Positions 1 through 64,000 of a stretch of 64,000 bases of DNA are shown here, one piece after another. The stretch is taken from contig JAOADD010000059.1 of assembly GCA_026417495.1 (NCBI GenBank), positions 1-64,000 on the forward strand, written 5' to 3'. This DNA is from Ignavibacteria bacterium (GTDB lineage: Bacteria; Bacteroidota; Ignavibacteria; Tepidaquicellales; Tepidaquicellaceae). Below the pieces are notes generated by a model, which was not told the DNA's origin, made no database searches, and saw only the letters and a list, made by a program, of their open reading frames with translations. The translations under genes and the position numbers were made by a program. Positions within the stretch are counted from its first letter, which is position 1. The number at the start of each line of letters is the position of its first letter.

Positions 1-407
1 ATTCCATTTATAAAACCAGCTGTTCCTCCAGTTTCTAAAATGGTTACCCAATTTTGCCCTCCATTTGTTGTCTTATATACTTTTGCATTACCACCTGCTC
101 CCCCTGCAGCGCCACCATCACCAATAAATACAACTAATGAATCTTTAGCCCATATGCAATATGGTTCTAATGTTACACCTGTTGTTGGTATAGAAACCCA
201 ATTAACTCCTCCATTTGTTGTTCTCCAAATAACAGGTGTACCGCTTGGTCCTCCTGCAACAAAGACACAAGTAGGACTGGCTACTGAAATGCTTGGATAG
301 GATCCAACATTTGATACTGTACCTGCAGAAACCCATTGTGCATTAGAACTGAAGTTTATACAAAAGACTAAAAAAATTACAAAAGTTAAGAATAAAATTT
401 TTCTCAT
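1..407 (-). CDS. Secreted YCF48-repeat protein, N-terminal part (cut by left window edge)
   Basis: Reading the minus strand from the ATG at 407 gives an uninterrupted 135-codon frame that leaves the window at base 1. It starts with a signal peptide (MRKILFLTFVIFLVF, cleavage likely after SSNA-QW) and then shows repeats of the form WRTTNGGVNW and YKTTNGGQNW. These are typical of YCF48/Hcf136-like BNR propeller blades. A strong Shine-Dalgarno (AAGGAG) sits just upstream of the ATG. Homologues in this window (7139-9343, 13463-14698) end in T9SS sorting domains, so this is probably another surface or secreted protein, but its C-terminus is not visible. Ligand and function are unknown. Confidence 0.85.
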   Translation of the reverse strand, partial: MRKILFLTFVIFLVFCINFSSNAQWVSAGTVSNVGSYPSISVASPTCVFVAGGPSGTPVIWRTTNGGVNWVSIPTTGVTLEPYCIWAKDSLVVFIGDGGAAGGAGGNAKVYKTTNGGQNWVTILETGGTAGFING

Positions 408-603
408 CTCTTACTCCTTTTTAATTTTATAATGTATTATATACTTTTAATTTAAATAATGTTTAATTAAAAGTCAAGATTACTATTTCCCCATTACATA
501 TTATAAACTGTGACTAAATATACAGCACATATTTTATATACAAAACAATTGTTTTAAAAAGTATAAAAGTTTTTAATTTTACAAGTATTACTTAATAATT
601 TTT

Positions 604-2553
604 TTATTTGCTATCAAAATAAATTTTATTATTGACCAACGAGCAAGTTGTTATTTGTGTATAAGCAGTCAATAGTAATTTTAATTTATAATATTCATCT
701 CTGTAAACTTCAGATAGATTACTAACTCCTGTTGTATCTGTTGTATAATTATATAGAATATTTTGATTATCAAAGTCTGTTAGTAATACTAAGCTATCAG
801 AAAAAACACAAAAAAGATTTCCCCATTTTTCAAAAGCGAAATTTGATTTATTTGTGTCAAGTAAAGATTTACCCATAGATGAATGTATAGTTGAAATATT
901 TAGTAAATCCAATACAGTTGGTAATATATCTACATGAGAAGAAACTCTATTATTGGTTGTAGGTGGTATGTGCTTAGGTGAGTAAATTAAAAAAGGAATG
1001 TGATAAGTACTTAAAAAATTTGTTCTGGTATTATAAAGTGTATGATCAGAAGTTATAATGAATATTGTATTGTCAAACCAATTGAAATTTTTTACATAAT
1101 CAAAAAATCTTTTAAGTGAATAATCTGAATATCTTATAGAAAGTTCAAGTTCGCTTTCGCCTTTATATTTTTCGAAAAAATCTTTTCGATCTTCAGGTAA
1201 AATGAATGGGTCATGAGATGAGAGAGAAAAAATTGTTGCAAAAAATGGTTCTTCAGTTGAATTGAGAATATCAGCTGTGTATATGAAAAAAGGTTCATCA
1301 TAGATTCCCCAAGCACCGTCATAAGAGTTGTTGAGTGTATCTTTGAAATTTTCTTTCCCATAGTATTTGAGTAAACCGCAAATTTTTGTAAATCCTAAAA
1401 AACCCATAGAACCTGTTGTTGCTGCATGGTGAAAGCTTGTGTTATATCCATTTTCTAATAAAATTGAACCTAATCCCCTAAATCTATTCATTTCAATTGA
1501 AGAATTAATTATTGATGTATTGAACAATGATGGAACAGAAGCTAATATTGATGGTACAGCTTCTATTGATCTTTGCCCATTAGCAAGAAATTTAGTAAAA
1601 AGCATTCCCTTTGAAGCGATACTATCGAAAAATGGAGTTAAAGATTTTTCACCTGCTACATATCCACAATATTTTGCAGACCAACTTTCCATAATAAAAA
1701 TCACAAGGTTCAATTTTTTGGGATTTTCAAAAGAGTGTTTCTTTCTTTGAAATGGATAATCTTCACTTACAAAACTTTCATTTTCAGTTCTTAAATAATC
1801 TCTTACTATCGTAATTGCTTCATCGTTTGGAATATATTTTATTTCAGGAATTTTATTTTGAAATATACTTGTTATCACATTGAATGTTGTATTCAGTGTT
1901 AAGTAACTGCTTTCTGGTTTATCACTTATGAAAGCATCTGCAGGCCTTATTGGTCTTAATTGTAAACCTCCTCTAATTCCTATAATTGTAAAACCTATTA
2001 TTAAGATGAAACTTATTATTTCTGTTGAAATTGATTTATATTCATGGATTTTACCATATAGAAAATTCAAAAATTTAACAGTGAAGAAGCTAAATATTAT
2101 TATTAGAATTAGCATTAAACCTGAAAGGAAATAATGATTAACGACAAGAGCAGGAAAAAATCTTATTACATCTTCTGCCATTGCAAATATTTCATAAGTG
2201 ATTCTTCTTTGGGTTGTTGTGTAGTAACCGTAATCAGTCAGATTTAATGCTATAAAAAATAGGTTGGTTAATATAAAAAGTATTATCAAAAAAATTCGGT
2301 ATAATTTAAAATTAGGTCTTATAAATGGCAGATTATATATGATTATTAATAATAAGTTTGATGATAAAATTGCTGATAAATCAAATCTTGTGCCTTTAAT
2401 AAAAGAAGTAACTATTTCAATTGATGATATATTTTTAAATGTTTCGTAATGGGAAATAAAAAAACCAAATCTCAATAAAGAATATATTAGCATTAGTATA
2501 AAAATCCAAATCAAAGTAATTATGAATCTTTTTGTAAACAATATTTTTCTCAT
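604..2553 (-). CDS. LtaS/OpgB-like membrane sulfatase-fold phosphotransferase
   Basis: A 649-residue protein with about five hydrophobic segments in the first ~200 residues, followed by an extracytoplasmic alkaline-phosphatase/sulfatase-fold domain. Visible active-site elements are the metal-binding Glu in FIMESWS (~residue 290), a candidate nucleophile Ser in NGQRSIEAVP about 45 residues later, and Asp-His in IITSDHT near residue 505. This matches the LtaS/MdoB (OpgB) family, which transfers phosphoglycerol or other phospho-groups onto envelope glycans or lipids. The predicted envelope is Gram-negative, so lipoteichoic acid synthesis is unlikely. Phosphoglycerol or phosphoethanolamine transfer to a glycan or lipid is more plausible, but the substrate is not known. 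The gene is divergent from arsR. Confidence 0.8.
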   Translation of the reverse strand: MRKILFTKRFIITLIWIFILMLIYSLLRFGFFISHYETFKNISSIEIVTSFIKGTRFDLSAILSSNLLLIIIYNLPFIRPNFKLYRIFLIILFILTNLFFIALNLTDYGYYTTTQRRITYEIFAMAEDVIRFFPALVVNHYFLSGLMLILIIIFSFFTVKFLNFLYGKIHEYKSISTEIISFILIIGFTIIGIRGGLQLRPIRPADAFISDKPESSYLTLNTTFNVITSIFQNKIPEIKYIPNDEAITIVRDYLRTENESFVSEDYPFQRKKHSFENPKKLNLVIFIMESWSAKYCGYVAGEKSLTPFFDSIASKGMLFTKFLANGQRSIEAVPSILASVPSLFNTSIINSSIEMNRFRGLGSILLENGYNTSFHHAATTGSMGFLGFTKICGLLKYYGKENFKDTLNNSYDGAWGIYDEPFFIYTADILNSTEEPFFATIFSLSSHDPFILPEDRKDFFEKYKGESELELSIRYSDYSLKRFFDYVKNFNWFDNTIFIITSDHTLYNTRTNFLSTYHIPFLIYSPKHIPPTTNNRVSSHVDILPTVLDLLNISTIHSSMGKSLLDTNKSNFAFEKWGNLFCVFSDSLVLLTDFDNQNILYNYTTDTTGVSNLSEVYRDEYYKLKLLLTAYTQITTCSLVNNKIYFDSK

Positions 2554-2571
2554 ATAATTAGCTTTTCAAAG

Positions 2572-2595
2572 CAAAAATAACAAAATAGAATTCAA
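2572..2595 (-). promoter_or_regulatory. Candidate Bacteroidota-type promoter of the LtaS-like gene
   Basis: On the minus strand TATTTTTG (2579-2572) matches the Bacteroidota -7 consensus TAnnTTTG and lies about 20 bases upstream of the ATG at 2553. The TTG at 2595-2593 is too close for the usual -33 spacing, so only the -7 element is convincing. Confidence 0.3.
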
Positions 2596-2639
2596 GAAAT
2601 AACTTATTTGCTTTTTCCCTAGTGGTGGTGTTATTTTTA

Positions 2640-2674
2640 TTGTTTTTATTCTATATTAATCGTATATTTACGAT
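2640..2674 (+). promoter_or_regulatory. arsR promoter with overlapping ArsR operator
   Basis: A perfect inverted repeat ATCGTA-TATT-TACGAT lies at 2659-2674, 12 bases before the arsR start. It overlaps TATATTTA (2663-2670), a one-mismatch version of the Bacteroidota -7 box TAnnTTTG. A TTG at 2640-2642, 20 bases upstream, fits the -33 element. The arrangement suggests autorepression of arsR-arsM by ArsR, relieved by arsenite. The sequence symmetry is seen directly; protein binding is inferred. Confidence 0.5.
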
Positions 2675-2686
2675 ATAAAATAATAA

Positions 2687-2995
2687 ATGGTAAGGTCAAA
2701 AAAACACAAATTTTCAAAAGAATTAATAGAAATTTCTGATTTTGCTAAGTCAATTTCTCATCCTGCTAGATTATATATAATCAAATTATTAGCTGAGAGA
2801 AATGAATGTATCTGTGGTGAAATTGTAAAAGTAACCCCACTTTCGCAAGCAACAGTATCACAACATTTAAAAGAATTAAGAAAAATTGGCATTATCATAG
2901 GTAGAATTGAAGGGGTTAAATCTTGTTATTGTTTGGATAAGAAAAAACTTAATTACTATACTGGAAAATTGATTAAATATTTTAAAAATAAATAA
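2687..2995 (+). CDS. arsR: ArsR/SmtB-family arsenic-responsive repressor
   Basis: A 102-residue winged-helix repressor. The DNA-recognition helix region reads LSQATVSQHLKELRKIGII (about residues 52-70). Just before it is a Cys-x-Cys pair, C41 and C43 in NECICGEIV, corresponding to the ELCVC metalloid-binding box of ArsR proteins. The gene lies 12 bases upstream of an arsenite methyltransferase, which makes As(III) the likely inducer. An inverted repeat over the promoter (2659-2674) is the likely operator. No arsenic pump (ArsB/Acr3) or arsenate reductase gene is present nearby. Confidence 0.88.
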   Translation: MVRSKKHKFSKELIEISDFAKSISHPARLYIIKLLAERNECICGEIVKVTPLSQATVSQHLKELRKIGIIIGRIEGVKSCYCLDKKKLNYYTGKLIKYFKNK

Positions 2996-3007
2996 TAGAG
3001 GAATAAT

Positions 3008-3808
3008 ATGTCAGAAAATAATAAAATGAAAGAAAAGGTAAAGAAAAAATATACTCAAATTTTAAAATCATCAGAAAATTCTACATCATGCTGCTCTTGT
3101 TCCTGCAATTCAGAAACAAACTATACAATATTTAGTGATGATTATACTAATATTGATGGATATGTACCTGAAGCAGACTTGAACCTTGGATGTGGTTTAC
3201 CTACTGAATTTGCAAAAATTAAAACTGGCGATACTGTGGTTGATTTGGGGTGCGGAACGGGAAATGATGCATTTATTGCAAGAAAAATTGTTGGTGATGA
3301 AGGAAAAGTAATAGGTGTGGACTTTACAAATGATATGATTAAAAGAGCAAAGGAAAGTGCAAAGAAATTAAATTATCATAATGTTCTCTTTTTGGTCGGA
3401 GATATTGAAAACTTACCATTGGAAGAGAGCATTGCGGATGTTGTTATAAGTAATTGTGTTTTGAATTTGGTACCTGATAAAGAAAGGGCTTTTGCTGAAA
3501 TATATAGAATATTAAAATCGGGTGGACATTTTTCTATTTCGGATATTGTTTCAACTGAAAATATTCCGACTTACTTAAAAAGAATTGCTGAACTATATAC
3601 AGGTTGTATTTCGGGAGCATTAACTCTTGAAGAGTATTTTACAATTATCAAGAAGGTAGGCTTTTCTAATATTGAACTGCAAAGTAAAAAGGAAATAATA
3701 ATACCTGATGAAATTTTGCTGAAGCATTTAAATAAGAGAGAATTAGACAATTATAAAAAAACAAATATTAAATTCCTAAGTGTGAACATATATGCTGAAA
3801 AGGGATAA
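3008..3808 (+). CDS. arsM: Arsenite S-adenosylmethionine methyltransferase
   Basis: A 266-residue SAM-dependent methyltransferase that methylates As(III) in the cytoplasm. SAM motif I is VVDLGCGTGNDAF (~residues 77-89). Cysteines sit where ArsM enzymes bind arsenic: C62 in NLGCGLP, C150 in ISNCVLNL and C200 in YTGCISGA. An additional cluster C28, C29, C31, C33 precedes the fold. The fourth Cys found after motif I in algal ArsM is Ala here. It follows arsR by 12 bases, with GAGG before the ATG. ArsR-ArsM without an efflux pump implies detoxification by methylation and loss of volatile or diffusible products. Confidence 0.88.
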   Translation: MSENNKMKEKVKKKYTQILKSSENSTSCCSCSCNSETNYTIFSDDYTNIDGYVPEADLNLGCGLPTEFAKIKTGDTVVDLGCGTGNDAFIARKIVGDEGKVIGVDFTNDMIKRAKESAKKLNYHNVLFLVGDIENLPLEESIADVVISNCVLNLVPDKERAFAEIYRILKSGGHFSISDIVSTENIPTYLKRIAELYTGCISGALTLEEYFTIIKKVGFSNIELQSKKEIIIPDEILLKHLNKRELDNYKKTNIKFLSVNIYAEKG

Positions 3809-4012
3809 AGTGCTAATAAAAATTTATAAAGTGTTAGCATAAGAAAATGTTTTTATAGGGGGAGTTAAAATATTGATATTGCATATTTTAATTTGTATAG
3901 TTAAATTAAGAAAGATTATGTAAATAATATTTGTTTTTATGTTTTATCTCCTGAGAATATTAATACATTAAAAATTAAAAAAGCACTTTTTAAAAAATAA
4001 AAAGGAGATAAA

Positions 4013-6127
4013 ATGAAAAAAGTTCTTTCTTCCATTCTTTTATTTTCCATCTTATTGGTATTTGTATTTGGAGTTGGGGCTCAGTACAAGTATGCAAATC
4101 CTATTAGAATTAAGAATAATACATCAACAACATTAACAAATGTTCAGGTTTTGATTATTTTCAATACTGCAATACCAATTGCAAATGGATGGATGCAACC
4201 CAACGGTAATGATATTCGCTTCACCTCTACATGTGGTGGTTCAGTTTTTCTAAACCATTTTCTTGAAGGGTATATCAATACTGATACAACCAAAATTTGG
4301 TTAAAGGTTCCTTCTATTGGTCCAAATGACTCTACACTCGTCTATCTCTATTATGGTAATGCGAGTGCTACTTCTGCATCTACATTATCTGTTTTCGACG
4401 GACCACACTCTGGATGTGATAGTGTGGTCGTTACATCTACAAATACTGTTAGTAACTGTCAAAGAGGATTTGCTTTTACTCCTACTGAAGATGTTCTTAT
4501 CGCGTACTTTGGAAAAAGAATTCCAAATGTAACTCAAAGGTATGTTACTTTGTTTGATGCTACAACCCAAGCGTTATTAGTACAAATTCAAGTTGACCCT
4601 GGTGTAGCAGGGCAATATAATTACAATTTATTACCAACACCATTCTGGGCAAGGACGGGAGTCCAATATATTATTGCTCTATATAACGGTAGTGGAGATA
4701 TGTATTATTATGGTACAAGTTCTCAGATTGGTCAGCATATGACTTATGGAAATATGCGATATAGAAATACATGTACTCAGAATGATTTTCCAAATCTAAC
4801 ATTAACAAATTACCATTACGGTACCCCTGACTTTTTGTATTTTGTTAAACAAAACATAACTCCACCACCTACGGTAACCATTTTACCAGCAGCAGATACT
4901 ACAACTCCTGCTGCTCCTACAAACTTAACAGCAACAGCTGGTAGTGGTTCTGCCCTTCTGAAATGGAATAAGAATACAGAATTTGATATGAAGGAATATA
5001 GAGTATTTAGAAATACTGTTAATAATCCAGCCACAGCAACTCAAATTGGTATAGTTAACCACCCTGATACAACTTATAATGCTACTGGTCTTACAAATGG
5101 TACAACATATTATTTCTGGGTGAAAGCAGTTGATAGGTACTGCGATCCCAAGATAAGTGCTTTTAGTAATGTAGCAAGTTGTACTCCAGGAGGAGGTGGA
5201 GCTGTTGTAAATAGAAGCATTGTGCTACCAACTCCAGGTGTAAATACAAATTATGTAATGATACCTTACAACCCAGCTATGAATTGGACTAGCAATCAAA
5301 TAACGATAGAAGCATGGGTAAAAATTGGTGGAACTACTACAGCTAATACAGTTTTGAATAAAGGAGCTGCTTCTTTTGACTATCAATTGGGAATTAATGC
5401 ATCTACTGCAAATCCTTTCTTTAGAGCACAAGGTACAATAGTATTAGGGTCAAGTATAACAATTCCCGCTAATGTATGGACACATCTAGCAGTAGTATCA
5501 AATGGATCTACAGTTGTATTTTATGTAAATGGATCTCCTGCTCAAACCGTTAGTACTGCAACAACACTTGGTTCTTCTACAAATGAGATGAGAATTGGAA
5601 GAGGGAATGCTGATCCAGGGTCGGGAAAACTTGATGAGGTTAGATTATGGAGTGTTGCAAGAACTGCATCAGAAATAGCTAATAATATGTGTGTAAAATA
5701 TATTCCTAACACTACTTCAGGACTAAAAGCAATTTGGCACTTTGATAGTACTTTCGTAGATTCTGTTAGTGGATTTAATGGAACTGCAGTTGGCACAGTT
5801 ACTTTCGATACCGCAAACAATTGTATGCAAACTTCAATTAAGAACATTCAATCAGAAGTCCCAACTGAATTTTATTTAAGCCAGAATTATCCAAACCCAT
5901 TTAATCCTAATACTTCTATAAAATTTAGTTTGCCAAAAGATGCTTATGTAGAACTTAAAATTTATGATATAATGGGTAGGGAAGTTGCTACTCTCATAAG
6001 TGATCCATATAAAGCGGGGACCTACATAGTTGACTTTAATGCAGGACATCTTGCAAGTGGTATATATTTCTATAAAATTGTTGCAGGAGGTTTCAGTGAT
6101 GTGAAGAAAATGATACTGTTGAAATAA
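4013..6127 (+). CDS. T9SS-exported DUF2341-FN3-LamG surface protein
   Basis: A 704-residue secreted protein with a strong Shine-Dalgarno (AAGGAGAT) before the ATG. Domains in order: signal peptide (1-23); a DUF2341-like region (about 24-110) beginning YANPIRIKNN and containing LVYLYYGNASA; a less clear region to about 290; a fibronectin type III domain (about 297-393, AAPTNLTATAGSGSALLKW); and a LamG/concanavalin-like domain (about 400-590, with ITIEAWVKI and KLDEVRLW). The C-terminal T9SS type A sorting domain starts at FYLSQNYPNPFNPNTSIKF. Such proteins are exported across the outer membrane and anchored or released. DUF2341 and LamG suggest carbohydrate or adhesion binding; the ligand is unknown. 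Confidence 0.85.
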   Translation: MKKVLSSILLFSILLVFVFGVGAQYKYANPIRIKNNTSTTLTNVQVLIIFNTAIPIANGWMQPNGNDIRFTSTCGGSVFLNHFLEGYINTDTTKIWLKVPSIGPNDSTLVYLYYGNASATSASTLSVFDGPHSGCDSVVVTSTNTVSNCQRGFAFTPTEDVLIAYFGKRIPNVTQRYVTLFDATTQALLVQIQVDPGVAGQYNYNLLPTPFWARTGVQYIIALYNGSGDMYYYGTSSQIGQHMTYGNMRYRNTCTQNDFPNLTLTNYHYGTPDFLYFVKQNITPPPTVTILPAADTTTPAAPTNLTATAGSGSALLKWNKNTEFDMKEYRVFRNTVNNPATATQIGIVNHPDTTYNATGLTNGTTYYFWVKAVDRYCDPKISAFSNVASCTPGGGGAVVNRSIVLPTPGVNTNYVMIPYNPAMNWTSNQITIEAWVKIGGTTTANTVLNKGAASFDYQLGINASTANPFFRAQGTIVLGSSITIPANVWTHLAVVSNGSTVVFYVNGSPAQTVSTATTLGSSTNEMRIGRGNADPGSGKLDEVRLWSVARTASEIANNMCVKYIPNTTSGLKAIWHFDSTFVDSVSGFNGTAVGTVTFDTANNCMQTSIKNIQSEVPTEFYLSQNYPNPFNPNTSIKFSLPKDAYVELKIYDIMGREVATLISDPYKAGTYIVDFNAGHLASGIYFYKIVAGGFSDVKKMILLK

Positions 6128-6155
6128 CATTACTTAATTTTTTATTGTTATTTAC

Positions 6156-6190
6156 AAAGCGGTTCATAGTTGCTTATGAACCGCTTTTTT
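6156..6190 (+). terminator. Rho-independent terminator
   Basis: A perfect 13-bp stem (AAAGCGGTTCATA at 6156-6168 pairing with TATGAACCGCTTT at 6175-6187), a six-base loop and a following T run. It lies 28 bases after the T9SS cargo gene stop and ends that transcript before the lipoprotein gene. Confidence 0.9.
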
Positions 6191-6263
6191 ATTGTTTATA
6201 TTGATTATGAAAAATACTTTTATTAAACCAATTTTTTGTTATTTTTAATATAAAAGATTTTGT

Positions 6264-7133
6264 ATGAAGATTTATAAATTATTCAAAATACTTCCTGTAA
6301 TAGTATTTGTTACCCTTATGCTTTCATGTAATGAACCAGAAAATATTGTTAAAGTAATTTATAATAGAGTTTCAGCGAAAGAAAGACTTGATTCTGCTAT
6401 AGCACAAGCAACAAGAAAGTATGGAAATCAAACTAAACTAGTTCTAATTTTTGGTAGTAATGTGATTTTCGAAGGTGCTGATAAAGGAAAAACCGACATT
6501 GCTGGTATAACAGCTTTATCTGATCCAAATAATTTGGGAGCTTGGATTTATATTTTCAAAAAAACAGGGACAGATACTCTTGCAGTTTTTACTCCTAATC
6601 CTGTTCCTGGAGCAAAAGATTGTATTGAGTTAACTAAGTATTTTAATTTGAATACAATTATTAATTTAATTGCAGATACTTCAGCACGAAATATCATCTC
6701 AGGGGCTTTAGCATTAATAAATAATATTAATTTTAATATTACAACCGCGACTACAAATTTAGTTGATAGTGATGTATCATTAGAGTATGCGAATTCTTCA
6801 AATCCAGTTATTAAATTTGATTCATCTTTCATTCCAAGTGCAAGTTCGTTAAATGGAAATTATTTTTTCAATAATAATATTACGGGAGCCACGAAGACAG
6901 TTAATATGTTTTTAATTCCAGGGTTAGGTTCTCTAAATCTTCCTCAATATATTACAGGTTTGACAGGTTTTCCCCCTGATTTATGGATCGTCAATTATAA
7001 AAAAACATTTAACAATAGCATTACAGAAAATTTAGTATTAGCAACTGTAGTTGAGAACAATCAAATTATGACAATTCCTTATTTATCACTTTCGAGTAAG
7101 GTCATTAATTTATCTAAATTTATAAATAGATAA
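6264..7133 (+). CDS. Hypothetical lipoprotein
   Basis: A 289-residue protein with a lipoprotein signal: a hydrophobic stretch then lipobox LMLSCNEPE (lipidated Cys ~22). I recognise no domain in the mature part. It is rich in Asn/Thr/Ile and has stretches resembling secreted beta-rich proteins (for example VLIFGSNVIFEG, GAWIYIFKKTGTDTL). It ends five bases before the convergent stop of the YCF48 gene. Presumably envelope-located; function unknown. Confidence 0.7.
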   Translation: MKIYKLFKILPVIVFVTLMLSCNEPENIVKVIYNRVSAKERLDSAIAQATRKYGNQTKLVLIFGSNVIFEGADKGKTDIAGITALSDPNNLGAWIYIFKKTGTDTLAVFTPNPVPGAKDCIELTKYFNLNTIINLIADTSARNIISGALALINNINFNITTATTNLVDSDVSLEYANSSNPVIKFDSSFIPSASSLNGNYFFNNNITGATKTVNMFLIPGLGSLNLPQYITGLTGFPPDLWIVNYKKTFNNSITENLVLATVVENNQIMTIPYLSLSSKVINLSKFINR

Positions 7134-7138
7134 TTCTA

Positions 7139-9343
7139 CTACTTTACATATATCATTTTCTTTACACTAACATTTTCAGTGCTATTAATACTCATTTTAT
7201 AAAAATAAATACCACTTGACATATTAAACTTGTCTGCTTGGAAACTAACTTGATAGTTTCCTTCTGATAAAAAGGTATTTAATAAAGTTGTTATTTCTTT
7301 TCCCATTATATCATAAACAATTATTGTAACTTTACTGCTTTTAGGTAATTCAAACTTGATTATTGTTGAGTAATTAAATGGGTTTGGATAATTTTGCTGT
7401 AATATAAATTCTTGTGGAAAATTTCTGGTTTCAAATTTTTTTATTCCCACAGGAAAACCACCAGATATTGTCTTAAAAATTGTACCCGAACTTCCTACTA
7501 ACCATCCTGTAAGTGAATTCGCAAAGTATACAGAAAAATTTACCGTTGATGTACCAAAAGATTGATCTATCCAATTCACTCCACTATTTGTTGTACAAAG
7601 TATTTTATTACTACCCGTAACCCATCCATTTAATGTATCAGCAAAAAATATCTCTTCAAAATTAACTGTTCCTACTACTGTGGGAATACCTGCGGATTGT
7701 GAGAACCAGTTCAGACCCGCATTTGTAGTTTTCAAAATAGTCTTATACCAACCTGATAACCATCCTGTATTTTCATTGACAAAGCTCAAAGAATTGAAAT
7801 AAACATTACTTGTACCTGTTGGGACAAGATACCAATTAGTTCCACCATTAGTTGTTCTCAATAATTTACTCCACCATCCTGTTGCAAATCCTGTATTAGC
7901 TGAAGAAAAACATATTGATTCTAAAGATGCTGTATCAGATACAACGTTGTATTGCATTATCCAGTTGTTTCCTCCATTTGTTGTTTTAAGTATTATTCCT
8001 GTTCTTGGTGGAGTACTTTTATAACCTGCAGCCCATCCTGTTTCAGTGGATATGAAAAATAATGACTTGAAGAGATAATTATATTGTTTATATACTGGTA
8101 ACCAATCATTACCACCATTAGTTGATTTTATTATATACCCTGTATCTCCAAGCATAGACTTACCTGAAGCAAAACCAGTATTTAAATTGATAAATTTTAT
8201 ACAATCATAATGAATTAAAGTAGAGCTCAATTGAGGAAACCAATTAGTTCCTCCATTAGTAGTTTTTAATAATGCATTGTAAGTTCCTGCAGCCCATCCT
8301 GTTTCGGAAGAAATAAAGTTAACATTATAAAATGCATTAGTTAATCCTTGTGACTGACTCTGCCATATTGTACCACCATCAGTTGTTTTAAATATTTTTC
8401 CTTCATATCCACTAATCCAACCGACGGTGTTAGAAATGAAATAAACTGAACGATAATTTGTACAATAGGGCATATTCCCTGTTAGAGAAAACCAAGAATT
8501 TCCTCCATCAGTTGTTTTTAATACAATGCAACCTTCATTGCCACCTACTGCCCATCCTGTGTCAGGAGATGAAAAAAATATAGAAACGAAGTCATTTATT
8601 GAACCTGTATTTAATACTGTCCAATTAAGTCCACCATCTGTGGTCTTTATTATTTTTCCGCTATATCCTGATGCCCAACCTGTTTGAGCAGAAATAAAGA
8701 AAAGTGAATACATTCCCGTTGAAACCCCACAATTTATAGGTACCCAATTTTCACCACCATTTGTTGTTTTTAAAATATTTCCCGAGAGTAAAGACCCACA
8801 AATCCACCCGTTTTGATTATCAACGAAAAACACTGATGATAAAGTCCCTGTACCACCGCTAAATTGTTCGATCCAGTTAAGCCCACCGTTTGTAGTTTTT
8901 ATTATTTTACCATTGTTTCCTACAGCATATCCTGTGTTTAACGATGGGAAGGAAATTGAATATAAATCTGATGTTAATCCTGTTGAGTTTTCATTCCAAT
9001 GATTACCACCGTCAGTAGTTTTAAAAATTTTTCCTGCACTACCACAAATATATCCTATTTGTTCTGTTAAAAAGATAAAAGAGTTTATACTACTTGTATT
9101 AGGATAGTTCCAATTAGGGATGTTATAAGTTAGTACTATCCATGTATTACCTCCATCAGTTGATTTAATTAGCGCTCTCCCTCCTCCTGCAGAGTAAACA
9201 ACATTTTGATTAATTGCTTGAACTTTATAAAGGGGATTCCCTTGTGGATATGGATTTTGTGAAATCCAACCAGGTTGAGAATATAAGAACCTGTTTAGTA
9301 GGAATATGAGTAAAATATATATTAAAAATTTTATTGCTTTCAT
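7139..9343 (-). CDS. T9SS-exported YCF48/BNR-repeat protein
   Basis: A 734-residue secreted protein. After the signal peptide (MKAIKFLIYILLIFLL...LYSQPGW) come about a dozen ~45-residue repeats with the signature TGWAAGxxGxIxKTTDGGxNW. These fit Hcf136/YCF48-like or sialidase-type propellers, probably two propellers in tandem. The last ~90 residues are a T9SS type A sorting domain (FILQQNYPNPFNYSTIIKF ... SGIYFYKM). The repeats are similar at DNA level, so recombination between blades is possible. Function is not assigned; in this lineage such proteins are abundant secreted products. Confidence 0.88.
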   Translation of the reverse strand: MKAIKFLIYILLIFLLNRFLYSQPGWISQNPYPQGNPLYKVQAINQNVVYSAGGGRALIKSTDGGNTWIVLTYNIPNWNYPNTSSINSFIFLTEQIGYICGSAGKIFKTTDGGNHWNENSTGLTSDLYSISFPSLNTGYAVGNNGKIIKTTNGGLNWIEQFSGGTGTLSSVFFVDNQNGWICGSLLSGNILKTTNGGENWVPINCGVSTGMYSLFFISAQTGWASGYSGKIIKTTDGGLNWTVLNTGSINDFVSIFFSSPDTGWAVGGNEGCIVLKTTDGGNSWFSLTGNMPYCTNYRSVYFISNTVGWISGYEGKIFKTTDGGTIWQSQSQGLTNAFYNVNFISSETGWAAGTYNALLKTTNGGTNWFPQLSSTLIHYDCIKFINLNTGFASGKSMLGDTGYIIKSTNGGNDWLPVYKQYNYLFKSLFFISTETGWAAGYKSTPPRTGIILKTTNGGNNWIMQYNVVSDTASLESICFSSANTGFATGWWSKLLRTTNGGTNWYLVPTGTSNVYFNSLSFVNENTGWLSGWYKTILKTTNAGLNWFSQSAGIPTVVGTVNFEEIFFADTLNGWVTGSNKILCTTNSGVNWIDQSFGTSTVNFSVYFANSLTGWLVGSSGTIFKTISGGFPVGIKKFETRNFPQEFILQQNYPNPFNYSTIIKFELPKSSKVTIIVYDIMGKEITTLLNTFLSEGNYQVSFQADKFNMSSGIYFYKMSINSTENVSVKKMIYVK

Positions 9344-9506
9344 TTTTTAGTGTATTTATCAATTAAAAACTAAAAATAACACATTAAATAATCAATATTT
9401 TTTTTGCTCCTCTTTTAATTACTGAATTATTTAAAATAATTATTTTGTTAAGGAACTGATATATAAAGTAAGGTGTATAAAAATTAGAAGTTACAAATCA
9501 GTGTTT

Positions 9507-9902
9507 ATGAGAAAAATATTTACATTTTCATTAATTTTAGTATTAGCAACAATATTTGTTGGATGTGATCGCTTATTGGTTGCTACTCATTATGTTACGA
9601 TTTATAATGATGATTATGATAAATATATAACATGTGTTTATGTGAGGGATTATTATGGCTATGGGGGAAGGTGGAGTAAAAACCAGATAAATGGATACAT
9701 ATATCCCGGAGAATCTGAATCAATATTACTTGATGAAGGTCGCTATGATTTTAAAATAGTTATGGAAGATGATTATTATTCTTATACGATTTTTGAGGAG
9801 GATGTTGCTGTATATAGTGATATAACCTTATACATAAGTTATTATAAATTAAGTGATACTCAAAAATCTAAAGTTATTAAAGTACCGAAGGCAAAAGAGT
9901 AA
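9507..9902 (+). CDS. Small hypothetical lipoprotein
   Basis: A 131-residue protein starting MRKIFTFSLILVLATIFVGC, a lipoprotein signal with lipobox IFVGC. A GTG two codons earlier (9501) is also in frame; ATG at 9507 gives the normal signal-peptide start. The mature part is rich in Tyr and Asp (VTIYNDDYDKYITCVYVRDYYG) and reads as a single beta-sandwich-like domain (ILLDEGRYDFKIVMEDDYY). No family is recognised. Confidence 0.65.
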   Translation: MRKIFTFSLILVLATIFVGCDRLLVATHYVTIYNDDYDKYITCVYVRDYYGYGGRWSKNQINGYIYPGESESILLDEGRYDFKIVMEDDYYSYTIFEEDVAVYSDITLYISYYKLSDTQKSKVIKVPKAKE

Positions 9903-9922
9903 TTGTTTTATAAATTTTAATC

Positions 9923-10132
9923 TTATTGATTTTTAATCTTACAAGTATTTATTCCAAGTATAGTGTAAAGTCCACAAAATCCTATAAGACTGGTTAATAG
10001 AAGAACTCCTGCAAAAATTAATAATATAACTCCAAGGGTTCCTGAAATTACCTTTGTGAAAAACAAAATTGCAATGATAGCAGCGATTAATATTCTTATA
10101 ACTTTATCAGCTGAACCGACATTTTTTTTCAT
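9923..10132 (-). CDS. DUF2892 inner-membrane protein (YgaP-C-like)
   Basis: 69 residues: an N-terminal MKKNVGSADKVIRILIA followed by two transmembrane helices and the closing motif CGLYTILGINTC. This pattern is typical of DUF2892 proteins, which also occur as the membrane tail of rhodanese YgaP. Members often neighbour sulfur-handling genes, and here the sulfur operon begins about 540 bases away. Function of the free-standing form is unknown. Confidence 0.8.
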   Translation of the reverse strand: MKKNVGSADKVIRILIAAIIAILFFTKVISGTLGVILLIFAGVLLLTSLIGFCGLYTILGINTCKIKNQ

Positions 10133-10669
10133 AGTATTTTTGATTTAATTTTATATTACTTTTCTAAATAAAACATATATTAAATAATTCAAGTTCATAA
10201 ATTTTAATTATTTTTGGGTTTTGCATTTCATTTTTTAATCTGAATTTTTACCTATTTGTCCATTGTTTATATAATTATTTCCAAGCTTGTAATAATTTCA
10301 TAGTGGCATTATTTTATATATTCCTTAAATAATTTTATATGTGAAAAATCTTAGTTTAATTTGGCTGTTCCGTCAAAGTAATGTAGTATTTTACTGAAAG
10401 AAAAACACAATTATGAATTCTATAGATCGATTGGTATTACTGTAAGGTAGAATAAATTAAGTCTACTGTTTTGAAATGTTTCCTTTATAAAATTTAATCG
10501 TAAGAATAGAAAATTAAAATTTATTAGGTACATATTTGTTTTTTGATTTCATTGTATTTCATTTAATTTATTTTATTTTTAATAATAAATCTTCGAAAAG
10601 TTCTTTCATAATGTTTATGTCACTTTTATTAATATAATTTTGTTTTAAGTATAAATTAAAATATATACA
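10133..10669. other. AT-rich intergenic region upstream of the sulfur operon
   Basis: 537 bases without a credible gene on either strand. The only signal I can support is a candidate -7 element TAATTTTG at 10635-10642, matching TAnnTTTG, about 28 bases before the SQR-like gene. No matching -33 TTG is visible. No repeats or RNA structure recognised. Confidence 0.4.
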
Positions 10670-11899
10670 ATGAAAAAAATTATTATTCTTGGAGGTGGAA
10701 CTGCTGGTACGATGATGTTGAATAAATTATTCAACATACTTGATTCTAATGAGTGGCATATAACTATAATAGATGAAAGTGAAACTCATTACTATCAACC
10801 AGGGTTTTTATTTATTCCCTTTGGAATCTACTCTAAAAAGGATGTAATTAAACCAAAGCGAGATTTTTTCCCTTCGGGAGCAGAAGTAATTATTTCTAGA
10901 ATAGATAGAATTGAACCGGAAAAAAATAGAATAATTCTTGTAAACAATGTTGTACTTCAGTACGATTTTTTAATAATTGCAACAGGTAGCAAAATTAAAC
11001 CTGAAGAAACCGAAGGTTTAAAGGAGGAGAATTGGTATAAAAGCATTTTTGATTTTTATACAATTGAAGGGGCTGTGCTACTTGCATCTTATTTTAAACA
11101 ATTTAAGGGTGGAGATGTAGTCATCAATACAACTGAAATGCCTATTAAATGTCCTGTAGCACCACTTGAGTTTGCATTTCTTGCGGATTGGTATTTTACT
11201 GAACGAGGTCTCAGAGATAAAGTAAATTTAAAATTTGTTACACCATTACCTGGTGCATTTACAAAACCGAGAGCATCTGCCATATTCGGGGATTTTCTTT
11301 CCAAAAAGAATATTGAATTAATTCCAGAATTTAATATTGCAAGGGTTGATAACCAGACTAAAGAAATAGTATCGTGGGATGAACGGAAAGTGAAATTTGA
11401 TGTTTTGGTTACAATACCAACCAATATGGGAGATGAAGTAATTGCACGAAGTGGTTTGGGAGATGAATTAAATTATATCCCTACAGATAAAAAGACATTA
11501 AGATCAATTGATTTTGAGAATATTTTTGTAATTGGCGACGCAACTGACTTACCTAGTTCTAAAGCAGGTTCTGTAGCGCATTTTCAATCTGAAATTCTAA
11601 CAGAAAATATAATTGCAGCAATTGAAGGTAGAGAGCCAACTGCTGAGTTTGATGGTCATGCAAATTGTTTTATAGAATCTGGTTTTGGAAAAGGTATTCT
11701 GATTGATTTTAACTACGATACAGAACCATTACCAGGAAAATTTCCACTACCTGGAATAGGCCCATTTTCTTTGCTAGAAGAAACAAAAATGAATCATTAT
11801 GGTAAAATAATGTTCAGGTGGATTTATTGGAATTTCCTTTTAAAAGGGAAAGAGTTACCAATAGAAGCCCAAATGACAATGGCAGGAAAAAGGAGGTAA
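10670..11899 (+). CDS. SQR-like FAD-dependent NAD(P)/quinone oxidoreductase
   Basis: A 409-residue flavoprotein of the sulfide:quinone oxidoreductase family. The N-terminal FAD-binding site is KKIIILGGGTAG (2-13), the second nucleotide region includes YDFLIIATGSKI (~99-110), and the family region NIFVIGDATDLPSSKAGSVA lies near residues 285-305. Redox Cys: C161 in MPIKCPVAP and another near residue 330 (HANCFIESG). The first of the three Cys of classical SQRs (around residue 125-130) is absent, so sulfide oxidation may proceed differently. The gene begins an operon with DUF1641, a TusE/DsrC-like protein and a DsrE2-like protein, pointing to sulfide or sulfane-sulfur metabolism at the membrane. 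Confidence 0.8.
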   Translation: MKKIIILGGGTAGTMMLNKLFNILDSNEWHITIIDESETHYYQPGFLFIPFGIYSKKDVIKPKRDFFPSGAEVIISRIDRIEPEKNRIILVNNVVLQYDFLIIATGSKIKPEETEGLKEENWYKSIFDFYTIEGAVLLASYFKQFKGGDVVINTTEMPIKCPVAPLEFAFLADWYFTERGLRDKVNLKFVTPLPGAFTKPRASAIFGDFLSKKNIELIPEFNIARVDNQTKEIVSWDERKVKFDVLVTIPTNMGDEVIARSGLGDELNYIPTDKKTLRSIDFENIFVIGDATDLPSSKAGSVAHFQSEILTENIIAAIEGREPTAEFDGHANCFIESGFGKGILIDFNYDTEPLPGKFPLPGIGPFSLLEETKMNHYGKIMFRWIYWNFLLKGKELPIEAQMTMAGKRR

Positions 11900-11902
11900 G
11901 GT

Positions 11903-12595
11903 ATGGAAAACAATGAAATCAGAAATTATTTGTCTGAAATAAATAAAAAGCTCGATTTAATAGTTCAGGAAATAGATTTTCAAAAAAAACATCGCCAGGA
12001 GCTGGAAGATTTAAAAGAAGATTTGACAAGGGTTGGAAAAAACATTTACGAAACAGCAGTATACGAACTTGAAGAAGTTCATGATTATATAAAGACGGGT
12101 GACATATATTTCTTGTTCAAAAAGATATTGAGAAATATTAATAATTTAACCAGATTATTTGAACAAATAGAAAATATCAGGGATTTTATACAGGATTTCG
12201 GACCAGTATCGAAAGAATTGTTTGTAGATATTATGCATAAGTTTGACGAGTTTGATAGAAAGGGTTATTTCAAATTTTTAAAGGATATATCAAAAATATT
12301 TGATGTTATTGTTGCAAATTATTCTAAAGAAGAAATAGAAGATTTGATTGGGAAAGTTGAATCATTTATTCAGATATTTAAAAAAGTTTCACAACAAGAA
12401 ACTATTGATGCAATAAACAATTTACTAAATTCTTTAATTGAAACTAAACCAATATTGCAGGAAAAAGTTTCATTTTATAAGGTTTACAAGGAATTGAAAA
12501 AGCCAGAAGTTAAAAAAGGAATACTTTTTACTTTAGAAATACTAAAAAATTTTACAGAGTTTCAACAAAAAACAAAATTTAAAAAAGGAGAATAA
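11903..12595 (+). CDS. DUF1641 protein
   Basis: A 230-residue mostly alpha-helical soluble protein. Near the C-terminus FYKVYKELKKPEVKKGILF matches the DUF1641 signature (a helix with KDPEVRKGL). The preceding ~190 residues are amphipathic helices (IREYLSEIN-type start, many Lys/Glu/Phe). Its Shine-Dalgarno AGGAGG (11891-11896) lies inside the end of the SQR-like gene, so the two are translationally linked. DUF1641 proteins are regularly encoded beside SQR-like or formate-dehydrogenase flavoproteins; a partner or accessory role is inferred. Confidence 0.75.
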   Translation: MENNEIRNYLSEINKKLDLIVQEIDFQKKHRQELEDLKEDLTRVGKNIYETAVYELEEVHDYIKTGDIYFLFKKILRNINNLTRLFEQIENIRDFIQDFGPVSKELFVDIMHKFDEFDRKGYFKFLKDISKIFDVIVANYSKEEIEDLIGKVESFIQIFKKVSQQETIDAINNLLNSLIETKPILQEKVSFYKVYKELKKPEVKKGILFTLEILKNFTEFQQKTKFKKGE

Positions 12596-12598
12596 AAA

Positions 12599-12916
12599 AT
12601 GACAACACAAGTAATTGCAGGAAAAACAATCGAATTTGATGAAGATGGACATATGAAAAATCTAGATGATTGGGATGAAAATGTAGCAAAGGAGTTAGCA
12701 AAAATGGAGGGAATTGAAAATTTAACTGAAAAACATTGGCAGGTCATTAATTTTATGAGAAAGGTATTTAAAGAAAAAGGCGATGCACCTTCGATAAGAA
12801 AATTAAACAAGGAAAGCGGGATTTCAACTAAAGAACTCTATGAGTTATTTCCACAAGGGCCTGCAAAAAAAGCAGCAAAAATAGCTGGATTACCAAAACC
12901 AAAAGGTTGTATTTAA
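12599..12916 (+). CDS. TusE/DsrC-family sulfur carrier (single conserved Cys)
   Basis: 105 residues, the normal length for TusE/DsrC/DsvC. The family core is GHMKNLDDWDENVAKELA and the C-terminal arm is GPAKKAAKIAGLPKPKGCI. The penultimate Cys (C104, CysA) is present. The second DsrC cysteine, 11 residues upstream (CysB), is Ala93. It therefore resembles TusE-type single-Cys carriers, which pass persulfide, rather than DsrC that forms a trisulfide with dissimilatory sulfite reductase. Shine-Dalgarno AAGGAG overlaps the DUF1641 stop. Likely carries sulfur for the SQR-like and DsrE2-like neighbours. Confidence 0.85.
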   Translation: MTTQVIAGKTIEFDEDGHMKNLDDWDENVAKELAKMEGIENLTEKHWQVINFMRKVFKEKGDAPSIRKLNKESGISTKELYELFPQGPAKKAAKIAGLPKPKGCI

Positions 12917-12939
12917 TAAAAGAAAAAAAGGAGGAAAAA

Positions 12940-13419
12940 ATGTCGGAAACAAAATATGAACCAATTAAAAAAGTCTCTATTATAGTTTCACGAGGTTCTC
13001 TTGATGGTGTTTATCCTGGTTTAATTATGGCAAATGGAGCAAGAATGGAAGGAATAGAAGCAACTTTATTCTTTACATTTTTCGGATTAGATGCTATTAT
13101 AAATAAAAGAATGGATAAGATAAAAGTTGCTACGGTTGGAAACCCTGGTATGCATATACCTACATTTATAGGAGCTATTCCAGGTATGTCTGCATTTGCA
13201 ACCTGGATGATGAAAAAGGAAATGGAAAAACTTGATATTCCCCCAGTTAGGGAATTTATTGAAATGTGTTATGATGCGGGAGTTGAAATTTATGCGTGCA
13301 AAGCAAGTGTAGATATGTTTCATTTGAAAAAAGAAGATTTTTGCCCGCAAGTGAAAGATATTATTTCCGTAGGTAAATTTTACGAGTTATCAGCTGGAGC
13401 ACAGATAATCTTTACTTAA
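12940..13419 (+). CDS. DsrE2-like sulfur-transfer protein (DsrE/DsrF/DrsH family)
   Basis: 159 residues starting MSETKYEPIKK. I chose ATG 12940 because a full AAGGAGG (12928-12934) lies five bases before it; an in-frame TTG at 12907 inside tusE is less likely. Family features: VSIIVSRGSLDGVYPGLIMA, then the hydrophobic FFTFFGLDAI, and the Cys in VEIYACKASVDMF near residue 120, the position of the active Cys in DsrE2 proteins. A second Cys lies at MCYDAG. DsrE2 proteins move persulfide between carriers in membrane-associated sulfur relays, consistent with this operon. Confidence 0.82.
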   Translation: MSETKYEPIKKVSIIVSRGSLDGVYPGLIMANGARMEGIEATLFFTFFGLDAIINKRMDKIKVATVGNPGMHIPTFIGAIPGMSAFATWMMKKEMEKLDIPPVREFIEMCYDAGVEIYACKASVDMFHLKKEDFCPQVKDIISVGKFYELSAGAQIIFT

Positions 13420-13462
13420 AAGTTTTTTCATAGTTCCTATATTATTATTTAAAATTTTAACT

Positions 13463-14698
13463 ACGAAAAAAATATTTATTATTTTTATTTTAATTTTTAC
13501 AAATAGTTTATTCTCTCAGTGGTTTATCCAATATAGTTCTAATCCCTCGCAATCTATATACTGCCTTAGGTTCTGGGATGTTAACACAGGTTATCACTCC
13601 GGTGTTTTATATAATAGTTCAACATATAATATTTATAAGACAACAAATGGTGGTCTGAATTATATTTCTCAAAATTCATACCATACTGCTCAAAGGTTTA
13701 TGTCTATTTACATAATCCATCCTGATACTGTTTTAATTTGTGGAAATTATGGAAAAATTATGCGAACATATAATGGTGGAAATAATTGGGTATTGCTTTA
13801 TTCGGATACAGTAAAGCAGTTTTGGGGATTGCAATTTGTCAATTCAAATACTGGTTTTATTGCTGGAAGTCATGGTACTATTATGAAAACAACAAATAAA
13901 GGTGATAACTGGGTTATTCTAAATTCTACAACTCAAACAGCACTTGACGGTATATACTTCCTAAGTGAAAATACTGGTTATATTGGCGGTGCTAATATAA
14001 TATTGAAAACGACAGATGGTGGTAATAATTGGATTAATGTGGTTGGTTCTTTTATAAGTCCATTTGAAACTGCAACTGCTGTTTGGTTTGCGAATATAAA
14101 TTATGGATTATATTGCACCAATGCTGGTAGAATTGTAATGACTACAAACGGTGGAGCTAACTGGAATCTTGTATATAGTATGAATGGTGGTATATGGGGA
14201 ATGTCTTTTACTGATTCATTAATAGGTTATGCATGTACATCAACGGGAAAAGTATTAAAAACATTCAATGGTGGATATAATTGGGGTGAGCAAAATACTC
14301 CATTAAGTGAGAATTTATATGAAATCCATTTTCCATCAGCGCTGACAGGTTATATAGCAAGTTGGTCAGGAAAAATATTAAAAACAACTAATGGTGGTTT
14401 AACATACATTACTAAATCACAATCTGAAATTCCTGATAAATACTTGTTAAAGCAAAATTATCCCAATCCATTTAATTCATCAACTAAAATAAAATTTTCA
14501 ATTCCTGAAGATAAAAATACAACATTAAAGGTGTTTGACATTTCAGGTAAACTTATAACTACTTTAATTAATTCTAAATTAGAGAAAGGGACTTATGAAT
14601 TAACTTTCAACGCAGATTTTCTCCCTTCAGGAATATATTACTACATTCTTAATTCAGGTTCATATATATCAACAAGGAAAATGGTAATAATAAAGTAA
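13463..14698 (+). CDS. T9SS-exported YCF48-repeat protein with non-canonical or lost start codon
   Basis: The frame that ends at 14698 stays open well upstream of its first ATG (13700). The upstream part encodes an ideal signal peptide, ACG-KKIFIIFILIFTNSLFSQ, beginning at the ACG at 13463, followed by a YCF48 blade ending YKTTNGGLNYIS. No in-frame ATG, GTG or TTG precedes it before the previous gene; ACG 13463 or ATT 13454 are the only reasonable starts. The mature part has about seven YCF48 blades (TGFIAGSHGTIMKTTNKG) and a T9SS sorting domain (YLLKQNYPNPFNSSTKIKF). Either a rare start codon is used or a T-to-C change has disabled the gene. Confidence 0.8.
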   Translation, partial: TKKIFIIFILIFTNSLFSQWFIQYSSNPSQSIYCLRFWDVNTGYHSGVLYNSSTYNIYKTTNGGLNYISQNSYHTAQRFMSIYIIHPDTVLICGNYGKIMRTYNGGNNWVLLYSDTVKQFWGLQFVNSNTGFIAGSHGTIMKTTNKGDNWVILNSTTQTALDGIYFLSENTGYIGGANIILKTTDGGNNWINVVGSFISPFETATAVWFANINYGLYCTNAGRIVMTTNGGANWNLVYSMNGGIWGMSFTDSLIGYACTSTGKVLKTFNGGYNWGEQNTPLSENLYEIHFPSALTGYIASWSGKILKTTNGGLTYITKSQSEIPDKYLLKQNYPNPFNSSTKIKFSIPEDKNTTLKVFDISGKLITTLINSKLEKGTYELTFNADFLPSGIYYYILNSGSYISTRKMVIIK

Positions 14699-14846
14699 TG
14701 AAGTTCTTTAAATTTTGTTTAAGTGCAATGGGAGATTTGAGAGAATAATATCTTTGATCACCTTGACATTGACCACATTAGGTATAACCTTTTTTTATGC
14801 AAGATTTTGGGGAGTCTTCTAATAATTTACAACTTCTTATATACTG

Positions 14847-15041
14847 TTAATAAAGTGACCAGGTTTCATCATTATCACAAATATACACATAGACATCCTC
14901 TGAATATTTTTTCATAGCATTATTAATTTGATTGATATCATTTTTACTGTTTAAAATAACAGATTTTGAGTCAAGCGTGGTTGCAAAAACGATAATAATC
15001 AGCAATGAGAAAGGAAAGAGAATTTTGATTGATTTTTTCAT
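14847..15041 (-). CDS. Small putative secreted protein, possibly a remnant
   Basis: 64 codons beginning MKKSIKILFPFSLLIIIVFA, a convincing signal peptide, then a short polar tail ending DNDETWSLY. No family recognised. It lies at the edge of a decaying region with a pseudogene, so it could be the 5' remnant of a longer gene. Confidence 0.4.
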   Translation of the reverse strand: MKKSIKILFPFSLLIIIVFATTLDSKSVILNSKNDINQINNAMKKYSEDVYVYICDNDETWSLY

Positions 15042-15130
15042 AAACTAAGTATTTAATTTAATAGAAAATAATATTTCATTTGGATAAAGTTTGAGAAACT
15101 ATCTTTTCCTTGTATTTTCTTCAATTTTAA

Positions 15131-16023
15131 TTAATAATTTAAAAAATTCTGCTCTTGCAAAAAAGCTATCGGACCAAATATTGCAAGAAAAATTGAGACA
15201 AATATTAATATTACTTGATTTGCTTTATCCAGTCTCATGTTTAGAGCTACTATAAATAATATTACCCCACCGAGTATACAAATGTTACCTATCACATAAT
15301 TAATAATAATTATCGTTTCAAGAGCGTAATAGCGTGGTTGATAATATTCGTATCTTCTAAATTGGTCTAAGTTTTGTTTACTAATTCCTAATTTTTCTCA
15401 AAGATTTTCCAGACATTTTGCTCCTCCATTTTTTGAAGTTCATATAATGAAATGAAAAATTTTAAATATGCTAAATTATGAAGAAATTTAGGGATTATTA
15501 ATAATAAAAGTTCTATAACAAAATATTCATTATTACCAGGAAATACAATTCTTGAGATTAAAATGGTTAATGATGAAAGTGGTATCATTATGATTAAAAA
15601 AGAGAAAGTATTTTCCGATGGATAATATGTACATATATATTGAGGAAGAACAAATGTAAAGATAAAGATACTAAAAAATCAGATATGAATATCACAAAAA
15701 TATAACGATACATATAAAAAATACTGAATTCTCTGAAAATTTTAATCGTTGATATTAAGGTAAGCAATAAAAATATTGAATATAAAATGATCAGACTTAA
15801 TGATGATGAACCAAGATTTGTATTTTGGCACTTACCATATAAAATTTTCATTAATAAAATAAAAAAAATATTATAGATATAAGGGTTACTACAATAAAAA
15901 TTAAATTTTTGTTACTAATAAGTATTCTTTACTATTGATAGAATATATTGTTTCCAATATACTTGGAATAATAGACAAGAATAAAATCGCAATAAGTACA
16001 TTTAGCAAATGTGTTAATTTCAT
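15131..16023 (-). pseudogene. Polytopic membrane protein pseudogene with four homopolymer frameshifts
   Basis: Starting at the ATG at 16023 (MKLTHLLNVLIAILFLSIIP) a continuous ~297-residue membrane protein can be read only by correcting four frameshifts. Each is in a homopolymer (+-strand positions): T5 at 15906-15910, A8 at 15861-15868, A6 at 15673-15678 and T5 at 15392-15396. The restored protein has about seven hydrophobic segments, a short cytoplasmic-looking stretch (LYELQKMEEQNVWKIFEKLG) and ends FGPIAFLQEQNFLNY. No family recognised. Neighbouring genes are intact, so genuine decay is more likely than poor sequence. Confidence 0.7.
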
Positions 16024-16503
16024 GGTTAATTCATTTTCTATATATATACTTACCCCAAAAGTAAATTTTTAAAAAAATCGCAAACACTTTCTTAAGAAAA
16101 AGTTTTAAAGCAAAAAATCATATTTTATCTTAAGCCATATTTACAGGTAATGATTTTTTAAATTAGGAGTCATGATTTTAATTATATTTGGATATTTAGT
16201 AGTATATCATTCCAGTATTATCGGTATTCGTAACTATTCCTAATCCGAAAAAATTGTTTCTATATTAAATTTCAAATCGGTTTAACAATTTTCATTTTTG
16301 ACAGAAGTATTCTTTAAGCACTTGAAATAATTATCTGTATAATTTAAAAGTTGAAAGTTTAAATCAGAAAGATTATAAAAACCTGGTGAATATATTATAA
16401 ATAGGAATTTTAGAAATATGATTGTTAATTTAAAGCAGTGATTATACTCTATTTTTTTATTGCAAAGTGAACTATTTATTTATATCAATGTTTGAGAAAT
16501 TTA
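16024..16503. other. AT-rich region, no gene seen
   Basis: 480 bases between the pseudogene start and the GIY-YIG repeat fragment. All frames are broken on both strands; I see no RNA gene, and no repeat other than the one that follows. Confidence 0.4.
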
Positions 16504-16693
16504 CTATATAGAATCTATCTTTTATTTTACTTTTTAAGATGTAAGTATAAAATGGCATAAACAAAAAATGCAGGTATAATTCCTGCATTAGCGGAAACGA
16601 TCCCGACTCAGTCGGGACGACTACCTGAGTGCTTAAAAATTAACCATTGAATATATTTTTTATTTTTAATTTTTTTAAGTTGTTTTTCTCTTT
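16504..16693 (-). repeat. Decayed GIY-YIG/tRNA-3'-half repeat (left copy)
   Basis: This stretch is nearly identical to the junction between the tandem units at 22.9-23.5 kb and lies in the same orientation. On the minus strand it holds, in order: the last ~28 codons of one GIY-YIG gene (16693-16608, ending KHSGSRPD-stop); a 40-base tRNA-Asp-3'-half-like segment (16631-16592); the AATGCAGG/CCTGCATT terminator hairpin (16589-16563); and the first ~19 codons of the next GIY-YIG gene (16558-16504, MPFYTYILKSKIKDRFYI). Both genes are truncated, so it is a remnant of at least two units. No tRNA gene remains beside it. Confidence 0.88.
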
Positions 16694-17606
16694 GGAATTT
16701 TTTGCATATTTTTTTTAATCTCAATAAATAAATAGACTACATATTTTAAATCTATAATAATCTATTAATCAATGTATTAACTTGAGAAAAAAATTGTTAA
16801 GACCTTATATTTTTTTAGATATAAGTTGCTTCTCCTCTTTAAATATTTGTATTTGCAGTATATTTAAGATTCATAAAAGTAGTTAGTATTATTATTAGTT
16901 TTTTTCCTGATGGATTACATTTTACCTTTTATACAATTTAATAGTAAAAAAATTTCATAAATGCAAAAAATAATTTTTCCAATTGCGTTCCTACAAAACT
17001 TGTTTAACTTTCAATTTTCTTTTAAATTTTAAATATATTGATATATATTAAAGTAATCAGTCTATTATTTTTGATGAGATAAAATCGAAATTAAGCAAAA
17101 AATTCAAGATATAAAGTAATGGGTTTACCTTTACTATTTTCTTTATATTACAATTACAATACAATCAAGAAAAAATTCAGCTTCAGATTTTTAAGCAATA
17201 ATAAAAGAAAAACATATTTTTATATTTACTATTATAAATAATTTATAATTCAACATAAGTGTTAAAATAATCCTGAGAATATTTAGTTTATTGATAGGAT
17301 TTTAATCAAGTTTTGCTAATTGTAGCTTTTATTTTTTTAAATGTTGAATAAAAACTATCTTAATGGTTATTTCAATTATTTAAAATATCTTTGATTTAAT
17401 AGTTACAAGAACGGATTAACGAAATATACTAATATTTATTGTGATACATCTGATAATTTTTGTATTCATCAAATTTTATTGAATTTTTTGAGATATTATA
17501 TTTAATAAATTACATTATCATTTAATTTTTTAAACTTATAATTTATATTAAAAATTAAATAATTTTTTCTAAATAATATAATATAAATTAACACAAAATA
17601 ATAAGT
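16694..17606. other. AT-rich region upstream of the two-component genes, no gene seen
   Basis: About 910 bases, extremely AT-rich, with stops in all frames. It must hold the promoter of the response-regulator operon, but I cannot identify a clear TAnnTTTG box near 17607. No structured RNA recognised. Confidence 0.4.
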
Positions 17607-18278
17607 ATGAGAATTTTATTTGCAGAAGATGACAGAAAGTTAGGTAAGCATATAAAGGAAGCTTTAATTGCTGAGAATTTTGCAATTGATTATTCAACAG
17701 ATGGAGAGGAGGCTTTATGGCTTGCTGAGAACTATTCATATGATATAATTATATTAGATATCATGCTACCTCATCGTGATGGAGTAAGTATTATCCGCTC
17801 AATTCGTAGGCAGGGAAATACTACACCTGTAATATTAGTTACTGTTAAAAGCGATATTGAGGATAAAGTGAAAGGACTAGATGCGGGAGCTGATGATTAT
17901 TTAGTAAAACCTTTTTCTGTTATTGAACTTCTTGCAAGGATACGAGCACTTTTAAGGAGACAACGACCAACTATGTCTAATATTTTAAAAGTTGAAGATC
18001 TTGAGATGGATCTTTTAAATCGTAGTGTAAAAAGGGGAGATAAGACGATAGAGCTTACTTCAAAGGAGTTTTCAATATTAGAACTACTAATGATATCTTC
18101 ACCTAAACCTGTAAGTAAGGCAACAATAATTGAAAGAGTATGGAATCAATTTTTTGATTCTGAAACAAACATAGTAAATGTATATATTAATCACCTAAGA
18201 AAAAAAATTGATTTAAAAAACCATAAACCATTACTACAGACCATTCGCGGTGTTGGTTTTGCTCTAAAAAGCGAATAA
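17607..18278 (+). CDS. OmpR/PhoB-family response regulator
   Basis: 223 residues. Receiver domain 1-115: acidic pocket E7-D8-D9, phospho-acceptor D51 in IIILDIMLP, T79 and K101 (LVKPFS). The C-terminal winged helix (about 125-223) contains the ELTSKEFSILELL and YINHLRKKID elements of the OmpR class. It is followed four bases later by its histidine kinase, and then by mgtA. By analogy with PhoP it may respond to Mg2+ or envelope stress and control mgtA, but that is inference from order only. Confidence 0.92.
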   Translation: MRILFAEDDRKLGKHIKEALIAENFAIDYSTDGEEALWLAENYSYDIIILDIMLPHRDGVSIIRSIRRQGNTTPVILVTVKSDIEDKVKGLDAGADDYLVKPFSVIELLARIRALLRRQRPTMSNILKVEDLEMDLLNRSVKRGDKTIELTSKEFSILELLMISSPKPVSKATIIERVWNQFFDSETNIVNVYINHLRKKIDLKNHKPLLQTIRGVGFALKSE

Positions 18279-18281
18279 ATC

Positions 18282-19211
18282 ATGAAAAGAATATGGAAAA
18301 TATCTATGCTTGCTTATTCTGCTTCATTTTTAATCGTTTCTGCATTATTTTTAGGATTATTTTCTTCTAATGTTTTTGGAAATATAGTTAAACTACAAGC
18401 TATATATGCTATAAGTATTTTATTATCATTTGTTATAACAAGTTTTTTAATCGCTCGAAAACTGATTTTACCAATATTAATAATTAATGATAAAATTTCT
18501 AAAATTGAAATTACGAATTTTAATAGTAAAATTAGAATAAAAATTAATGATGATGATATAAAAATTCTTATTAATAACATCAACAGACTATTGAGCCAAG
18601 CTTATTTATCAATGGATTATTCAAAAAATTTTTCAAGTAAAATAGCACATGAAGTTAAAACGCCTTTGACCATTCTTAGATTAAAGTTAGAAAAGTATGC
18701 AGATAAAATTAGACCTGATATCTCTGAAGAATTACAAAATGAAGTTTTTAAACTTACTAATTATGTTGATAGAATAATTCTTATCAATCAGTTGGAGAAG
18801 GGGCTTATCCAATTGAATAAAGAAAGCTTTGATATTGAATTGCTTTTGAAACAAATTGTAGATGATTTCAAAATATTAGCTTCTGATCAGAATAAAAGTA
18901 TAAATTTAAAGTCGGAACCTGCATTTGTGTTTGCAGATGTTTTCTATATTAAACAGATATTACTCAATTTATTGTCTAATTCGATTAAGCATGGAAAAGG
19001 TGATATTCATATTAGATTGAAGAAATCAAAAAACACTTTAGGAATTTTATTTTATAATTATAAAATGATTTTTTCAGAGAATTATTTTAATTTAGGATTT
19101 GGTGTAAAGTTAGTCAAAGCTCTTTGTACAGCTCATAATAATATAAATGTTATTATACATAATGGTAAAAAGTGGTATGGGGTACTTTTAGAGTTTACGC
19201 TTCAACATTAA
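18282..19211 (+). CDS. Sensor histidine kinase with degenerate ATP-binding domain
   Basis: 309 residues, short for the class. Two membrane helices (about 8-28 and 40-58) with almost no periplasmic loop between them, then a HAMP-like linker and a HisKA domain with H123 in SSKIAHEVKTPLTIL. The HATPase domain has an N box (QILLNLLSNSIKHGKG, ~225-240) and a G2-like GFGVKLVKAL (272-281). The G1 DxGxG box expected between them is missing: the stretch reads LGILFYNYKMIFSENY. ATP binding may be altered, or the kinase may act mainly as a phosphatase. It probably partners the upstream response regulator. Confidence 0.82.
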   Translation: MKRIWKISMLAYSASFLIVSALFLGLFSSNVFGNIVKLQAIYAISILLSFVITSFLIARKLILPILIINDKISKIEITNFNSKIRIKINDDDIKILINNINRLLSQAYLSMDYSKNFSSKIAHEVKTPLTILRLKLEKYADKIRPDISEELQNEVFKLTNYVDRIILINQLEKGLIQLNKESFDIELLLKQIVDDFKILASDQNKSINLKSEPAFVFADVFYIKQILLNLLSNSIKHGKGDIHIRLKKSKNTLGILFYNYKMIFSENYFNLGFGVKLVKALCTAHNNINVIIHNGKKWYGVLLEFTLQH

Positions 19212-19324
19212 TTCAGCTTTTCAATTCAACAGAACATTAAATTTTTTTAATCTTCAATTAAGTATTTTTTAATGTTTTTCAGATTAATTTTGTATAATAA
19301 TTACAAAAAAATATTGTTTTTATT

Positions 19325-22054
19325 ATGAAAAAAATTATTTTGGAAATAGGCAATAAGTTATTTAGTTTCATTAATAATTTGAAACAAAAAGCGAATAAGA
19401 TTGCAAAATTAAATAATAAAATAAGGACACAAGCATTAAGGGAGAAAGAAATTTCTTTACATCTTTTTCAAGTATCGAGAGCTGATATTAATGCATTATT
19501 ACTCTCATTAAAATCAAAAGAAGAAGGATTAACAAATAGGGAGGCAGAAAATCGTCTTAGGGAGTATGGTAAAAATGAAATATCTCATGAAAAACCTATT
19601 AAATGGTATAGTTGTCTGTTGAAAAATTTTTACAATCCTTTTATTGTACTTCTGATAACTCTTGCTATTGTAAGTTATTTTCTTCATGATACAAGAGCTG
19701 TAATTGTTCTTTCTTCTATGGTTTCAGTAAGTGTTTTTATGAGATTTATACAAGAATTTAGAGCAAATAAAGCTGTAGAAAAGCTTAAAGAGATGGTAAG
19801 AACTTCTGCTACTGTGATACGAGAGAATGAAAAAATTGAAATACCAATGGAAAATTTAGTAAAAGGCGATATTATTACACTATCAGCTGGTGATTTGGTG
19901 CCCGCTGATGTAAGAATAATAAAATCAAAGGATTTATATATAAGTCAATCTATTTTGAGTGGAGAATCTCTCCCGGTTGAAAAGTATGATGTATTAGGAA
20001 ATATTGTTGAAAAAAGAGCTGATGAACTGTTAAAAGAAGATATAAGCGTTTTAGACATACCTAATATTGCACTAATGGGTACAAATGTTGTAAGTGGTAC
20101 AGCAATTGCAATTGTGATAGCAACTGGAGATGATACACTTTTTGGTTCTATGTCTAAATCAGTAACTGGTTATAGAGCTAAAACAAGTTTTGATAAAGGT
20201 ATTAATAGTATAAGCTGGTTACTTATCAGGTTTGCATTAACAATGATGCCAGTGGTTCTACTTATTAATGGTTTTACTAAAGGAGATTGGTTTGAAGCGG
20301 TTTTATTTGCTTTGTCAATTGGGGTTGGTTTAACACCTGAAATGTTACCAATGATTGTTACTGCTAATTTAGCACTTGGAGCTGTTAAGATGTCAAAGCA
20401 GAAAGTAATTGTAAAGAGGTTAAATGCTATACAAAATTTTGGAGCAATGGATATATTATGTTGTGATAAAACTGGTACACTTACGGAAGATAGAATTATT
20501 CTCGAATATCATCTCGACTTATTAGGTGAAGAAGATGAAACAGTATTTGAATATGCCTTAATTAATAGTTATTTCCAGACCGGTCTGAAAAGCTTACTTG
20601 ATAAAGCTATACTTGAGCATCAAGATGAAAATCAAACAAAAGAAATTATTAAAAGATATTTCAAAACTGATGAAATACCTTTTGATTTTCAGAGAAGAAG
20701 AATGTCAGTAGCTGTTCATCAAGTTTTTAGTGGAAAAGATTTGCTTGTTACTAAAGGAGCTGTTGAAGAGATTTTATCAATTTGCTCTTTTGCAAAAATA
20801 AAAGATGAAATAATTCCTCTTGATGATGAATTAAAGAATAAAGCTCTTTTAGTTTCTGAAAAATTAAATTCTGAAGGATTAAGGGTTATTGCAGTATCTT
20901 ATAAAGAATTATATAAAGATTTGTATAAACCCAGAAGTATTGAAGATGAATCAGAAATGGTATTGGTCGGTTATATTGCATTTCTTGATCCGCCTAAAGA
21001 ATCTGCCCGGAAAGCTATTAAAGCTTTAAAAGAAAACGGAGTAAATGTAAAAATACTTACTGGTGATAATGATAAAGTAACGAGAAGAATATGTAATTGG
21101 CTCGATATTGAAGTAGATGAAATTATGTTGGGATACCAAATTGATAATATTAGTGAAGAAGAATTAGAAGGGGCAGTAGAAAAAATAAATGTATTTGCAA
21201 AAATGAATCCATTGCAAAAGTCAAAAATTATTAAAGCGCTTCAGAGAATAGGACATACTGTCGGGTATATGGGGGATGGTATAAATGATGCTGCTGCTTT
21301 AAGAGATTCCGATGTTGGAATTTCTGTGAATACAGCGGTTGATATAGCAAAAGAATCAGCAGATATTATTTTACTTGAAAAAAGTCTTTTAGTATTAGAA
21401 GAAGGAGTACTAGAAGGTAGAAAAATGTTTGGAAATATAATCAAGTATATTAAAATGACTGCAAGCTCCAACTTTGGTAATGTATTCAGCGTACTTGGAG
21501 CAAGTGCATTTTTACCTTTTCTACCCATGATGCCAGTTCATTTACTGACCCAAAATCTACTTTATGATTTATCACAAACCATGATACCATTTGATAATGT
21601 TGATAAAGAATTCATTCAAAAGCCAAAGAAATGGGATGCAAAGGGGATTGGAAGATTTATGCTTTTTATTGGACCAATAAGCTCATTATTTGATTATATT
21701 ACATATCTAACAATGTGGTTTATATTTGAAGCAAACACACTTGAAAAACAAGCACTGTTTCAATCTGGATGGTTTATTGAGGGGTTATTATCACAAACAC
21801 TGATAGTTCATATGATAAGAACTCAAAAAATCCCATTCATTCAGAGCATGGCTGCCTTGCCTTTAATTCTTACGACTATAATTATTATCTCTATAGGTAT
21901 TGCTATTCCGTTTACCAGTTTTGGTGCCACTATAGGATTGGTACCTTTACCATCTTTATACTTTTTATACTTAACTCTTATTTTGTTATCATATTGCTTG
22001 CTTACGCAATTTATAAAGCTATGGTTTATTAAAAAGTTCAATTATTGGTTGTAA
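19325..22054 (+). CDS. mgtA: Magnesium-transporting P-type ATPase (P3B)
   Basis: 909 residues, normal MgtA/MgtB length. Visible motifs: actuator LSGESLPVEKYD (~215-226), TM4 TPEMLPMIVTANLALG (~338-353), phosphorylation site CCDKTGTLTED (Asp ~380), TGDN (~580), and the hinge GYMGDGINDAAALRDSD (~642-658). The MgtA-specific tail includes GIGRFMLFIGPISSLFDY. The N-terminal ~50 residues are basic (FINNLKQKANKIAKLNNK). It imports Mg2+ across the inner membrane at low external Mg2+. It lies 113 bases after the kinase gene and four bases before a putative outer-membrane protein. I see no clear Mg2+-responsive leader RNA in the 113-base gap. Confidence 0.93.
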   Translation: MKKIILEIGNKLFSFINNLKQKANKIAKLNNKIRTQALREKEISLHLFQVSRADINALLLSLKSKEEGLTNREAENRLREYGKNEISHEKPIKWYSCLLKNFYNPFIVLLITLAIVSYFLHDTRAVIVLSSMVSVSVFMRFIQEFRANKAVEKLKEMVRTSATVIRENEKIEIPMENLVKGDIITLSAGDLVPADVRIIKSKDLYISQSILSGESLPVEKYDVLGNIVEKRADELLKEDISVLDIPNIALMGTNVVSGTAIAIVIATGDDTLFGSMSKSVTGYRAKTSFDKGINSISWLLIRFALTMMPVVLLINGFTKGDWFEAVLFALSIGVGLTPEMLPMIVTANLALGAVKMSKQKVIVKRLNAIQNFGAMDILCCDKTGTLTEDRIILEYHLDLLGEEDETVFEYALINSYFQTGLKSLLDKAILEHQDENQTKEIIKRYFKTDEIPFDFQRRRMSVAVHQVFSGKDLLVTKGAVEEILSICSFAKIKDEIIPLDDELKNKALLVSEKLNSEGLRVIAVSYKELYKDLYKPRSIEDESEMVLVGYIAFLDPPKESARKAIKALKENGVNVKILTGDNDKVTRRICNWLDIEVDEIMLGYQIDNISEEELEGAVEKINVFAKMNPLQKSKIIKALQRIGHTVGYMGDGINDAAALRDSDVGISVNTAVDIAKESADIILLEKSLLVLEEGVLEGRKMFGNIIKYIKMTASSNFGNVFSVLGASAFLPFLPMMPVHLLTQNLLYDLSQTMIPFDNVDKEFIQKPKKWDAKGIGRFMLFIGPISSLFDYITYLTMWFIFEANTLEKQALFQSGWFIEGLLSQTLIVHMIRTQKIPFIQSMAALPLILTTIIIISIGIAIPFTSFGATIGLVPLPSLYFLYLTLILLSYCLLTQFIKLWFIKKFNYWL

Positions 22055-22057
22055 GAA

Positions 22058-22774
22058 ATGAATTTTGAAATTATATCTTCATTTATTAACACCAAAAAAA
22101 TATTGATTATATTCTACGTAATAATATCAACTTTTGTAAATATTAAGTCTTATCCTCAACAATTTATTGTAGATAATGCTGAAATTACTGATTACAATGC
22201 ATTTCAGGTTGAAGCGTGGTATGGAAAAAGTAGCAAATGGTTATTGCCAGCATTTCATTATTTTAAAAATCTGGAATTTACATGTGGTATCGGTCTTGAA
22301 AAAAAACTTAATAAAGAAGAAAATAATATTTTGATTCAGGGAAAAACAATATTTAATTCTAATGATTCTGCTTCTGCAGTTATTGGTTTTGTTGGTGGTA
22401 CTATCCTAAGTTTTAATAATGAAGAAAAAATATTTACTTCTTTTTATGTTTATACTCCCATAAGCATTTGTATTTGGCATGATAAAATGATAATCCATCA
22501 AAATTTTGGGTACCTTGCTTCTACTGATTGTAATGGACTAAAAGGTTTATTTTTATGGGGCAGTCGTTTTGAAATACTTCCTATAGAAAAATTTACATTT
22601 TGGATAGAAGTTTTTGTAGAAGGTTTTTCAAAGCCAGAGTTTCAAATTGCTATACAATTAAGTATAATTGAAAGTAGATTTTTTTCAACTTTGAGCTATG
22701 CGGGTAATTTTAGTAAGGATGATGATAAGGGATTATTTTTGGGTATATCTGTGACTCCCCCACCTATATTTTAG
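22058..22774 (+). CDS. Putative outer-membrane beta-barrel protein
   Basis: 238 residues beginning four bases after mgtA, so probably co-transcribed. An N-terminal hydrophobic segment (KKILIIFYVIISTFVNIKS, then YPQQF) is a likely signal peptide. The rest alternates hydrophobic and polar residues with many aromatics (FQVEAWYGKSSKWLLPAFHYF, FTFWIEVFVEGF), as in small 8-10-strand outer-membrane barrels. No specific family recognised. A role in cation uptake together with MgtA is only suggested by position. Confidence 0.6.
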   Translation: MNFEIISSFINTKKILIIFYVIISTFVNIKSYPQQFIVDNAEITDYNAFQVEAWYGKSSKWLLPAFHYFKNLEFTCGIGLEKKLNKEENNILIQGKTIFNSNDSASAVIGFVGGTILSFNNEEKIFTSFYVYTPISICIWHDKMIIHQNFGYLASTDCNGLKGLFLWGSRFEILPIEKFTFWIEVFVEGFSKPEFQIAIQLSIIESRFFSTLSYAGNFSKDDDKGLFLGISVTPPPIF

Positions 22775-22912
22775 TTATAATAAAGAATTAATAATTTTAA
22801 AAAATTATAATCTTTGCTAATACGAGATTAAACTTATCTTATCATTTGTTAAGTTATAAAATAGAATTTAAGAAAAACAGGTATATACTTTGATAGTATG
22901 AACTAAAACGAC

Positions 22913-23179
22913 TCAGTCAGGACGACTACCTGAGTGCTTAAAAATTAACCAATGAATATATTTTTTATTTTTAATTTTTTTGAGTTGTTTTTCTCTTTTA
23001 AGGGCATCTGATTTTGAGTCAAATTTTTCATAGTAAACAATTTCCCAGGGGATAAATGGTTTTGTAGACTTAGTTTTTCCTTGATTATGGTATTGTAATC
23101 TTTTTTCAAGGTTAGAAGAACTTCCTATATAGAATCTATCTTTTATTTTACTTTTTAAGATGTAAGTAAAAAATGGCAT
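22913..23179 (-). CDS. Small GIY-YIG nuclease, distal copy
   Basis: 88 residues from ATG 23179 (an in-frame TTG lies two codons earlier). Compact GIY-YIG domain of the COG2827/YhbQ type: first strand FTYILKS, the YIG strand in RFYIGSSSNLEKRLQYHN with the catalytic Arg, and the metal-binding Glu in IVYYEKFDSK or the ALKREKQLKKIKNKK helix. The C-terminal HSGSRPD is encoded by a tRNA-3'-half-like sequence. It differs from the proximal copy at only three residues. A hairpin terminator lies in its leader, so expression must read through it or start at the gene. Probably a DNA endonuclease of a selfish element. Confidence 0.85.
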   Translation of the reverse strand: MPFFTYILKSKIKDRFYIGSSSNLEKRLQYHNQGKTKSTKPFIPWEIVYYEKFDSKSDALKREKQLKKIKNKKYIHWLIFKHSGSRPD

Positions 23180-23183
23180 AAAC

Positions 23184-23210
23184 AAAAAATGCAGGTTTTA
23201 TTCCTGCATT
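23184..23210 (-). terminator. Hairpin terminator between the two GIY-YIG copies
   Basis: On the minus strand AATGCAGG and CCTGCATT (8-bp perfect stem, 7-base loop) are followed by six T. Same hairpin as after tRNA-Asp, five bases before the distal GIY-YIG start codon. Confidence 0.8.
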
Positions 23211-23212
23211 AG

Positions 23213-23252
23213 CGGAACCGATCCCGACTCAGACGGGACGACTACCTGAGTG
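23213..23252 (-). other. tRNA-Asp 3'-half-like segment inside the array
   Basis: Read on the minus strand: CACTCAGG, a six-base spacer, a T-arm-like stem TCCCG/CGGGA around the loop TCTGAGT, then TCGGTTCC and the CTAATGCAGG terminator start. It corresponds position by position to the tRNA-Asp anticodon-stem 3' strand, T arm and acceptor 3' strand (23566-23529), where the T loop is TTCGAGT. It lacks any 5' half, so it is not a tRNA gene. Its first half is coding for the C-terminus HSGSRPV of the proximal GIY-YIG protein. Confidence 0.8.
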
Positions 23253-23495
23253 CTTAAAAATTAACCAATGAATATATTTTTTATTTTTAATTTTTTTGAG
23301 TTGTTTTTCTCTTTTAAGGGCATCTGATTTTGAGTCAAATTTTTCGTAGTAGACAATTTCCCAGGGGATAGATGGTTTTGTAGACTTAGTTTTTCCTTGA
23401 TTATGGTATTGTAATCTTTTTTCAAGGTTAGAAGAACTTCCTATATAGAATCTATCTTTTATTTTACTTTTTAATATGTAAGTATAAAATGGCAT
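23229..23495 (-). CDS. Small GIY-YIG nuclease, proximal copy
   Basis: 88 residues from ATG 23495. Upstream in-frame codons reach back through the terminator hairpin but would encode the tRNA terminator, so ATG 23495 is the sensible start. Sequence features as in the distal copy: YTYILKS, RFYIGSSSNLEKRL, SDALKREKQL; C-terminus KHSGSRPV. It starts only 34 bases after the tRNA-Asp 3' end. The gene lies between a real tRNA 3' half upstream and a mimic of it downstream, which suggests the tRNA gene is its insertion target. Confidence 0.87.
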   Translation of the reverse strand: MPFYTYILKSKIKDRFYIGSSSNLEKRLQYHNQGKTKSTKPSIPWEIVYYEKFDSKSDALKREKQLKKIKNKKYIHWLIFKHSGSRPV

Positions 23496-23499
23496 AAAC

Positions 23500-23526
23500 A
23501 AAAAATGCAGGTATAATTCCTGCATT
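23500..23526 (-). terminator. tRNA-Asp terminator hairpin
   Basis: Minus strand AATGCAGG-AATTATA-CCTGCATT followed by TTTTTT; 8-bp perfect stem beginning three bases after the tRNA. It ends the tRNA transcript and also forms the leader of the proximal GIY-YIG gene. Confidence 0.85.
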
Positions 23527-23528
23527 AG

Positions 23529-23603
23529 TGGAACCGACGAGACTCGAACTCGCGTCCTCCTGAGTGACAGTCAGGCGTTCTAACCAAACTGAACTACGGC
23601 TCC
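23529..23603 (-). tRNA. tRNA-Asp (anticodon GTC)
   Basis: A complete 75-base cloverleaf on the minus strand: acceptor GGAGCCG/CGGTTCC with discriminator A, D stem GTTC/GAAC, anticodon stem CCTGA/TCAGG with loop CTGTCAC (anticodon GTC at 23568-23566), variable AGGAC, T stem GCGAG/CTCGT with loop TTCGAGT. CCA is not encoded. A hairpin terminator follows three bases later and then the GIY-YIG array. Confidence 0.95.
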
Positions 23604-23855
23604 ATTAAAAAAAGAACTTATCACACCCCACATCATCAAACCTTCATACATTCGCACTTCAATTCCGATAACTATAATTGACTAATATCTCAAATCAAAA
23701 TTACAAAACAAAATTATAGATTTTTATGAAAATATTCAATTATTTAAAATAGTACTGATTTTAATATAAAGGTAATTAGTTGTAAAATAAGACTTTTTTT
23801 TAGAAATGTCCGAGAAAATTTTTTACTTTAAGCGAGAATATTTTTATAGCATATT

Positions 23856-24638
23856 TTAAAATTTTCTGAAGGCAAATATATGTTGTTTAAAATAGTTTTC
23901 AGGAAAATCAGGGGTGTCGCTTAAACCATATTTTAAAGGTTTTCTTTTTCTTGGATCTGGGAAGAAAGCAGTATTAAATATCCAGTCCCAGATTGCTAAT
24001 TTAGTTGAATAATTATTTTGGTATTCTTTTCCTTCTTCATCAGAATGATGCCATCGGTGCATTTCAGGACCATTAATGATATACTGCAAAATTCCTAATC
24101 TTACATCAACATTTGAGTGAATAAACATACCCCAAATAGCGCTTATGGTTCCTTTAAAAATAACTATTTCTGGATCTGCACCGAGCAAAATTATAGGAGC
24201 GAATTCAATAGTTTGATTTATAAGTATTTCAAGAGAATGGGAACGAGCTCCTGAAAGCCAATCAACATCAACAGTAGAATGATGTGCTTCGTGAATTCTC
24301 CAAAGGTATTTGTTGTTATGTTGCCATCTGTGAAACCAATAAATGTAGAAATCATGAGTTACTAAAAAGATAAAAAATTGTAGTCCAATTGGAATATTAG
24401 CAAGAACTCTATATTCATCTAATGAAAAGGTTGAATAAATAAAATCTAAGAAATTAAAAATTATTAATCCTAGTATATAACTCTGAAAAATGGAATACCA
24501 GAAAAAATCATTGAAGAAACCTTTTCTGAAAGTTTTCTGCCCCCTTGTGTAAGGAAACATCTTTTCAATCACTATAAAGAAGAGAGCAGCAAAAGAAACA
24601 ATAATTATTGATAACGCTCTTAAATCAATCTGCAGCAA
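23856..24638 (-). CDS. Fatty acid hydroxylase/sterol desaturase superfamily protein
   Basis: 260 residues with four or more membrane helices and the di-iron histidine boxes of the COG3000 family. These are HDFYIYWFHRWQH (~117-129), HEAHHSTVDVDW (~138-149), HSNVD and the C-terminal MHRWHHSDEEG (~215). Members hydroxylate or desaturate lipids, or cleave ether lipids, in the membrane. The start overlaps the end of the neuB-like gene by 14 bases, making it the last gene of the 31.3-23.9 kb operon. It may modify the lipid carrier or lipid anchor of the operon's product; substrate unknown. Confidence 0.82.
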   Translation of the reverse strand: MLQIDLRALSIIIVSFAALFFIVIEKMFPYTRGQKTFRKGFFNDFFWYSIFQSYILGLIIFNFLDFIYSTFSLDEYRVLANIPIGLQFFIFLVTHDFYIYWFHRWQHNNKYLWRIHEAHHSTVDVDWLSGARSHSLEILINQTIEFAPIILLGADPEIVIFKGTISAIWGMFIHSNVDVRLGILQYIINGPEMHRWHHSDEEGKEYQNNYSTKLAIWDWIFNTAFFPDPRKRKPLKYGLSDTPDFPENYFKQHIFAFRKF

Positions 24639-25524
24639 TTTCTAAATATACTCTTCTTAATTTTTTCATTTGAGATAATTCACTCTCATAAACTCTTTTT
24701 ATTCCATCTCCGAGGGATTTCTCAATATCTCTAATGTTAGAGACCAGTCTTTGAAAGCCACCAATTTCAACTGATGCTGCTTGATCAGAACCCCACATAG
24801 CTCTATCTAATGTGATATGTCTTTCAATAAAAGTAGCACCAAGTGCAACTGCTGCCCAGGTTGTCACAAGACCTGTTTCATGTCCACTGTATCCAATTGG
24901 AACACCAGGGTATTTATTTTTTAGAGTTTGAATCATTCTTAGATTTAATTCTTCAACGGGACAAGGATAGGTTGAAGTTGAATGAGCAATTAATAAATTA
25001 TTTTTATCAAGTTGATTTACAACAAAGTCGATTTCTTCTATGGTTGACATTCCTGTGGAGATAATAAGAGGCTTTCCTGTATCTTGTAGCTTTCTTAGTA
25101 ATTGTATATCTGTAAGGGAGGCAGAAGATGCCTTATAGCATATCGGATTAAACTGTTCAATGAAATCAACTGAAGGTTCATCCCAGCAGGATACAAACCA
25201 ATCGATACCCAGATTTTTACAATATTTATCAATTTCCTTGAAATCATAATAAGTCAATTCCACTTTATATCTGTATTCAAGGTAAGTGATTCTCCCCCAA
25301 GGAGTATCTCTTTCTAAATACCATTGATCTTTTGGTACACAAAGTTCAGGTGTTCTTTTCTGGAATTTTACAGCATCACATCCAGCTTCCTTTGCACCCT
25401 TAATAAGTTTTTTTGCAATTTCAAGTGAACCGTTGTGATTAATTCCTATTTCGGCGATAACATAGACAGGATATCCTTCTCCTATAATCTTATCGCCGAT
25501 TCTTACTGCAGTTTTGTTATTCAT
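24625..25524 (-). CDS. NeuB-like sialic/nonulosonic acid synthase lacking the SAF domain
   Basis: 299 residues of the NeuB TIM-barrel family, which condenses PEP with a 6-carbon sugar to give a 9-carbon 2-keto acid. Family features: VIAEIGINHNGSLEIAKKLI (~21-40), AGCDAVKFQKRTPE (~47-60), KPLIISTGMSTIEEI (~152-166), IAHSTSTYPCPVEELNL, GYSGHETGL and ATFIERHITLDRAMWGSDQ. It stops right after the barrel (RRVYLEIAAD). Typical NeuB/SpsE enzymes carry a further ~50-60-residue C-terminal SAF (antifreeze-like) domain that shapes the active site, and it is absent here. Its neighbours suggest an unusual acceptor sugar. Confidence 0.85.
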   Translation of the reverse strand: MNNKTAVRIGDKIIGEGYPVYVIAEIGINHNGSLEIAKKLIKGAKEAGCDAVKFQKRTPELCVPKDQWYLERDTPWGRITYLEYRYKVELTYYDFKEIDKYCKNLGIDWFVSCWDEPSVDFIEQFNPICYKASSASLTDIQLLRKLQDTGKPLIISTGMSTIEEIDFVVNQLDKNNLLIAHSTSTYPCPVEELNLRMIQTLKNKYPGVPIGYSGHETGLVTTWAAVALGATFIERHITLDRAMWGSDQAASVEIGGFQRLVSNIRDIEKSLGDGIKRVYESELSQMKKLRRVYLEIAAD

Positions 25525-25548
25525 ATTATTTTTATTTTAATTTTTATT

Positions 25549-26358
25549 TTACCAAGCGGTCCAACCACCATCAATAATTAGGTTTGCACCTGTCATATAT
25601 GATGATGCGTCACTTATAAGAAAAATAACCGCACCGCAATACTCTTCTGGCTGTGACATTCTACCAAGCATTGTCTTTTCTGAGTATTTTTTTACAAAGA
25701 ATTCCTCCTGTTTATCGTAAACTCCACCTGGTGATAAAGTATTAACTCTAATCCCAAACTTACCCCAATATGCAGCGAGATATCTTGTAAAACTTATAAT
25801 ACCTCCTTTAGTGGTAGGATAAGAAGGTGATTTGTAAAAAATCTGTTTACCTTCTTCATTTCTGTAAAGTGATTGGTCAGGTGCAACTATTCCATAAGTT
25901 GAGGCAATATTAATAATACTGCCCTTTTTGCATTTTGCCATCACTTCACCAAAAGTCTGACACGATAAAAAAGTACCCGTTAGGTTTACTTTTATGGATT
26001 CTTCCCACACATCAATAGAAAAATTCTCAAATTTTGATTGTTCGAGCTTAGACTCATTTTTTTTGAAAGTATCATTTACTGCTGCACAGTTTACAAGTCC
26101 CTCTATAGAGCTTGTTTTGTATATTATGTAATCTTTTGCTTTCGAAAGTGAATCTCTATCTGTTACATCAACTTTTACGGCAAATGAGTTATTATTTAAA
26201 TCATCAGCAATCTTTACTGCATTCTCATAGTCTATATCGCAAACTGCGACCCTTGCTCCAGCGTCAGAAACACCTTTGCATAGTGCTTTACCAATCAAAC
26301 CACAGGCACCTGTAATTACAACTGTTTTCTTTTCTAAAGAAAATAAAGAAATACTCAT
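25549..26358 (-). CDS. SDR-family oxidoreductase
   Basis: 269 residues with a Rossmann fold of the classical short-chain dehydrogenase type. NAD(P) site TGACGLIGKALC (~16-27), NCAAVND (variant NNAG), catalytic Ser in NIASTYG and the Y-x3-K pair in SPSYPTTKGGIISF (~180-190). C-terminal SYMTGANLIIDGGWTAW is typical of the family. The start overlaps the aminotransferase stop by four bases (ATGA). It probably reduces or oxidises the sugar intermediate acted on by the neighbouring aminotransferase; substrate unknown. Confidence 0.85.
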   Translation of the reverse strand: MSISLFSLEKKTVVITGACGLIGKALCKGVSDAGARVAVCDIDYENAVKIADDLNNNSFAVKVDVTDRDSLSKAKDYIIYKTSSIEGLVNCAAVNDTFKKNESKLEQSKFENFSIDVWEESIKVNLTGTFLSCQTFGEVMAKCKKGSIINIASTYGIVAPDQSLYRNEEGKQIFYKSPSYPTTKGGIISFTRYLAAYWGKFGIRVNTLSPGGVYDKQEEFFVKKYSEKTMLGRMSQPEEYCGAVIFLISDASSYMTGANLIIDGGWTAW

Positions 26359-27683
26359 AAATTAGATTTTTTAAAGTTTGTTGTTTTTCTAAATACTGGT
26401 TGTAGAATTTTACCTTTTAATTCTTTTTGAATATCACCAGATTCAACAACTGTTTTTAACAATGGGAGAACCTCTCGGTATGCTTGTAAAGTGTAGTCTA
26501 TTTGTTCATCTGTATGAGAAAAACAAATGTTATGAAATCCGCCCCATAGAATTCCTCTTTTAATCATTTCCTGTTGTACAAATGTTTTCATCTCGAGTGG
26601 ATTTGCAACTTCTGGGTTGAAGGTTACTATACTTCTAAATGGATAACCTACACATTTAACATAATCCATATTTAACTCTTTTACTATTAAGTTAATTCCC
26701 TTTAAAATTTTTTCTCCTTGATTGCTCAAATATTGGCATACATTTTTAGTTCGTATCTCATTTATAGTTGCTTTTGCAGCTGCTAGTGAAAGTGCTTCTC
26801 CACCAAAAGTGGTGTAGAAAAATACATCATTCTCAAGAACTTTCATATATTCATATTTACCAGTAATTACAGATAGAGGCATTCCATTTGCGATTGCTTT
26901 AGAAAAAGTTGCTAGGTCGGGTATTACTTTAAAATATTCTTGAGCTCCTCCAGGTGCCATTCTGAACCCTGTCCACATTTCATCAAAAATTAAAAGAGAA
27001 CCATTTTCACTACATAATTCCCTTAGTTCATAAAGAAAATTATTATCAGGTTTTTCAAATATAACTGGTTCTAATATTACACAGGCAATATCTTTATCGA
27101 GTGCTTGTTTTACTGAGTCAATGTCATTGTAATTAAATGTATAAGTAAGGTCATTAATTAATTTAGGAATTCCTTTATTTAAGTCAGTTACACTGATGTA
27201 CCAATCGTGCCAGCCATGATATCCACAACAAAGAACTTTATCTCTTCCTGTATATGCTCTTGCAATTCTAATTGCAGCAGATGTAACATCACATCCTGTT
27301 TTTGAATACCTAACAGATTCTGCGTTTGGTACAACTTCTCTTATCAGCTCAGCTACTTCAACTTCAAGAGGATGCATTAAAGAAAAAGTTATACCTTTTT
27401 CCAATTGTGAAATTATTGCATTATCAACCACATCGTAGCAGTATCCCAACACTATTGGACCAATTCCCATATTATAATCGATATATTCATTACCATCAAT
27501 ATCATATACAACTGCTCCTTTACCAGAAATAAGGTAATTTGGCGCTACACCATCAGACCACTGAGTAGGACCCTTTGCAAGTGTTTGTGTAAAAGAAGGT
27601 ATTAAACCTTTTGCTCTCTTAATTAATTCTTGAGAATTTGTTATACAAGGATATTGGTTTTTAAGATCTATTTTATTTCCCAT
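26355..27683 (-). CDS. Class III PLP aminotransferase (GSA-aminotransferase-like)
   Basis: 442 residues, fold-type I. Features: YIDYNMGIGPIVLGY, the PLP-phosphate-binding YHGWHDWYI, the Asp in LLIFDEMWTGFRM that binds the pyridine N, and the Schiff-base Lys in LATFSKAIANGMPLS. Closest in style to glutamate-1-semialdehyde aminomutases, but the position in a NeuB/transketolase operon and the extended C-terminus argue against HemL. It more likely aminates a keto-sugar. Its ATG shares one base with the stop of the transketolase C-terminal gene. Confidence 0.87.
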   Translation of the reverse strand: MGNKIDLKNQYPCITNSQELIKRAKGLIPSFTQTLAKGPTQWSDGVAPNYLISGKGAVVYDIDGNEYIDYNMGIGPIVLGYCYDVVDNAIISQLEKGITFSLMHPLEVEVAELIREVVPNAESVRYSKTGCDVTSAAIRIARAYTGRDKVLCCGYHGWHDWYISVTDLNKGIPKLINDLTYTFNYNDIDSVKQALDKDIACVILEPVIFEKPDNNFLYELRELCSENGSLLIFDEMWTGFRMAPGGAQEYFKVIPDLATFSKAIANGMPLSVITGKYEYMKVLENDVFFYTTFGGEALSLAAAKATINEIRTKNVCQYLSNQGEKILKGINLIVKELNMDYVKCVGYPFRSIVTFNPEVANPLEMKTFVQQEMIKRGILWGGFHNICFSHTDEQIDYTLQAYREVLPLLKTVVESGDIQKELKGKILQPVFRKTTNFKKSNL

Positions 27684-28588
27684 TAAATTTTGGATAATTC
27701 TTTTAACACTCGTTTTTTTATATCTTCCGGAGTCAGTTTTTCATATTTCAAAATGTCATTAAATAAAGCTGGCTTGAACCATCTGTTTGGAAATGAAATA
27801 TTCAGCACTTTACCAGTTATATTATTTTTTAAAGCTGTTTCTGCTGTTATAGTAAATAATCCACCGGTAGAGAAATGATCTTCTATTATTACAGTTAACC
27901 TGCTTTGTTTTATGGAACGAATAATAATATTTTCATCTATTGGTTTCAGGGTTCTGAAATTTATTAATCCTGTTTTTATTCCTGTTCTTTCTATTAATTC
28001 TTTTGCTTTTAATGATTCTGTGAAAAGTGTTCCATAGGTAAGTATAGTTACATAGTTTACATCATTTATGATCTCTGCTTGTCCCTCTTTGAATTCTTTT
28101 GAATGTTCGTATTCTGCTTTCCTATTATTAAATCTTATATAATATGGTGAAGGGCTCTGTAAAATATGCTCAAGACATATTTCAAGGTCATTATCATCAG
28201 CGGGACAGAAGACATTTAAATTTGGTATACCTCTCATAAGTGATATATCCTCTAAAGCTTGATGAGTCGCTCCATTTGCTTCTGAAAGAAGCCCAGGAAA
28301 TCCACCAACCAATTTCACAGGGAGTGCAGGAAACCCAATATCAGTTCTAATAAATTCAAAAGCTCTCATAGTAAGAAAAGCAGATAAAGCATGAGTAATT
28401 GGAATTTTCCCCCGTTTTGCCAGTCCTGCTGCCATACCAATTTGAGTCATTTCTGAAATGCCAGTGTCTATAAATCTTTTTCCTACTTTATCAGGCAAAT
28501 TTCTTATAGAAGCTCTATTTTCAGAAGTCATTATTAAAAATCTATCATCACTTTTGATTATATTTAGGAGTGTTTCTTCGTATGTCAT
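27683..28588 (-). CDS. Split transketolase, C-terminal (pyrimidine and C domain) subunit
   Basis: 301 residues: thiamine-diphosphate pyrimidine domain (~1-170, with RFIDTGISEMTQIGMAAGLA containing the catalytic Glu, and THQALEDISLMRG) followed by the transketolase C domain (LKPIDENIIIRSIKQ, IIEDHFSTGGLF). Encoded next to the N-terminal subunit with a four-base overlap. Together they make a split transketolase that would transfer a two-carbon ketol unit. About 300 residues shorter than housekeeping single-chain transketolase or DXS. A paralogous pair lies at 41868-43616. Confidence 0.88.
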   Translation of the reverse strand: MTYEETLLNIIKSDDRFLIMTSENRASIRNLPDKVGKRFIDTGISEMTQIGMAAGLAKRGKIPITHALSAFLTMRAFEFIRTDIGFPALPVKLVGGFPGLLSEANGATHQALEDISLMRGIPNLNVFCPADDNDLEICLEHILQSPSPYYIRFNNRKAEYEHSKEFKEGQAEIINDVNYVTILTYGTLFTESLKAKELIERTGIKTGLINFRTLKPIDENIIIRSIKQSRLTVIIEDHFSTGGLFTITAETALKNNITGKVLNISFPNRWFKPALFNDILKYEKLTPEDIKKRVLKELSKI

Positions 28589-29442
28589 ATTGCTTTAATA
28601 ATATTAGAATTTACATTTGATATTGGATTTGAGTATAACTCAGTAAGGAGTTTTTGAATTTCAGCTTTCGTAAAATTTGCATACCATCTATCTGTTCTTG
28701 ATTCAATACTCGGAACACCCTTTCCTCTAACTGTGTCTGCGATTATAACATTAACTTTTCCGTTGAATAAATTAAGGGAAGAAAATGCATTATCTATATC
28801 AATGAAATTATGCCCATCAATTCTGATTGTATTTAGACCAAAAGCAATTAATTTATCTTCAAGAGGTTCTAAAGGTATTAACTTTTCTGTTTCTATATTT
28901 GCTTGAAATTTATTTCTATCAATTATTACAATTAAATTGTCCAGTTTTTTAGCTGATGCAACAAGAATACCTTCCCAAATAGAGCCTTCATTTAATTCAC
29001 CGTCTCCGAGAAGAACAATTATCTTATTTTTTTGATTATGATATTTGCAGTCATAGGCAATTCCCATTGCTATACTTAGAAGATGCCCAAGAGAACCAGA
29101 ATGAAATTCAACTGAAGGAATATTTGTATTAGGGTGCAAATATATATAATCGTCAGTTTGTAAATGTTTTTCCAACCTTTTTTTCTCAATTATACCAACT
29201 TCAGCAAGTGTGGCATAGAGAGCAGGAACAGCATGTCCTTTTGATAAGAGGAAATAATCTCTTTCAGGAGATATAAGATTATCTTTATTGATATTAAGAT
29301 ATCTTTTGTATATATATAATATTAAATCTGCACATGATAAAGATGCACCTATGAAACATCCTCCATTCGTAGCCATTCTTATTATATTTTCTCTTACTTT
29401 GAGGGCAATTAGTTCAAGTTCCTTTAATTCATGTTCTGTCAT
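28585..29442 (-). CDS. Split transketolase, N-terminal (ThDP-binding) subunit
   Basis: 285 residues with the thiamine-diphosphate/Mg2+ motif IIVLLGDGELNEGSIWEGIL (~150-169), a His-containing substrate loop LLSKGHAVPALYATLAEVG (~67-85) and FHSGSLGHLLSIAMGIAYD. The Asn of NEGS and following IDRNKFQA complete the cofactor site. Overlaps the C-terminal subunit gene and the upstream cytidylyltransferase by four bases each. Acting on a special sugar within this glycan operon is inferred. Confidence 0.88.
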   Translation of the reverse strand: MTEHELKELELIALKVRENIIRMATNGGCFIGASLSCADLILYIYKRYLNINKDNLISPERDYFLLSKGHAVPALYATLAEVGIIEKKRLEKHLQTDDYIYLHPNTNIPSVEFHSGSLGHLLSIAMGIAYDCKYHNQKNKIIVLLGDGELNEGSIWEGILVASAKKLDNLIVIIDRNKFQANIETEKLIPLEPLEDKLIAFGLNTIRIDGHNFIDIDNAFSSLNLFNGKVNVIIADTVRGKGVPSIESRTDRWYANFTKAEIQKLLTELYSNPISNVNSNIIKAI

Positions 29443-30245
29443 GTTATTTTAGTTTGATTCAGGTTAATTGTTTTAAGTGAATCGATATGATGTCTGTACC
29501 AATTAACTCCAAGATATTTTTTATTAATTTCTGCCAGTTCAGGTTTCTTTTCAAGAAGTTTTAGTATATCGTTTAATCCAAAATTAGGTTTCATGGGATA
29601 CAAATATTCATAAACTCTTTTTATAAATTCATAGTCTTCTAAATAATCTATTGTGAATCTGTGTGTTAATGAAAAATCTTTTCCTGTTTCCCACCGATAA
29701 TTCCCGATGCGGAATATATCAGGATTATCCCATATATAAGGGGTTGTATGTTCCCTTTCATATGGAGCTAAAGCGTTTTCATATGCAATTTTTAAGACGG
29801 ACATATGCATGACTTCAACATCATTACCATCAGGAAATGTGGGAGGGTGTAAATTACTTACATAATCGTATTTATTATTATTTGTTAAGTAAAAACTGAT
29901 AACTTTATCAATAATATTTGTATCAATTAACGGACAATCTGAAGGAATTTTGGAAATAATATCTGCTCCAAAATATAGACCAGCTTTGTAATGCCTGTCT
30001 AAAAGGTCATTCTCTGATCCCCGGAAAAAAAGTTTATTTTCTTTTTTACATAAATCAACAATTTCGTCATCTTCACTTTTTTCTGTAGTTGCTACAACAA
30101 CTATAGGTTTAAAATAACTCCTTTCGACTCTTTCAACCATCCTAATCAGAAGTGCTTTACCACAAAGTGGCAAAAGTACTTTTCCAGGTAGTCTTGAAGA
30201 TCCTGTTCGTGCTTGAATGACAATTACTATTTTTGGAAAATTCAT
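29439..30245 (-). CDS. SpsF-like cytidylyltransferase
   Basis: 268 residues, GT-A nucleotidyltransferase fold: IVIVIQARTGSSRLPGKVLL (~5-24) is the CMP-sialate synthetase/SpsF nucleotide-binding signature, with ISKIPSDCPLIDTNIIDKVI carrying the metal-binding Asp. SpsF-type proteins probably activate nonulosonic acids or related sugars with CTP. In this operon it would make the CMP-sugar of the product formed by the NeuB-like enzyme. Four-base overlap with the downstream transketolase gene. Confidence 0.85.
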   Translation of the reverse strand: MNFPKIVIVIQARTGSSRLPGKVLLPLCGKALLIRMVERVERSYFKPIVVVATTEKSEDDEIVDLCKKENKLFFRGSENDLLDRHYKAGLYFGADIISKIPSDCPLIDTNIIDKVISFYLTNNNKYDYVSNLHPPTFPDGNDVEVMHMSVLKIAYENALAPYEREHTTPYIWDNPDIFRIGNYRWETGKDFSLTHRFTIDYLEDYEFIKRVYEYLYPMKPNFGLNDILKLLEKKPELAEINKKYLGVNWYRHHIDSLKTINLNQTKIT

Positions 30246-30249
30246 TTAA

Positions 30250-31266
30250 CTAAAATTTCTGAAAAGTATTATATCTTAATGGTAATAGTATATCGTATTC
30301 TTCTTCAAAGGATTCATTTAATTTGCTTTCGCAAATCAATGCAATATTATAAGCAGAACTCCCTTCATTTTGAATTGGAGTTAATTTCTTGAGGAAATTT
30401 AAATCGAAATCAGAATACACATTTTTCCCAAGAGCAATTCCAATATAAACTACAGAAGAAAATCTTGTAATTAAAGTTTTACAATTTGCAATCATTTCAT
30501 TTGTATTTCCATTTGTATAAATAAGTGCTTTGGGTGCGTATTTTCTTATTTCCTTGATTGCTCGCTTAAAATTTTCATTTGGATGTAGTTTAAAAATTAG
30601 AAGGTCATTTCCTGCAATTTCTAATGCTTTTTTTATAAACTTTTTCCTATTTTCATACTTAAAAGTTTCCCTACAATCTGAGGTACATACTAAAACATAG
30701 TCCTTATATGGAAAATTATTGTTTAAAAAACTTTTGCAATTATCGAAATTTGGAATACCTGTTACCCTTATTTTCGATTCCTTACATCCCTTTTTAATGA
30801 ATAATTCTTTATAACCTTCTGATGCTACACAAAATGTTTCATAAGCATCTGAAAGCCCTGTTGTTGATGTACTTGCTAAATAGCGTGGAAACTTAAAGTA
30901 TTTTGCTAAGTAAAAAAATATATTTTCAGGATCCGTCATTCCTTCTTGCAGTAAAATGATTTTTTTACCCCTTATATTTTTAGGTATAATCAAATCGCTA
31001 CATGTAACTACAAGATCATAATTATTTTGTTCACCTTTGTAATCAATTTTTAAGCCGTTTTCTCTTAGATAATTTAATGTGTTTTCTTTGAATGTTCCTC
31101 CAAGTATAGTGAATTCGGTTAAATGTAGTTTTGTCAACAGTCCTACAAAGCCATCTGCATAATAAGGAGTAAAATAACAATCATATTTATCATATAAATG
31201 CTTATATACCTGATGCATCATTCTTGTCTGATTGAGCGAACCACAAATAAATAGAATTTTCTTCAT
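30250..31266 (-). CDS. GT-B-fold glycosyltransferase-like protein (epimerase/CDP-glycerol-transferase-like)
   Basis: 338 residues, first gene of the minus-strand operon. N-terminal Rossmann start KKILFICGSLNQTRMMHQVY and a C-terminal half with DLLIFKLHPNENFKRAIKEI and TRFSSVVYIGIALGKNVYSD. These are reminiscent of the KxHP and S-S/E motifs of CDP-glycerol glycerophosphotransferases and UDP-GlcNAc 2-epimerase-like GT-B proteins. I cannot name the family. It could hydrolyse or epimerise a UDP-sugar to feed the NeuB-like enzyme, or transfer the final sugar. Confidence 0.6.
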   Translation of the reverse strand: MKKILFICGSLNQTRMMHQVYKHLYDKYDCYFTPYYADGFVGLLTKLHLTEFTILGGTFKENTLNYLRENGLKIDYKGEQNNYDLVVTCSDLIIPKNIRGKKIILLQEGMTDPENIFFYLAKYFKFPRYLASTSTTGLSDAYETFCVASEGYKELFIKKGCKESKIRVTGIPNFDNCKSFLNNNFPYKDYVLVCTSDCRETFKYENRKKFIKKALEIAGNDLLIFKLHPNENFKRAIKEIRKYAPKALIYTNGNTNEMIANCKTLITRFSSVVYIGIALGKNVYSDFDLNFLKKLTPIQNEGSSAYNIALICESKLNESFEEEYDILLPLRYNTFQKF

Positions 31267-31651
31267 TAATTCAGCCTTATTAACATATACAAAGATTTAT
31301 ATTAACTTTTAAAACAATGCAATGAATTTATTAAATAAAAGTTAAGAAATAAAAATTAGACCAATGAATTATAATATTCTATTTAAACATAAAGTAAAAT
31401 GAGTTTATCGTTAGAGTGTAGTTTATTAAATTGTTAATAAATTGAGTGGTTGGGTATTAAAATTTTTTCAGTGGATTAAAATCTTAGGATTAGTGTAAAT
31501 TATTTGTTCCTTAATGTTTTAAAAAATCTTGAGAGATAATGTGGAATTGAAGTTTACTAATATACTTTTTTTGCTGTATTTATGCTATTTTAGGAATAAA
31601 GTTTTTAAAAGTAATATTCTAAAAAATTCATTTATTTATGAACAGGTAATA
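31267..31651. other. Intergenic region, nothing recognised
   Basis: 385 AT-rich bases between the start of the glycan operon (minus) and the end of the MFS gene (minus). It must contain the operon promoter, but I see no convincing promoter box, terminator hairpin or small gene. Confidence 0.4.
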
Positions 31652-32899
31652 TTAAGAATTTTCTTTGTCTAAGTTAATTTTTGAAATTAAAAATAATCCG
31701 ACTATTAACATAATAATTGCAGTAATAAAAGAAGAGGAAAGACTATCGGTTTTTGTATATAACATTTGAGAAATTCTGCTTAACAAGAATCCTCCAAGGC
31801 CCCATGCTACAAACATAATACCATAGTTTATTCCAAAATTCTTAAGTCCATATAATTGTTTAGTAATGTGTGGGAATATTGCAAGATTTGTCCCATAGGC
31901 AAATCCAATTGAGGTTGATAATAATAAAAGTAAAATTGGGTTGTAACTGTTGAGTATTGTAATTAGTGTGGAGATTATCATCATCAGGAGTTGGAATATG
32001 AACATTATGACTAAAGTTTTTTTAGAGCCAATTTTATCTGAGAGGGCACCTCCAATTATTCTTCCAGAAGCATTACCAACTGCAATTATAATTACTCCTA
32101 AAAATGCTAAATGTTGCAACCCTGCTTTAACCATATCATTAATGAAACTAAAAACCATTAGACCTACACCAGCACCAATGAAATATGTAAACCAGATTTT
32201 ATAAAAATTAGATGTTTTTAAAAAATCTTTTGGAGATTTTTCATTTGAAATTTGTAAATTGATTTTTGGAAAAGGATTTTTAGATATAAGAATATAATTT
32301 TTTGGGGGATTCGAAATGAAAAATGAAAAGATTGTTATAACAATCAAAAATGCTATACTATAATATAACATTGTTGTATGAATGCCAAATTTAGAAATAA
32401 GGTAAGTAGATAGAGGAGCAATATATACGGAGGAAAGTGCCAAGCCTGAAACAATTATACCTGCTATTAATCCTGATTTTTCATCAGGAAACCATTTCAA
32501 CGCTGCTGGTGTTATGGATGCATAACAAAAAGCAACACCTATACCTAGCATAATTCCAAAACCACTTACCCATATAATGTAATCGGAAAATTGAGATAAA
32601 AGAAAAAGCCCTGCGCTTACGATGATTCCACCTATGACTGTTGTTATTTTTGGCCCAATCTTATCCTGAATTCTTCCTGTAATTATCATCGTGAAAGAAA
32701 AAACAAGTACAGAAATTGAGTATGGATCATTTAAGGTTGATAAATCCCAATCAAAGCTGTTATTACTTCCCGATTTAATTATTCGTTCAATTTCAGTTTT
32801 GAAAATACTCCAGGAATAAAGGATACCAAGAGAGATACTTATAATAAAACCTGATATTGTAACAAGCCATCCTTTCTTTTTTATAATCTTATCATTCAT
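31652..32899 (-). CDS. OFA-family MFS transporter (oxalate/formate antiporter-like)
   Basis: 415 residues with 12 predicted membrane helices. The N-terminus GWLVTISGFIISISLGILYSWSIFK is the signature of the OFA subfamily. MFS inter-helix motifs are seen as TGRIQDKIGPK (motif A, ~75-85) and GGALSDKIGSKKT in the second half. OFA proteins exchange small carboxylates such as oxalate/formate or lactate. No matching metabolic genes adjoin it, so the substrate is open. Stands alone between two operons. Confidence 0.85.
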   Translation of the reverse strand: MNDKIIKKKGWLVTISGFIISISLGILYSWSIFKTEIERIIKSGSNNSFDWDLSTLNDPYSISVLVFSFTMIITGRIQDKIGPKITTVIGGIIVSAGLFLLSQFSDYIIWVSGFGIMLGIGVAFCYASITPAALKWFPDEKSGLIAGIIVSGLALSSVYIAPLSTYLISKFGIHTTMLYYSIAFLIVITIFSFFISNPPKNYILISKNPFPKINLQISNEKSPKDFLKTSNFYKIWFTYFIGAGVGLMVFSFINDMVKAGLQHLAFLGVIIIAVGNASGRIIGGALSDKIGSKKTLVIMFIFQLLMMIISTLITILNSYNPILLLLLSTSIGFAYGTNLAIFPHITKQLYGLKNFGINYGIMFVAWGLGGFLLSRISQMLYTKTDSLSSSFITAIIMLIVGLFLISKINLDKENS

Positions 32900-33203
32900 T
32901 GTTGCATATACTAAAGTTTAATATAAGAATTTTGCAAAGTATATTTTTTAAAATTAATTTAATATTCAATTTTCCTGAATGTTTTTAATTTTAGAAATAT
33001 AAATTTTATTTTTTTATAAAAGTAAGCATTGAATTTTTAACAGAATGCTGAAAATATCGACAAAATTTACGGATTAAAAAGATGTTGCATTAATAAATTT
33101 TGATTGTTATATTATATAAATAACGTAATTTCATAGATTTATTGCTTAATCAAGGAATAATTTATTTTGGTATGAAAATTGCAAATAAAATTAAAAAATT
33201 ATT
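32900..33203. other. Intergenic region upstream of the PqqD/ATP-grasp operon
   Basis: 304 AT-rich bases separating the divergent MFS gene and the 33.2-40.0 kb operon. No gene or repeat seen. The promoter of the six-gene operon should be here, but no box stands out. Confidence 0.4.
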
Positions 33204-33449
33204 ATGAAAATAAATAAAAAAGTAGCAATCAGCGAAACAGGTTTTGTTTATGATACTACAACGGGTGATTCATACTCACTAAATCCTATTGCGATTGAAA
33301 TTATTGAATATTTAAGAAAGGATATGAATTTAGAAGAGATTACCAGAAAGTTACTCGAAAAGTACGATGTAAGCAAAACCGTTCTTGAAAAATCTTTAAA
33401 TGATTTTATTAGCGCTTTAAAATCTTATAATATTTTGATTGATGAGTAA
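33204..33449 (+). CDS. PqqD-like small protein
   Basis: 81 residues with the PqqD/winged-helix pattern: N-terminal beta part GFVYDTTTGDSYSLNPIAIEII and then two helices LEEITRKLLEKYDV and VLEKSLNDFISALKSYNIL. PqqD-fold proteins bind peptide precursors (RiPP recognition elements) or act as small partners. There is no pqqA/pqqE here. Its last codons overlap the start of the ATP-grasp gene by eight bases, so the two are translationally coupled. It may present a substrate to the ATP-grasp enzyme. Confidence 0.72.
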   Translation: MKINKKVAISETGFVYDTTTGDSYSLNPIAIEIIEYLRKDMNLEEITRKLLEKYDVSKTVLEKSLNDFISALKSYNILIDE

Positions 33450-34491
33450 GAAAAGAAAAATTACAATTGCAGCTACTGGACTTAACAATACAGATAATCC
33501 TGGTCCTGGAATCCCATTTATTAGAGGTGTACTTGATTCTGATTTTTTTGATGCAAAAATAATCGGATTAGCTTATGAAAATCTTGAACCTGGTATTTAT
33601 ATGCATGACTTAATTAAGAAATCTTATCACATACCTTATCCTACGGCGGGTTCAGATGTTTTAATAAAGAGATTAGAATATATTAATAGTATTGAAGATA
33701 TTGATGTTTTAATTCCCAATTTTGATGCTGAACTTTATACTTTTATGAAATCGTCTAATAAACTTGAAGAAATGGGAATTAAAACATTCTTGCCGACAAT
33801 TGAGCAATATGAAGAGAGACATAAATCCAATCTCCCGAAATTCGGTGAGAAATATGGTGTTAAAGTTCCAGCGAGTAAGGCAGTATATTTTGAAAGAGAG
33901 TTAATCACAGTTGAAAAAGAAATAAAGTATCCTTTCTATGTAAAAGGAAAATTTTACGAAGCTGAACTTGCATATAATAGAGAACAGGCAATTACATTTC
34001 TGAGAAAAATTTCTGCCAAATGGGGTTTTCCAATAATTATTCAACAATATGTTAGCGGTACTGAAGTTAATGTTGTTGCACTTGGAGATGGTAAAGGGAA
34101 TACTGTAGGTGCTGTACCTATGAGAAAATTATATATTACTGATAAAGGAAAAGCTTGGGCAGGAATAACATTAGCTGATGATAATTTATTAAAATTGACA
34201 AAAAGACTAATTAAGAAAACAAAGTGGCGGGGTGGAATGGAACTGGAAATTATTCGCTCGAAGAACAATGAGTATTTTCTTGTTGAAATAAATCCTCGCC
34301 TTCCTGCATGGGTATATCTTTCTGTAGGAGCAGGACAAAACTTACCAGAAGCACTTGTAAAACTTGCTCTTGGAATTGAAGTAGAACCGTTTACAGAATA
34401 TGAAGTTGGGAAAATATTTATCCGATACTCTTTTGATTTAATAACTAATATTGAGGAGTTTGAAAAATTATCTCTTTATGCGGAATTATAA
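33442..34491 (+). CDS. ATP-grasp ligase
   Basis: 349 residues from ATG 33442 (the TTG one codon earlier is unlikely). N-terminal pre-ATP-grasp domain (KRKITIAATGLNNTDNPGPG, then DIDVLIPNFDAELYTFM) and ATP-grasp fold with FYVKGKFYEAELAYN, PIIIQQYVSGTEVNVVALGD (~195-214) and the metal-binding GGMELEIIRS...YFLVEINPRLPAW (~265-290). This is the carbamoyl-phosphate-synthase/PylC-like type that joins a carboxylate to an amine. Substrates are unknown; the downstream decarboxylase suggests an amino-acid-derived product. Confidence 0.85.
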   Translation: MSKKRKITIAATGLNNTDNPGPGIPFIRGVLDSDFFDAKIIGLAYENLEPGIYMHDLIKKSYHIPYPTAGSDVLIKRLEYINSIEDIDVLIPNFDAELYTFMKSSNKLEEMGIKTFLPTIEQYEERHKSNLPKFGEKYGVKVPASKAVYFERELITVEKEIKYPFYVKGKFYEAELAYNREQAITFLRKISAKWGFPIIIQQYVSGTEVNVVALGDGKGNTVGAVPMRKLYITDKGKAWAGITLADDNLLKLTKRLIKKTKWRGGMELEIIRSKNNEYFLVEINPRLPAWVYLSVGAGQNLPEALVKLALGIEVEPFTEYEVGKIFIRYSFDLITNIEEFEKLSLYAEL

Positions 34492-34507
34492 AAATTAAAA
34501 AAACGAT

Positions 34508-35869
34508 ATGAAAACAAAAAAGTTAACATTTGAAAGGCCAATTATTAAAAAAATAAGCATTGGTGTTTCCAGTAAATTTGGTACGAAAACAGAGTTTGAA
34601 CCGATTACTCATATAGACAATATTCCTGTAAAAGAATTAGTAGGGAAATATGGTTCACCTCTTTTTGTTATTTCTGAAAGTACTATAAGGAATACTTATT
34701 CAGAAGCAAAAAGAGCTTTTGAAACAAGGTATCCGAAAGTACAATTTGCGTGGTCATATAAAACAAATTATTTGAATGCTGTATGCAATATTTTTCATCA
34801 AGAGGGCTCTTGGGCAGAAGTTGTCTCTGGATTTGAATACGAAAAGGCTATTTTAAATGGAGTACCTGGAAATAAGATTATTTTCAATGGACCACATAAA
34901 TCTGATAATGAATTGCATAAAGCAATTGATAATGGCTCATATATACATATTGATCATTTTGATGAACTTTTTACTTTAGTGGAAATAGCGGAGAAACATA
35001 AAAAGAAACCTAAAGTTGCAATTAGAGTAAATATGGATACTGGTATATATCCAATGTGGGATAGATTTGGTTTTAATTATGAAAATGGAGAAGCATGGGA
35101 AGCATTAAACAGAATAATGTTGAGTAAGAAATTAAATCTTGTTGGATTGCACACTCACATAGGAACTTTTATTCTATCTCCATCTGCTTATAGTATTGCA
35201 GCTTCAAAACTTGCAGATTTAGCTGTAAACTTAAAACGGAAATTTAATCACAATATTGGTTATATTGATATAGGTGGTGGTTTTTCATCCAAGAATACTC
35301 TGAAAGGATCTTATTTAGTTGGAACTGACATTTCTCCAAGTTTTGACGATTTTGCAGAAGCAATTACAACCGCTTTGATAAACTCTCAAATTGAACCTAA
35401 TAGTTTACCAGTATTAATACTTGAAACAGGGAGGGCTTTGATTGATGATGCTGGTAGTTTGATAGGAACCGTTGTTGCAAATAAAAAACTTTCTGATGGT
35501 AGAAATGCTACAATACTTGATATTGGTGTTAATATATTATTTACCTCTTTTTGGTACGAGCATAGAGTTACACCTGCACAGGAATTTTCACAACATTCCG
35601 AAAATACTGTTCTATATGGCCCATTATGTATGAATATAGACCAACTGAGAGAGTCCATTTCATTACCACCATTAAAGAAAGGGGACCATGTTGTAATCTC
35701 CCGAATAGGTGCATACAATATGACCCAATGGATGCAATTTATTACTTTAAGACCAAAAGTTGTTTTGATTTCATCAAAAGGTGATGTGTATATAATTAGA
35801 CAGAATGAAACAACAGAACTTATTAATTCTATTGAATATGTTCCCGATTACTTGAAATTAAAAAAGTAA
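34508..35869 (+). CDS. Fold-type III PLP decarboxylase (diaminopimelate/ornithine decarboxylase family)
   Basis: 453 residues. An extra ~40-residue N-terminal segment precedes the alanine-racemase-like barrel. Motifs: Schiff-base Lys in VQFAWSYKTNYLNAV, GLHTHIGT, glycine loop IDIGGGFSS, ETGRALI (variant of EPGR), active-site Cys in VLYGPLCMNIDQL, and ISRIGAYNM near the end. This is the group IV decarboxylase family (DAP, ornithine/arginine, carboxynorspermidine). It follows the ATP-grasp gene by 16 bases. It is probably not the housekeeping LysA, because it sits in a special operon and ends with divergent residues. Confidence 0.84.
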   Translation: MKTKKLTFERPIIKKISIGVSSKFGTKTEFEPITHIDNIPVKELVGKYGSPLFVISESTIRNTYSEAKRAFETRYPKVQFAWSYKTNYLNAVCNIFHQEGSWAEVVSGFEYEKAILNGVPGNKIIFNGPHKSDNELHKAIDNGSYIHIDHFDELFTLVEIAEKHKKKPKVAIRVNMDTGIYPMWDRFGFNYENGEAWEALNRIMLSKKLNLVGLHTHIGTFILSPSAYSIAASKLADLAVNLKRKFNHNIGYIDIGGGFSSKNTLKGSYLVGTDISPSFDDFAEAITTALINSQIEPNSLPVLILETGRALIDDAGSLIGTVVANKKLSDGRNATILDIGVNILFTSFWYEHRVTPAQEFSQHSENTVLYGPLCMNIDQLRESISLPPLKKGDHVVISRIGAYNMTQWMQFITLRPKVVLISSKGDVYIIRQNETTELINSIEYVPDYLKLKK

Positions 35870-35881
35870 ATATTAGAAAAT

Positions 35882-38071
35882 TTGACTATTAAGGAACATT
35901 TAAGAGCTATATTAAACAGTTATTCAATAATATTTTTTTCAGACAAAGTATTTGTTGCATTAATTATTGTGGCGATAACTTTTTTAGAACCTTTCTCTGG
36001 ATTATGTGGGTTGATAGCATTGATTACTGCAAATATTACTGCTGATTTACTTGGCTTTGATAAGTTTAGTATTAAAAAGGGGTATTATGGATTTAATTCG
36101 CTTTTGCTTGGTATTGGAATAAGTATAGGGTTAGAAGCCAATTGGATTCTGATTTTATTCATAATTTTAAGCTCAATATTTTGCTTCTTCATCACGATCG
36201 GATTAGAAACGGTTCTCTCTAAGTATTCTTTACCATATTTAAGTTTACCATTTCTTTTTTCTTTTTGGATCCTATCACTTGCAATTAAAGAGGTCAATTT
36301 AATTCAACTTGCTAATCGTGATGTTTATTTTATCAATTATGTGTTTCAACTAGGTGGACAGGATTTATTAGACAAATATTTGTGGTTGAGAAGTTTTGAA
36401 ATTATTGAATCAATAAGAACATATTTTTCATCACTTGGTTCAATTATATTCTTTCCACATAAGGTGATTGCTGGAGTCCTAATTGCAATTGGGTTATTAT
36501 ATTATTCACGAATTTCATTTACTTTATCTTTAATTGGATATTATTCTGTATATTATTTTTTTAAGCTAATCGGATTGAATTATCCCGAACTGATTTTTGC
36601 TTATGTAGGATTTAATTTCATTCTTACTGCAATTGCTGTTGGTGGGTATTTTATGATTCCTTCTACTTCAACTTACATATGGGCAATAATTCTTACCCCT
36701 ATTACTGCAATATTTTTTCTTGCGACGAATAAAGTATTTGCTACATGGGGTTTGATTGTTTATTCTTTACCATTTATTATTACGGTATTATTATTCCTAC
36801 TTGTTGTTAAAGCAAGGTTTTTGAAATCAGCAAAACTTTCCGAAGTTTATGTTCAATCTAACTCACCCGAGGTTAATTTATATAATTATGTAAATAATAA
36901 TCATCGCTATAGAAATCAAGTTTATTATTCGATAAGATTACCTTTTTATGGTGAGTGGGTTGTATCGCAATCCCATGATGGGAGTTTGACCCACAAAGAT
37001 AAATGGAGATATGCATATGATTTTGTGATTATTGATTCGAGTAATAAAACTTTTAAAAATAATGGAATCGCACTTGAAGATTATTATTGTTATGATAAGG
37101 CAGTACTGGCACCTGCAGATGGATATGTTGAAGAAATAGTAGATGGTATACCTGATAATCCAATTGGTCAAGTAAATCTTGAGGAAAATTGGGGAAATAC
37201 TATTATCATCAGGCATGGCGATGGATTTTATTCACAAATTAGCCATTTAAAAGCTGGTTCATTTAAAGTACAAAAAGGGTCTTTTGTGAGAAGTGGACAA
37301 ATTATAGCATCTTGTGGAAATTCAGGGCGGTCACCAGAACCACATATTCATTTTCAACTGCAAACCGTTCCTATAGTTGGTGCAGAAACAATTGATTATC
37401 CATTTGGTTTTTATTTATCAAAAGTTAATAATAAATTAAAATACAATTCTTATAATAAACCTGCCCAAAATGAAATAGTATGTAACCTCGAGATTAATGA
37501 ATTTATGAGAAATGCATTTAATATGTTTCCAGGGAAAAAACTAGATTTTGAAGTTGATGATAATGAAAAAAAGAAGAAGATAAAATGGGAAATATTTACA
37601 GATATTTATAATGTCTCATATATATATTGTAAGGAGACAAACTCATATGCATATTTTGCGAATGACAATAAAGTATTTTACTTCTATGATTTTATCGGAA
37701 ATAGAAAATCATTGCTCTACTATTTTTTCCTTGCATTTTATAAAGTACCACTTGGATTTTATCAAAATTTAGAAGTATATGATTCGATTGCAATACATCA
37801 TGTTTATAACAAGTTAAGTTTATTTGTACAGGATTTTATAGCACCATTTTATGTATATCTTAATGCAAATTATAAACTCTTTTATGAGAGTGTAAATGAT
37901 GAAATTAGCCCTACATCTATGATACTTAGAGCTGAAATAATTAAATCATTTTTAAGTAGAGAAACAAAAAAATACACGTTTAATATAGAGATAACAAATA
38001 GGGGACTTTGCAGCTTTAAAATCATTCATAAAGATAAATTAACAATTGCAAAATGTTTAACAGAAGATTAA
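35882..38071 (+). CDS. Urea-transporter-fold membrane protein fused to an M23 peptidase domain
   Basis: 729 residues, start TTG 35882. The first ~310 residues are polytopic and carry urea-transporter (UT) features: NSYSIIFFSDKVF, ITANITADLLGF and YGFNSLLLGIGISIGLEANW. An extracytoplasmic M23/LytM-like domain (about 340-510) follows, with zinc-ligand patterns THKDKWRYAYDFV, IIRHGDGFYSQISHL and EPHIHFQ, so it looks catalytically competent. The last ~220 residues have no domain I recognise. M23 enzymes cut peptidoglycan cross-bridges or Gly-rich peptides. The fusion suggests transport or release of a product across the inner membrane coupled to cutting. Overlaps the next gene by 19 bases. Confidence 0.82.
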   Translation: MTIKEHLRAILNSYSIIFFSDKVFVALIIVAITFLEPFSGLCGLIALITANITADLLGFDKFSIKKGYYGFNSLLLGIGISIGLEANWILILFIILSSIFCFFITIGLETVLSKYSLPYLSLPFLFSFWILSLAIKEVNLIQLANRDVYFINYVFQLGGQDLLDKYLWLRSFEIIESIRTYFSSLGSIIFFPHKVIAGVLIAIGLLYYSRISFTLSLIGYYSVYYFFKLIGLNYPELIFAYVGFNFILTAIAVGGYFMIPSTSTYIWAIILTPITAIFFLATNKVFATWGLIVYSLPFIITVLLFLLVVKARFLKSAKLSEVYVQSNSPEVNLYNYVNNNHRYRNQVYYSIRLPFYGEWVVSQSHDGSLTHKDKWRYAYDFVIIDSSNKTFKNNGIALEDYYCYDKAVLAPADGYVEEIVDGIPDNPIGQVNLEENWGNTIIIRHGDGFYSQISHLKAGSFKVQKGSFVRSGQIIASCGNSGRSPEPHIHFQLQTVPIVGAETIDYPFGFYLSKVNNKLKYNSYNKPAQNEIVCNLEINEFMRNAFNMFPGKKLDFEVDDNEKKKKIKWEIFTDIYNVSYIYCKETNSYAYFANDNKVFYFYDFIGNRKSLLYYFFLAFYKVPLGFYQNLEVYDSIAIHHVYNKLSLFVQDFIAPFYVYLNANYKLFYESVNDEISPTSMILRAEIIKSFLSRETKKYTFNIEITNRGLCSFKIIHKDKLTIAKCLTED

Positions 38072-39387
38072 TCATTTTAATTTTTTTTGTATTTATAGGT
38101 TCATCATTTTCACAGGTTATCAAATATGATAGTACGATAGATGTTAGGACATATGATCTATATATGAAAAATAAATATGATGAAATGCTAACAATAGCTG
38201 ATAGTGCTTTTGAGATAGGGATTGATTTTTATTATCTAAGAATGAGAGTAGGGATTGCTTACTATGAAAAGAAGAATTATATGTCCTCAATACCTCATTT
38301 TGAAAGAGCATTAGATTTTAATAAAAGTGATACTATTGCTATGGAATACCTTTATTATTCATATTTATTTTCTGGATTATACAAAGATGCAAGTATATTG
38401 GCAAAAAATTCACCTCCGAAATTGAAAGAAAAAATTAATTACAAGAAAGCTGCATTTATAAACGGAATTTACACAGAGGGTGGTTATATCTATAATGGTG
38501 ATTATGAAGAAAGTAAAAATAAAAAAATTACTAGTAATCAACAAATTTCAGGTGAACAAAAATTATTTAAAAATGGAATATATTTCAATATTGATTTAAT
38601 TCATAATATTGGTGAACAAGTTACTTTACTTCATGGATATATATATAATGCATTCAATTTTCTAAAAAGGTATGAATTACAAAATAATCTTTTTAAAACA
38701 TTTGATGCTAGAACATTACAGAATGAGTATTATATTAGTGCAGGCGTTCATATTGGAAAAGGTTTTGATTTAGTCAGTGCGTTCCATTATTTAAATGTCA
38801 ATGTGGAAGACATTATTAATAATCAAAACAACAATTTTACAAAAGTATCCAAAACACTTAATGATTATGTTTTAGCAATTGAGTTGAATAAAAGAATACA
38901 TCATTTTGATATTGGATTATCATCAGGAGTTTCAAGATTAAACGATGCAAATCAACTTCAGAATTCTTTTACTATGACCTGGTATCCATTTGGTAATTTA
39001 AATTTTTATTTAGTTAATAGTTTTATTTTGCATTTAGATAAAGGAGAAAAGAAAGAAGATTATTCAACCAATTTTTTATACTATGCTAAAGTTGGTTTTA
39101 AAGTTACAGATATTTTATGGGTTGAATCGAATTATACCACTGGTAATATTTATAATTACCATGAGAATTCTGCATTCATTGTTTACAACAATGTTGATAA
39201 AATAAAATATAAATACGAAATAGTATTTCTTTTGCCATTATCAATTGACTTTTATCTTTCTTTAAGATACCAGTTTTATCCTCAAGAAATGTACTCATTT
39301 AAGTATATATCAAATACTCAAACAGAACAAACTATAGAAAATATATTTAATCATAAATTAATAGGAGGTATAAAATGGACCTTTTAA
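38053..39387 (+). CDS. TPR plus outer-membrane beta-barrel protein (YaiO-like)
   Basis: 444 residues. Signal peptide LIILIFFVFIGSSFSQ, then TPR-like helices (about 30-130: AYYEKKNYMSSIPHFERALDF), then a beta-barrel region with alternating aromatics to the C-terminus, which ends in Phe (LIGGIKWTF). This is the layout of YaiO-type outer-membrane proteins. It starts inside the UT-M23 gene and overlaps the next TPR gene by 13 bases. Probably an outer-membrane channel or scaffold for the operon's product. Confidence 0.72.
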   Translation: MFNRRLIILIFFVFIGSSFSQVIKYDSTIDVRTYDLYMKNKYDEMLTIADSAFEIGIDFYYLRMRVGIAYYEKKNYMSSIPHFERALDFNKSDTIAMEYLYYSYLFSGLYKDASILAKNSPPKLKEKINYKKAAFINGIYTEGGYIYNGDYEESKNKKITSNQQISGEQKLFKNGIYFNIDLIHNIGEQVTLLHGYIYNAFNFLKRYELQNNLFKTFDARTLQNEYYISAGVHIGKGFDLVSAFHYLNVNVEDIINNQNNNFTKVSKTLNDYVLAIELNKRIHHFDIGLSSGVSRLNDANQLQNSFTMTWYPFGNLNFYLVNSFILHLDKGEKKEDYSTNFLYYAKVGFKVTDILWVESNYTTGNIYNYHENSAFIVYNNVDKIKYKYEIVFLLPLSIDFYLSLRYQFYPQEMYSFKYISNTQTEQTIENIFNHKLIGGIKWTF

Positions 39388-40022
39388 AAAACTTTAAAAA
39401 ACTATTAATAATAGTTGCTGTTTTTGTTATAGCAACAGGAATAAATGCCCAAAAAGAGTCAATCATCCCTTATGATGATGTACAAAATGCTTTTAAACTC
39501 AGTTATAAATATGAATCAGAAGGAAATATTAGTGCTGCTATTGATGCACTTAAAAATGTATACATAGCGAATAATTATGAAATAAATTTAAGACTTGGTT
39601 GGTTATACTATCTAAATAAACAATATTCAGAATCAATGAATTATTACAAAATAGCCATGAATCTTATGCCGTATGCAATAGAACCTAAACTTGGCTATGT
39701 GTATCCTTTAAGTGCGGTTGAGGATTGGGATAAAGTTGCTGATACTTACTTGGAAATTTTAAAAATTGACCCAAATAATACATTTGTAATGTATAGACTT
39801 GGACTTATTTATTACTATAAACCAGATTATCAAAAAGCATACAACTATTTTGAAAAAGTAGTGAACCTATATCCGTTTGATTATTATTCTAACTTAATGC
39901 TTGCCTGGACCAATTATCAATTAGGGAAAGGTAAAGAAGCAGAGGTACTATTCAAAAAAGTTCTTCTTATTAGCCCTGATGATGCTTCTGCTCTAGAAGG
40001 ACTTAATTTATTAAAAAAGTAA
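39375..40022 (+). CDS. Periplasmic TPR protein
   Basis: 215 residues. Signal peptide (KKLLIIVAVFVIATGINAQ) and four to five TPR units, for example LGWLYYLNKQYSESMNYYK and YRLGLIYYYKPDYQKAYNY. The start is within the barrel gene, with Shine-Dalgarno AGGAGG (39362-39367) in its 3' end. TPR proteins scaffold complexes; it probably assists the preceding barrel. Last gene of the operon; a convergent gene ends 12 bases later. Confidence 0.8.
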   Translation: MDLLKNFKKLLIIVAVFVIATGINAQKESIIPYDDVQNAFKLSYKYESEGNISAAIDALKNVYIANNYEINLRLGWLYYLNKQYSESMNYYKIAMNLMPYAIEPKLGYVYPLSAVEDWDKVADTYLEILKIDPNNTFVMYRLGLIYYYKPDYQKAYNYFEKVVNLYPFDYYSNLMLAWTNYQLGKGKEAEVLFKKVLLISPDDASALEGLNLLKK

Positions 40023-40033
40023 ATTTATCTTAA

Positions 40034-41710
40034 TTAATATTCTATATTTATTCTGACAAAAGCGTAACTATAATCGCTTTTTGTACCTTTGGTAATATTG
40101 TTGTCTATATTATAGACAAAATAAAAATTAATTATATAGTTCCTGATTGGAATAAATCTAAAATTTAGTCTTATATTATTTGTGTTTACTCTTTCACCGT
40201 CTAGAAACCTAGCATCTTCATCATCAATACCATCTCTGAATGCATGAATCAAATCACCGCCTACATTTTTAATCAAATTCCCATTTGCATCAAAAATGTT
40301 ATTACCTTTTCTAATGAATCTATATTCAAGATTAATTCTACCCCAGTCAGAGATATTGTAAGAAATTCGAGTGAAAACTTCATCTGCATTTGGACCTATT
40401 GGGTGCCCAAGATTTATACCATAAGCAGTATAATTGTTTTTTAAATCGTAATGAGTGTATGTATAAGGTCTAATCTTTGTATACTCTATTACGAAAGAAA
40501 GATTCTTTATTGAAAGGGGTTCGTAGAAAAATGCACCTACCTGATAAGCAAATTTTTGGTCTCTATTGGTTTTTCCAGAAAGAATAGCGAATCCTTCATC
40601 GTCATCAATGAATATAGTCCCTTGAAATTCTGTGTTTTTAAGGAATCTTGTTCTAAAATCGAAACAAACATTTTTATTGTCTCTATCTTGTAGCGACTTT
40701 TCAGCAAATAACCAGAATAAAATGGGATTCAAATAAGCAAAATCTATTCTCCCATTATAAACAACAACATCTGTAACCCCTATATCAATAACGTTTTTTA
40801 TTGCGATTTTCAGTCTATGCGCTGAGTAATATTTTGTATATCTTTCATCTCTATTTTTTGAAAAATATCCAACAGTAGATGCATAAATACCTGAAAGATG
40901 AAACATATCATAATCAGCACTAAACTTAAAGAAATCCATATCTGGATTATCGCCATTTAGAATAACTTTATCTCCATAACCATAACCATAAGTAAGTCTT
41001 TCTCTGCCTATTTGCCCTGACAGTTTGAACCTATCCAAAGGTTCCACGAAGTATTTTATATATGCACCTGTGTTATCATAACTTAGAACTTTTTCTGCAT
41101 CTTCATTGAATTTGAAATCAGACCTTAATCTTGGTTCTATCAAAGGAGCAAGTTCTTTTTGTCCAATTATTGCACCTTTGTTATATTCGAAAAAATATCC
41201 AAGATGATTAAAAACTGTACCCCTTGCTCTAAGTCCACCATCCATCATAAGAACATTTGTGTTCTTATCAGGTTTTGTTTTTCTCCCAACATATATATTT
41301 CCTAGACCTTCTACATATAGATTGTTACCTTCTTCACCAAAATAGAAAATATATTTTTGTTTATTCGAAAAAAAGTCCTCTAGATTTTTAATAAATCCCT
41401 TTCCACTACCGAAAAGTTTCCAATGATTGTTCTCATTTGCTTCTTCATAAATAAATTCAACTTTATATTTATTTAACAGATCATTTTCTGTATTACTTAA
41501 TGAGCTTTTGTTTTCTTCAATTTGTTTTAAGTAGTCTGCTACCTCAAATCGCGAAAGATTGGGGTTGTCGTCATTCAAATCTATAATACCCTTAACAGAC
41601 ATTTCTTTTAGAAAATCATAAACTGGATATGTAAGGGGTACATTTTCAACTTGTGCTAATAAAGTATTTGTCAATTGTATTAAGCAAAACAACAATATTA
41701 TTTTTTTCAT
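40034..41710 (-). CDS. Wzi-like outer-membrane barrel protein
   Basis: 558 residues. Signal peptide MKKIILLFCLIQLTNTLLAQ; a short helical N-domain (YPVYDFLKEMSVKGII ... LSRFEVADYLKQI) as in Ignavibacteria capsule-assembly Wzi-family proteins; then a long beta-barrel region (INLEYRFIRKGNNIF, INFYFVYNIDNN) with an aromatic C-terminal strand (YAFVRINIEY). Wzi-type barrels anchor or export surface polysaccharide. Adjacent glycan and transketolase genes fit a role in surface sugars. The family assignment is moderate. Confidence 0.65.
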   Translation of the reverse strand: MKKIILLFCLIQLTNTLLAQVENVPLTYPVYDFLKEMSVKGIIDLNDDNPNLSRFEVADYLKQIEENKSSLSNTENDLLNKYKVEFIYEEANENNHWKLFGSGKGFIKNLEDFFSNKQKYIFYFGEEGNNLYVEGLGNIYVGRKTKPDKNTNVLMMDGGLRARGTVFNHLGYFFEYNKGAIIGQKELAPLIEPRLRSDFKFNEDAEKVLSYDNTGAYIKYFVEPLDRFKLSGQIGRERLTYGYGYGDKVILNGDNPDMDFFKFSADYDMFHLSGIYASTVGYFSKNRDERYTKYYSAHRLKIAIKNVIDIGVTDVVVYNGRIDFAYLNPILFWLFAEKSLQDRDNKNVCFDFRTRFLKNTEFQGTIFIDDDEGFAILSGKTNRDQKFAYQVGAFFYEPLSIKNLSFVIEYTKIRPYTYTHYDLKNNYTAYGINLGHPIGPNADEVFTRISYNISDWGRINLEYRFIRKGNNIFDANGNLIKNVGGDLIHAFRDGIDDEDARFLDGERVNTNNIRLNFRFIPIRNYIINFYFVYNIDNNITKGTKSDYSYAFVRINIEY

Positions 41711-41867
41711 ACTTAATAAATTACATTTTATAAAATAATAAATATGTTTTCTAAATATTAGTTATTTCGTTGAAAAATAAAAAATAATATTTACTTTGAG
41801 TTTTTTAAATTTAATTAATAAATTGGTAACAATATTAATTTGAGATTTAAAAAATATTAGATTTTTA

Positions 41868-42692
41868 ATGAAAACGATTTCAATAGATAATCTTAAAGAA
41901 TCATCGATTAGAGTGAGAGAGAGGGTTATAAGAATGGCGGCTCGAGGCGGTTGTTTTATAGGTGCTGCATTATCTTGTGCTGATATATTACTATATTTAT
42001 ACAAAGTATTCTTAAATGTAAAGAAAGATAATTTAAACAGTCCTGATAGAGACTATTTTTTCTTATCTAAGGGACATGTAGTGTCCGTACTTTATTCTGT
42101 CTTTGTAGAAATTGGTATTCTAAATGAGAAGAGACTTGAAAATCATTTAAGCACAAACGATTATATTTATTGGCAACCAAATACTAACATCAATGGTATT
42201 GAATTTCATTCTGGTTCATTAGGGCATTTATTGAGTATAGCTTGCGGTGTTGCAGAAGACATTAAATTAAGAAAAGGTAAAAATAAAGTTGTAGTTATGC
42301 TTGGTGATGGGGAACTAAATGAAGGATCAAATTGGGAAGCGATTCTTTATGCCGGTTCTCGAAAATTAAATAATTTAATTGCTATAGTTGATAGAAATAA
42401 GTTGCAGGCAAATGTAGAAACAGATAAGCTAATAAAATTAGAACCTTTAAATAATAAATTCAGAGCTTTTGGTTGGGAAGTAAGAAAGACAGATGGAAAT
42501 AATTTTGAAAAGATTCATAATACTTTTTCATTGTTACCTAAAAATATTTTTAAACCTATTGTAATCATTGCAGATACAGTAAGAGGTAAGGGTATTCCTA
42601 CCATAGAATCTCGTGTGGATAAATGGTTTGCTCAATTGACAACCCAAGAAGCAGAAGAACTTATAGAAGAGTTACATAAGAGTAAAAAATAA
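41868..42692 (+). CDS. Split transketolase, N-terminal subunit (second copy)
   Basis: 274 residues, closely related to the product of 28585-29442. ThDP motif VVVMLGDGELNEGSNWEAIL, then IVDRNKLQA, FHSGSLGHLLSIACGVAED and LSKGHVVSVLYSVFVEIG. The substrate-loop HAVPALY of the first copy is HVVSVLY here, so specificity may differ. Followed 15 bases later by its C-terminal partner. No sugar-processing genes adjoin this pair apart from the Wzi-like barrel in the opposite orientation. Confidence 0.88.
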   Translation: MKTISIDNLKESSIRVRERVIRMAARGGCFIGAALSCADILLYLYKVFLNVKKDNLNSPDRDYFFLSKGHVVSVLYSVFVEIGILNEKRLENHLSTNDYIYWQPNTNINGIEFHSGSLGHLLSIACGVAEDIKLRKGKNKVVVMLGDGELNEGSNWEAILYAGSRKLNNLIAIVDRNKLQANVETDKLIKLEPLNNKFRAFGWEVRKTDGNNFEKIHNTFSLLPKNIFKPIVIIADTVRGKGIPTIESRVDKWFAQLTTQEAEELIEELHKSKK

Positions 42693-42707
42693 ATTTTGTT
42701 AAAAGTA

Positions 42708-43616
42708 ATGAATTACGATAATAAACTTAAAGATATTGTTTTAAAAGATGAAAGAATAATAGTACTTACTGCTGAGGATAGGTCAGCACTAAAGACATTA
42801 CCTTTATATGCAGATAAAAGATTTATTGATACAGGTATTAATGAGATGACTATGATAGGAGTTGCAACGGGATTCGCATTAAGAGGAAGAATTCCAATTT
42901 GCCATTGTTATTCTGCTTTTATGACAATGCGTGCTTTTGAATTTATAAGAAGCGATATTGGAATTGCAAATTTACCTGTGAAATTAGTTGGCAGTTATGC
43001 TGGAATTCAATCAGGACCCAATGGACCGACTCATCAAGCACTTGAAGATATTTCTCTGATGAGAGGTATTCCTAATATGAAGATATTTTGTCCTGCTGAT
43101 TTGAATGATTTGCTTATTTGTATTGAGACTATTATTAATGAGGAATCTCCATATTATATTAGATATAATGCAAGAGAAACTAATATTGAACACGATAAAA
43201 ATTTTGAAATAGGAAAAGCAGAAAAATTCGGTTCAGGAAAGGACATTGCAATTTTAGTTTATGGCTATTTATTTAATGAAGCATTTGAAGTCAAGAATTT
43301 ACTTGAGAAAAATAATATTGGGGTTTCACTTATTAATTTAAGAACATTAAAACCAATAGATGAAAATATAATTGTTGAGTGTCTGAAATCTTATAAACTA
43401 GTTGTTACAATAGAAGACCATTTTGTTACTGGAGGGCTGTTTACTATTTTATCCGAGATAGCGTTAAAGAATAAATTGTGCTGTGAAGTCTTACCTATCG
43501 CTTTTGAAAATAGATGGTTTAAACCAAGCACTATTAGTAATGTTTTAGAGTTTGAAAATCTAACCCCTCCATCAATTACTATGAAAATAAAACAAAAATT
43601 AAAATCGATTAATTAA
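42708..43616 (+). CDS. Split transketolase, C-terminal subunit (second copy)
   Basis: 302 residues starting MNYDNKLKDIVLKDERI. ATG 42708 is chosen over an in-frame TTG at 42696 because it aligns with the start of the first copy (MTYEETLLNIIKSDDRF). Catalytic Glu region RFIDTGINEMTMIGVATGFA, THQALEDISLMRG, LKPIDENIIVECLKS and TIEDHFVTGGLF. Forms a heteromer with the preceding subunit; probably an alternative transketolase for a specialised ketose. Confidence 0.88.
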   Translation: MNYDNKLKDIVLKDERIIVLTAEDRSALKTLPLYADKRFIDTGINEMTMIGVATGFALRGRIPICHCYSAFMTMRAFEFIRSDIGIANLPVKLVGSYAGIQSGPNGPTHQALEDISLMRGIPNMKIFCPADLNDLLICIETIINEESPYYIRYNARETNIEHDKNFEIGKAEKFGSGKDIAILVYGYLFNEAFEVKNLLEKNNIGVSLINLRTLKPIDENIIVECLKSYKLVVTIEDHFVTGGLFTILSEIALKNKLCCEVLPIAFENRWFKPSTISNVLEFENLTPPSITMKIKQKLKSIN

Positions 43617-43669
43617 GATAGTAACATTTAATAAATATTCTTATTATTTTTAAAAAATTTAAGAATTAA

Positions 43670-44689
43670 ATGAAATTACAAAAGTTTATTGTTATTTTGC
43701 TTGTTTTTTTATTTTTCTCTTGCGGGAGTAAAAGGTTAAGTAATGATGAAGTTCGTACTCACTTAAATGCACTGGATGAACTGGAGAATTTGTTAAAGAA
43801 AGATTTTGATACTATAACAAAAATAATGGAAAATGTTGCTAACTTTACTACTCAATTATATAGCAATCCTATAATTAACCATAAAAACATTGATAATTAT
43901 GTGATAAATGATAATGGTGTTATGCATAAAAGAAAGGATGATGGAAAATCTGCTGTTTTTGTATCTGGGTTGCATAAAGTAGATGATAGAATAAAAAATA
44001 TTGTTTATATGACTGAACCATTGGACTCAATTTTTAAGGCGGTTATGGATTACTCTTATGAAAAATTGGATACTAACATTGTTCAAATATATTATAATGA
44101 TAGATATTCTTATAATAGGATTTACCCATTTTTAGATGTTCTTGTTCAGTATGAACCTAAGATTGATATTACAAAATTTAATTTTTATTATCTCGCTGAT
44201 AAGGTTCATAATCCAGAGAAAAAAGTTGTTTGGATTTTTGAACCTTATGTAGATCCTGCTGGTAGGGGGTGGATGATTTCTTGTATTGTACCTGTTTATT
44301 ATAATGACACTCTTCAGGGAGTACTTGGTGTTGACATAACAATAAAAAAGATGATGAGAAAATATCTTTCAAAAGATCATCACAATGTTATGATACTTCA
44401 CAAAAATGGTACAATTATTGCCGCTAATAACCATATTGCTGAATTGCTATTTATTCCTCCTTATGAAGAACATAAGTATTTTGGAACAATTAGTGAAAAT
44501 ACATTTAAACCTGAATCACACAAAATACTAAATCATAAGATAAAAGAATTTAGGGAGTATTTTAATAAGTTGTTGACGGAAACTGTTGAGTATCATTACT
44601 TTGAATATAATAATAGGTGTTATCATTTTATTTCCAATCCGATTCCTGAGTTTGATTGGATTTTAGTGAAAACAATAACAAATAATTAG
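43670..44689 (+). CDS. Lipoprotein with Cache-type sensor domain
   Basis: 339 residues. Lipoprotein signal with lipobox FLFFSCGSK (Cys ~18). The mature part resembles a dCache sensory domain: a long helix (NALDELENLLKKDFDTITKI), PVYYNDTLQGVLGVDITIKKM (typical membrane-distal/proximal Cache strand) and ILHKNGTIIAANNHIAELL. It has no output domain of its own. It lies 10 bases upstream of a membrane hybrid histidine kinase, so it is probably a lipid-anchored ligand-binding partner of that kinase. Confidence 0.75.
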   Translation: MKLQKFIVILLVFLFFSCGSKRLSNDEVRTHLNALDELENLLKKDFDTITKIMENVANFTTQLYSNPIINHKNIDNYVINDNGVMHKRKDDGKSAVFVSGLHKVDDRIKNIVYMTEPLDSIFKAVMDYSYEKLDTNIVQIYYNDRYSYNRIYPFLDVLVQYEPKIDITKFNFYYLADKVHNPEKKVVWIFEPYVDPAGRGWMISCIVPVYYNDTLQGVLGVDITIKKMMRKYLSKDHHNVMILHKNGTIIAANNHIAELLFIPPYEEHKYFGTISENTFKPESHKILNHKIKEFREYFNKLLTETVEYHYFEYNNRCYHFISNPIPEFDWILVKTITNN

Positions 44690-44699
44690 GGATTTAAGT

Positions 44700-47507
44700 A
44701 TGAAAAAAGTTTATATTCTTCTTTTCACTGTAATTTTTCTTATTATTATCTTTAATGTTTTCTATTATATATATAATTATGATATACAATTTGAAAATGA
44801 AAAAGTTTGGATCAAACAAGATGTGAAATTTGAGGGAGGTAATATTGAAAAAGTTATTACTGATATTGAGTTTGATTTAAAATATTCTTTTTCTTATAGG
44901 GATATTGAACAAGTTTTTTCTGATATCAAGGAAAAAAATCAAGTTGAAAAGAAAATCCGTTATTTTCTTTATAAATATAATGACCTAATTTACGAGATAA
45001 AAGTTATTAATAATCGTGGGTTATCTTTCACGGAAAGAAAAGATGATAAAAACTATTTTTATACTCAATATGATTCACTCAAATTTACAACTGTAGAAGA
45101 TTCCTTTAAAGTTAGTTATGAGAATAACACGAAATATTTTACACTAATTTTTCCTTTTTATAATAAGGAGGAATTAATTGGTAATATAAAATTTACAATT
45201 GATATCGTAAAATACATACAGAATATATTACATACTAAGTATAAAAGAGAAGGTTTATATACTTCTTTCATTGATATGCAAGGAGAAATATTAGCGGGAA
45301 ATTTACCAATTGGTGCAGAAATAGGGGATAAGAAACTTATTATTCAGGATGTCGAAAAAGGATTTCATAATTCCATTGAAAATAAATTGATTTTATCAGA
45401 TAAGCAAATAAAACTGATTAGTGCTTTCTATCCTATAAAAGTTTTTGGAATAAAATATGCACTGGTTTTTTCTTTAGATTATAGTAAAACAATTAAAGCA
45501 ACAAGTAGTATCAATCTGCCAGTTTTGATTACTACAATTCTGATTCTGATTTCTATATCAATAGTTTTCATTATTATTATAAACCAGAATAAAAAAGAAA
45601 AAGAAAGGCTATTGAAAATAAATGAAGAATTGTTAGAGAAAGAAAAAGCAGTGATAGATTTAAATAGAATATTGTACAATGTTTTAGATAGTTTAGATGC
45701 AATAATTTTAGCGTCTGATTTAGATTCGGATGAAGTCCTATATATAAATAAATTTGGGATGAAAAGTCTTGAACTGGAAAATATTGCTTCTAAAAAGTTT
45801 TATGATATATTGCAAATCAGAGAAGAAGATAAAAGAAAACCTATTCCTAAAACAAAACTTCTTACTGAAGCTGAGAAACAATCTTCAGCTGTTCCTAAAT
45901 GGGAGTTTTTTAATGAAAATAGTTCAAAATATTTTTCGGTGAGTGAGAAAGCTATTAAATGGTTTAATGATAAATATGTAAGGTTGTTAGTTGCATTTGA
46001 TATAACGGAAAGAAAAAAAGCTGAGGAAAGAGCTGTTAAGTCAATGCTTGATGCAGAAAGTGCAAATAAAGCTAAAAGTGAATTTATTGCTAATATGAGT
46101 CATGAAATTAGAACACCATTAAATGCTGTATTAGGTTTTGCAGAACTTTTAAAAGAACAGTTAAGTGGAAATGATTTATATAACCATTATATAGAAGGCA
46201 TACAAACAAGCGGAAGGAATTTACTTAACCTAATAAATGATGTGCTTGATATTTCCAAAATAGAAGCAGGTAAAATGGATATAAATTATGAACCTGTAAA
46301 TCCATATAATATTATAAGCGATATAGAAAAGATTTTTTCACTCAAGATTAAAGAAAAGAATTTAAGTTTTGAAATATATATTGATGACAAATTACCAAAA
46401 TGTATATTAATTGATGAAACGAGAATTAGACAAGTATTATTCAATTTAATTGGTAATGCAGTAAAGTTTACGATGAAAGGAGGAATAAAAGTATCGGCTT
46501 ATGTTGAAGAAAAGGATCATTTGGGCAGTAAAATAGATATAACATTTACAGTAGAAGATACAGGAATTGGAATTCCAAAAGACCAACAAGCATTGATATT
46601 TGAAAAATTCACACAAAGAGAAGGACAAAGTACCAGAAAATACGGTGGCACAGGTTTGGGGCTTTCAATTACAAAGAGGCTTGTTGAATTAATGAATGGA
46701 GAGATCTCTGTTGAAAGTGAAGTTGGAAAAGGATCAAAATTTATCGTTAAGTTTAAAGATGTTAGCGTATCAAGTATTCTCTCAGAAGAGTATTCAAAGG
46801 CAGAAACAGAAGAGGACATTAAAAATATTGTATTTGAAGATTCGACTATTTTAATAGTTGAAGATATTGAATCTAACAGGACTTTATTGAGGGACTATCT
46901 AACTCCTTTTAAGATTAAAATATTAGAAGCTGAAAACGGAGAAGAAGCATTAATGATAACAGAACAATATAAACCAGATTTGATTTTAATGGACATTCAA
47001 ATGCCTGTTATGGATGGATATGAGACTTCTAAAATATTAAGGGAAAGAGAAGAGACTGCGGATATTAAAATTGTAGCAATAACAGCATATAGTTTAAAAG
47101 ATGACATTAATAAAATAAGAAGCGTTTTTGACGGTTTTCTTAGAAAACCTGTGAGTAGAAATTCACTCATAAATGAAATTAAAAAATTCCTACCATATAA
47201 ATTATTAAAAGAAGATTCTGAAGAAATAGTTACAGAAAATATTATTGACCTTAATAATGTAGATGTTTCTGAATATCAATATAAAGAAATTAAAACAGAG
47301 ATTTTACCTTTGCTAACTAATTTAAGAGACGGAATAGTAATAGAAGATGTATATAACTTTTCCGATAAACTGAGTGATTATGCAAAGAAGTATAATTTAA
47401 ACACTTTTAGTGATATAGCAGATAGGTTAAAGAGTTATGCACAATCTTTTAAAATTGAAGCTATTGAAAACACAATAGAAATGCTATATAATTTTTTATG
47501 TAAATAG
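44700..47507 (+). CDS. Hybrid sensor histidine kinase (periplasmic sensor-PAS-HisKA-HATPase-REC)
   Basis: 935 residues. TM helix at ~5-24, a Cache-like periplasmic region to ~265, second TM ~270-295, coiled coil (KKEKERLLKINEELLEKEK), PAS-like domain (~320-440), HisKA with FIANMSHEIRTPLNAVLGF (His ~470), HATPase with NLIGNAVKF, EDTGIGIPKDQQ (G1) and GTGLGLSITKR (G2), and a receiver domain (~715-840) with TILIVEDIESN and LILMDIQMPVMDGYE. The last ~80 residues are helical and Hpt-like, but I see no clear phosphotransfer His. Cognate effector not in the window. Confidence 0.9.
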   Translation: MKKVYILLFTVIFLIIIFNVFYYIYNYDIQFENEKVWIKQDVKFEGGNIEKVITDIEFDLKYSFSYRDIEQVFSDIKEKNQVEKKIRYFLYKYNDLIYEIKVINNRGLSFTERKDDKNYFYTQYDSLKFTTVEDSFKVSYENNTKYFTLIFPFYNKEELIGNIKFTIDIVKYIQNILHTKYKREGLYTSFIDMQGEILAGNLPIGAEIGDKKLIIQDVEKGFHNSIENKLILSDKQIKLISAFYPIKVFGIKYALVFSLDYSKTIKATSSINLPVLITTILILISISIVFIIIINQNKKEKERLLKINEELLEKEKAVIDLNRILYNVLDSLDAIILASDLDSDEVLYINKFGMKSLELENIASKKFYDILQIREEDKRKPIPKTKLLTEAEKQSSAVPKWEFFNENSSKYFSVSEKAIKWFNDKYVRLLVAFDITERKKAEERAVKSMLDAESANKAKSEFIANMSHEIRTPLNAVLGFAELLKEQLSGNDLYNHYIEGIQTSGRNLLNLINDVLDISKIEAGKMDINYEPVNPYNIISDIEKIFSLKIKEKNLSFEIYIDDKLPKCILIDETRIRQVLFNLIGNAVKFTMKGGIKVSAYVEEKDHLGSKIDITFTVEDTGIGIPKDQQALIFEKFTQREGQSTRKYGGTGLGLSITKRLVELMNGEISVESEVGKGSKFIVKFKDVSVSSILSEEYSKAETEEDIKNIVFEDSTILIVEDIESNRTLLRDYLTPFKIKILEAENGEEALMITEQYKPDLILMDIQMPVMDGYETSKILREREETADIKIVAITAYSLKDDINKIRSVFDGFLRKPVSRNSLINEIKKFLPYKLLKEDSEEIVTENIIDLNNVDVSEYQYKEIKTEILPLLTNLRDGIVIEDVYNFSDKLSDYAKKYNLNTFSDIADRLKSYAQSFKIEAIENTIEMLYNFLCK

Positions 47508-47511
47508 GGTT

Positions 47512-48777
47512 TTAGTTTTTATAAATAATCTTGCCTTTTTTAATTACTGTTTTAATTTGATTGACTCCAAAATTGTATACAATATCTTTATAAGAAGGAG
47601 TATCAAAAATCAATAAATCTGCTTGCTTACCTTTTTCTATACTACCAGCAGAATTTTGAAAATTTATCGCATAAGCAGCGTTAATAGTAACAGCAGTAAT
47701 TATTTCTTCAATTGTCATTCTCATTTTTATTGATGCTAATGACATAATGATTTGCATATTTTCTGTCATACAACTTCCAGGGTTAAAATCAGTAGCTAAT
47801 GCAATTGGTACATTATTTTCAATTAGTTTCCTCGCGGGAGGATAATTTATATTAAGAAAATAAGAAACACCCGGCAGTAAGGTTGCAATGATATTATAAT
47901 TTGCATTAGCTAACAATTTTATATCACTTAATTTCACAACTTCTAAATGGTCTACAGATATTGCTTTATTCTTTAAAGCGATTTCTATTCCACCAATTGA
48001 ATTAAATTGATCAGTGTGTAATTTTGGAATTAGTCCATATTTTTTCCCTACTTTTAAAATTCTATCAGTATCTTTTGTTGAGAAGTAATTTTTTTCACAA
48101 AAAACATCAATGAAAGTTGCTAATCGTCGTTTTGTAATTTCAGGTATCATCTGTTCACAGATTTCTTCAATATATTCGTTTTTATTTCTTCCTTCGGGAA
48201 AAGAATGGGCACCAAGAAATGTGCTAAATATGTCTAAATTATAAGGATTGTTATCCTTGAAAAATTTAATTACTTCAAGAATTTTCATTTCATTTTTTAA
48301 ATCTAAACCATAACCAGATTTTCCTTCAATTGTTGTTGTACCATAAGTAACGAATTTTTTTAATCTTTTCAGTGTAATTTCGATAAGTTTTTCTTTTGAG
48401 ATATCTCTAACTGATTTTACCGTTGCTTTAATTCCCCCACCTTTTGCTGTAATTTGCTCATATGTAAGTCCTTTTATTCTCATTTCATATTCATCGGAAC
48501 GGGAACCTGCAAATACAAAATGAGTATGGGTGTCAATAAAACCTGGCATTACAACATTGTTCTTAGCATCAATTTCATTTTTTATTTTTATTTTGTTTTG
48601 TTTTAAAAAATGTTTTAATTCTAACATTCTTCCTTTATGAAGAATTTTATCATCGTTATAAAGTATAAATCCATTTTTAATTAAACCAATATCAGATTGG
48701 TCCTTCCCATGCTTAGGTTTTCTACTTAGGTTTTCACAGGTGATAAGGTCTGTTATGTTTTTAATTAGAACAGTCAT
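47512..48777 (-). CDS. hutI: Imidazolonepropionase
   Basis: 421 residues, amidohydrolase fold. PGFIDTHTHFVFAGSRSDEY (~74-93) holds the metal-binding His pair and the substrate-binding region; KGGGIKATVKSVRDIS, TTIEGKSGYGLDL and LATDFNPGSCMTENM complete the HutI signature. The enzyme opens imidazolone-5-propionate to formimino-glutamate in histidine degradation. Other hut genes (hutH, hutU) are not in the window. Its start overlaps the stop of the phosphohexomutase by four bases, an unusual partnership. Confidence 0.92.
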   Translation of the reverse strand: MTVLIKNITDLITCENLSRKPKHGKDQSDIGLIKNGFILYNDDKILHKGRMLELKHFLKQNKIKIKNEIDAKNNVVMPGFIDTHTHFVFAGSRSDEYEMRIKGLTYEQITAKGGGIKATVKSVRDISKEKLIEITLKRLKKFVTYGTTTIEGKSGYGLDLKNEMKILEVIKFFKDNNPYNLDIFSTFLGAHSFPEGRNKNEYIEEICEQMIPEITKRRLATFIDVFCEKNYFSTKDTDRILKVGKKYGLIPKLHTDQFNSIGGIEIALKNKAISVDHLEVVKLSDIKLLANANYNIIATLLPGVSYFLNINYPPARKLIENNVPIALATDFNPGSCMTENMQIIMSLASIKMRMTIEEIITAVTINAAYAINFQNSAGSIEKGKQADLLIFDTPSYKDIVYNFGVNQIKTVIKKGKIIYKN

Positions 48778-50111
48778 TTTAATTTAGTTTCTTTAATAAT
48801 TCTGATTATTGGTTCTGTATTTGATTTTCTATAATGAATCCAATAATCAGGAAAGTCAAGTTTAACTCCATCGGTAATTGTAACCTTACAGTTTTGTTTT
48901 TTCGCTGATTCGATTATCTTATTAATATATAAATCTGGATTTTTTACATTCTCAATTTTTGATTTCTCTATTTTGTATGCAGGCAATAAATTTTTATACT
49001 CTGAGATAGTTTTGTTTGTTTCTGCGAGCTCTTGTAAAATTATGACAATTCCAAATATTGAATCTCTGCCATAATGACCACCAAGGGAATCTGGAATTAT
49101 TACTCCGCCGCTACCTTCACCACCACATATGGAGTTATTTTTCTTCATTTCTTTCACAACATTTATTTCACCCACAGGAGTTCTAAAAACTTTTGCATTA
49201 TAAATTTTTGCAATATCGTCAACCGCTCTTGTTGTTGAGAGATTTACTGTAACATTTCCTTTACCACTTTTTCTTAATATAAAGTTTACCACTGATACTA
49301 TTGTGTTTTCTTCTCCGAAAGGTTTCCCATTTTCCATTATTAAAACAAGTCTATCAGCATCAGGATCTACAGCGATTCCCAAATCTGCTTTATTACTTGT
49401 TACTGCTTTTGACAATGATTTGAGATTATTTGGAAGAGGTTCTGGATTATGTGGGAAAATCCCACTACAATCGCAATGTAATTGAATAACTTTACAACCT
49501 AACTTTTGTAATAACATTGGAACTATTATTGAACCTGACGAATTAACAGCATCTACAACCACCTTAAAATTTTTTCTTTTAATAAGTTTAGGGTTGATAT
49601 ATTTCAAGGATAGTGCTTTTTCAATATGCCTGTAAATCCAGTTATATGAAGGGATAGGGGGTAAAATAACATTTGTATTTGCGTATTTGAAGTTATTTTT
49701 AGAGGCAAGATATTTTATTTTTTCTGCATCATTAGGTTCAATAAATGTTCCATCGGGTTTTAAAAACTTTAACCCATTCCACTCTTGTGGATTGTGAGAT
49801 GCTGTTACTGAGATTCCTCCTGCGGAATCAATTTCAGAAGTTGCAATTTGAATCGTGGGAGTTGGAGCAACACCTACGAAGTGAACTTTAAAACCAAGCA
49901 TAGCAAGTGTTGAGATGGAAAGTGAGTAAATTAGTTCACCATTTTTTCTACCGTCTCTTCCAAGTATTATATTTTTATTCTTATATTTTTTTCTTATGAA
50001 TTCTCCAAATGCAGAAACATATTTTACTATTTCTTTAGGTGTTAGCGTTTCTCCGATAATTCCCCTTATACCTGAAACGGAAACTATTAATTCGTTTATA
50101 TTCTTATTCAT
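48774..50111 (-). CDS. glmM: Phosphoglucosamine mutase-like phosphohexomutase
   Basis: 445 residues. Active-site Ser loop GGISVTASHNPQEWNGLKF (Ser ~104), metal-binding loop DLGIAVDPDADRLVLI (~238-253), sugar-binding loop CGGEGSGGVIIPDSLGGH and phosphate loop RKSNTEPIIRI near the C-terminus. This fits GlmM/phosphomannomutase proteins of Bacteroidota. It is followed upstream in the operon by a GlmU-like nucleotidyltransferase, which favours GlmM function (glucosamine-6-P to glucosamine-1-P for UDP-GlcNAc). The C-terminus ends soon after the phosphate loop. Confidence 0.78.
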   Translation of the reverse strand: MNKNINELIVSVSGIRGIIGETLTPKEIVKYVSAFGEFIRKKYKNKNIILGRDGRKNGELIYSLSISTLAMLGFKVHFVGVAPTPTIQIATSEIDSAGGISVTASHNPQEWNGLKFLKPDGTFIEPNDAEKIKYLASKNNFKYANTNVILPPIPSYNWIYRHIEKALSLKYINPKLIKRKNFKVVVDAVNSSGSIIVPMLLQKLGCKVIQLHCDCSGIFPHNPEPLPNNLKSLSKAVTSNKADLGIAVDPDADRLVLIMENGKPFGEENTIVSVVNFILRKSGKGNVTVNLSTTRAVDDIAKIYNAKVFRTPVGEINVVKEMKKNNSICGGEGSGGVIIPDSLGGHYGRDSIFGIVIILQELAETNKTISEYKNLLPAYKIEKSKIENVKNPDLYINKIIESAKKQNCKVTITDGVKLDFPDYWIHYRKSNTEPIIRIIKETKLK

Positions 50112-50114
50112 TTT

Positions 50115-50852
50115 TTATGTAAATAAATTTTCTAACTCCTGAAGTTGTTCGATTGTATTTATTCCTAAAATTTCTACTGGATTATCTATTAAAAAAGCTC
50201 CTATTTTATTCTTGTTTTTTGCAAATTGATGAAATATATCTGTAAGGTAATATTCTTTTTGAGCATTATCTGGTGTTACCTTCTTTAAAGCATCAAATAG
50301 TATGTTGCTTTTTACAATGTAAATTCCACTGTTTATTTCGTTAATTTTTCTTTCTTCGTTATTTGCATCTTTTTCTTCTCTAATATCTAATAAATTATTG
50401 TTATCATCTCTTATTATTCTACCATATCCAAATGGATTGTCTAATTTAGCAGATATTAAAGAAGCATCAAAATTGTTTTTAATATGAAAATTTAGAAATT
50501 TTTTTATGGAACTTGTTTTTAACAGAGGCACATCACCTGATAATATCAAGACATCACCATTGAAATCTTTCATTTGAGAGTAGGTTTGCATAACTGCATG
50601 TCCCGTACCTAATTGCTCTTCCTGAATTGCAAAAGAAATTTTATTGGATTTGTAATTACTTGTGATAAAATCGATTACACTCTTCCTTTGATGCCCTACA
50701 ATTGCAATAATTCTATCACTTTCAATTTCTAATGATAAATCAATAACATAAGCAATAAGGGGTTTACCCTTTAATGTATACATTACTTTTGCTTTTTCAG
50801 GATTTTTCATTCGCTTGCCTTTACCGGCAGCAAGTATTAGTGTCGCTAACAA
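50115..50852 (-). CDS. GlmU-N-like nucleotidyltransferase
   Basis: 245 residues covering only the pyrophosphorylase domain. Nucleotide-binding LILAAGKGKRMKNPEKAKVM (~5-24) and VLILSGDVPLLKTSSIKKFL with the metal-binding Asp, then SGIYIVKSNILFDAL. The left-handed beta-helix acetyltransferase half of bifunctional GlmU is absent, so another protein must acetylate GlcN-1-P. Its stop is three bases before the mutase gene. Probably UDP-GlcNAc synthesis. Confidence 0.8.
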   Translation of the reverse strand: MLATLILAAGKGKRMKNPEKAKVMYTLKGKPLIAYVIDLSLEIESDRIIAIVGHQRKSVIDFITSNYKSNKISFAIQEEQLGTGHAVMQTYSQMKDFNGDVLILSGDVPLLKTSSIKKFLNFHIKNNFDASLISAKLDNPFGYGRIIRDDNNNLLDIREEKDANNEERKINEINSGIYIVKSNILFDALKKVTPDNAQKEYYLTDIFHQFAKNKNKIGAFLIDNPVEILGINTIEQLQELENLFT

Positions 50853-50857
50853 TAACG

Positions 50858-51217
50858 CTAAGCTTTTATTTTTTTTACCCTATTTTTTTTATCTACGTAA
50901 ACTACTTTTGGTTTGTGCTTTTTTAATTCTTCTTCAGTGCAGTTGCAATAAGTTATTATAATAACTTCATCTCCTACCGTACCGAGTCTTGCAGCAGGTC
51001 CATTTAAACAAATAATCCCACTATTTCTTTTACCTGGAATAGTATAAGTTTCAAATCTATTACCATTATTTAGATTAACAACTTGTACTTTTTCGAATTC
51101 TTTAATATCTGCTGCTTCAAGTATAGCAGTATCTACCGTTAGTGAACCTTCATAATTAAGCTCTGCTTGAGTCACCGTTGCCCTGTGGATTTTTGATTTT
51201 AGCATTTGCCTTTGCAT
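50858..51217 (-). CDS. panD: Aspartate 1-decarboxylase (pro-enzyme)
   Basis: 119 residues. The self-cleavage site is exactly at the expected place, G24-S25 in [10 protein letters not shown]; Ser25 becomes the catalytic pyruvoyl group. Other family residues: [32 protein letters not shown] (Tyr58-like) and [11 protein letters not shown]. It converts aspartate to beta-alanine for pantothenate. Located directly after panC in the same minus-strand run; 18-base gap. Confidence 0.93.
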
Positions 51218-51235
51218 AGCAACTTTCTCTTTTAT

Positions 51236-52102
51236 TTAGTTATTGTAGTTAAATAATATATTATCTATCAATCGTGTTTTTCCTAAATATGCTGCTAAAG
51301 ATAAAACGACTTCTCCTTTATAATTTTTGAGATTTTCAATTTCATTCATTAGGTAATTATCAGTAATTGCAAAATATTGCAATTTTATATTCTTAGATTT
51401 CCTTGAAATATAATTCGACACATACTTTTTGATTGATTCTGTATCTACAACTTTATAGTCAAGAATCATTTTCTTTCCTTCGTTTAATGCTTCGTAAAGA
51501 ATTGAAGCTTCTGTTTTTTCATCATCATTTAAATAAGTATTTCTTGAACTTAATGCTAATCCAGTTTTTTCTCTTACAGTTGGACATATTTTTATTTCTA
51601 TATCAATGTTAAGGTCTTCACACATTTTTTTAATTATTATTGCTTGTTGGGCATCTTTTTGTCCCAAATAGACAAAATGGGGTTTAACTATATTAATTAG
51701 TTTAGCAACAACTGTTGTCACACCTATAAAATGGCGTGGTCTGAATGTACCTTCCAACCTATCAGAAATATCCTTTACATAAACCTCAGTTAAGAAATCA
51801 TCAGGGTATATACTTTTGGTATCAGGATAAAAAATATAATCAACACCGTAGTTTCTGCAAATGTGATAATCCCTAAGAAAATCTCTTGGGTACTCGTTAA
51901 AGTCTTCCGTAGGGGAAAACTGAGTTGGGTTTACAAATATGCTTGCAACAACAATTTCAGAATCCATTCTGGCTTTTTGCAATAATGAAATATGGCCATC
52001 ATGTAAATAACCCATTGTAGGAACAAATCCAATTGTTCGTACTGTTGCTCTGAAATAATCGGAAATACTTTGTAGAGCTTTAATATCTTTTATTAATTTC
52101 AA
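51236..52102 (-). CDS. panC: Pantothenate synthetase
   Basis: 288 residues, the usual length. ATP-binding VPTMGYLHDGHISLLQKAR (~28-46, HxGH motif as HDGH), ASIFVNPTQFSPTEDFNEYP, FYLGQKDAQQAIIIK-type second motif (VYLGQKDAQQ) and ALSSRNTYLNDDE with the KMSKS-like SSRN. Joins pantoate and beta-alanine. Forms a CoA-precursor pair with panD; panB is not in the window. Confidence 0.95.
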   Translation of the reverse strand: MKLIKDIKALQSISDYFRATVRTIGFVPTMGYLHDGHISLLQKARMDSEIVVASIFVNPTQFSPTEDFNEYPRDFLRDYHICRNYGVDYIFYPDTKSIYPDDFLTEVYVKDISDRLEGTFRPRHFIGVTTVVAKLINIVKPHFVYLGQKDAQQAIIIKKMCEDLNIDIEIKICPTVREKTGLALSSRNTYLNDDEKTEASILYEALNEGKKMILDYKVVDTESIKKYVSNYISRKSKNIKLQYFAITDNYLMNEIENLKNYKGEVVLSLAAYLGKTRLIDNILFNYNN

Positions 52103-52127
52103 GGGCTATTTATTTGTTTATTAAATA

Positions 52128-52970
52128 TTAATTTGCAAAATGTATTAATAATTTTGTTATTGTTTCTTTTAAATCTTTTCTGTGTACTATTTTATCTAAA
52201 AAACCGTGTTCTAACAAAAACTCTGAGCGTTGAAATCCTTTTGGCAAATCTTTTCCTGTTGCTTGCCTTATAACTCGTGGACCTGCAAAACCAATAAGAG
52301 CATTTGGTTCCGCAATATTAACATCTCCAAGCATAGCATAAGAAGCTGTTGTCCCGCCTGTAGTAGGATTCGTTATTACAGAAATGTATGGGACTTTTTC
52401 TTCTGCAAGTTTTGCAAGTCTTGAACTAGTTTTTGCTAGTTGCATTAAAGATAATGCTCCTTCCATCATTCTAGCACCACCACTAGCGGATATGATAATT
52501 AATGGAAATCTTGTTTCAATGCTTTTATCTATTGCTCTTGCAATTTTTTCTCCAACCACACTACCCATGCTACCACCTATAAATTTAAAATCCATACAAC
52601 AGAAAACAACATCAATATTATTAATTTTTCCTGTCCCTGTTCTTATAGCATCAAATAATTTAGTTTTCTCTATTTGCTCTTCAATTCTTTGTTTATAAGG
52701 TTTTGAGTCAACAAAGTTAAGTGGGTCAACAGAGCGCATCTCTCTGTCCATTTCCTGAAAAGTATTTTCATCTAAAATAATTTTAATATATTCTTCACTT
52801 CCAATTTTAAAATGGAAATCACATTTGAAACATACATATTTATTCGCTTCCCATTGCTTTTTATGTATAAGCTCACCACATTCCTCACATTTTACCCACA
52901 TCCCATCAGGTAAATCCTGTTTGGGTTTATCTGTTGTAATGTTTTCTTTTTCTCTTTTAAACCATGCCAT
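52128..52970 (-). CDS. accD: Acetyl-CoA carboxylase carboxyltransferase subunit beta
   Basis: 280 residues. Zinc ribbon with C28, C31, C47 and C50 (KCEECGELI ... YVCFKCDF), then the crotonase-like carboxyltransferase fold: [59 protein letters not shown] and [14 protein letters not shown]. It transfers carboxyl from biotin to acetyl-CoA in fatty acid synthesis. Complete; accA is elsewhere. Three-base gap to tsaB. Confidence 0.95.
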
Positions 52971-52973
52971 ATT

Positions 52974-53636
52974 TTATATCTGTTTTTTTATTGGTGTAAA
53001 TTTTTTAATATAAAAAGGTTCTGAGGTTCTGAAATCTGTGTATTCATTATTCAAAATTTTCTCTTTAGTTAAATCATATTGTGATTTGATATTACTATAA
53101 TTTTTCAAATTTTCTAACTTCAAGTGTTGAGGGAAGCAGAAATTTATATCTTCATTAATTAAATAAATGTGTTTTTCATTAGCTATATTTTCAAGTTTAT
53201 TTACTTGATAGTCAGAAACTCTTTTTATTTTATTATTATCAATTATATATTCTGCAAAATAAAATTCATTTTCTTTTGTATTAGCAGGTATAAGGGGAAT
53301 AACTTTAGTATTATGTGATACTTTTTCTTTATATTTATTACAAATCAAATCCAAAGTGTTAATTTCATAAAATAATGAATTTGTTACAAGGCATATTCCT
53401 TTGGCGATTGCAGAACCAACTCTAATACCCGTAAACGAACCAGGACCATTGACAAGGCTGACTGCATCAATTTCCTTAATCTTCCTTCTATTTTCTCTAA
53501 AACTTTCATATATGTAAAAAATAATTAAATCAGCATTTCCTTCATTCAGTAATGATTTTTCAATAATTAGATTACCATTTTCATAATATCCGAATTCTAT
53601 ATCATATGTAGCTGTATTAAGTAATAAAATATTCAA
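52974..53636 (-). CDS. tsaB: tRNA t6A biosynthesis protein TsaB
   Basis: 220 residues of the ASKHA fold. N-terminal MNILLLNTATYDIEFGYY and the diagnostic VNGPGSFTGIRVGSAIAKG (~62-80). TsaB has lost catalytic activity in the family and scaffolds TsaD and TsaE in threonylcarbamoyl-adenosine formation on tRNA. Encoded 36 bases after tsaE, as expected. Confidence 0.92.
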   Translation of the reverse strand: MNILLLNTATYDIEFGYYENGNLIIEKSLLNEGNADLIIFYIYESFRENRRKIKEIDAVSLVNGPGSFTGIRVGSAIAKGICLVTNSLFYEINTLDLICNKYKEKVSHNTKVIPLIPANTKENEFYFAEYIIDNNKIKRVSDYQVNKLENIANEKHIYLINEDINFCFPQHLKLENLKNYSNIKSQYDLTKEKILNNEYTDFRTSEPFYIKKFTPIKKQI

Positions 53637-53672
53637 AATAATTAATTAATAATATGAAAATAATAATTTATT

Positions 53673-54110
53673 TTAATATTTAATAATCCTTTGGTTTTCT
53701 AACTTTCCATACGAAAACTCTACCTTTTTTATATTCTCTTTTATATGTTCCTCTAATATTTCAGGCCATTCGATTATTGTAATAGAATTTCTCGTGTTTA
53801 TATATTCTTCAAAACCTATGGAAGTGAGCTCATTAAAACTGTTTATTCTAAAAAAATCGAAATGGAATATTTTTAAAGACTGATTATTTTTAGGGTTTTT
53901 TCCTAAATATTCATTAACAATTAGAAATGTAGGGCTGTTAACAATACCATTAACTTGAAAATAAGAAGCTATGCCCTTTACAAAAACAGTTTTGCCACTA
54001 CCAAGAGGACCAGATAAACAAATAATATCGTTTATCTCTATTTTTTCTTCTGAATACTTTTTACCTGCTTGTTCTGTTTCTCTTGGTGAATTACTTTTAA
54101 TTATTTTCAA
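53673..54110 (-). CDS. tsaE: tRNA t6A biosynthesis ATPase TsaE
   Basis: 145 residues. P-loop LSGPLGSGKTVFVKGI (G34-T41 region), then VNSPTFLIVNEY, FHFDFFRI and the acidic GFEEY; ends IIEWPEIL and a short tail. It is the ATPase partner that resets TsaB-TsaD. Begins three bases after the PorX gene stop, so the t6A genes and porX share a transcript. Confidence 0.93.
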   Translation of the reverse strand: MKIIKSNSPRETEQAGKKYSEEKIEINDIICLSGPLGSGKTVFVKGIASYFQVNGIVNSPTFLIVNEYLGKNPKNNQSLKIFHFDFFRINSFNELTSIGFEEYINTRNSITIIEWPEILEEHIKENIKKVEFSYGKLENQRIIKY

Positions 54111-54113
54111 AAT

Positions 54114-55679
54114 CTAAATTTTTGGTTCTAAAATAACTATAGGTAAAATCATCTCTTCTGTTGATATTCCACCGTGTTGGAATGTATCGTTATATTGATT
54201 TAAAAATTTATGATAATCTGTTGGGTATACAAAATAATAATCTTCTTTTGCAACTATATAACTAACTAAACCATTCCTGATAGGGAATTTATAATCTGCG
54301 GGATTATTAATGAACAAAGAGTGCTTTGGATCTGCTTTAACATTTTTTCCATATTTATATCTCAAATTTGGCGCAGACTCCCTATCTCCGTAGGCTTTTA
54401 CACCATGTAAACACCTTATGCTCCCATGATCTGTAGTAATAATTATTTTTATATTTTTTTGAGTGGAGAGCTTTCTTAACATCCCGAAAAATGATGAATG
54501 TTCAAACCATGATTCAGTTAGAGATCTATATGCAGACTCATCGGGTGCTATTTCTTTTAATATAGCAGTATCACTCCTTGAGTGAGCAATCATATCAACA
54601 AAATTTATAACAATTGCATTTAAATGACTAGAAGTGAATGAAATAATTTTGTTTTCAATATTTCTGCTGAAATCTGTATCCATTATTTTTGTATAGCGTG
54701 GTTCGTTTCTTAATTTTATTCTCTTTCTATTTATAAGTTTTAAAAGAAACTCTCTCTCAAAATTATTTTTTAAGTTTTCATCATCTATGTTAGAAGCCCA
54801 TAGTTTGCTATAATGTTTTTCTATTTCATAAGGAAATAACCCCGCAAATATTGCATTTCTACAGTAAGGGGTTGCAGTAGGAAGAATTGAGTAATAATAA
54901 TTTTTAGAAATTTTATAATATTCTGTAAGAAATTTTTCCATTACAAGCCATTGGTCTAATCGCATACAATCAACTATAAAGAAAAATACAGATAAGGAAT
55001 CTTCTAATAATGGGAAAACATATTTTTCAACAATTTCATTAGAAAAAGTAGGATGATTTTTTTCTGAATTCACCCAATCCCTATAGTTATTTTCCACAAA
55101 TTTTGAAAACTCAATATTTAATTCTTTTCTTTGATCTAATGCAGTTTGCTTTAGTCCAATTTCTGGATGTTCATCTAAAATGATTTCCCATTCTGTCATT
55201 TTTTGGTGAATATCTATCCAACTTTCCCAACTTTGCTCCTGCATTAGACTCTGGTTTATATTGTTAAATTCACGAATAAAATCTTTAGCAACTTGAGTAC
55301 CTTTTAACCTTTGTGCTTCAAGTAATTTTTTACAAACCAGAAGTAGCTGATTTGGATTTACGGGTTTGATTAAATAGTCAGATATCTTTTTCCCAATCGC
55401 TTCTTCCATGAGTGATTCAGTCTCATTTTTTGTAACCATAACAACGGGAAGCCAAGGTTTTATTTCCTTAATTTCTAATAAAGTTTCAAGCCCACCTTTA
55501 CCCGGCATCATTTCGTCCATAAAAACAATATCATAATCATTATTTTTTATTAATTGTATTGCATCTTCCCCATTAGTAGCTTCTGATACATTGTATCCTT
55601 TTTGTTTTAGAAATATAATATTAGATTTTAACAGATCTATTTCATCATCTACCCATAGTATGTGATATTTTTCTTCCAT
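54114..55679 (-). CDS. porX: PorX-type response regulator with PglZ domain
   Basis: 521 residues. Receiver domain 1-120: D11/D12, phospho-acceptor D55 in IVFMDEMMPGKGG, K near 107 (YLIKPVNP). A helical linker is followed by a PglZ alkaline-phosphatase-like domain (~210-520) with FFIVDCMRLDQWLVMEKFL, NAIFAGLFPYEIEKHY, IVINFVDMIAHSR and IIITTDHGSIRCLHGVKAYG, and metal-binding Asp/His in place. This architecture is that of PorX, the regulator of the type IX secretion system, and fits the T9SS cargo proteins at 4-14.7 kb. Confidence 0.9.
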   Translation of the reverse strand: MEEKYHILWVDDEIDLLKSNIIFLKQKGYNVSEATNGEDAIQLIKNNDYDIVFMDEMMPGKGGLETLLEIKEIKPWLPVVMVTKNETESLMEEAIGKKISDYLIKPVNPNQLLLVCKKLLEAQRLKGTQVAKDFIREFNNINQSLMQEQSWESWIDIHQKMTEWEIILDEHPEIGLKQTALDQRKELNIEFSKFVENNYRDWVNSEKNHPTFSNEIVEKYVFPLLEDSLSVFFFIVDCMRLDQWLVMEKFLTEYYKISKNYYYSILPTATPYCRNAIFAGLFPYEIEKHYSKLWASNIDDENLKNNFEREFLLKLINRKRIKLRNEPRYTKIMDTDFSRNIENKIISFTSSHLNAIVINFVDMIAHSRSDTAILKEIAPDESAYRSLTESWFEHSSFFGMLRKLSTQKNIKIIITTDHGSIRCLHGVKAYGDRESAPNLRYKYGKNVKADPKHSLFINNPADYKFPIRNGLVSYIVAKEDYYFVYPTDYHKFLNQYNDTFQHGGISTEEMILPIVILEPKI

Positions 55680-55725
55680 ATTGTTTAAGGATAATATTTT
55701 TAATTTTAAAAATAAATGTTAAAAT

Positions 55726-57186
55726 TTAATTTATTGAATTTAGAAGACATATATTTTCAATATGTGCTGTATTTGGAAACATATCAACAGGTTGCAATTT
55801 TTCAATTTTGTACTTTCCTTTTGAACAGATAATTTTTAAATCTCTTGCCTGTGTTGATGGGTTGCAACTTATATACAATATTTTTGAAAAATTAGTTTCC
55901 GATAAGATTTTACTTATATCAGGATGTAACCCAGAGCGTGGGGGATCCAAAATTAGTTTGTCAAATTTATTTACTAAATCTTTATTTTCTTTTAAATACT
56001 CTTTAATATCCGACTTGATAAATTCTAAATTTGATAAATTGTTTAATTTAGTATTAATTTGAGCATCTTGAATTGCTTCGGAAGATAGTTCTACACCAAG
56101 AACTTTTTGAACCTTATCTGCTACAAATATTGAAATCGTTCCTGTCCCACAATATAAATCAAGAATGGAATCATTATGTTTTAAATCAAGTAGTTTCATA
56201 CCTTCCTTGAAAAGTTTTTCGCACTGCTTTGTGTTTGTTTGGAAAAAAGAATTTGGTGAAATCCTGAAATTAAGATTTCTTATACCATTATTGAGTTGTT
56301 CTATAATATAACCATTTCCATATATTATTTCTGTTTTATCACCGATTGCTATCTGAGCTTTTTTTGTGGATATTGAATTTATTATTGTTGTGATTTGGTT
56401 GAATTTTTCTAATAATTTTTCTTTTAGTTCGAAAATTAATTCTTCATCATAATTATAAGTTATGAGATTTACCATTAAATCTTGTGTATAATAACTTTGT
56501 CTTATGATAAGAAATCTCAAATAACCGCTATGAGTTTCTATAGAATAAACACTTTTGTTTTTAATTTTGAAAAATTCCCTTATAAAATTTACTATTTTAT
56601 ACGATGTTTCGGATTGAAGAAAGCATTCTTCTATATCTACTATCTTTGAATGGAAATTAGGTATATGTAAACCTAATGCTATTGTTTTTTCCTTTTGCTT
56701 TGCTTTATAATTTTCTAAAAGTGATTCTTCTTTTGAATTATTTAATTGGTTTTTCTCAAAGTTCTCTAACCACTTATCTTCAGAAAAAGAGAATTCCATT
56801 TTATTTCTATAATTATAAATATCATCTGCTCTTATTGGTTCACTAATATTTAAATCGGGGAAATTACCGATTTTTCTAAACGCATCAGAAACTATCTGAT
56901 ATTTATATTTTATTTGGTAATTATAGTCCAGATTTTGAAATTTACATCCACCACAAATTCCAAAATGTTTACAAACGGGTTTTGTTCTGTGTTCTGAAGG
57001 ATTTAATATTTCTTCAATTCTGGCAATATAGTAATTTCTTTTTTTCCTTAGAATTTTAGCTTTAAGTTTATCACCAGGTATAGCATTTTTTATAAAAATT
57101 ACTATGCCTTCAGATGTTTTGGCGATGCCATCTCCTTCAGAATTTAAAGATTTAATTTCTAATTCAACCAGATCACCTTTTTGCAT
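55726..57186 (-). CDS. rlmD: RlmD/TrmA-family 23S rRNA (uracil-C5) methyltransferase
   Basis: 486 residues. N-terminal TRAM domain (KGDLVELEIKSLNSEGDGIA), an iron-sulfur cluster segment with C72, C78, C81 (VCKHFGICGGCKF), SAM-binding ILDLYCGTGTISIFVADKV, LDPPRSGLH and the catalytic Cys in KILYISCNPSTQARDL. It methylates uracil-C5 in 23S rRNA (U1939/U747 class); RlmD is the best guess because of the cluster cysteines, but RlmCD-like use is possible. It is 88 bases from divergent kdsD. Confidence 0.82.
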   Translation of the reverse strand: MQKGDLVELEIKSLNSEGDGIAKTSEGIVIFIKNAIPGDKLKAKILRKKRNYYIARIEEILNPSEHRTKPVCKHFGICGGCKFQNLDYNYQIKYKYQIVSDAFRKIGNFPDLNISEPIRADDIYNYRNKMEFSFSEDKWLENFEKNQLNNSKEESLLENYKAKQKEKTIALGLHIPNFHSKIVDIEECFLQSETSYKIVNFIREFFKIKNKSVYSIETHSGYLRFLIIRQSYYTQDLMVNLITYNYDEELIFELKEKLLEKFNQITTIINSISTKKAQIAIGDKTEIIYGNGYIIEQLNNGIRNLNFRISPNSFFQTNTKQCEKLFKEGMKLLDLKHNDSILDLYCGTGTISIFVADKVQKVLGVELSSEAIQDAQINTKLNNLSNLEFIKSDIKEYLKENKDLVNKFDKLILDPPRSGLHPDISKILSETNFSKILYISCNPSTQARDLKIICSKGKYKIEKLQPVDMFPNTAHIENICLLNSIN

Positions 57187-57274
57187 GAATGAATTAAATA
57201 ATTTATCTGAAAATAATATATGTTTATAATTGTAATCAATTAATAATTTACATAATTTTTATAAAATTTTTAAT

Positions 57275-58252
57275 ATGAATAATGATATAAAAAATGCTAA
57301 AGCAGTAGTTACAAAAGAAAGAAAAGCTATTTTTACTTTAGAAAAGAAATTTTCTAATAAAGATTTTCAGAAAAATTTGAAAGAAGCAATTGAGTTAATA
57401 TATAAGTGTAAAGGTAAAGTTATAGTAACTGGTCTTGGCAAATCTGGAATTGTAGCGCAAAAATTAGTTTCTACTTTTAATTCCACTGGTACCTATTCAA
57501 TGTTTTTACATTCTTCTGATAGTTTACATGGTGATTTAGGTTTAATTAGACCAGAAGATGTTGTTATTATAATTTCAAAGAGTGGGGGAACAAGTGAGTT
57601 AAAAAGATTGATACCAATTTTTAAAGAATTTCACAATAAAATCATATTAATAACGGCTAATAAGAACTCAAAATTAGCTGAGGATGCAGATATAGTGTTG
57701 GAAACATCCATAACAGAAGAAGCATGCCCATTTAATCTTGCTCCTACTTCTTCTTCTACCGTATCATTGGTGTTAGGTGATGCAATAGCGATCGCACTTT
57801 TACAGAAAAAAGGCTTTACCAAAGAAAATTTTGCACTTTTTCATCCAGGGGGTACTCTCGGAAAAAAATTATTACTTAAAGTAGAAGATATAATGAAAAA
57901 AGGAGATGAAATACCAATTGTTAATGTGAATGAATGGTTGAAAAATGTAATTTACACAATTTCATCAAAAAGACTTGGTTGTGCAATAGTAACAGACAAA
58001 GGAAAGATCAAAGGAATTATAACGGATGGAGATCTGAGACGAATGCTTGAAAAAAATTCTTCTATAGAAAAAATTAGAGCTAAAGATGTAATGTCTAAAA
58101 ATCCAAAGGTAATTAACGGTAATACTTTAGCTGCGAATGCACTCGAGATTATGGAAAGAAATAAAATTACACAGTTAATAGTAAGTAACGGAAAAAATAA
58201 GGTTGATGGAATAATTCATATGCATACACTTGTTGAGTTGGGTTTAAAGTAA
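57275..58252 (+). CDS. kdsD: Arabinose-5-phosphate isomerase
   Basis: 325 residues. SIS domain (VIVTGLGKSGIVAQKLVSTF, VIIISKSGGTSELKRLIPIF, FHPGGTLGKKLL) followed by two CBS domains (DIMKKGDEIP and DVMSKNPKVI). The SIS-CBS-CBS layout is that of KdsD/KpsF, which make arabinose-5-P for KDO. It leads an LPS operon with lptC and an lptA-like gene. Confidence 0.92.
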   Translation: MNNDIKNAKAVVTKERKAIFTLEKKFSNKDFQKNLKEAIELIYKCKGKVIVTGLGKSGIVAQKLVSTFNSTGTYSMFLHSSDSLHGDLGLIRPEDVVIIISKSGGTSELKRLIPIFKEFHNKIILITANKNSKLAEDADIVLETSITEEACPFNLAPTSSSTVSLVLGDAIAIALLQKKGFTKENFALFHPGGTLGKKLLLKVEDIMKKGDEIPIVNVNEWLKNVIYTISSKRLGCAIVTDKGKIKGIITDGDLRRMLEKNSSIEKIRAKDVMSKNPKVINGNTLAANALEIMERNKITQLIVSNGKNKVDGIIHMHTLVELGLK

Positions 58253-58277
58253 AAAAATTTTATTGACTCTTAAATAG

Positions 58278-58835
58278 ATGCTTGATTGTACTACAAAATG
58301 TGGGTTTATTAAAAAATTTTTAATAGTAATTGGTATATTGTTCATGTTTTATTCGTGTGAAAACAAATTTGGACCACCAAGGACTGATTATAAATCAGAA
58401 GAATTACCAGATCAGGAAAGTTGGAATTCAACAGTAATTTTTTCGGATTCTGGAAAAGTAAAGGCAATTTTAAAAGCAGGACATATTTCAGTTTATAATT
58501 CACGATATTACACTTTAGTAGAAGATGGAGCTATTGTGGATTTTTATGATGAAAATGGTGAAATTGTTTCTACTCTTACAGGTAAAAGAGGTAAAGTATT
58601 AGAACCATCAAAAGATATTGAAATATATGATAGTGTAATCGTAGTTGGAAAGAAAAATAATACCTTAGTTACAACTAAAAGAATGAATTGGAATAATGAG
58701 AAACGAAGGGTTTATTCTGATGCATTTGTAAAAATTAAAACCGAAAAGGAAGAAATTGAAGGATATGGATTTGAATCGGATCAGAATTTAAAAAACTATA
58801 AAGTATTTAAAGTTACAGGAATCATTACGAAATGA
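58278..58835 (+). CDS. lptC: LPS export protein LptC (lipoprotein type)
   Basis: 185 residues. Lipoprotein signal LIVIGILFMFYSCEN (lipobox YSC, Cys ~27) in place of the usual single TM helix; the mature part is a beta-jellyroll of the LptC/OstA type (VIFSDSGKVKAILKAGHISVYN, GEIVSTLTGKRGKV). It bridges LptFG and LptA in LPS export. Starts 25 bases after kdsD and overlaps the next gene by four bases. Confidence 0.8.
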   Translation: MLDCTTKCGFIKKFLIVIGILFMFYSCENKFGPPRTDYKSEELPDQESWNSTVIFSDSGKVKAILKAGHISVYNSRYYTLVEDGAIVDFYDENGEIVSTLTGKRGKVLEPSKDIEIYDSVIVVGKKNNTLVTTKRMNWNNEKRRVYSDAFVKIKTEKEEIEGYGFESDQNLKNYKVFKVTGIITK

Positions 58836-60256
58836 TAAAAATTTCAACTATAATATTACCGTTTATTTGTTTAGTAAATTTGATTTATGCACAGGAGAAA
58901 ATTGAATTGAAAAAAGCAGATAAACTAGAGGGGAGAACAGAAAATAATCAGACAATTCGTGAAGCTACGGGGAATGTACATTTTTTACATAATAATATTG
59001 AAATTTATTGTAATAATGCAATACAATATGTTGAACAGAATAGAATTGAACTGAAAGGAAATGTAAGGATATTTAAAGATACTCTTTCATTGTTTACGGA
59101 AAGAGCATACTATTTTGGTAACGATGCGAAGGCAATTTGTGAGAACGGTATTACGCTTAAGGATCCAAATGCAACCTTAAGAGCGGATAGAGGAATTTAT
59201 TATTTTAACGAGTATAAAGCTCATTTCACAGGTGATGTAATCATTGTTAATCCAGAATATAAAATAACTGCAAAAGAATTAATATATTTTAGAAACACAG
59301 AAGATTCATTTTGTAAAGGGAATGTTGTTGTAAGAACTGATTCTTCCATAGTAAAGGCTGAATATATTGATTTTTTTAAACGTACCGGAAAAACTTTTGC
59401 AAGAGTTAATGTTAGCATTGAAAAAGACAGTTCAATAATTTTATCAGATACTTTGACAGATTATTCTTTTGAAAATAAATCAATTGCTACTGGCAATGTT
59501 AGAATAAATGATTTAAAGACCGGAATGTTTGCAAAAGGTGATTATCTTGAGAACTATGAAAATACTCTTTACACATTAATTAAAGGTAATGCAGTATTAA
59601 TTAGGCCTGAGAAATCAGGAGATACATTATATTTATATAGTAATATGCTTGAAGCTTTCAGAAAGAAACCCGAGTATTATTTTGCAAAAGATAGTGTAAA
59701 TATAATTAGGGGAGATTTTTTAGCTAAGTGTAACATATCAAGATACTATACATCTGTTACAGATAGTATTGATGTGATAACTTTGACGGGAAATCCAATA
59801 GTTTGGCAAAAAGATATTCAAATGGTAGCTGACTCAATTTATGCAGAAGTGGTTGAGAACAGGATAAGAAAAGTATATGCTAAAAGGTTACCACAAATTA
59901 AAAATTCAAGGTTTTCATTTATAATTTCTTTGAGTGATTCAAATTTTTCTGATAGATATGACCAAATCAAAGGTAACAATATAATAATGACTTTTGATGG
60001 TAACAAACTGAATACAGTTTTTGTGGATAGTAATGCTGTTGGGATATATTATTCCTATGAGGGTAAAAAAGCAAATGGAATAAACTTCATAGACGGGGAG
60101 TTTATGACGATAATATTTGATTCAAATCAGAAAGTTAAAAAAGTAAAAATAGAAAAGAATCCTAATGGTAAATATGTCCCTGAAATTTTGATTAATTCAG
60201 TTGAAAGATTCTTACCTGAATTTACTCTCTATGAAGATAAACCACGAAAAAGATAA
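58832..60256 (+). CDS. OstA/LptA-like LPS transport protein
   Basis: 474 residues with an N-terminal signal (MIKISTIILPFICLVNLIYAQ). Repeated OstA-type beta-jellyroll segments follow, for example TENNQTIREATGNVHFLHNN, IELKGNVRIFKDTLSLFTER and GDYLENYENTLYTLIKGNAV. The length is about twice that of E. coli LptA, as is normal for Bacteroidota OstA-like proteins. Overlaps lptC by four bases. It would form the periplasmic LPS bridge or the LptD-facing component. Its stop abuts the convergent bshA stop with no gap. Confidence 0.8.
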   Translation: MIKISTIILPFICLVNLIYAQEKIELKKADKLEGRTENNQTIREATGNVHFLHNNIEIYCNNAIQYVEQNRIELKGNVRIFKDTLSLFTERAYYFGNDAKAICENGITLKDPNATLRADRGIYYFNEYKAHFTGDVIIVNPEYKITAKELIYFRNTEDSFCKGNVVVRTDSSIVKAEYIDFFKRTGKTFARVNVSIEKDSSIILSDTLTDYSFENKSIATGNVRINDLKTGMFAKGDYLENYENTLYTLIKGNAVLIRPEKSGDTLYLYSNMLEAFRKKPEYYFAKDSVNIIRGDFLAKCNISRYYTSVTDSIDVITLTGNPIVWQKDIQMVADSIYAEVVENRIRKVYAKRLPQIKNSRFSFIISLSDSNFSDRYDQIKGNNIIMTFDGNKLNTVFVDSNAVGIYYSYEGKKANGINFIDGEFMTIIFDSNQKVKKVKIEKNPNGKYVPEILINSVERFLPEFTLYEDKPRKR

Positions 60257-61396
60257 TTATTTATTTAGGATTTTTTCGTAATATTTTTCGTATTTAGGTA
60301 TAATATTTTCTGAGCGGAATTCCTCTGCTCTTTTTCTAGCATTTTCACTAAACTTTTTGTATTCTGCTTCGTTAGTTAAAAGTTGTATTGTAAAACTAGC
60401 CATCGACTCTATATCACCCACCTTAGCAGTGAAACCTGTTTTACCATTAATATTGAGTTCAGGTAACCCTCCAATATTTGTGGATATAACAGGAATGGAA
60501 GTACTCATTGCTTCTAAAGCAGATAACCCAAAGCTTTCAGATTCCGAAGGCATCAAAAATATATCGGATATTGATAATAATTCTGAAATTGAATCTTGTT
60601 TACCCATAAACATTACTTTGCTTGTTAAATTAAGTTCTCGCACTAATTTTTCGCATTCGCTTCGCTCAGGTCCATCTCCAATTAAAATTAATACCGAAGG
60701 TATCTTTTCAGATACCTTATGAAAAATTTTTATCACATCAGGAACTCGTTTAAGCTTTCTAAAATTCGAAGTATGAATCAATACTTTTTCATTATTTGGG
60801 GCAAAATGTTCTTTTAGCTTTTTAATTTCTGAAGAATCACATTTCTTATATTTGTTTACATCAACGAAATTATAAATTACTTCGATTTCATTTTTAATTT
60901 TGTATGAAGAAATTGTTTTCTCTTTTAAGAAATTTGAAACTGCTGTTACTCCATCAGATTGTTCAATACTAAATTTTAAAGTTTTTAAAAATGATGGTTC
61001 TAATCCTACAAGAGTAATATCAGTACCATGAAGTGTTGTTACAATTTTAATTCTCTTTTTATGATTTTCAAATTTTAAGATTTCTTTTGCTAAATATGCA
61101 CTCGTTGCGTGAGGAATAGCATAATGAACATGTATTAAATCAATTTCATTAAAAATTGCAACATCAACAAGTTTGCTTGCGAGAGCAATGGAATATAATG
61201 GAAATTCAAATAATGGGTAAGTATACATTTCAACCTCATGGAAGAAAATATTATCATAAAATATTGATAGTTTTGATGGTATCGCATAAGAGACGAAATG
61301 TATCTCATGTCCGCGCTTTGCTAAAAACTTACCTAATTCAGTGGCTACTACACCACTTCCACCATAAGTTGGATAACAAACTATAGCAATTTTCAT
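60257..61396 (-). CDS. bshA: N-acetyl-alpha-D-glucosaminyl L-malate synthase (bacillithiol)
   Basis: 379 residues, GT4 GT-B fold. N-terminal KIAIVCYPTYGGSGVVATEL (~2-21) and HFVSYAIPSKLSIF are the BshA signature. C-terminal MPSESESFGLSALEAMSTSI (E-x7-E) and VISTNIGGLPELNI fit the GT4 UDP-sugar site. It joins GlcNAc from UDP-GlcNAc to L-malate in bacillithiol synthesis. bshB/bshC are not in the window. Overlaps the start region of the downstream-oriented ppx gene end by four bases. Confidence 0.92.
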   Translation of the reverse strand: MKIAIVCYPTYGGSGVVATELGKFLAKRGHEIHFVSYAIPSKLSIFYDNIFFHEVEMYTYPLFEFPLYSIALASKLVDVAIFNEIDLIHVHYAIPHATSAYLAKEILKFENHKKRIKIVTTLHGTDITLVGLEPSFLKTLKFSIEQSDGVTAVSNFLKEKTISSYKIKNEIEVIYNFVDVNKYKKCDSSEIKKLKEHFAPNNEKVLIHTSNFRKLKRVPDVIKIFHKVSEKIPSVLILIGDGPERSECEKLVRELNLTSKVMFMGKQDSISELLSISDIFLMPSESESFGLSALEAMSTSIPVISTNIGGLPELNINGKTGFTAKVGDIESMASFTIQLLTNEAEYKKFSENARKRAEEFRSENIIPKYEKYYEKILNK

Positions 61397-62940
61397 ACTA
61401 AGAAATTTAATTTGATATCAAATATTTGTTCATATAAATCTTTTCTCATATTGGCTCCCCAAAGTTCGAGATCTAATTCTCTTGATTTTGAAATAAGAGT
61501 AATATTAATAGTATTGTTCTTCCTTTCAAATTGTAAATCATCAACGAGTGAATTGTGGCTTCTATCGAGACCATCAGCAATTCTCAAAATGGCTGCTAAT
61601 TTTCTAACTCTATCTTTATTAACAGAGCTTAATTTTGCAAAGTTTTCATGTTTTAATTTTGGATGAGATTTCCGATGATATCTGGAAATGTTTGCGATAA
61701 TTTCTATTTCTTCGTTATTAAATCCTAACAGATCACTGTTTTTTATTAGATAATAAGAGTGGCGATGATGTTGAGACGGGGAAATATTATGTCCAACATC
61801 ATGTAAAATACAAGCTGCAACAAGATATTCTTTATCTGAATCTGATAAATTATATTCTTTAAAATTTTCCTTTGTAAAATCAAATATCTTTGATGCTAGT
61901 TCTGTAACTTTTTCCGAATGTTTTTTATCATAATTGCAATGTTCTGCAAATCTAATTACACTTTTGTATCTTACATCGGTAATGAAGCTCAGGATTTTCT
62001 CCCCACTTATTTTGTCAATTGTATCTAAAACAATTCCTTCTCTTAAAGCATAAGTGGAAATAGTAATTTTTTCCAAATTTAAACCTAAAAAAATTTGTTC
62101 CAAAATTAATGCACCTGCAGTTATTATATCTACTCTTTCAGGATCGATTCCTTTTATTTTATAAAGTTGATCTGTATTACTGCAATTTGTAATTTTTTTT
62201 ACGACTTTTAATAATGATTCTTTCCCATATGAAAAACTGTTTAGATTAAAACTGCTTTCGTCATCATTTTCATAATTTCTAATAATTGAACCTATATTGA
62301 GTATAGTGCCTGATGATCCAATTGCGATATCAAACTGATACTTCCTTAAATCTCTTAAGACAGGATATATCATAGTTTTAATAGATAGTCTTGCTTCATC
62401 TATTAAATCAGGGTTAAATTTTCCTTTCTCAAAAAATCTTTCAGTTAACCTTACTGCACCAATTTTTAAACTATTAGCAAATAACACCTCACTTTTTTCC
62501 CCAATTAGGAATTCAGTACTACCACCCCCAATATCAATTAGAAGAATTTTTCTATCAAACACAGGTAAAGCTTGTAAGACACCTAAATAAATTAGCCTTG
62601 CTTCTTCATATCCCGATACCACCTCTATTTTTATTCCAGTTTTATCGTATATTTCATTAACAAAATCTTCGCTGTTTAAAGCTTCTCTAACAGCACTTGT
62701 TGCAACAGCTCTTATTTTGGCATTATAAGATTCACATATTAATTTAAATCTTTTGAGAGTTGATATAGCTCTTGTAGTTGCATCTGGAAAAATATATTTC
62801 ATATCCCGAGAACTCTTCCCAAGTCTTACAACTTCTTTTTCTCTTGCTAAAATTTTGAAACCAGAATTATTTTTTATTTCAACAACAATTAAATGAAATG
62901 AATTTGTTCCTATATCAATTGCTGCTAATGTTTTTTCCAT
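61393..62940 (-). CDS. Ppx/GppA phosphatase with HD domain
   Basis: 515 residues. ASKHA-fold Ppx/GppA domain (AAIDIGTNSFHLIVVEI, KILLIDIGGGSTEFLIG, AIGSSGTILNIG) followed by an HD-type domain (~330-515) with LVAACILHDVGHNISPSQHH and RHSYYLIKNSDLLGF. It hydrolyses polyphosphate and/or pppGpp. This layout is the long exopolyphosphatase form. Its start lies inside the GT9 gene (26-base overlap). Confidence 0.9.
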   Translation of the reverse strand: MEKTLAAIDIGTNSFHLIVVEIKNNSGFKILAREKEVVRLGKSSRDMKYIFPDATTRAISTLKRFKLICESYNAKIRAVATSAVREALNSEDFVNEIYDKTGIKIEVVSGYEEARLIYLGVLQALPVFDRKILLIDIGGGSTEFLIGEKSEVLFANSLKIGAVRLTERFFEKGKFNPDLIDEARLSIKTMIYPVLRDLRKYQFDIAIGSSGTILNIGSIIRNYENDDESSFNLNSFSYGKESLLKVVKKITNCSNTDQLYKIKGIDPERVDIITAGALILEQIFLGLNLEKITISTYALREGIVLDTIDKISGEKILSFITDVRYKSVIRFAEHCNYDKKHSEKVTELASKIFDFTKENFKEYNLSDSDKEYLVAACILHDVGHNISPSQHHRHSYYLIKNSDLLGFNNEEIEIIANISRYHRKSHPKLKHENFAKLSSVNKDRVRKLAAILRIADGLDRSHNSLVDDLQFERKNNTINITLISKSRELDLELWGANMRKDLYEQIFDIKLNFLV

Positions 62941-64000
62941 TTTTAGTTTGAGTTAACAATTCAATTGATTTTTTATAAACTAAGTCAGGTTTTATATCAT
63001 TGATGTTAGATGTTGGTGATTGTATGTAAATCTGATTTTTCTTGAGTGGACCCCATTCATATCCATTTGTAGGACCGAATAAAGCAATTAAAGGTGTACC
63101 TACATAGCTTGCAGTATGCATTGTTCCTGTATCATTAGTAATATATAAATCTATTTCCGATAAAATTGCTGCTACTTTTCGTATATTATAATTTGTTATT
63201 ACTGTTTTAATTCCCTGTTCTTTTAATAATGTAGTTAAATTTGTAGTTAATTCTCTGTCTAAAGGTCCCTTCGTAAGAAGAACGTAGTTGTTGAATTTTT
63301 TGTATAATTTAATAATTAACTCTGCAAAGTTACTTAAATCCCACCTGTTTTTTATCTTTGCTGCTCCTATATGATAACCAATTATTTTATTATTGTAATT
63401 AGGAAAATTGATTTTTATAAACTCTTTAGCGAAAGTTATTTCTTCTTTATCTAAAAATAATCTAACATCATTTTTTTCTTTTTCATTTAATCTACAATTT
63501 AGAAGATTAGCAATTTCAAGGTTTCTCTCTGTCTGATGTAATTTATATTTATCCCAAACAAAATCAGATTTTACATTTAATAAATACTCACTTTTATTAT
63601 ATCTGCCATCAGCACTTTTTACTCCAACTCTTATTTTAGCACCCGAAAGAAAATTTATTAAATGAGATGTTCTTGAAAAGGAAACAGTAGAAGGTACAAT
63701 ACCTATATCATATTTCCTATCCTTTAATTCACGGAAAAACCGATTATATTCATTAAGTGGAGATTTTTTGAAAAGAATTACTCTATTTAAATATTTATTT
63801 GCTGAGCTATCCATTATTTCATAATTATCCTTCGAAGCGACCAGAGTAATATGTGCCTTATAAAACTTTTTCCTAACTGCTGCTATTAAAGGAAGAGTGC
63901 AAAGCATATCACCTAACTGATTATGCTGCTTTACTATTAAAATGTTTTTTACCTTTTCAGGGTTTATTTTTTTTACTTCAATGGGGTTCTTATTAACAAA
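62915..64000 (-). CDS. Family 9 glycosyltransferase (heptosyltransferase-like), 5' end beyond the window
   Basis: The frame stays open from 62915 to the right window edge. Internal ATG 63907 lies inside the conserved N-terminus: reading upstream gives NILIVKQHNQLGDMLCTLPL, the typical GT9 start (ILIIR..S.IGDVLLTTPL), preceded by about 20 more codons. So the true start is near or beyond base 64000. C-terminal features: IGYHIGAAKIKNRWDLSNFA and DLYITNDTGTMHTASYVGTP...ALFGPTNGYEWGP. Transfers heptose or another sugar in LPS core synthesis. Confidence 0.85.
   Translation of the reverse strand, partial: FVNKNPIEVKKINPEKVKNILIVKQHNQLGDMLCTLPLIAAVRKKFYKAHITLVASKDNYEIMDSSANKYLNRVILFKKSPLNEYNRFFRELKDRKYDIGIVPSTVSFSRTSHLINFLSGAKIRVGVKSADGRYNKSEYLLNVKSDFVWDKYKLHQTERNLEIANLLNCRLNEKEKNDVRLFLDKEEITFAKEFIKINFPNYNNKIIGYHIGAAKIKNRWDLSNFAELIIKLYKKFNNYVLLTKGPLDRELTTNLTTLLKEQGIKTVITNYNIRKVAAILSEIDLYITNDTGTMHTASYVGTPLIALFGPTNGYEWGPLKKNQIYIQSPTSNINDIKPDLVYKKSIELLTQTKNGKNISSN

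Follow-up and report, generated by a model that had tools for sequence, protein, structure and literature searches.

tRNA genes are used by integrative islands, whose tyrosine integrases rebuild the 3' end of the gene that they enter. REP/REPIN palindromes and their RAYT (Y1) transposases follow another plan, with a small enzyme gene between inverted palindromes and dispersed non-autonomous copies. In ordinary homing, insertion destroys the target site, so that the carrier is immune. SegB of T-even phages is a free-standing GIY-YIG homing endonuclease located beside tRNA genes (PMC13096335, citing Brok-Volchanskaya 2008); it is reported to cut within tRNA-containing sequence and to give tandem amplification via similarity that the 5' region of the tRNA gene shares with the 3' region of segB (PMC13096335). 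In fungal mitochondria, mobile open reading frames (ORFs) are known from atp6 of Allomyces and from atp6, atp9, cox2, and nad3 of Glomus; the endonuclease ORF enters a gene and brings a replacement 3' end, while the native end is displaced downstream, and the atp9 case is GIY-YIG (PMC3630166).

We describe a bacterial element of about 0.3 kb in which a GIY-YIG gene stands beside a tRNA gene and ends in a copy of part of that tRNA (the mimic). It was found in a 64,000-nucleotide stretch of Ignavibacteria bacterium DNA (the window), drawn from a 2.19-Mb assembly. Like SegB, its nuclease is GIY-YIG, intron-less, and adjoins tRNA genes. SegB differs in being a larger phage protein, and the passages on it in PMC13096335 describe no displaced tRNA half, arm-swapping hairpin, or 300-nt unit. 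With the mobile ORFs, the element shares a replacement gene end and a displaced native end (at the tRNA-Gly, -Met, and -Pro pairs below), a likeness of mechanism only; the former lie in mitochondrial protein genes, are mostly LAGLIDADG, and have no hairpin, whereas the bacterial element occupies tRNA genes, displaces either half, and stacks in tandem. It is unlike integrative islands in its size, its hairpin junction, its lack of an integrase, and the fact that the 5' half can be displaced. Searches of the open-access literature yielded no description of tRNA-linked bacterial GIY-YIG elements with this architecture, nor any of GIY-YIG with REP-like palindromes.

The tRNA-Asp locus

The array was read on the minus strand and comprises the following features.

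23528..23603, minus strand: intact tRNA-Asp(gtc), upstream border of the array (Rfam tRNA, 70 bits)
23500..23524, minus strand: intrinsic terminator TGCAGG-AATTATA-CCTGCA-TTTTTT (hairpin and T-run), between the tRNA and nuclease gene 1
23229..23495, minus strand: GIY-YIG nuclease gene 1 (ATG at 23495 to TGA at 23229; 88 amino acids), with C-terminal codons and stop inside mimic 1
23211..23252, minus strand: mimic 1, the tRNA-Asp 3' portion with the T-arm swapped, CACTCAGG ... TCGGTTCCGCT (pieces CACTCAGG at 23252-23245 and TCGGTTCC at 23221-23214, then GCT)
23222..23238, minus strand: junction hairpin TCCCG-TCTGAGT-CGGGA, at the place of the tRNA T-arm
23184..23208, minus strand: second copy of the terminator, same hairpin
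22913..23179, minus strand: GIY-YIG nuclease gene 2
22909..22936, minus strand: mimic 2, cut short in the hairpin or just beyond it
16485..16693, minus strand: third copy, broken (C-terminal end of the nuclease, mimic, terminator, N-terminal start of the nuclease)

The initial annotation had described this order of tRNA-Asp, terminator, GIY-YIG gene, mimic, terminator, gene, and truncated mimic, and the same order was recovered as a 300-nt repeat (97% identity; period, 316) far above chance. It had also placed the C-terminal codons and stop of the gene within the mimic, where the TGA of gene 1 (23231-23229) indeed lies, in frame inside the junction hairpin loop. Its proposal of a unit with neither integrase nor transposase agrees with the ORF content, as the GIY-YIG ORF was the only one in the 316-nt unit and no tyrosine or serine integrase ORF was present there. 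The third copy was absent from that annotation; it is 94% identical, retains an intact hairpin (TCCCGACTGAGTCGGGA, 16601-16617) and a terminator of tRNA type, and lies in AT-rich DNA without a tRNA nearby.

An alignment of the stretch downstream of the nuclease with the tRNA and 60 nt of 3' flank scored 118 (inflated by the repeated linker), against a best of 25 in 100 shuffles. Against the tRNA alone, the window mimic scored weakly (20, versus 18 for shuffles), because the window copy has lost AGTCTCG. In relatives, Asp mimics have the form CACTCAGGAGGTCG-[TCCCGAxxxxTCGGGA]-AGTCTCGTCGGTTCCGC and match their tRNA base for base outside the hairpin, which secures the tRNA origin of the window mimic. 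Its reading as a tRNA 3' half, feeble on the window copy alone, is thus sustained by the relatives.

The nuclease

Both window ORFs matched Pfam GIY-YIG (PF01541; E, ~1e-18). In the family alignment, Y18, G20, R28, H32, and E64 were invariant, and Y7 was present in at least 90%; the AlphaFold model (pLDDT, 91.5) matched the fold of UPF0213, Slx1, and I-TevI. By domain match, catalytic residues, and fold, the window protein is a member of the GIY-YIG superfamily. The gene is under purifying selection, with dN/dS of 0.04 to 0.14 in between-genome pairs with measurable dS; the window gene pair has only five differences (2 nonsynonymous and 3 synonymous; 79 codons). A PHROG homing endonuclease was matched only at an E value of 0.005, and no relationship to SegB was found beyond the catalytic domain. 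A group I intron was rejected, as the Rfam search of the region gave no intron family and the NCBIfam group I endonuclease model stayed below its cut-off; a defence system was likewise set aside, with only weak homing-endonuclease-like matches.

Distribution and tRNA adjacency

Homologs were present in 116 of 148 relatives. A same-strand tRNA stood beside 92 of 122 non-redundant arrays, upstream within 200 nt in 71 (in many at 1 to 60 nt), downstream within 250 nt in 20, and inside in 1, where chance adjacency would be about 0.3%; relatives within sampled families partly share elements by descent. Small GIY-YIG genes close behind tRNAs are common in related genomes, where the initial annotation had proposed looking for them. 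Among more distant YhbQ-like homologs used as a control, only 1 of 68 was beside a tRNA. The neighbouring tRNAs were of about 20 isotype/anticodon types, and many of the 30 arrays without a nearby tRNA were at contig ends.

The closest named relative of the window protein was in an Ignavibacteria genome (70% identity). Named hosts outside the group of the window were Mucilaginibacter, Ferruginibacter, Flavisolibacter, and Belliella, and two candidate-phylum genomes carried homologs with the tRNA downstream. Of 391 genomes of the class, 27 had the exact Asp junction, AGGTCGTCCCGA-N(1-12)-TCGGGAAGTC; the reversed control had none. At a threshold of 1e-5, no relative of the window protein was found in a phage collection (50,697 records) or in a plasmid collection. 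The window locus is one instance of a large, widespread family, which explains many short GIY-YIG genes annotated beside tRNAs.

Empty and filled tRNA sites

A tRNA-Gly site between tRNA-Thr and rpmG-Trp-secE was empty in G038 (L196) and filled in G036 (L195), with a flank 96% identical. The filled site read native 5' flank, tRNA positions 1-27 + TCCCGCAAAGCGGGA + 43-56, linker, intact tRNA-Gly, nuclease gene, and a 3' mimic with TCCCGCGAAGCGGGA that runs into the native 3' flank. At tRNA-Met, one locus was empty (L244), one filled (L243), and one held two units (L242); in these units the promoter region was duplicated and the 5' part displaced, with the intact tRNA downstream. At tRNA-Pro, L262 retained a terminator 3' of the displaced end, resembling the one after the displaced end of L259, and L259 and L261 carried older displaced ends without an intact nuclease gene. 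Native flanks or a terminator joined to mimic halves place the insertion inside the tRNA gene, with either half displaced. In these orthologous pairs, the intact tRNA travels with the element or is completed by it.

At a fixed site in each case (Gly, Met, and Pro), some near relatives carried the nuclease gene and others lacked it; this presence/absence and the site specificity across hosts are features of a free-standing homing nuclease. For the tRNA-Asp locus of the window itself, a search gave no exact empty counterpart, the nearest relatives being about 70% identical, so the with/without comparison rests on other tRNAs in the same order.

The initial annotation had proposed that a unit of tRNA 3' half, terminator, and nuclease body inserts at the anticodon loop, restores a working tRNA, and displaces the old 3' half, and had called for a comparison of empty and filled tRNA-Asp sites. 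Insertion, restoration, and displacement were all seen, and the comparison made, at Gly, Met, and Pro instead of Asp. As for nuclease genes lacking mimics, or mimics unrelated to tRNA, either of which would have told against it, mimics were instead found to recur with the same tRNA in many copies. The fixed insertion point was wrong, since the junction lies in the T-arm for Asp, and for other isotypes it is at the D/anticodon boundary, in the T loop, or covers the entire anticodon arm (27-43). A 3' half is not what the unit carries as a rule, some units having a complete tRNA (Gly), nor is it always the part displaced, as Met units bring a promoter and whole tRNA and displace the 5' half along with the promoter. 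The model was right in outline and had no place for the arm-replacing hairpin that is present in nearly every mimic.

Hairpins at the mimic junctions

Asp mimics begin on the 3' side of the anticodon and run to the acceptor end of the tRNA; about positions 51-58 (T-arm) are exchanged for the hairpin. In Gly, Ala, Pro, Gln, Leu, Val, and Lys mimics, the anticodon arm (about 27-43) was exchanged, and in Met mimics the exchange was at the D/anticodon boundary. A clean hairpin insertion of 18 to 27 nt in the anticodon or T loop was present in some Ser, Gly, and Pro copies. Most of the tRNA-adjacent arrays carried, at the end away from their tRNA, a mimic of it; in 57 of 70 upstream-type arrays, the neighbouring tRNA gave a better fit to the mimic than a tRNA of any other isotype. 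The pair next to the TCCCGA/TCGGGA core was complementary in 19 of 25 distinct Asp loops (7.0 expected), in all four Watson-Crick orders; a second hairpin pair gave no clear covariation in Asp loops (5/11; P, 0.18). Because the closing pair covaries, the junction sequence is kept as a hairpin. In nearly every mimic, a covarying hairpin at the junction either takes the place of a tRNA arm or interrupts it. In L014, the junction aligned as what looks like a mutated anticodon arm (TCTGAATGGCATTCAGA to TCCGAATGAAATTCGGA).

By eye, the nuclease stop (TAG, TAA, or TGA) often fell in the hairpin loop among Asp-type junctions. The hairpin was also considered as a dispersed repeat of the window's own genome and rejected as such, with three sites only.

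Isotype fidelity and stacking

In 49 of 83 cases, the nearest protein from another host family was located at a tRNA of the same isotype (11.2 expected; none of 20,000 shuffles of labels within host families reached 49), and the protein tree required 42 isotype changes, versus 76 for shuffled labels. Within a nuclease lineage, the tRNA isotype stays the same from one host family to the next.

Twelve upstream-type arrays contained a truncated nuclease copy, which in every case was the one distal from the tRNA (L020, where a contig end cuts the array, was excluded). Identical tandem units occurred in L272 (five copies) and L168 (three). Full units can also be combined in an array with nuclease-less ones; L275 mixed unit types, and L273 held four units without a nuclease, 121 nt each, with differing terminators. 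Tandem tRNA-like fragments with hairpin-swapped arms and no nuclease gene were seen in L273 (G165:C42:52200-53800), L120, L188, and L012; such arrays look like non-autonomous relatives of the element.

Palindromes of relatives outside tRNA genes

Among the control nucleases not associated with tRNA, a GC-rich hairpin lay in the upstream 100 nt at 37 of 67 loci, versus 6 to 7 in background windows. Hairpins on both sides were found at 31 of 63 loci and were inverted in 23 of the 31, commonly in the form GTCATTCCCGC..GCGGGAATCCA. Some of these upstream hairpins could belong to neighbouring genes as their terminators; the inverted arrangement of the pairs and their common sequence speak against this as the full explanation. 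In eight such genomes, the palindrome was present in 3 to 74 copies per genome (0 in the reversed control); three of the eight lacked any Y1/RAYT transposase, and the palindrome was absent within about 1.5 kb of all 8 Y1 loci examined. The tRNA junction hairpins and these palindromes have a similar core. Since the non-tRNA relatives are flanked by inverted palindromes with such a core, the hairpin is probably the partner site, for binding or cutting, of this nuclease group, and the covarying hairpin is a likely substrate for this large group.

Proposed mechanism and alternatives

The units are located within tRNA genes, where the displaced fragments abut native flanks and an intact tRNA is left, and they stack in tandem. 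The best explanation, and in our judgement a moderately probable one, is homing to tRNA genes through break repair, in which the mimic acts as a homology arm that cannot be cut. The unit would consist of a replacement tRNA part with a terminator or promoter, one GIY-YIG gene, and a tRNA fragment ending in a hairpin. The nuclease, which we infer to be the driver of insertion, would cut the cognate uninterrupted tRNA gene at one arm, and homologous recombination would repair the break from the element-bearing copy, the left end pairing with the donor's intact tRNA and the right end with its mimic. The new copy would thereby restore the tRNA from donor sequence and push the old half outward. With its arm replaced by a hairpin, the mimic could serve as homology and yet stay uncut; the rebuilt tRNA would still be a target, so further rounds would stack units beside it while older ones decay outward. 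By analogy, SegB and the fungal mitochondrial mobile ORFs make each of these steps reasonable, and neither, as described, has a tRNA-arm hairpin.

Two points stand against homing. The mimic arm of this putative homing nuclease is altered, yet an intact tRNA persists beside an intact nuclease gene, unlike in ordinary homing, so that low expression, a narrow activity window, or a flank-dependent site must be assumed. Nor does homing in itself explain why a hairpin fold, instead of any scar, is kept and covaries. Few autonomous mobile elements in bacteria would be smaller than this one (about 0.3 kb, with a single gene of about 85 codons), which uses essential single tRNA genes without losing them and would be a bacterial case of the "replacement-end" homing known from fungal mitochondria.

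In one alternative, the palindrome itself is mobile and recognised by the GIY-YIG nuclease, much as RAYT transposases recognise REP palindromes; tRNA arms are invaded as natural hairpins, and the gene rides between two hairpins. The strong hairpins on both sides of non-tRNA relatives (31/63; 23 inverted) would suit it, as would the dispersal of their palindromes (3 to 74 per genome, in three genomes without Y1, and away from the 8 Y1 loci), the similar core of the junction hairpins, and the clean 22-nt double-hairpin insertions between TTC and GA of the T loop. We nevertheless regard transposition of this kind as unlikely, because junction hairpins occur at just three sites in the window's genome and are no dispersed repeat there, some junctions resemble mutated anticodon arms instead of inserted palindromes (L014), and no hydrolytic GIY-YIG nuclease is known to join DNA. 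Local duplication, in which tandem tRNA copies arise, the nuclease gene hitchhikes between them, and spare copies decay with no targeting by the nuclease, is topologically like the insertion of a tRNA-bearing unit; identical tandem units (L272 and L168) are what it predicts, and amplification as reported for SegB can yield such arrays. Four observations make it a poor fit and rather improbable: nuclease clades remain at a single isotype in different host families, an array can contain unlike units (the 121-nt non-autonomous units of L273; the mixed L275), decay is polar (12/12), and the spare copies have exact arms exchanged for hairpins in place of random decay.

Mimics keep tRNA-like pairing and covarying hairpins, run in the transcript direction of the tRNA, and often hold the nuclease stop in the hairpin loop, all of which would accord with a function at the RNA level, the nuclease acting on the tRNA or a tRNA-like transcript and the mimic being a decoy, antitoxin, or regulator. 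A DNA palindrome would give the same covariation, however, and a mobile element accounts for the presence/absence polymorphism, the tandem stacking, and the relics better than a host regulator does, which leaves this reading very doubtful. That the arrays are relics of integrase-type islands with the tRNA 3' half as attachment site is scarcely credible. Integrases do restore tRNA 3' ends, and 3'-half tRNA-Asp copies 10 to 11 kb away in relatives (G007 and G016) fit such islands; the unit nonetheless has a length of about 316 nt and a single ORF, encodes no integrase, occurs in tandem, can displace the 5' half with promoter duplication, and has a hairpin at its junction instead of a clean core repeat. 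Unit size and the two displacement directions led us to reject it.

More radically, though with lower probability, the elements may belong to a hitherto undescribed class of mobile system that pairs a minimal GIY-YIG nuclease with a DNA (or RNA) hairpin. Its free form would lie between inverted palindromes and seed dispersed copies, as a GIY-YIG counterpart of REP/RAYT, and its tRNA form would swap arms for the hairpin while rebuilding the tRNA gene. If this is true, essential tRNA genes become renewable docking sites.

Other observations

YhbQ-like GIY-YIG genes of many phyla lie between inverted palindromes (L047-L114, e.g., L089, L093, L094, L098, and L113; gene position in these loci, about 3001-3210), and their dispersed palindromes include close inverted doublets. 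These loci resemble REP/RAYT in having an enzyme gene between inverted palindromes and dispersed copies; they differ in that the enzyme is GIY-YIG, not Y1 (PF01797), and that, in the genomes checked, no Y1 gene lies near the palindromes. Such genes and palindromes are possibly a GIY-YIG counterpart of REPIN/RAYT.

The 22-nt double-hairpin insertions, e.g., TCCCGAAGGGACTCCTTTGGAG, lie exactly at the TTC/GA point of the T loop (L142:1817-1925, L118, L115, and L259) and were found in displaced tRNAs of different isotypes. The distant 3'-half tRNA-Asp copies, 10 to 11 kb from the intact tRNA, are at G007:C354:32656-43971 and G016:C2:901157-911194 and fit ordinary integrase-type islands at that same tRNA.

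Follow-up and report, generated by a model that had tools for sequence, protein, structure and literature searches.

Which process could join a PqqD-like protein, an ATP-grasp ligase, a decarboxylase, a membrane channel fused to an M23 peptidase and two exported TPR proteins in one run of genes? The question is raised by positions 33204-40022 of the window, the whole 64,000-nucleotide stretch of DNA from an Ignavibacteria bacterium that we analyzed. The coordinates and spacings of the six ORFs were confirmed; all lie on the + strand, where three neighboring pairs overlap, by 8, 19 and 13 bases, and the other two pairs are 16 and 12 bases apart. Since this spacing holds and the gene order is kept in relatives, the genes do form one unit, as the first-pass annotation had claimed. 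Its family assignments were borne out in profile searches, and its barrel by an AlphaFold2 (AF2) model. It knew of no named system with this set, and our literature search found no paper describing one. An anti-phage defence system was also rejected, because PADLOC models match none of the six proteins.

Conservation of the six-gene cassette

We assembled 106 related loci, 80 picked by the ATP-grasp ligase only and 26 by the urea transporter (UT)-M23 fusion only. All six genes are found in order in 67 of them, which answers the earlier proposal to look for co-occurrence of the families in relatives. In most of the remaining loci, the run is interrupted by the end of a contig or the barrel is of another kind, and 12 further loci among the 106 have the TPR gene with a barrel outside our profile. 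None of the 106 loci was chosen by its PqqD gene, yet all of them have one within the same run. Together, these two counts show that the association is not due to chance, and the association of the cassette genes is solid. The order is kept across deeply separated lineages. In 28 of the 106 loci an AraC-type regulator lies upstream of the cassette, and it is the top-scoring of usually one or two copies per genome. When UT-M23 does not adjoin the decarboxylase, it is encoded elsewhere in the genome (7 out of 7), and in one such locus (L178) the distant fusion retains the barrel and TPR genes as neighbors. This suggests that both halves of the cassette are needed.

Two enzymes distinct from ordinary amino-acid enzymes

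The ATP-grasp ligase (33442..34491, + strand) starts at an ATG that yields the 8-base overlap with the PqqD-like gene; from the alternative TTG at 33439 the protein has 350 aa. It matches ATPgrasp_Ter (38.6 bits, cut-off 29.1), and E268/E270, E283-N285-P-R287 and an N-terminal GLNxxDNPGPG-type motif are invariant in 21 homologues. Its profile scores put it with carbamoyl-phosphate-synthase-like families, away from the families to which known peptide-crosslinking ligases belong.

The next gene (34508..35869, + strand) encodes an alanine-racemase-fold PLP decarboxylase of 453 aa (Orn_Arg_deC_N, 99.7 bits), with K85, H217, G256-258, E306, R309 and C374 invariant in 20 homologues. Judged by its sequence, this enzyme is neither LysA nor an N-citrylornithine decarboxylase. 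It scores 222 bits with the LysA model TIGR01048 (curated cut-off 297.9), it has C374-M375 with no acidic residue beside the catalytic cysteine, and its specificity helix reads TSFWY without Arg. The first-pass label 'DAP-decarboxylase-like' therefore stands for the fold and falls for the substrate, as the DAP-binding residues are lost. Identity with FslC/FigC of rhizoferrin synthesis was rejected as well, on the basis of an NF041039 score of 235 bits (cut-off 500) and the replacement of the citrate-binding H357 and R387 by invariant I377 and Q407. FslC/FigC and the cassette enzyme both have Cys-Met, with Met at the position that is acidic in ODC and DAPDC, but the cassette operon has no siderophore synthetase. 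FigC is the nearest solved structure (296 bits versus 233 for DAPDC), and its group is tied to specialized metabolism (PMC7857480). The distal pocket looks uncharged. Replacement of LysA was also rejected, since a separate LysA (366 bits or more) is kept in 23 of the 26 sampled cassette genomes. No separate LysA turned up in the genome of the window or in a few more that we checked, and in such genomes there is a small chance that the decarboxylase has a lysine role. Ordinary amino-acid enzymes, named at the outset as the contrary outcome, were not seen, and the cassette enzymes differ from these by sequence.

A predicted docking tail on the decarboxylase

The first gene (33204..33449, + strand) encodes an 81-aa PqqD-like protein, a discrete RiPP recognition element (RRE), with 43.8 bits to PF05402 (cut-off 23.4) and 38 bits to TIGR04353, just over the cut-off of 35. 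The latter score is the likeness to HPr-rel-A systems, which we rejected as HprK-related kinase A (TIGR04352) is over cut-off in none of 21 cassette genomes. A LysW-like amino-acid carrier was rejected because the PqqD C termini lack conservation.

The candidate partner of the RRE is the N-terminal tail of the decarboxylase (aa 8-25, FERPIIKKISIGVSSKFG; 34529..34582, + strand), a predicted docking sequence of the YxxPxL type. The motif [YFW]xxPx[ILVM] is present in all 74 cassette decarboxylases with an intact start, and 72 of these read [YF]E[RKH]Px[ILVM]. Within the tail, P and K are invariant and E and the last G are each found in 73 of the 74; its distance to the catalytic start is fixed at 39 residues in 72. 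The tail is absent in nine of ten LysA paralogues, and the tenth has a chance match, probably ahead of its start. Scanning ten genomes returned one strong copy of the motif in each. By sequence, the tail matches the YxxPxL recognition sequence that lasso leaders carry (PMC10368454), and PqqD-type RREs bind W/Y/LxxP/L/I motifs (PMC12710340). Hence, the decarboxylase is the probable docking partner of the PqqD-like protein. The earlier description of a 'peptide-binding small protein' keeps its family, while the most likely ligand becomes this tail instead of a separate peptide. Lasso peptide and PQQ systems share with the cassette a discrete PqqD-type RRE and a YxxPx(I/L) recognition sequence; in the cassette, however, the sequence is on an enzyme, and a lasso cyclase, a radical SAM enzyme and a linked precursor are missing.

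A channel-hydrolase fusion and an outer-membrane-type barrel

The UT-M23 fusion (35882-38071, + strand; 729 aa) begins with a channel domain (aa 1-343, 35882..36910) that scores 192 bits with PF03253. Its confident AF2 model has the urea-transporter fold (Z 35-36 for the fold; TM 0.83 to the Desulfovibrio vulgaris UT, Z 36 to human UTs). Despite the shared fold and the N-in/C-in topology that we infer for it, the domain differs from D. vulgaris UT and UT-B in its M23 fusion and its filter: the E187 position is mostly Ala, Leu or Ser, with no Glu among the residues listed, and the T130 position is Ser. It falls under the urea equivalog TIGR03441 (119.8 versus a cut-off of 274.6). A role in urea metabolism was rejected, as a strong urease match occurs in 1 of 26 cassette genomes versus 9 of 270 others.

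The metallopeptidase domain follows at about aa 346-525 (36917..37456; PF01551, 59 bits). Its fold resembles DipM/ShyA/LytM-type domains (Z 13-14), and the zinc and catalytic residues H371, D380, H455, H488 and H490 are invariant in 42 homologues. Loops on the M23 side have 9.1 K+R versus 2.6 on the opposite side, in the same sense in all 42 homologues. Since both termini of the UT fold lie on one side, the positive-inside rule predicts that M23 is cytosolic and should not reach peptidoglycan. M23 domains are usually extracytoplasmic and standalone relatives of this one bear signal peptides, so there is a small chance that the channel is inverted, with M23 outside the cytosol. The C-terminal beta-rich domain (about aa 535-729, 37484..38068), confident in the AF2 model, has no Pfam match and, in a cursory fold comparison, no reported match, which does not argue for a new fold. 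In one locus (L051) UT and M23 are split, with a break within a run of T that may be a frameshift, and this locus was therefore left out as a possible case of a free M23 without a signal peptide.

The exported TPR-barrel protein (38053..39387, + strand; 444 aa, with a signal-peptide-like start in the translation) combines TPRs (aa 25-132) with a barrel (aa 133-444). The AF2 model of the barrel (pLDDT 93.7, about 14 strands) matches outer-membrane barrels of the FadL/TodX/OmpG type (Z about 20 to TodX/FadL); sequence identity is 7%, so the likeness is one of fold. The inner- and outer-membrane parts foreseen by the first-pass annotation are thus represented in AF2 models by the UT-fold domain and this barrel. 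The last gene (39375..40022, + strand) encodes an exported TPR protein of 215 aa (TPR_2, 60.5 bits), whose homologues have signal-peptide-like N termini.

Possible pathway and alternative explanations

The reading that we favor, although tentatively, is a pathway in which an RRE scaffolds the ATP-grasp and the decarboxylase, whose small neutral product moves through a divergent channel of the urea type and a FadL-like barrel with TPRs. The RRE would bind the YxxPx(I/L) tail and bring the decarboxylase to the ligase, which would attach an amino-acid substrate through an amide or peptide bond. Loss of a carboxylate to the decarboxylase would then turn the ligase product into an amide or amine that is small and largely uncharged. 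This product would cross the inner membrane by the urea-channel-like pore, with M23 at its cytosolic mouth releasing or trimming it, and would exit via the FadL/OmpG-like barrel, assisted by the TPR modules. The chemical identity of the product, the order of the steps and the role of M23 are what we infer, and so is the outward direction, because UT and FadL-type barrels are passive. The butirosin ATP-grasp/partner/decarboxylase module, to which BtrJ belongs, is alike in design. There, BtrI, BtrJ and BtrK comprise an ATP-grasp ligase, a small partner protein and an AR-fold decarboxylase that use a tethered amino acid as substrate (BtrK and BtrI: PMC7857480), but the partner is an acyl-carrier protein and not a PqqD-like RRE, and channel, M23 and barrel are missing.

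A narrower proposal, possible although doubtful, is that the RRE is re-used as an adaptor between two enzymes, with the recognition sequence on the decarboxylase, no precursor, and the product handed to an M23-mouthed channel. If true, a biosynthesis-and-transport system of a new kind would be spread among the Bacteroidota. RREs serve genome mining for RiPPs on the premise that their ligand is a precursor peptide; a recognition sequence on an enzyme would be a second use of the RRE fold and could explain some orphan RREs.

Import and salvage of a small neutral compound, admitted by the barrel and the urea-type channel and converted by cytosolic M23, ATP-grasp and decarboxylase, is an unlikely alternative that draws on the uptake function of the closest barrel folds (FadL and TodX), the passive UT pore and the predicted position of M23 at its cytosolic mouth. 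A ligase that consumes ATP and a scaffolding RRE are instead typical of biosynthesis, and this decarboxylase group serves the synthesis of specialized metabolites (PMC7857480).

A discrete RRE, an ATP-grasp and a protease also resemble a RiPP set, and the tail has a leader motif with a near-invariant E and an invariant K. The RRE could thus bind an unlinked peptide, which the ATP-grasp and decarboxylase would modify and M23 would cut before export of a fragment, the tail being a leader mimic or the ATP-grasp substrate. We consider this quite unlikely: no conserved small ORF lies within 700 nt upstream in the 106 loci and the window, the ten genomes had no other good match to the tail, and the ligase groups away from known peptide-crosslinking enzymes. 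Pheganomycin-type ATP-grasp peptide ligation requires a ribosomal precursor and has no decarboxylase-channel module. It does combine an RRE with ATP-grasp, and the presumed RRE of its pathway has been mentioned (PMC7470986).

It is improbable that the cassette answers metal stress, with a metal ligand as its product and induction through the upstream AraC-type regulator, whose N-terminal domain bears CxCC. The regulator in 28 loci, DUF2202 in 10, a few loci with LTXXQ and Cus/Czc-like RND genes, and siderophore synthesis by relatives of the decarboxylase (PMC7857480) fit this idea. However, the regulator domain scores as HMA in only 2 of 18 members (E 0.14), several members have no such cysteines, and all of these neighbors are missing from the window. 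Envelope modification, with a periplasmic M23 acting on peptidoglycan and the enzymes making a DAP-derived amine, is very improbable despite the intact M23 residues, secreted M23 relatives and LysA-like decarboxylase fold, since the charge bias in 42 of 42 homologues predicts M23 to be inside and the DAP-binding residues are lost; a cell-wall role of UT-M23, as the first-pass annotation had offered, is accordingly unlikely.

Distribution of the cassette

Our sample of the phylum consisted of 296 genomes, 26 with the cassette (about 9%) and 270 others. The window lineage probably acquired it from a Bacteroidia-type donor. Plasmid carriage was rejected: the single match is a distant Streptomyces one, where the other cassette genes are absent. 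The cassette is a sizeable unnamed system that includes a fused channel and hydrolase and a decarboxylase that is neither LysA nor FslC/FigC. Its product is open to a direct metabolomics search, and it is found in cultured Algoriphagus, Cyclobacterium and Cognataquiflexum.

Conservation of the six-gene operon

The first-pass annotation had described six closely packed genes at 33204-40022 as one operon. We recovered all six ORFs on the + strand of the window with the claimed coordinates, overlaps and gaps, and domain searches agreed with the proposed families: PqqD (protein 1), ATP-grasp of the carbamoyl-phosphate-synthase-like group (protein 2), an alanine-racemase-fold PLP decarboxylase (protein 3), a urea-transporter domain fused to M23 (UT-M23, protein 4), a TPR-plus-barrel protein (protein 5) and a TPR protein (protein 6). 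The window assembly comprises 2.19 Mb in 76 contigs, with completeness listed as 99.8%.

Searching 296 genomes of the phylum, we found UT-M23 along most of its length in 26 further genomes, including one where it is divided between two ORFs and a few with a shorter match. PqqD, ATP-grasp and decarboxylase adjoin it in the same order in all 26. An independent scan with the ATP-grasp alone returned at least 563 confirmed related stretches, and the best 80 loci, which were used here, belong almost entirely to Bacteroidota, Ignavibacteriota and Chlorobiota, cultured Cyclobacteriaceae among them. When both sets were pooled, the complete six-gene order was detectable in 67 of 106 loci; 20 loci without the TPR gene have fewer than 900 bases of sequence remaining past the last gene. 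The operon thus stands in its ORFs, domains and conserved association, the last being as firmly established as comparative genomics allows.

The layout prevailing in the window's class differs: UT-M23 is followed directly by TPR and then by a distinct protein (about 280 aa) whose sequence is barrel-like. A T9SS-sorted protein often lies upstream of the cassette in this class; at L042, L044, L045, L047-L050 and L054 it is FG-GAP-like, about 280 aa long and upstream of PqqD. T9SS-tailed proteins occur downstream at loci L080, L081 and L116. Three non-truncated loci of the 106 lack UT-M23 next to the decarboxylase. Since UT-M23 is present elsewhere in the genome in all three cases and in 7 of 7 genomes tested, and since the displaced copy at locus L178 is still accompanied by the barrel and TPR genes, plus one inserted gene, the halves of the cassette can separate without loss.

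One Bacteroidales locus (L129, 10461-11369) has an IF-2B-family gene between decarboxylase and UT-M23, possibly adding a further tailoring step. Locus L111, a Bacteroidota-type cassette whose contig is labelled Bifidobacterium breve, is most likely mislabelled or misbinned, and a Neomarinimicrobiota locus (L115) may have a similar problem. Cassette genes at both ends of one contig (G124:C1, 20-3836 and 3730000-3735300), with stops in the start copy, look like an unclosed circular assembly.

A quick tree of ATP-grasp and decarboxylase, which has some long branches, nests the window together with three Ignavibacteriota relatives in a Bacteroidia-type clade, and the remaining genomes of the window's class are well separated from it. 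Together with the presence of the cassette in only two of three genomes of the genus, this placement suggests acquisition from a Bacteroidia-type donor.

A predicted recognition tail on the decarboxylase

The cassette decarboxylases have an N-terminal extension that is lacking in the aligned FigC and archaeal DAPDC. This extension contains [YFW]xxPx[ILVM] in all 74 enzymes with an intact start, reading [YFW]E[RKH]Px[ILVM] in 72; P and a K further on never vary, and E and the G ending K-F-G are each retained in 73. The spacing between motif and catalytic start is 39 residues in 72 of the 74. No such motif precedes the catalytic domain in 9 of 10 LysA enzymes of the same genomes, and the match in the tenth is probably upstream of its start. 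Searching ten genomes with the tail returned a single strong copy per genome in eight. Weak matches in the other two (E 0.027 and 1.9) are expected with a query of only 36 aa, and an extra match (E 1.6) was not significant.

Lasso leaders carry YxxPxL (PMC10368454), and PqqD-like RiPP recognition elements (RREs) recognise motifs of the W/Y/LxxP/L/I type (PMC12710340). We found no conserved small ORF in the 700 nt upstream of the cassette, and the same operon encodes a discrete RRE. These two observations are explained most simply if the RRE docks on the decarboxylase tail, a main new prediction that we consider probable. The window's genome has a second PqqD-family protein outside the cassette (L059, G000:C11 36760-36924).

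The nearest solved structure to the decarboxylase is the N-citrylornithine decarboxylase FigC. A published phylogeny unites FigC, SbnH, AcsE, MccE, BtrK and DAPDC in a clade associated with specialised metabolism (PMC7857480), where the cassette enzyme, placed by score and not by its own tree, would also belong. Like FigC, it has a methionine next to its catalytic cysteine, but I377 and Q407 take the place of H357 and R387, the proposed citrate ligands of FigC. Its specificity helix (TSFWY) lacks both the aspartate of ornithine enzymes and the arginine of DAPDC. These replacements point to a substrate with an uncharged distal group. A separate LysA scores above cut-off in 23 of 26 cassette genomes, and none does in the window genome.

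Predicted topology of UT-M23 and proposed transport

The AlphaFold2 model of UT-M23 (pLDDT 89.9) matches urea transporters (Z 35-36, 305-313 residues aligned) and M23 domains (Z 12-14). Both termini of urea transporters are cytosolic, as established for the mammalian proteins. With loop borders taken from the model helices and known UT topology, loops on the N-terminus/M23 side have on average 9.1 K+R and 4.5 D+E, compared with 2.6 and 6.3 on the opposite side. All 42 homologues show this asymmetry in the same direction, and in the D. vulgaris UT the sign is the same and weak (4 versus 2 K+R). The loop charges and the shared cytosolic side of the UT termini argue that the M23 domain, whose zinc and catalytic residues are intact, is probably cytosolic, our other main prediction. 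The main argument against it is that standalone M23 relatives have signal peptides. The predicted cytosolic location of M23 weakens the alternative in the first-pass annotation that the operon modifies the cell wall. Standalone secreted proteins of the same M23 subtype are found at L030, L031 and L032, the active-site residues of L031 appearing altered.

The UT filter is partly retained (F27, F80, L84; D. vulgaris UT numbering). Q24 is found in 33 of 42 homologues and is Ile in the window; Ser replaces T130, and the residue at the E187 position varies (Ala, Leu, Ser or other). Across the genomes searched, the presence of urease did not follow that of the cassette. In a single-contig genome (L051, 7444-9698), UT and M23 are separate ORFs that abut at a T run; frameshift, true fission or sequencing error could each explain this.

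In the model, protein 5 has an N-terminal TPR domain and then a barrel of about 14 strands that resembles TodX, FadL and OmpG. Since these relatives are uptake or general channels, the fold is no guide to the direction of transport. Small-molecule chemistry with outward transport is a tentative proposal for the operon.

Genomic neighbourhood

An AraC-type regulator with an IKNMxCxCC-like N-terminal motif lies upstream of the cassette in 28 of 106 loci, 24 times on the same strand (median distance 148 bases). Genomes with a cassette-adjacent regulator have one or two family copies, the adjacent one scoring best. DUF2202, LTXXQ and Cus/Czc-like genes are close to some loci; neither they nor the regulator occur in the window. 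A metal link is a lead only, because Pfam gives the regulator's N-terminal domain no meaningful match to HMA, some family members lack the cysteines and the neighbours accompany only some loci.

In the window, the operon has a transketolase-like N-terminal subunit on either side, at 28585-29442 (-) and 41868-43616 (+); the two are similar, and the latter is adjoined by its C-terminal partner. A Wzi-like capsule assembly protein (40034-41710, -) lies immediately downstream on the opposite strand, and candidate surface-glycan-type genes appear at 29439-31266.
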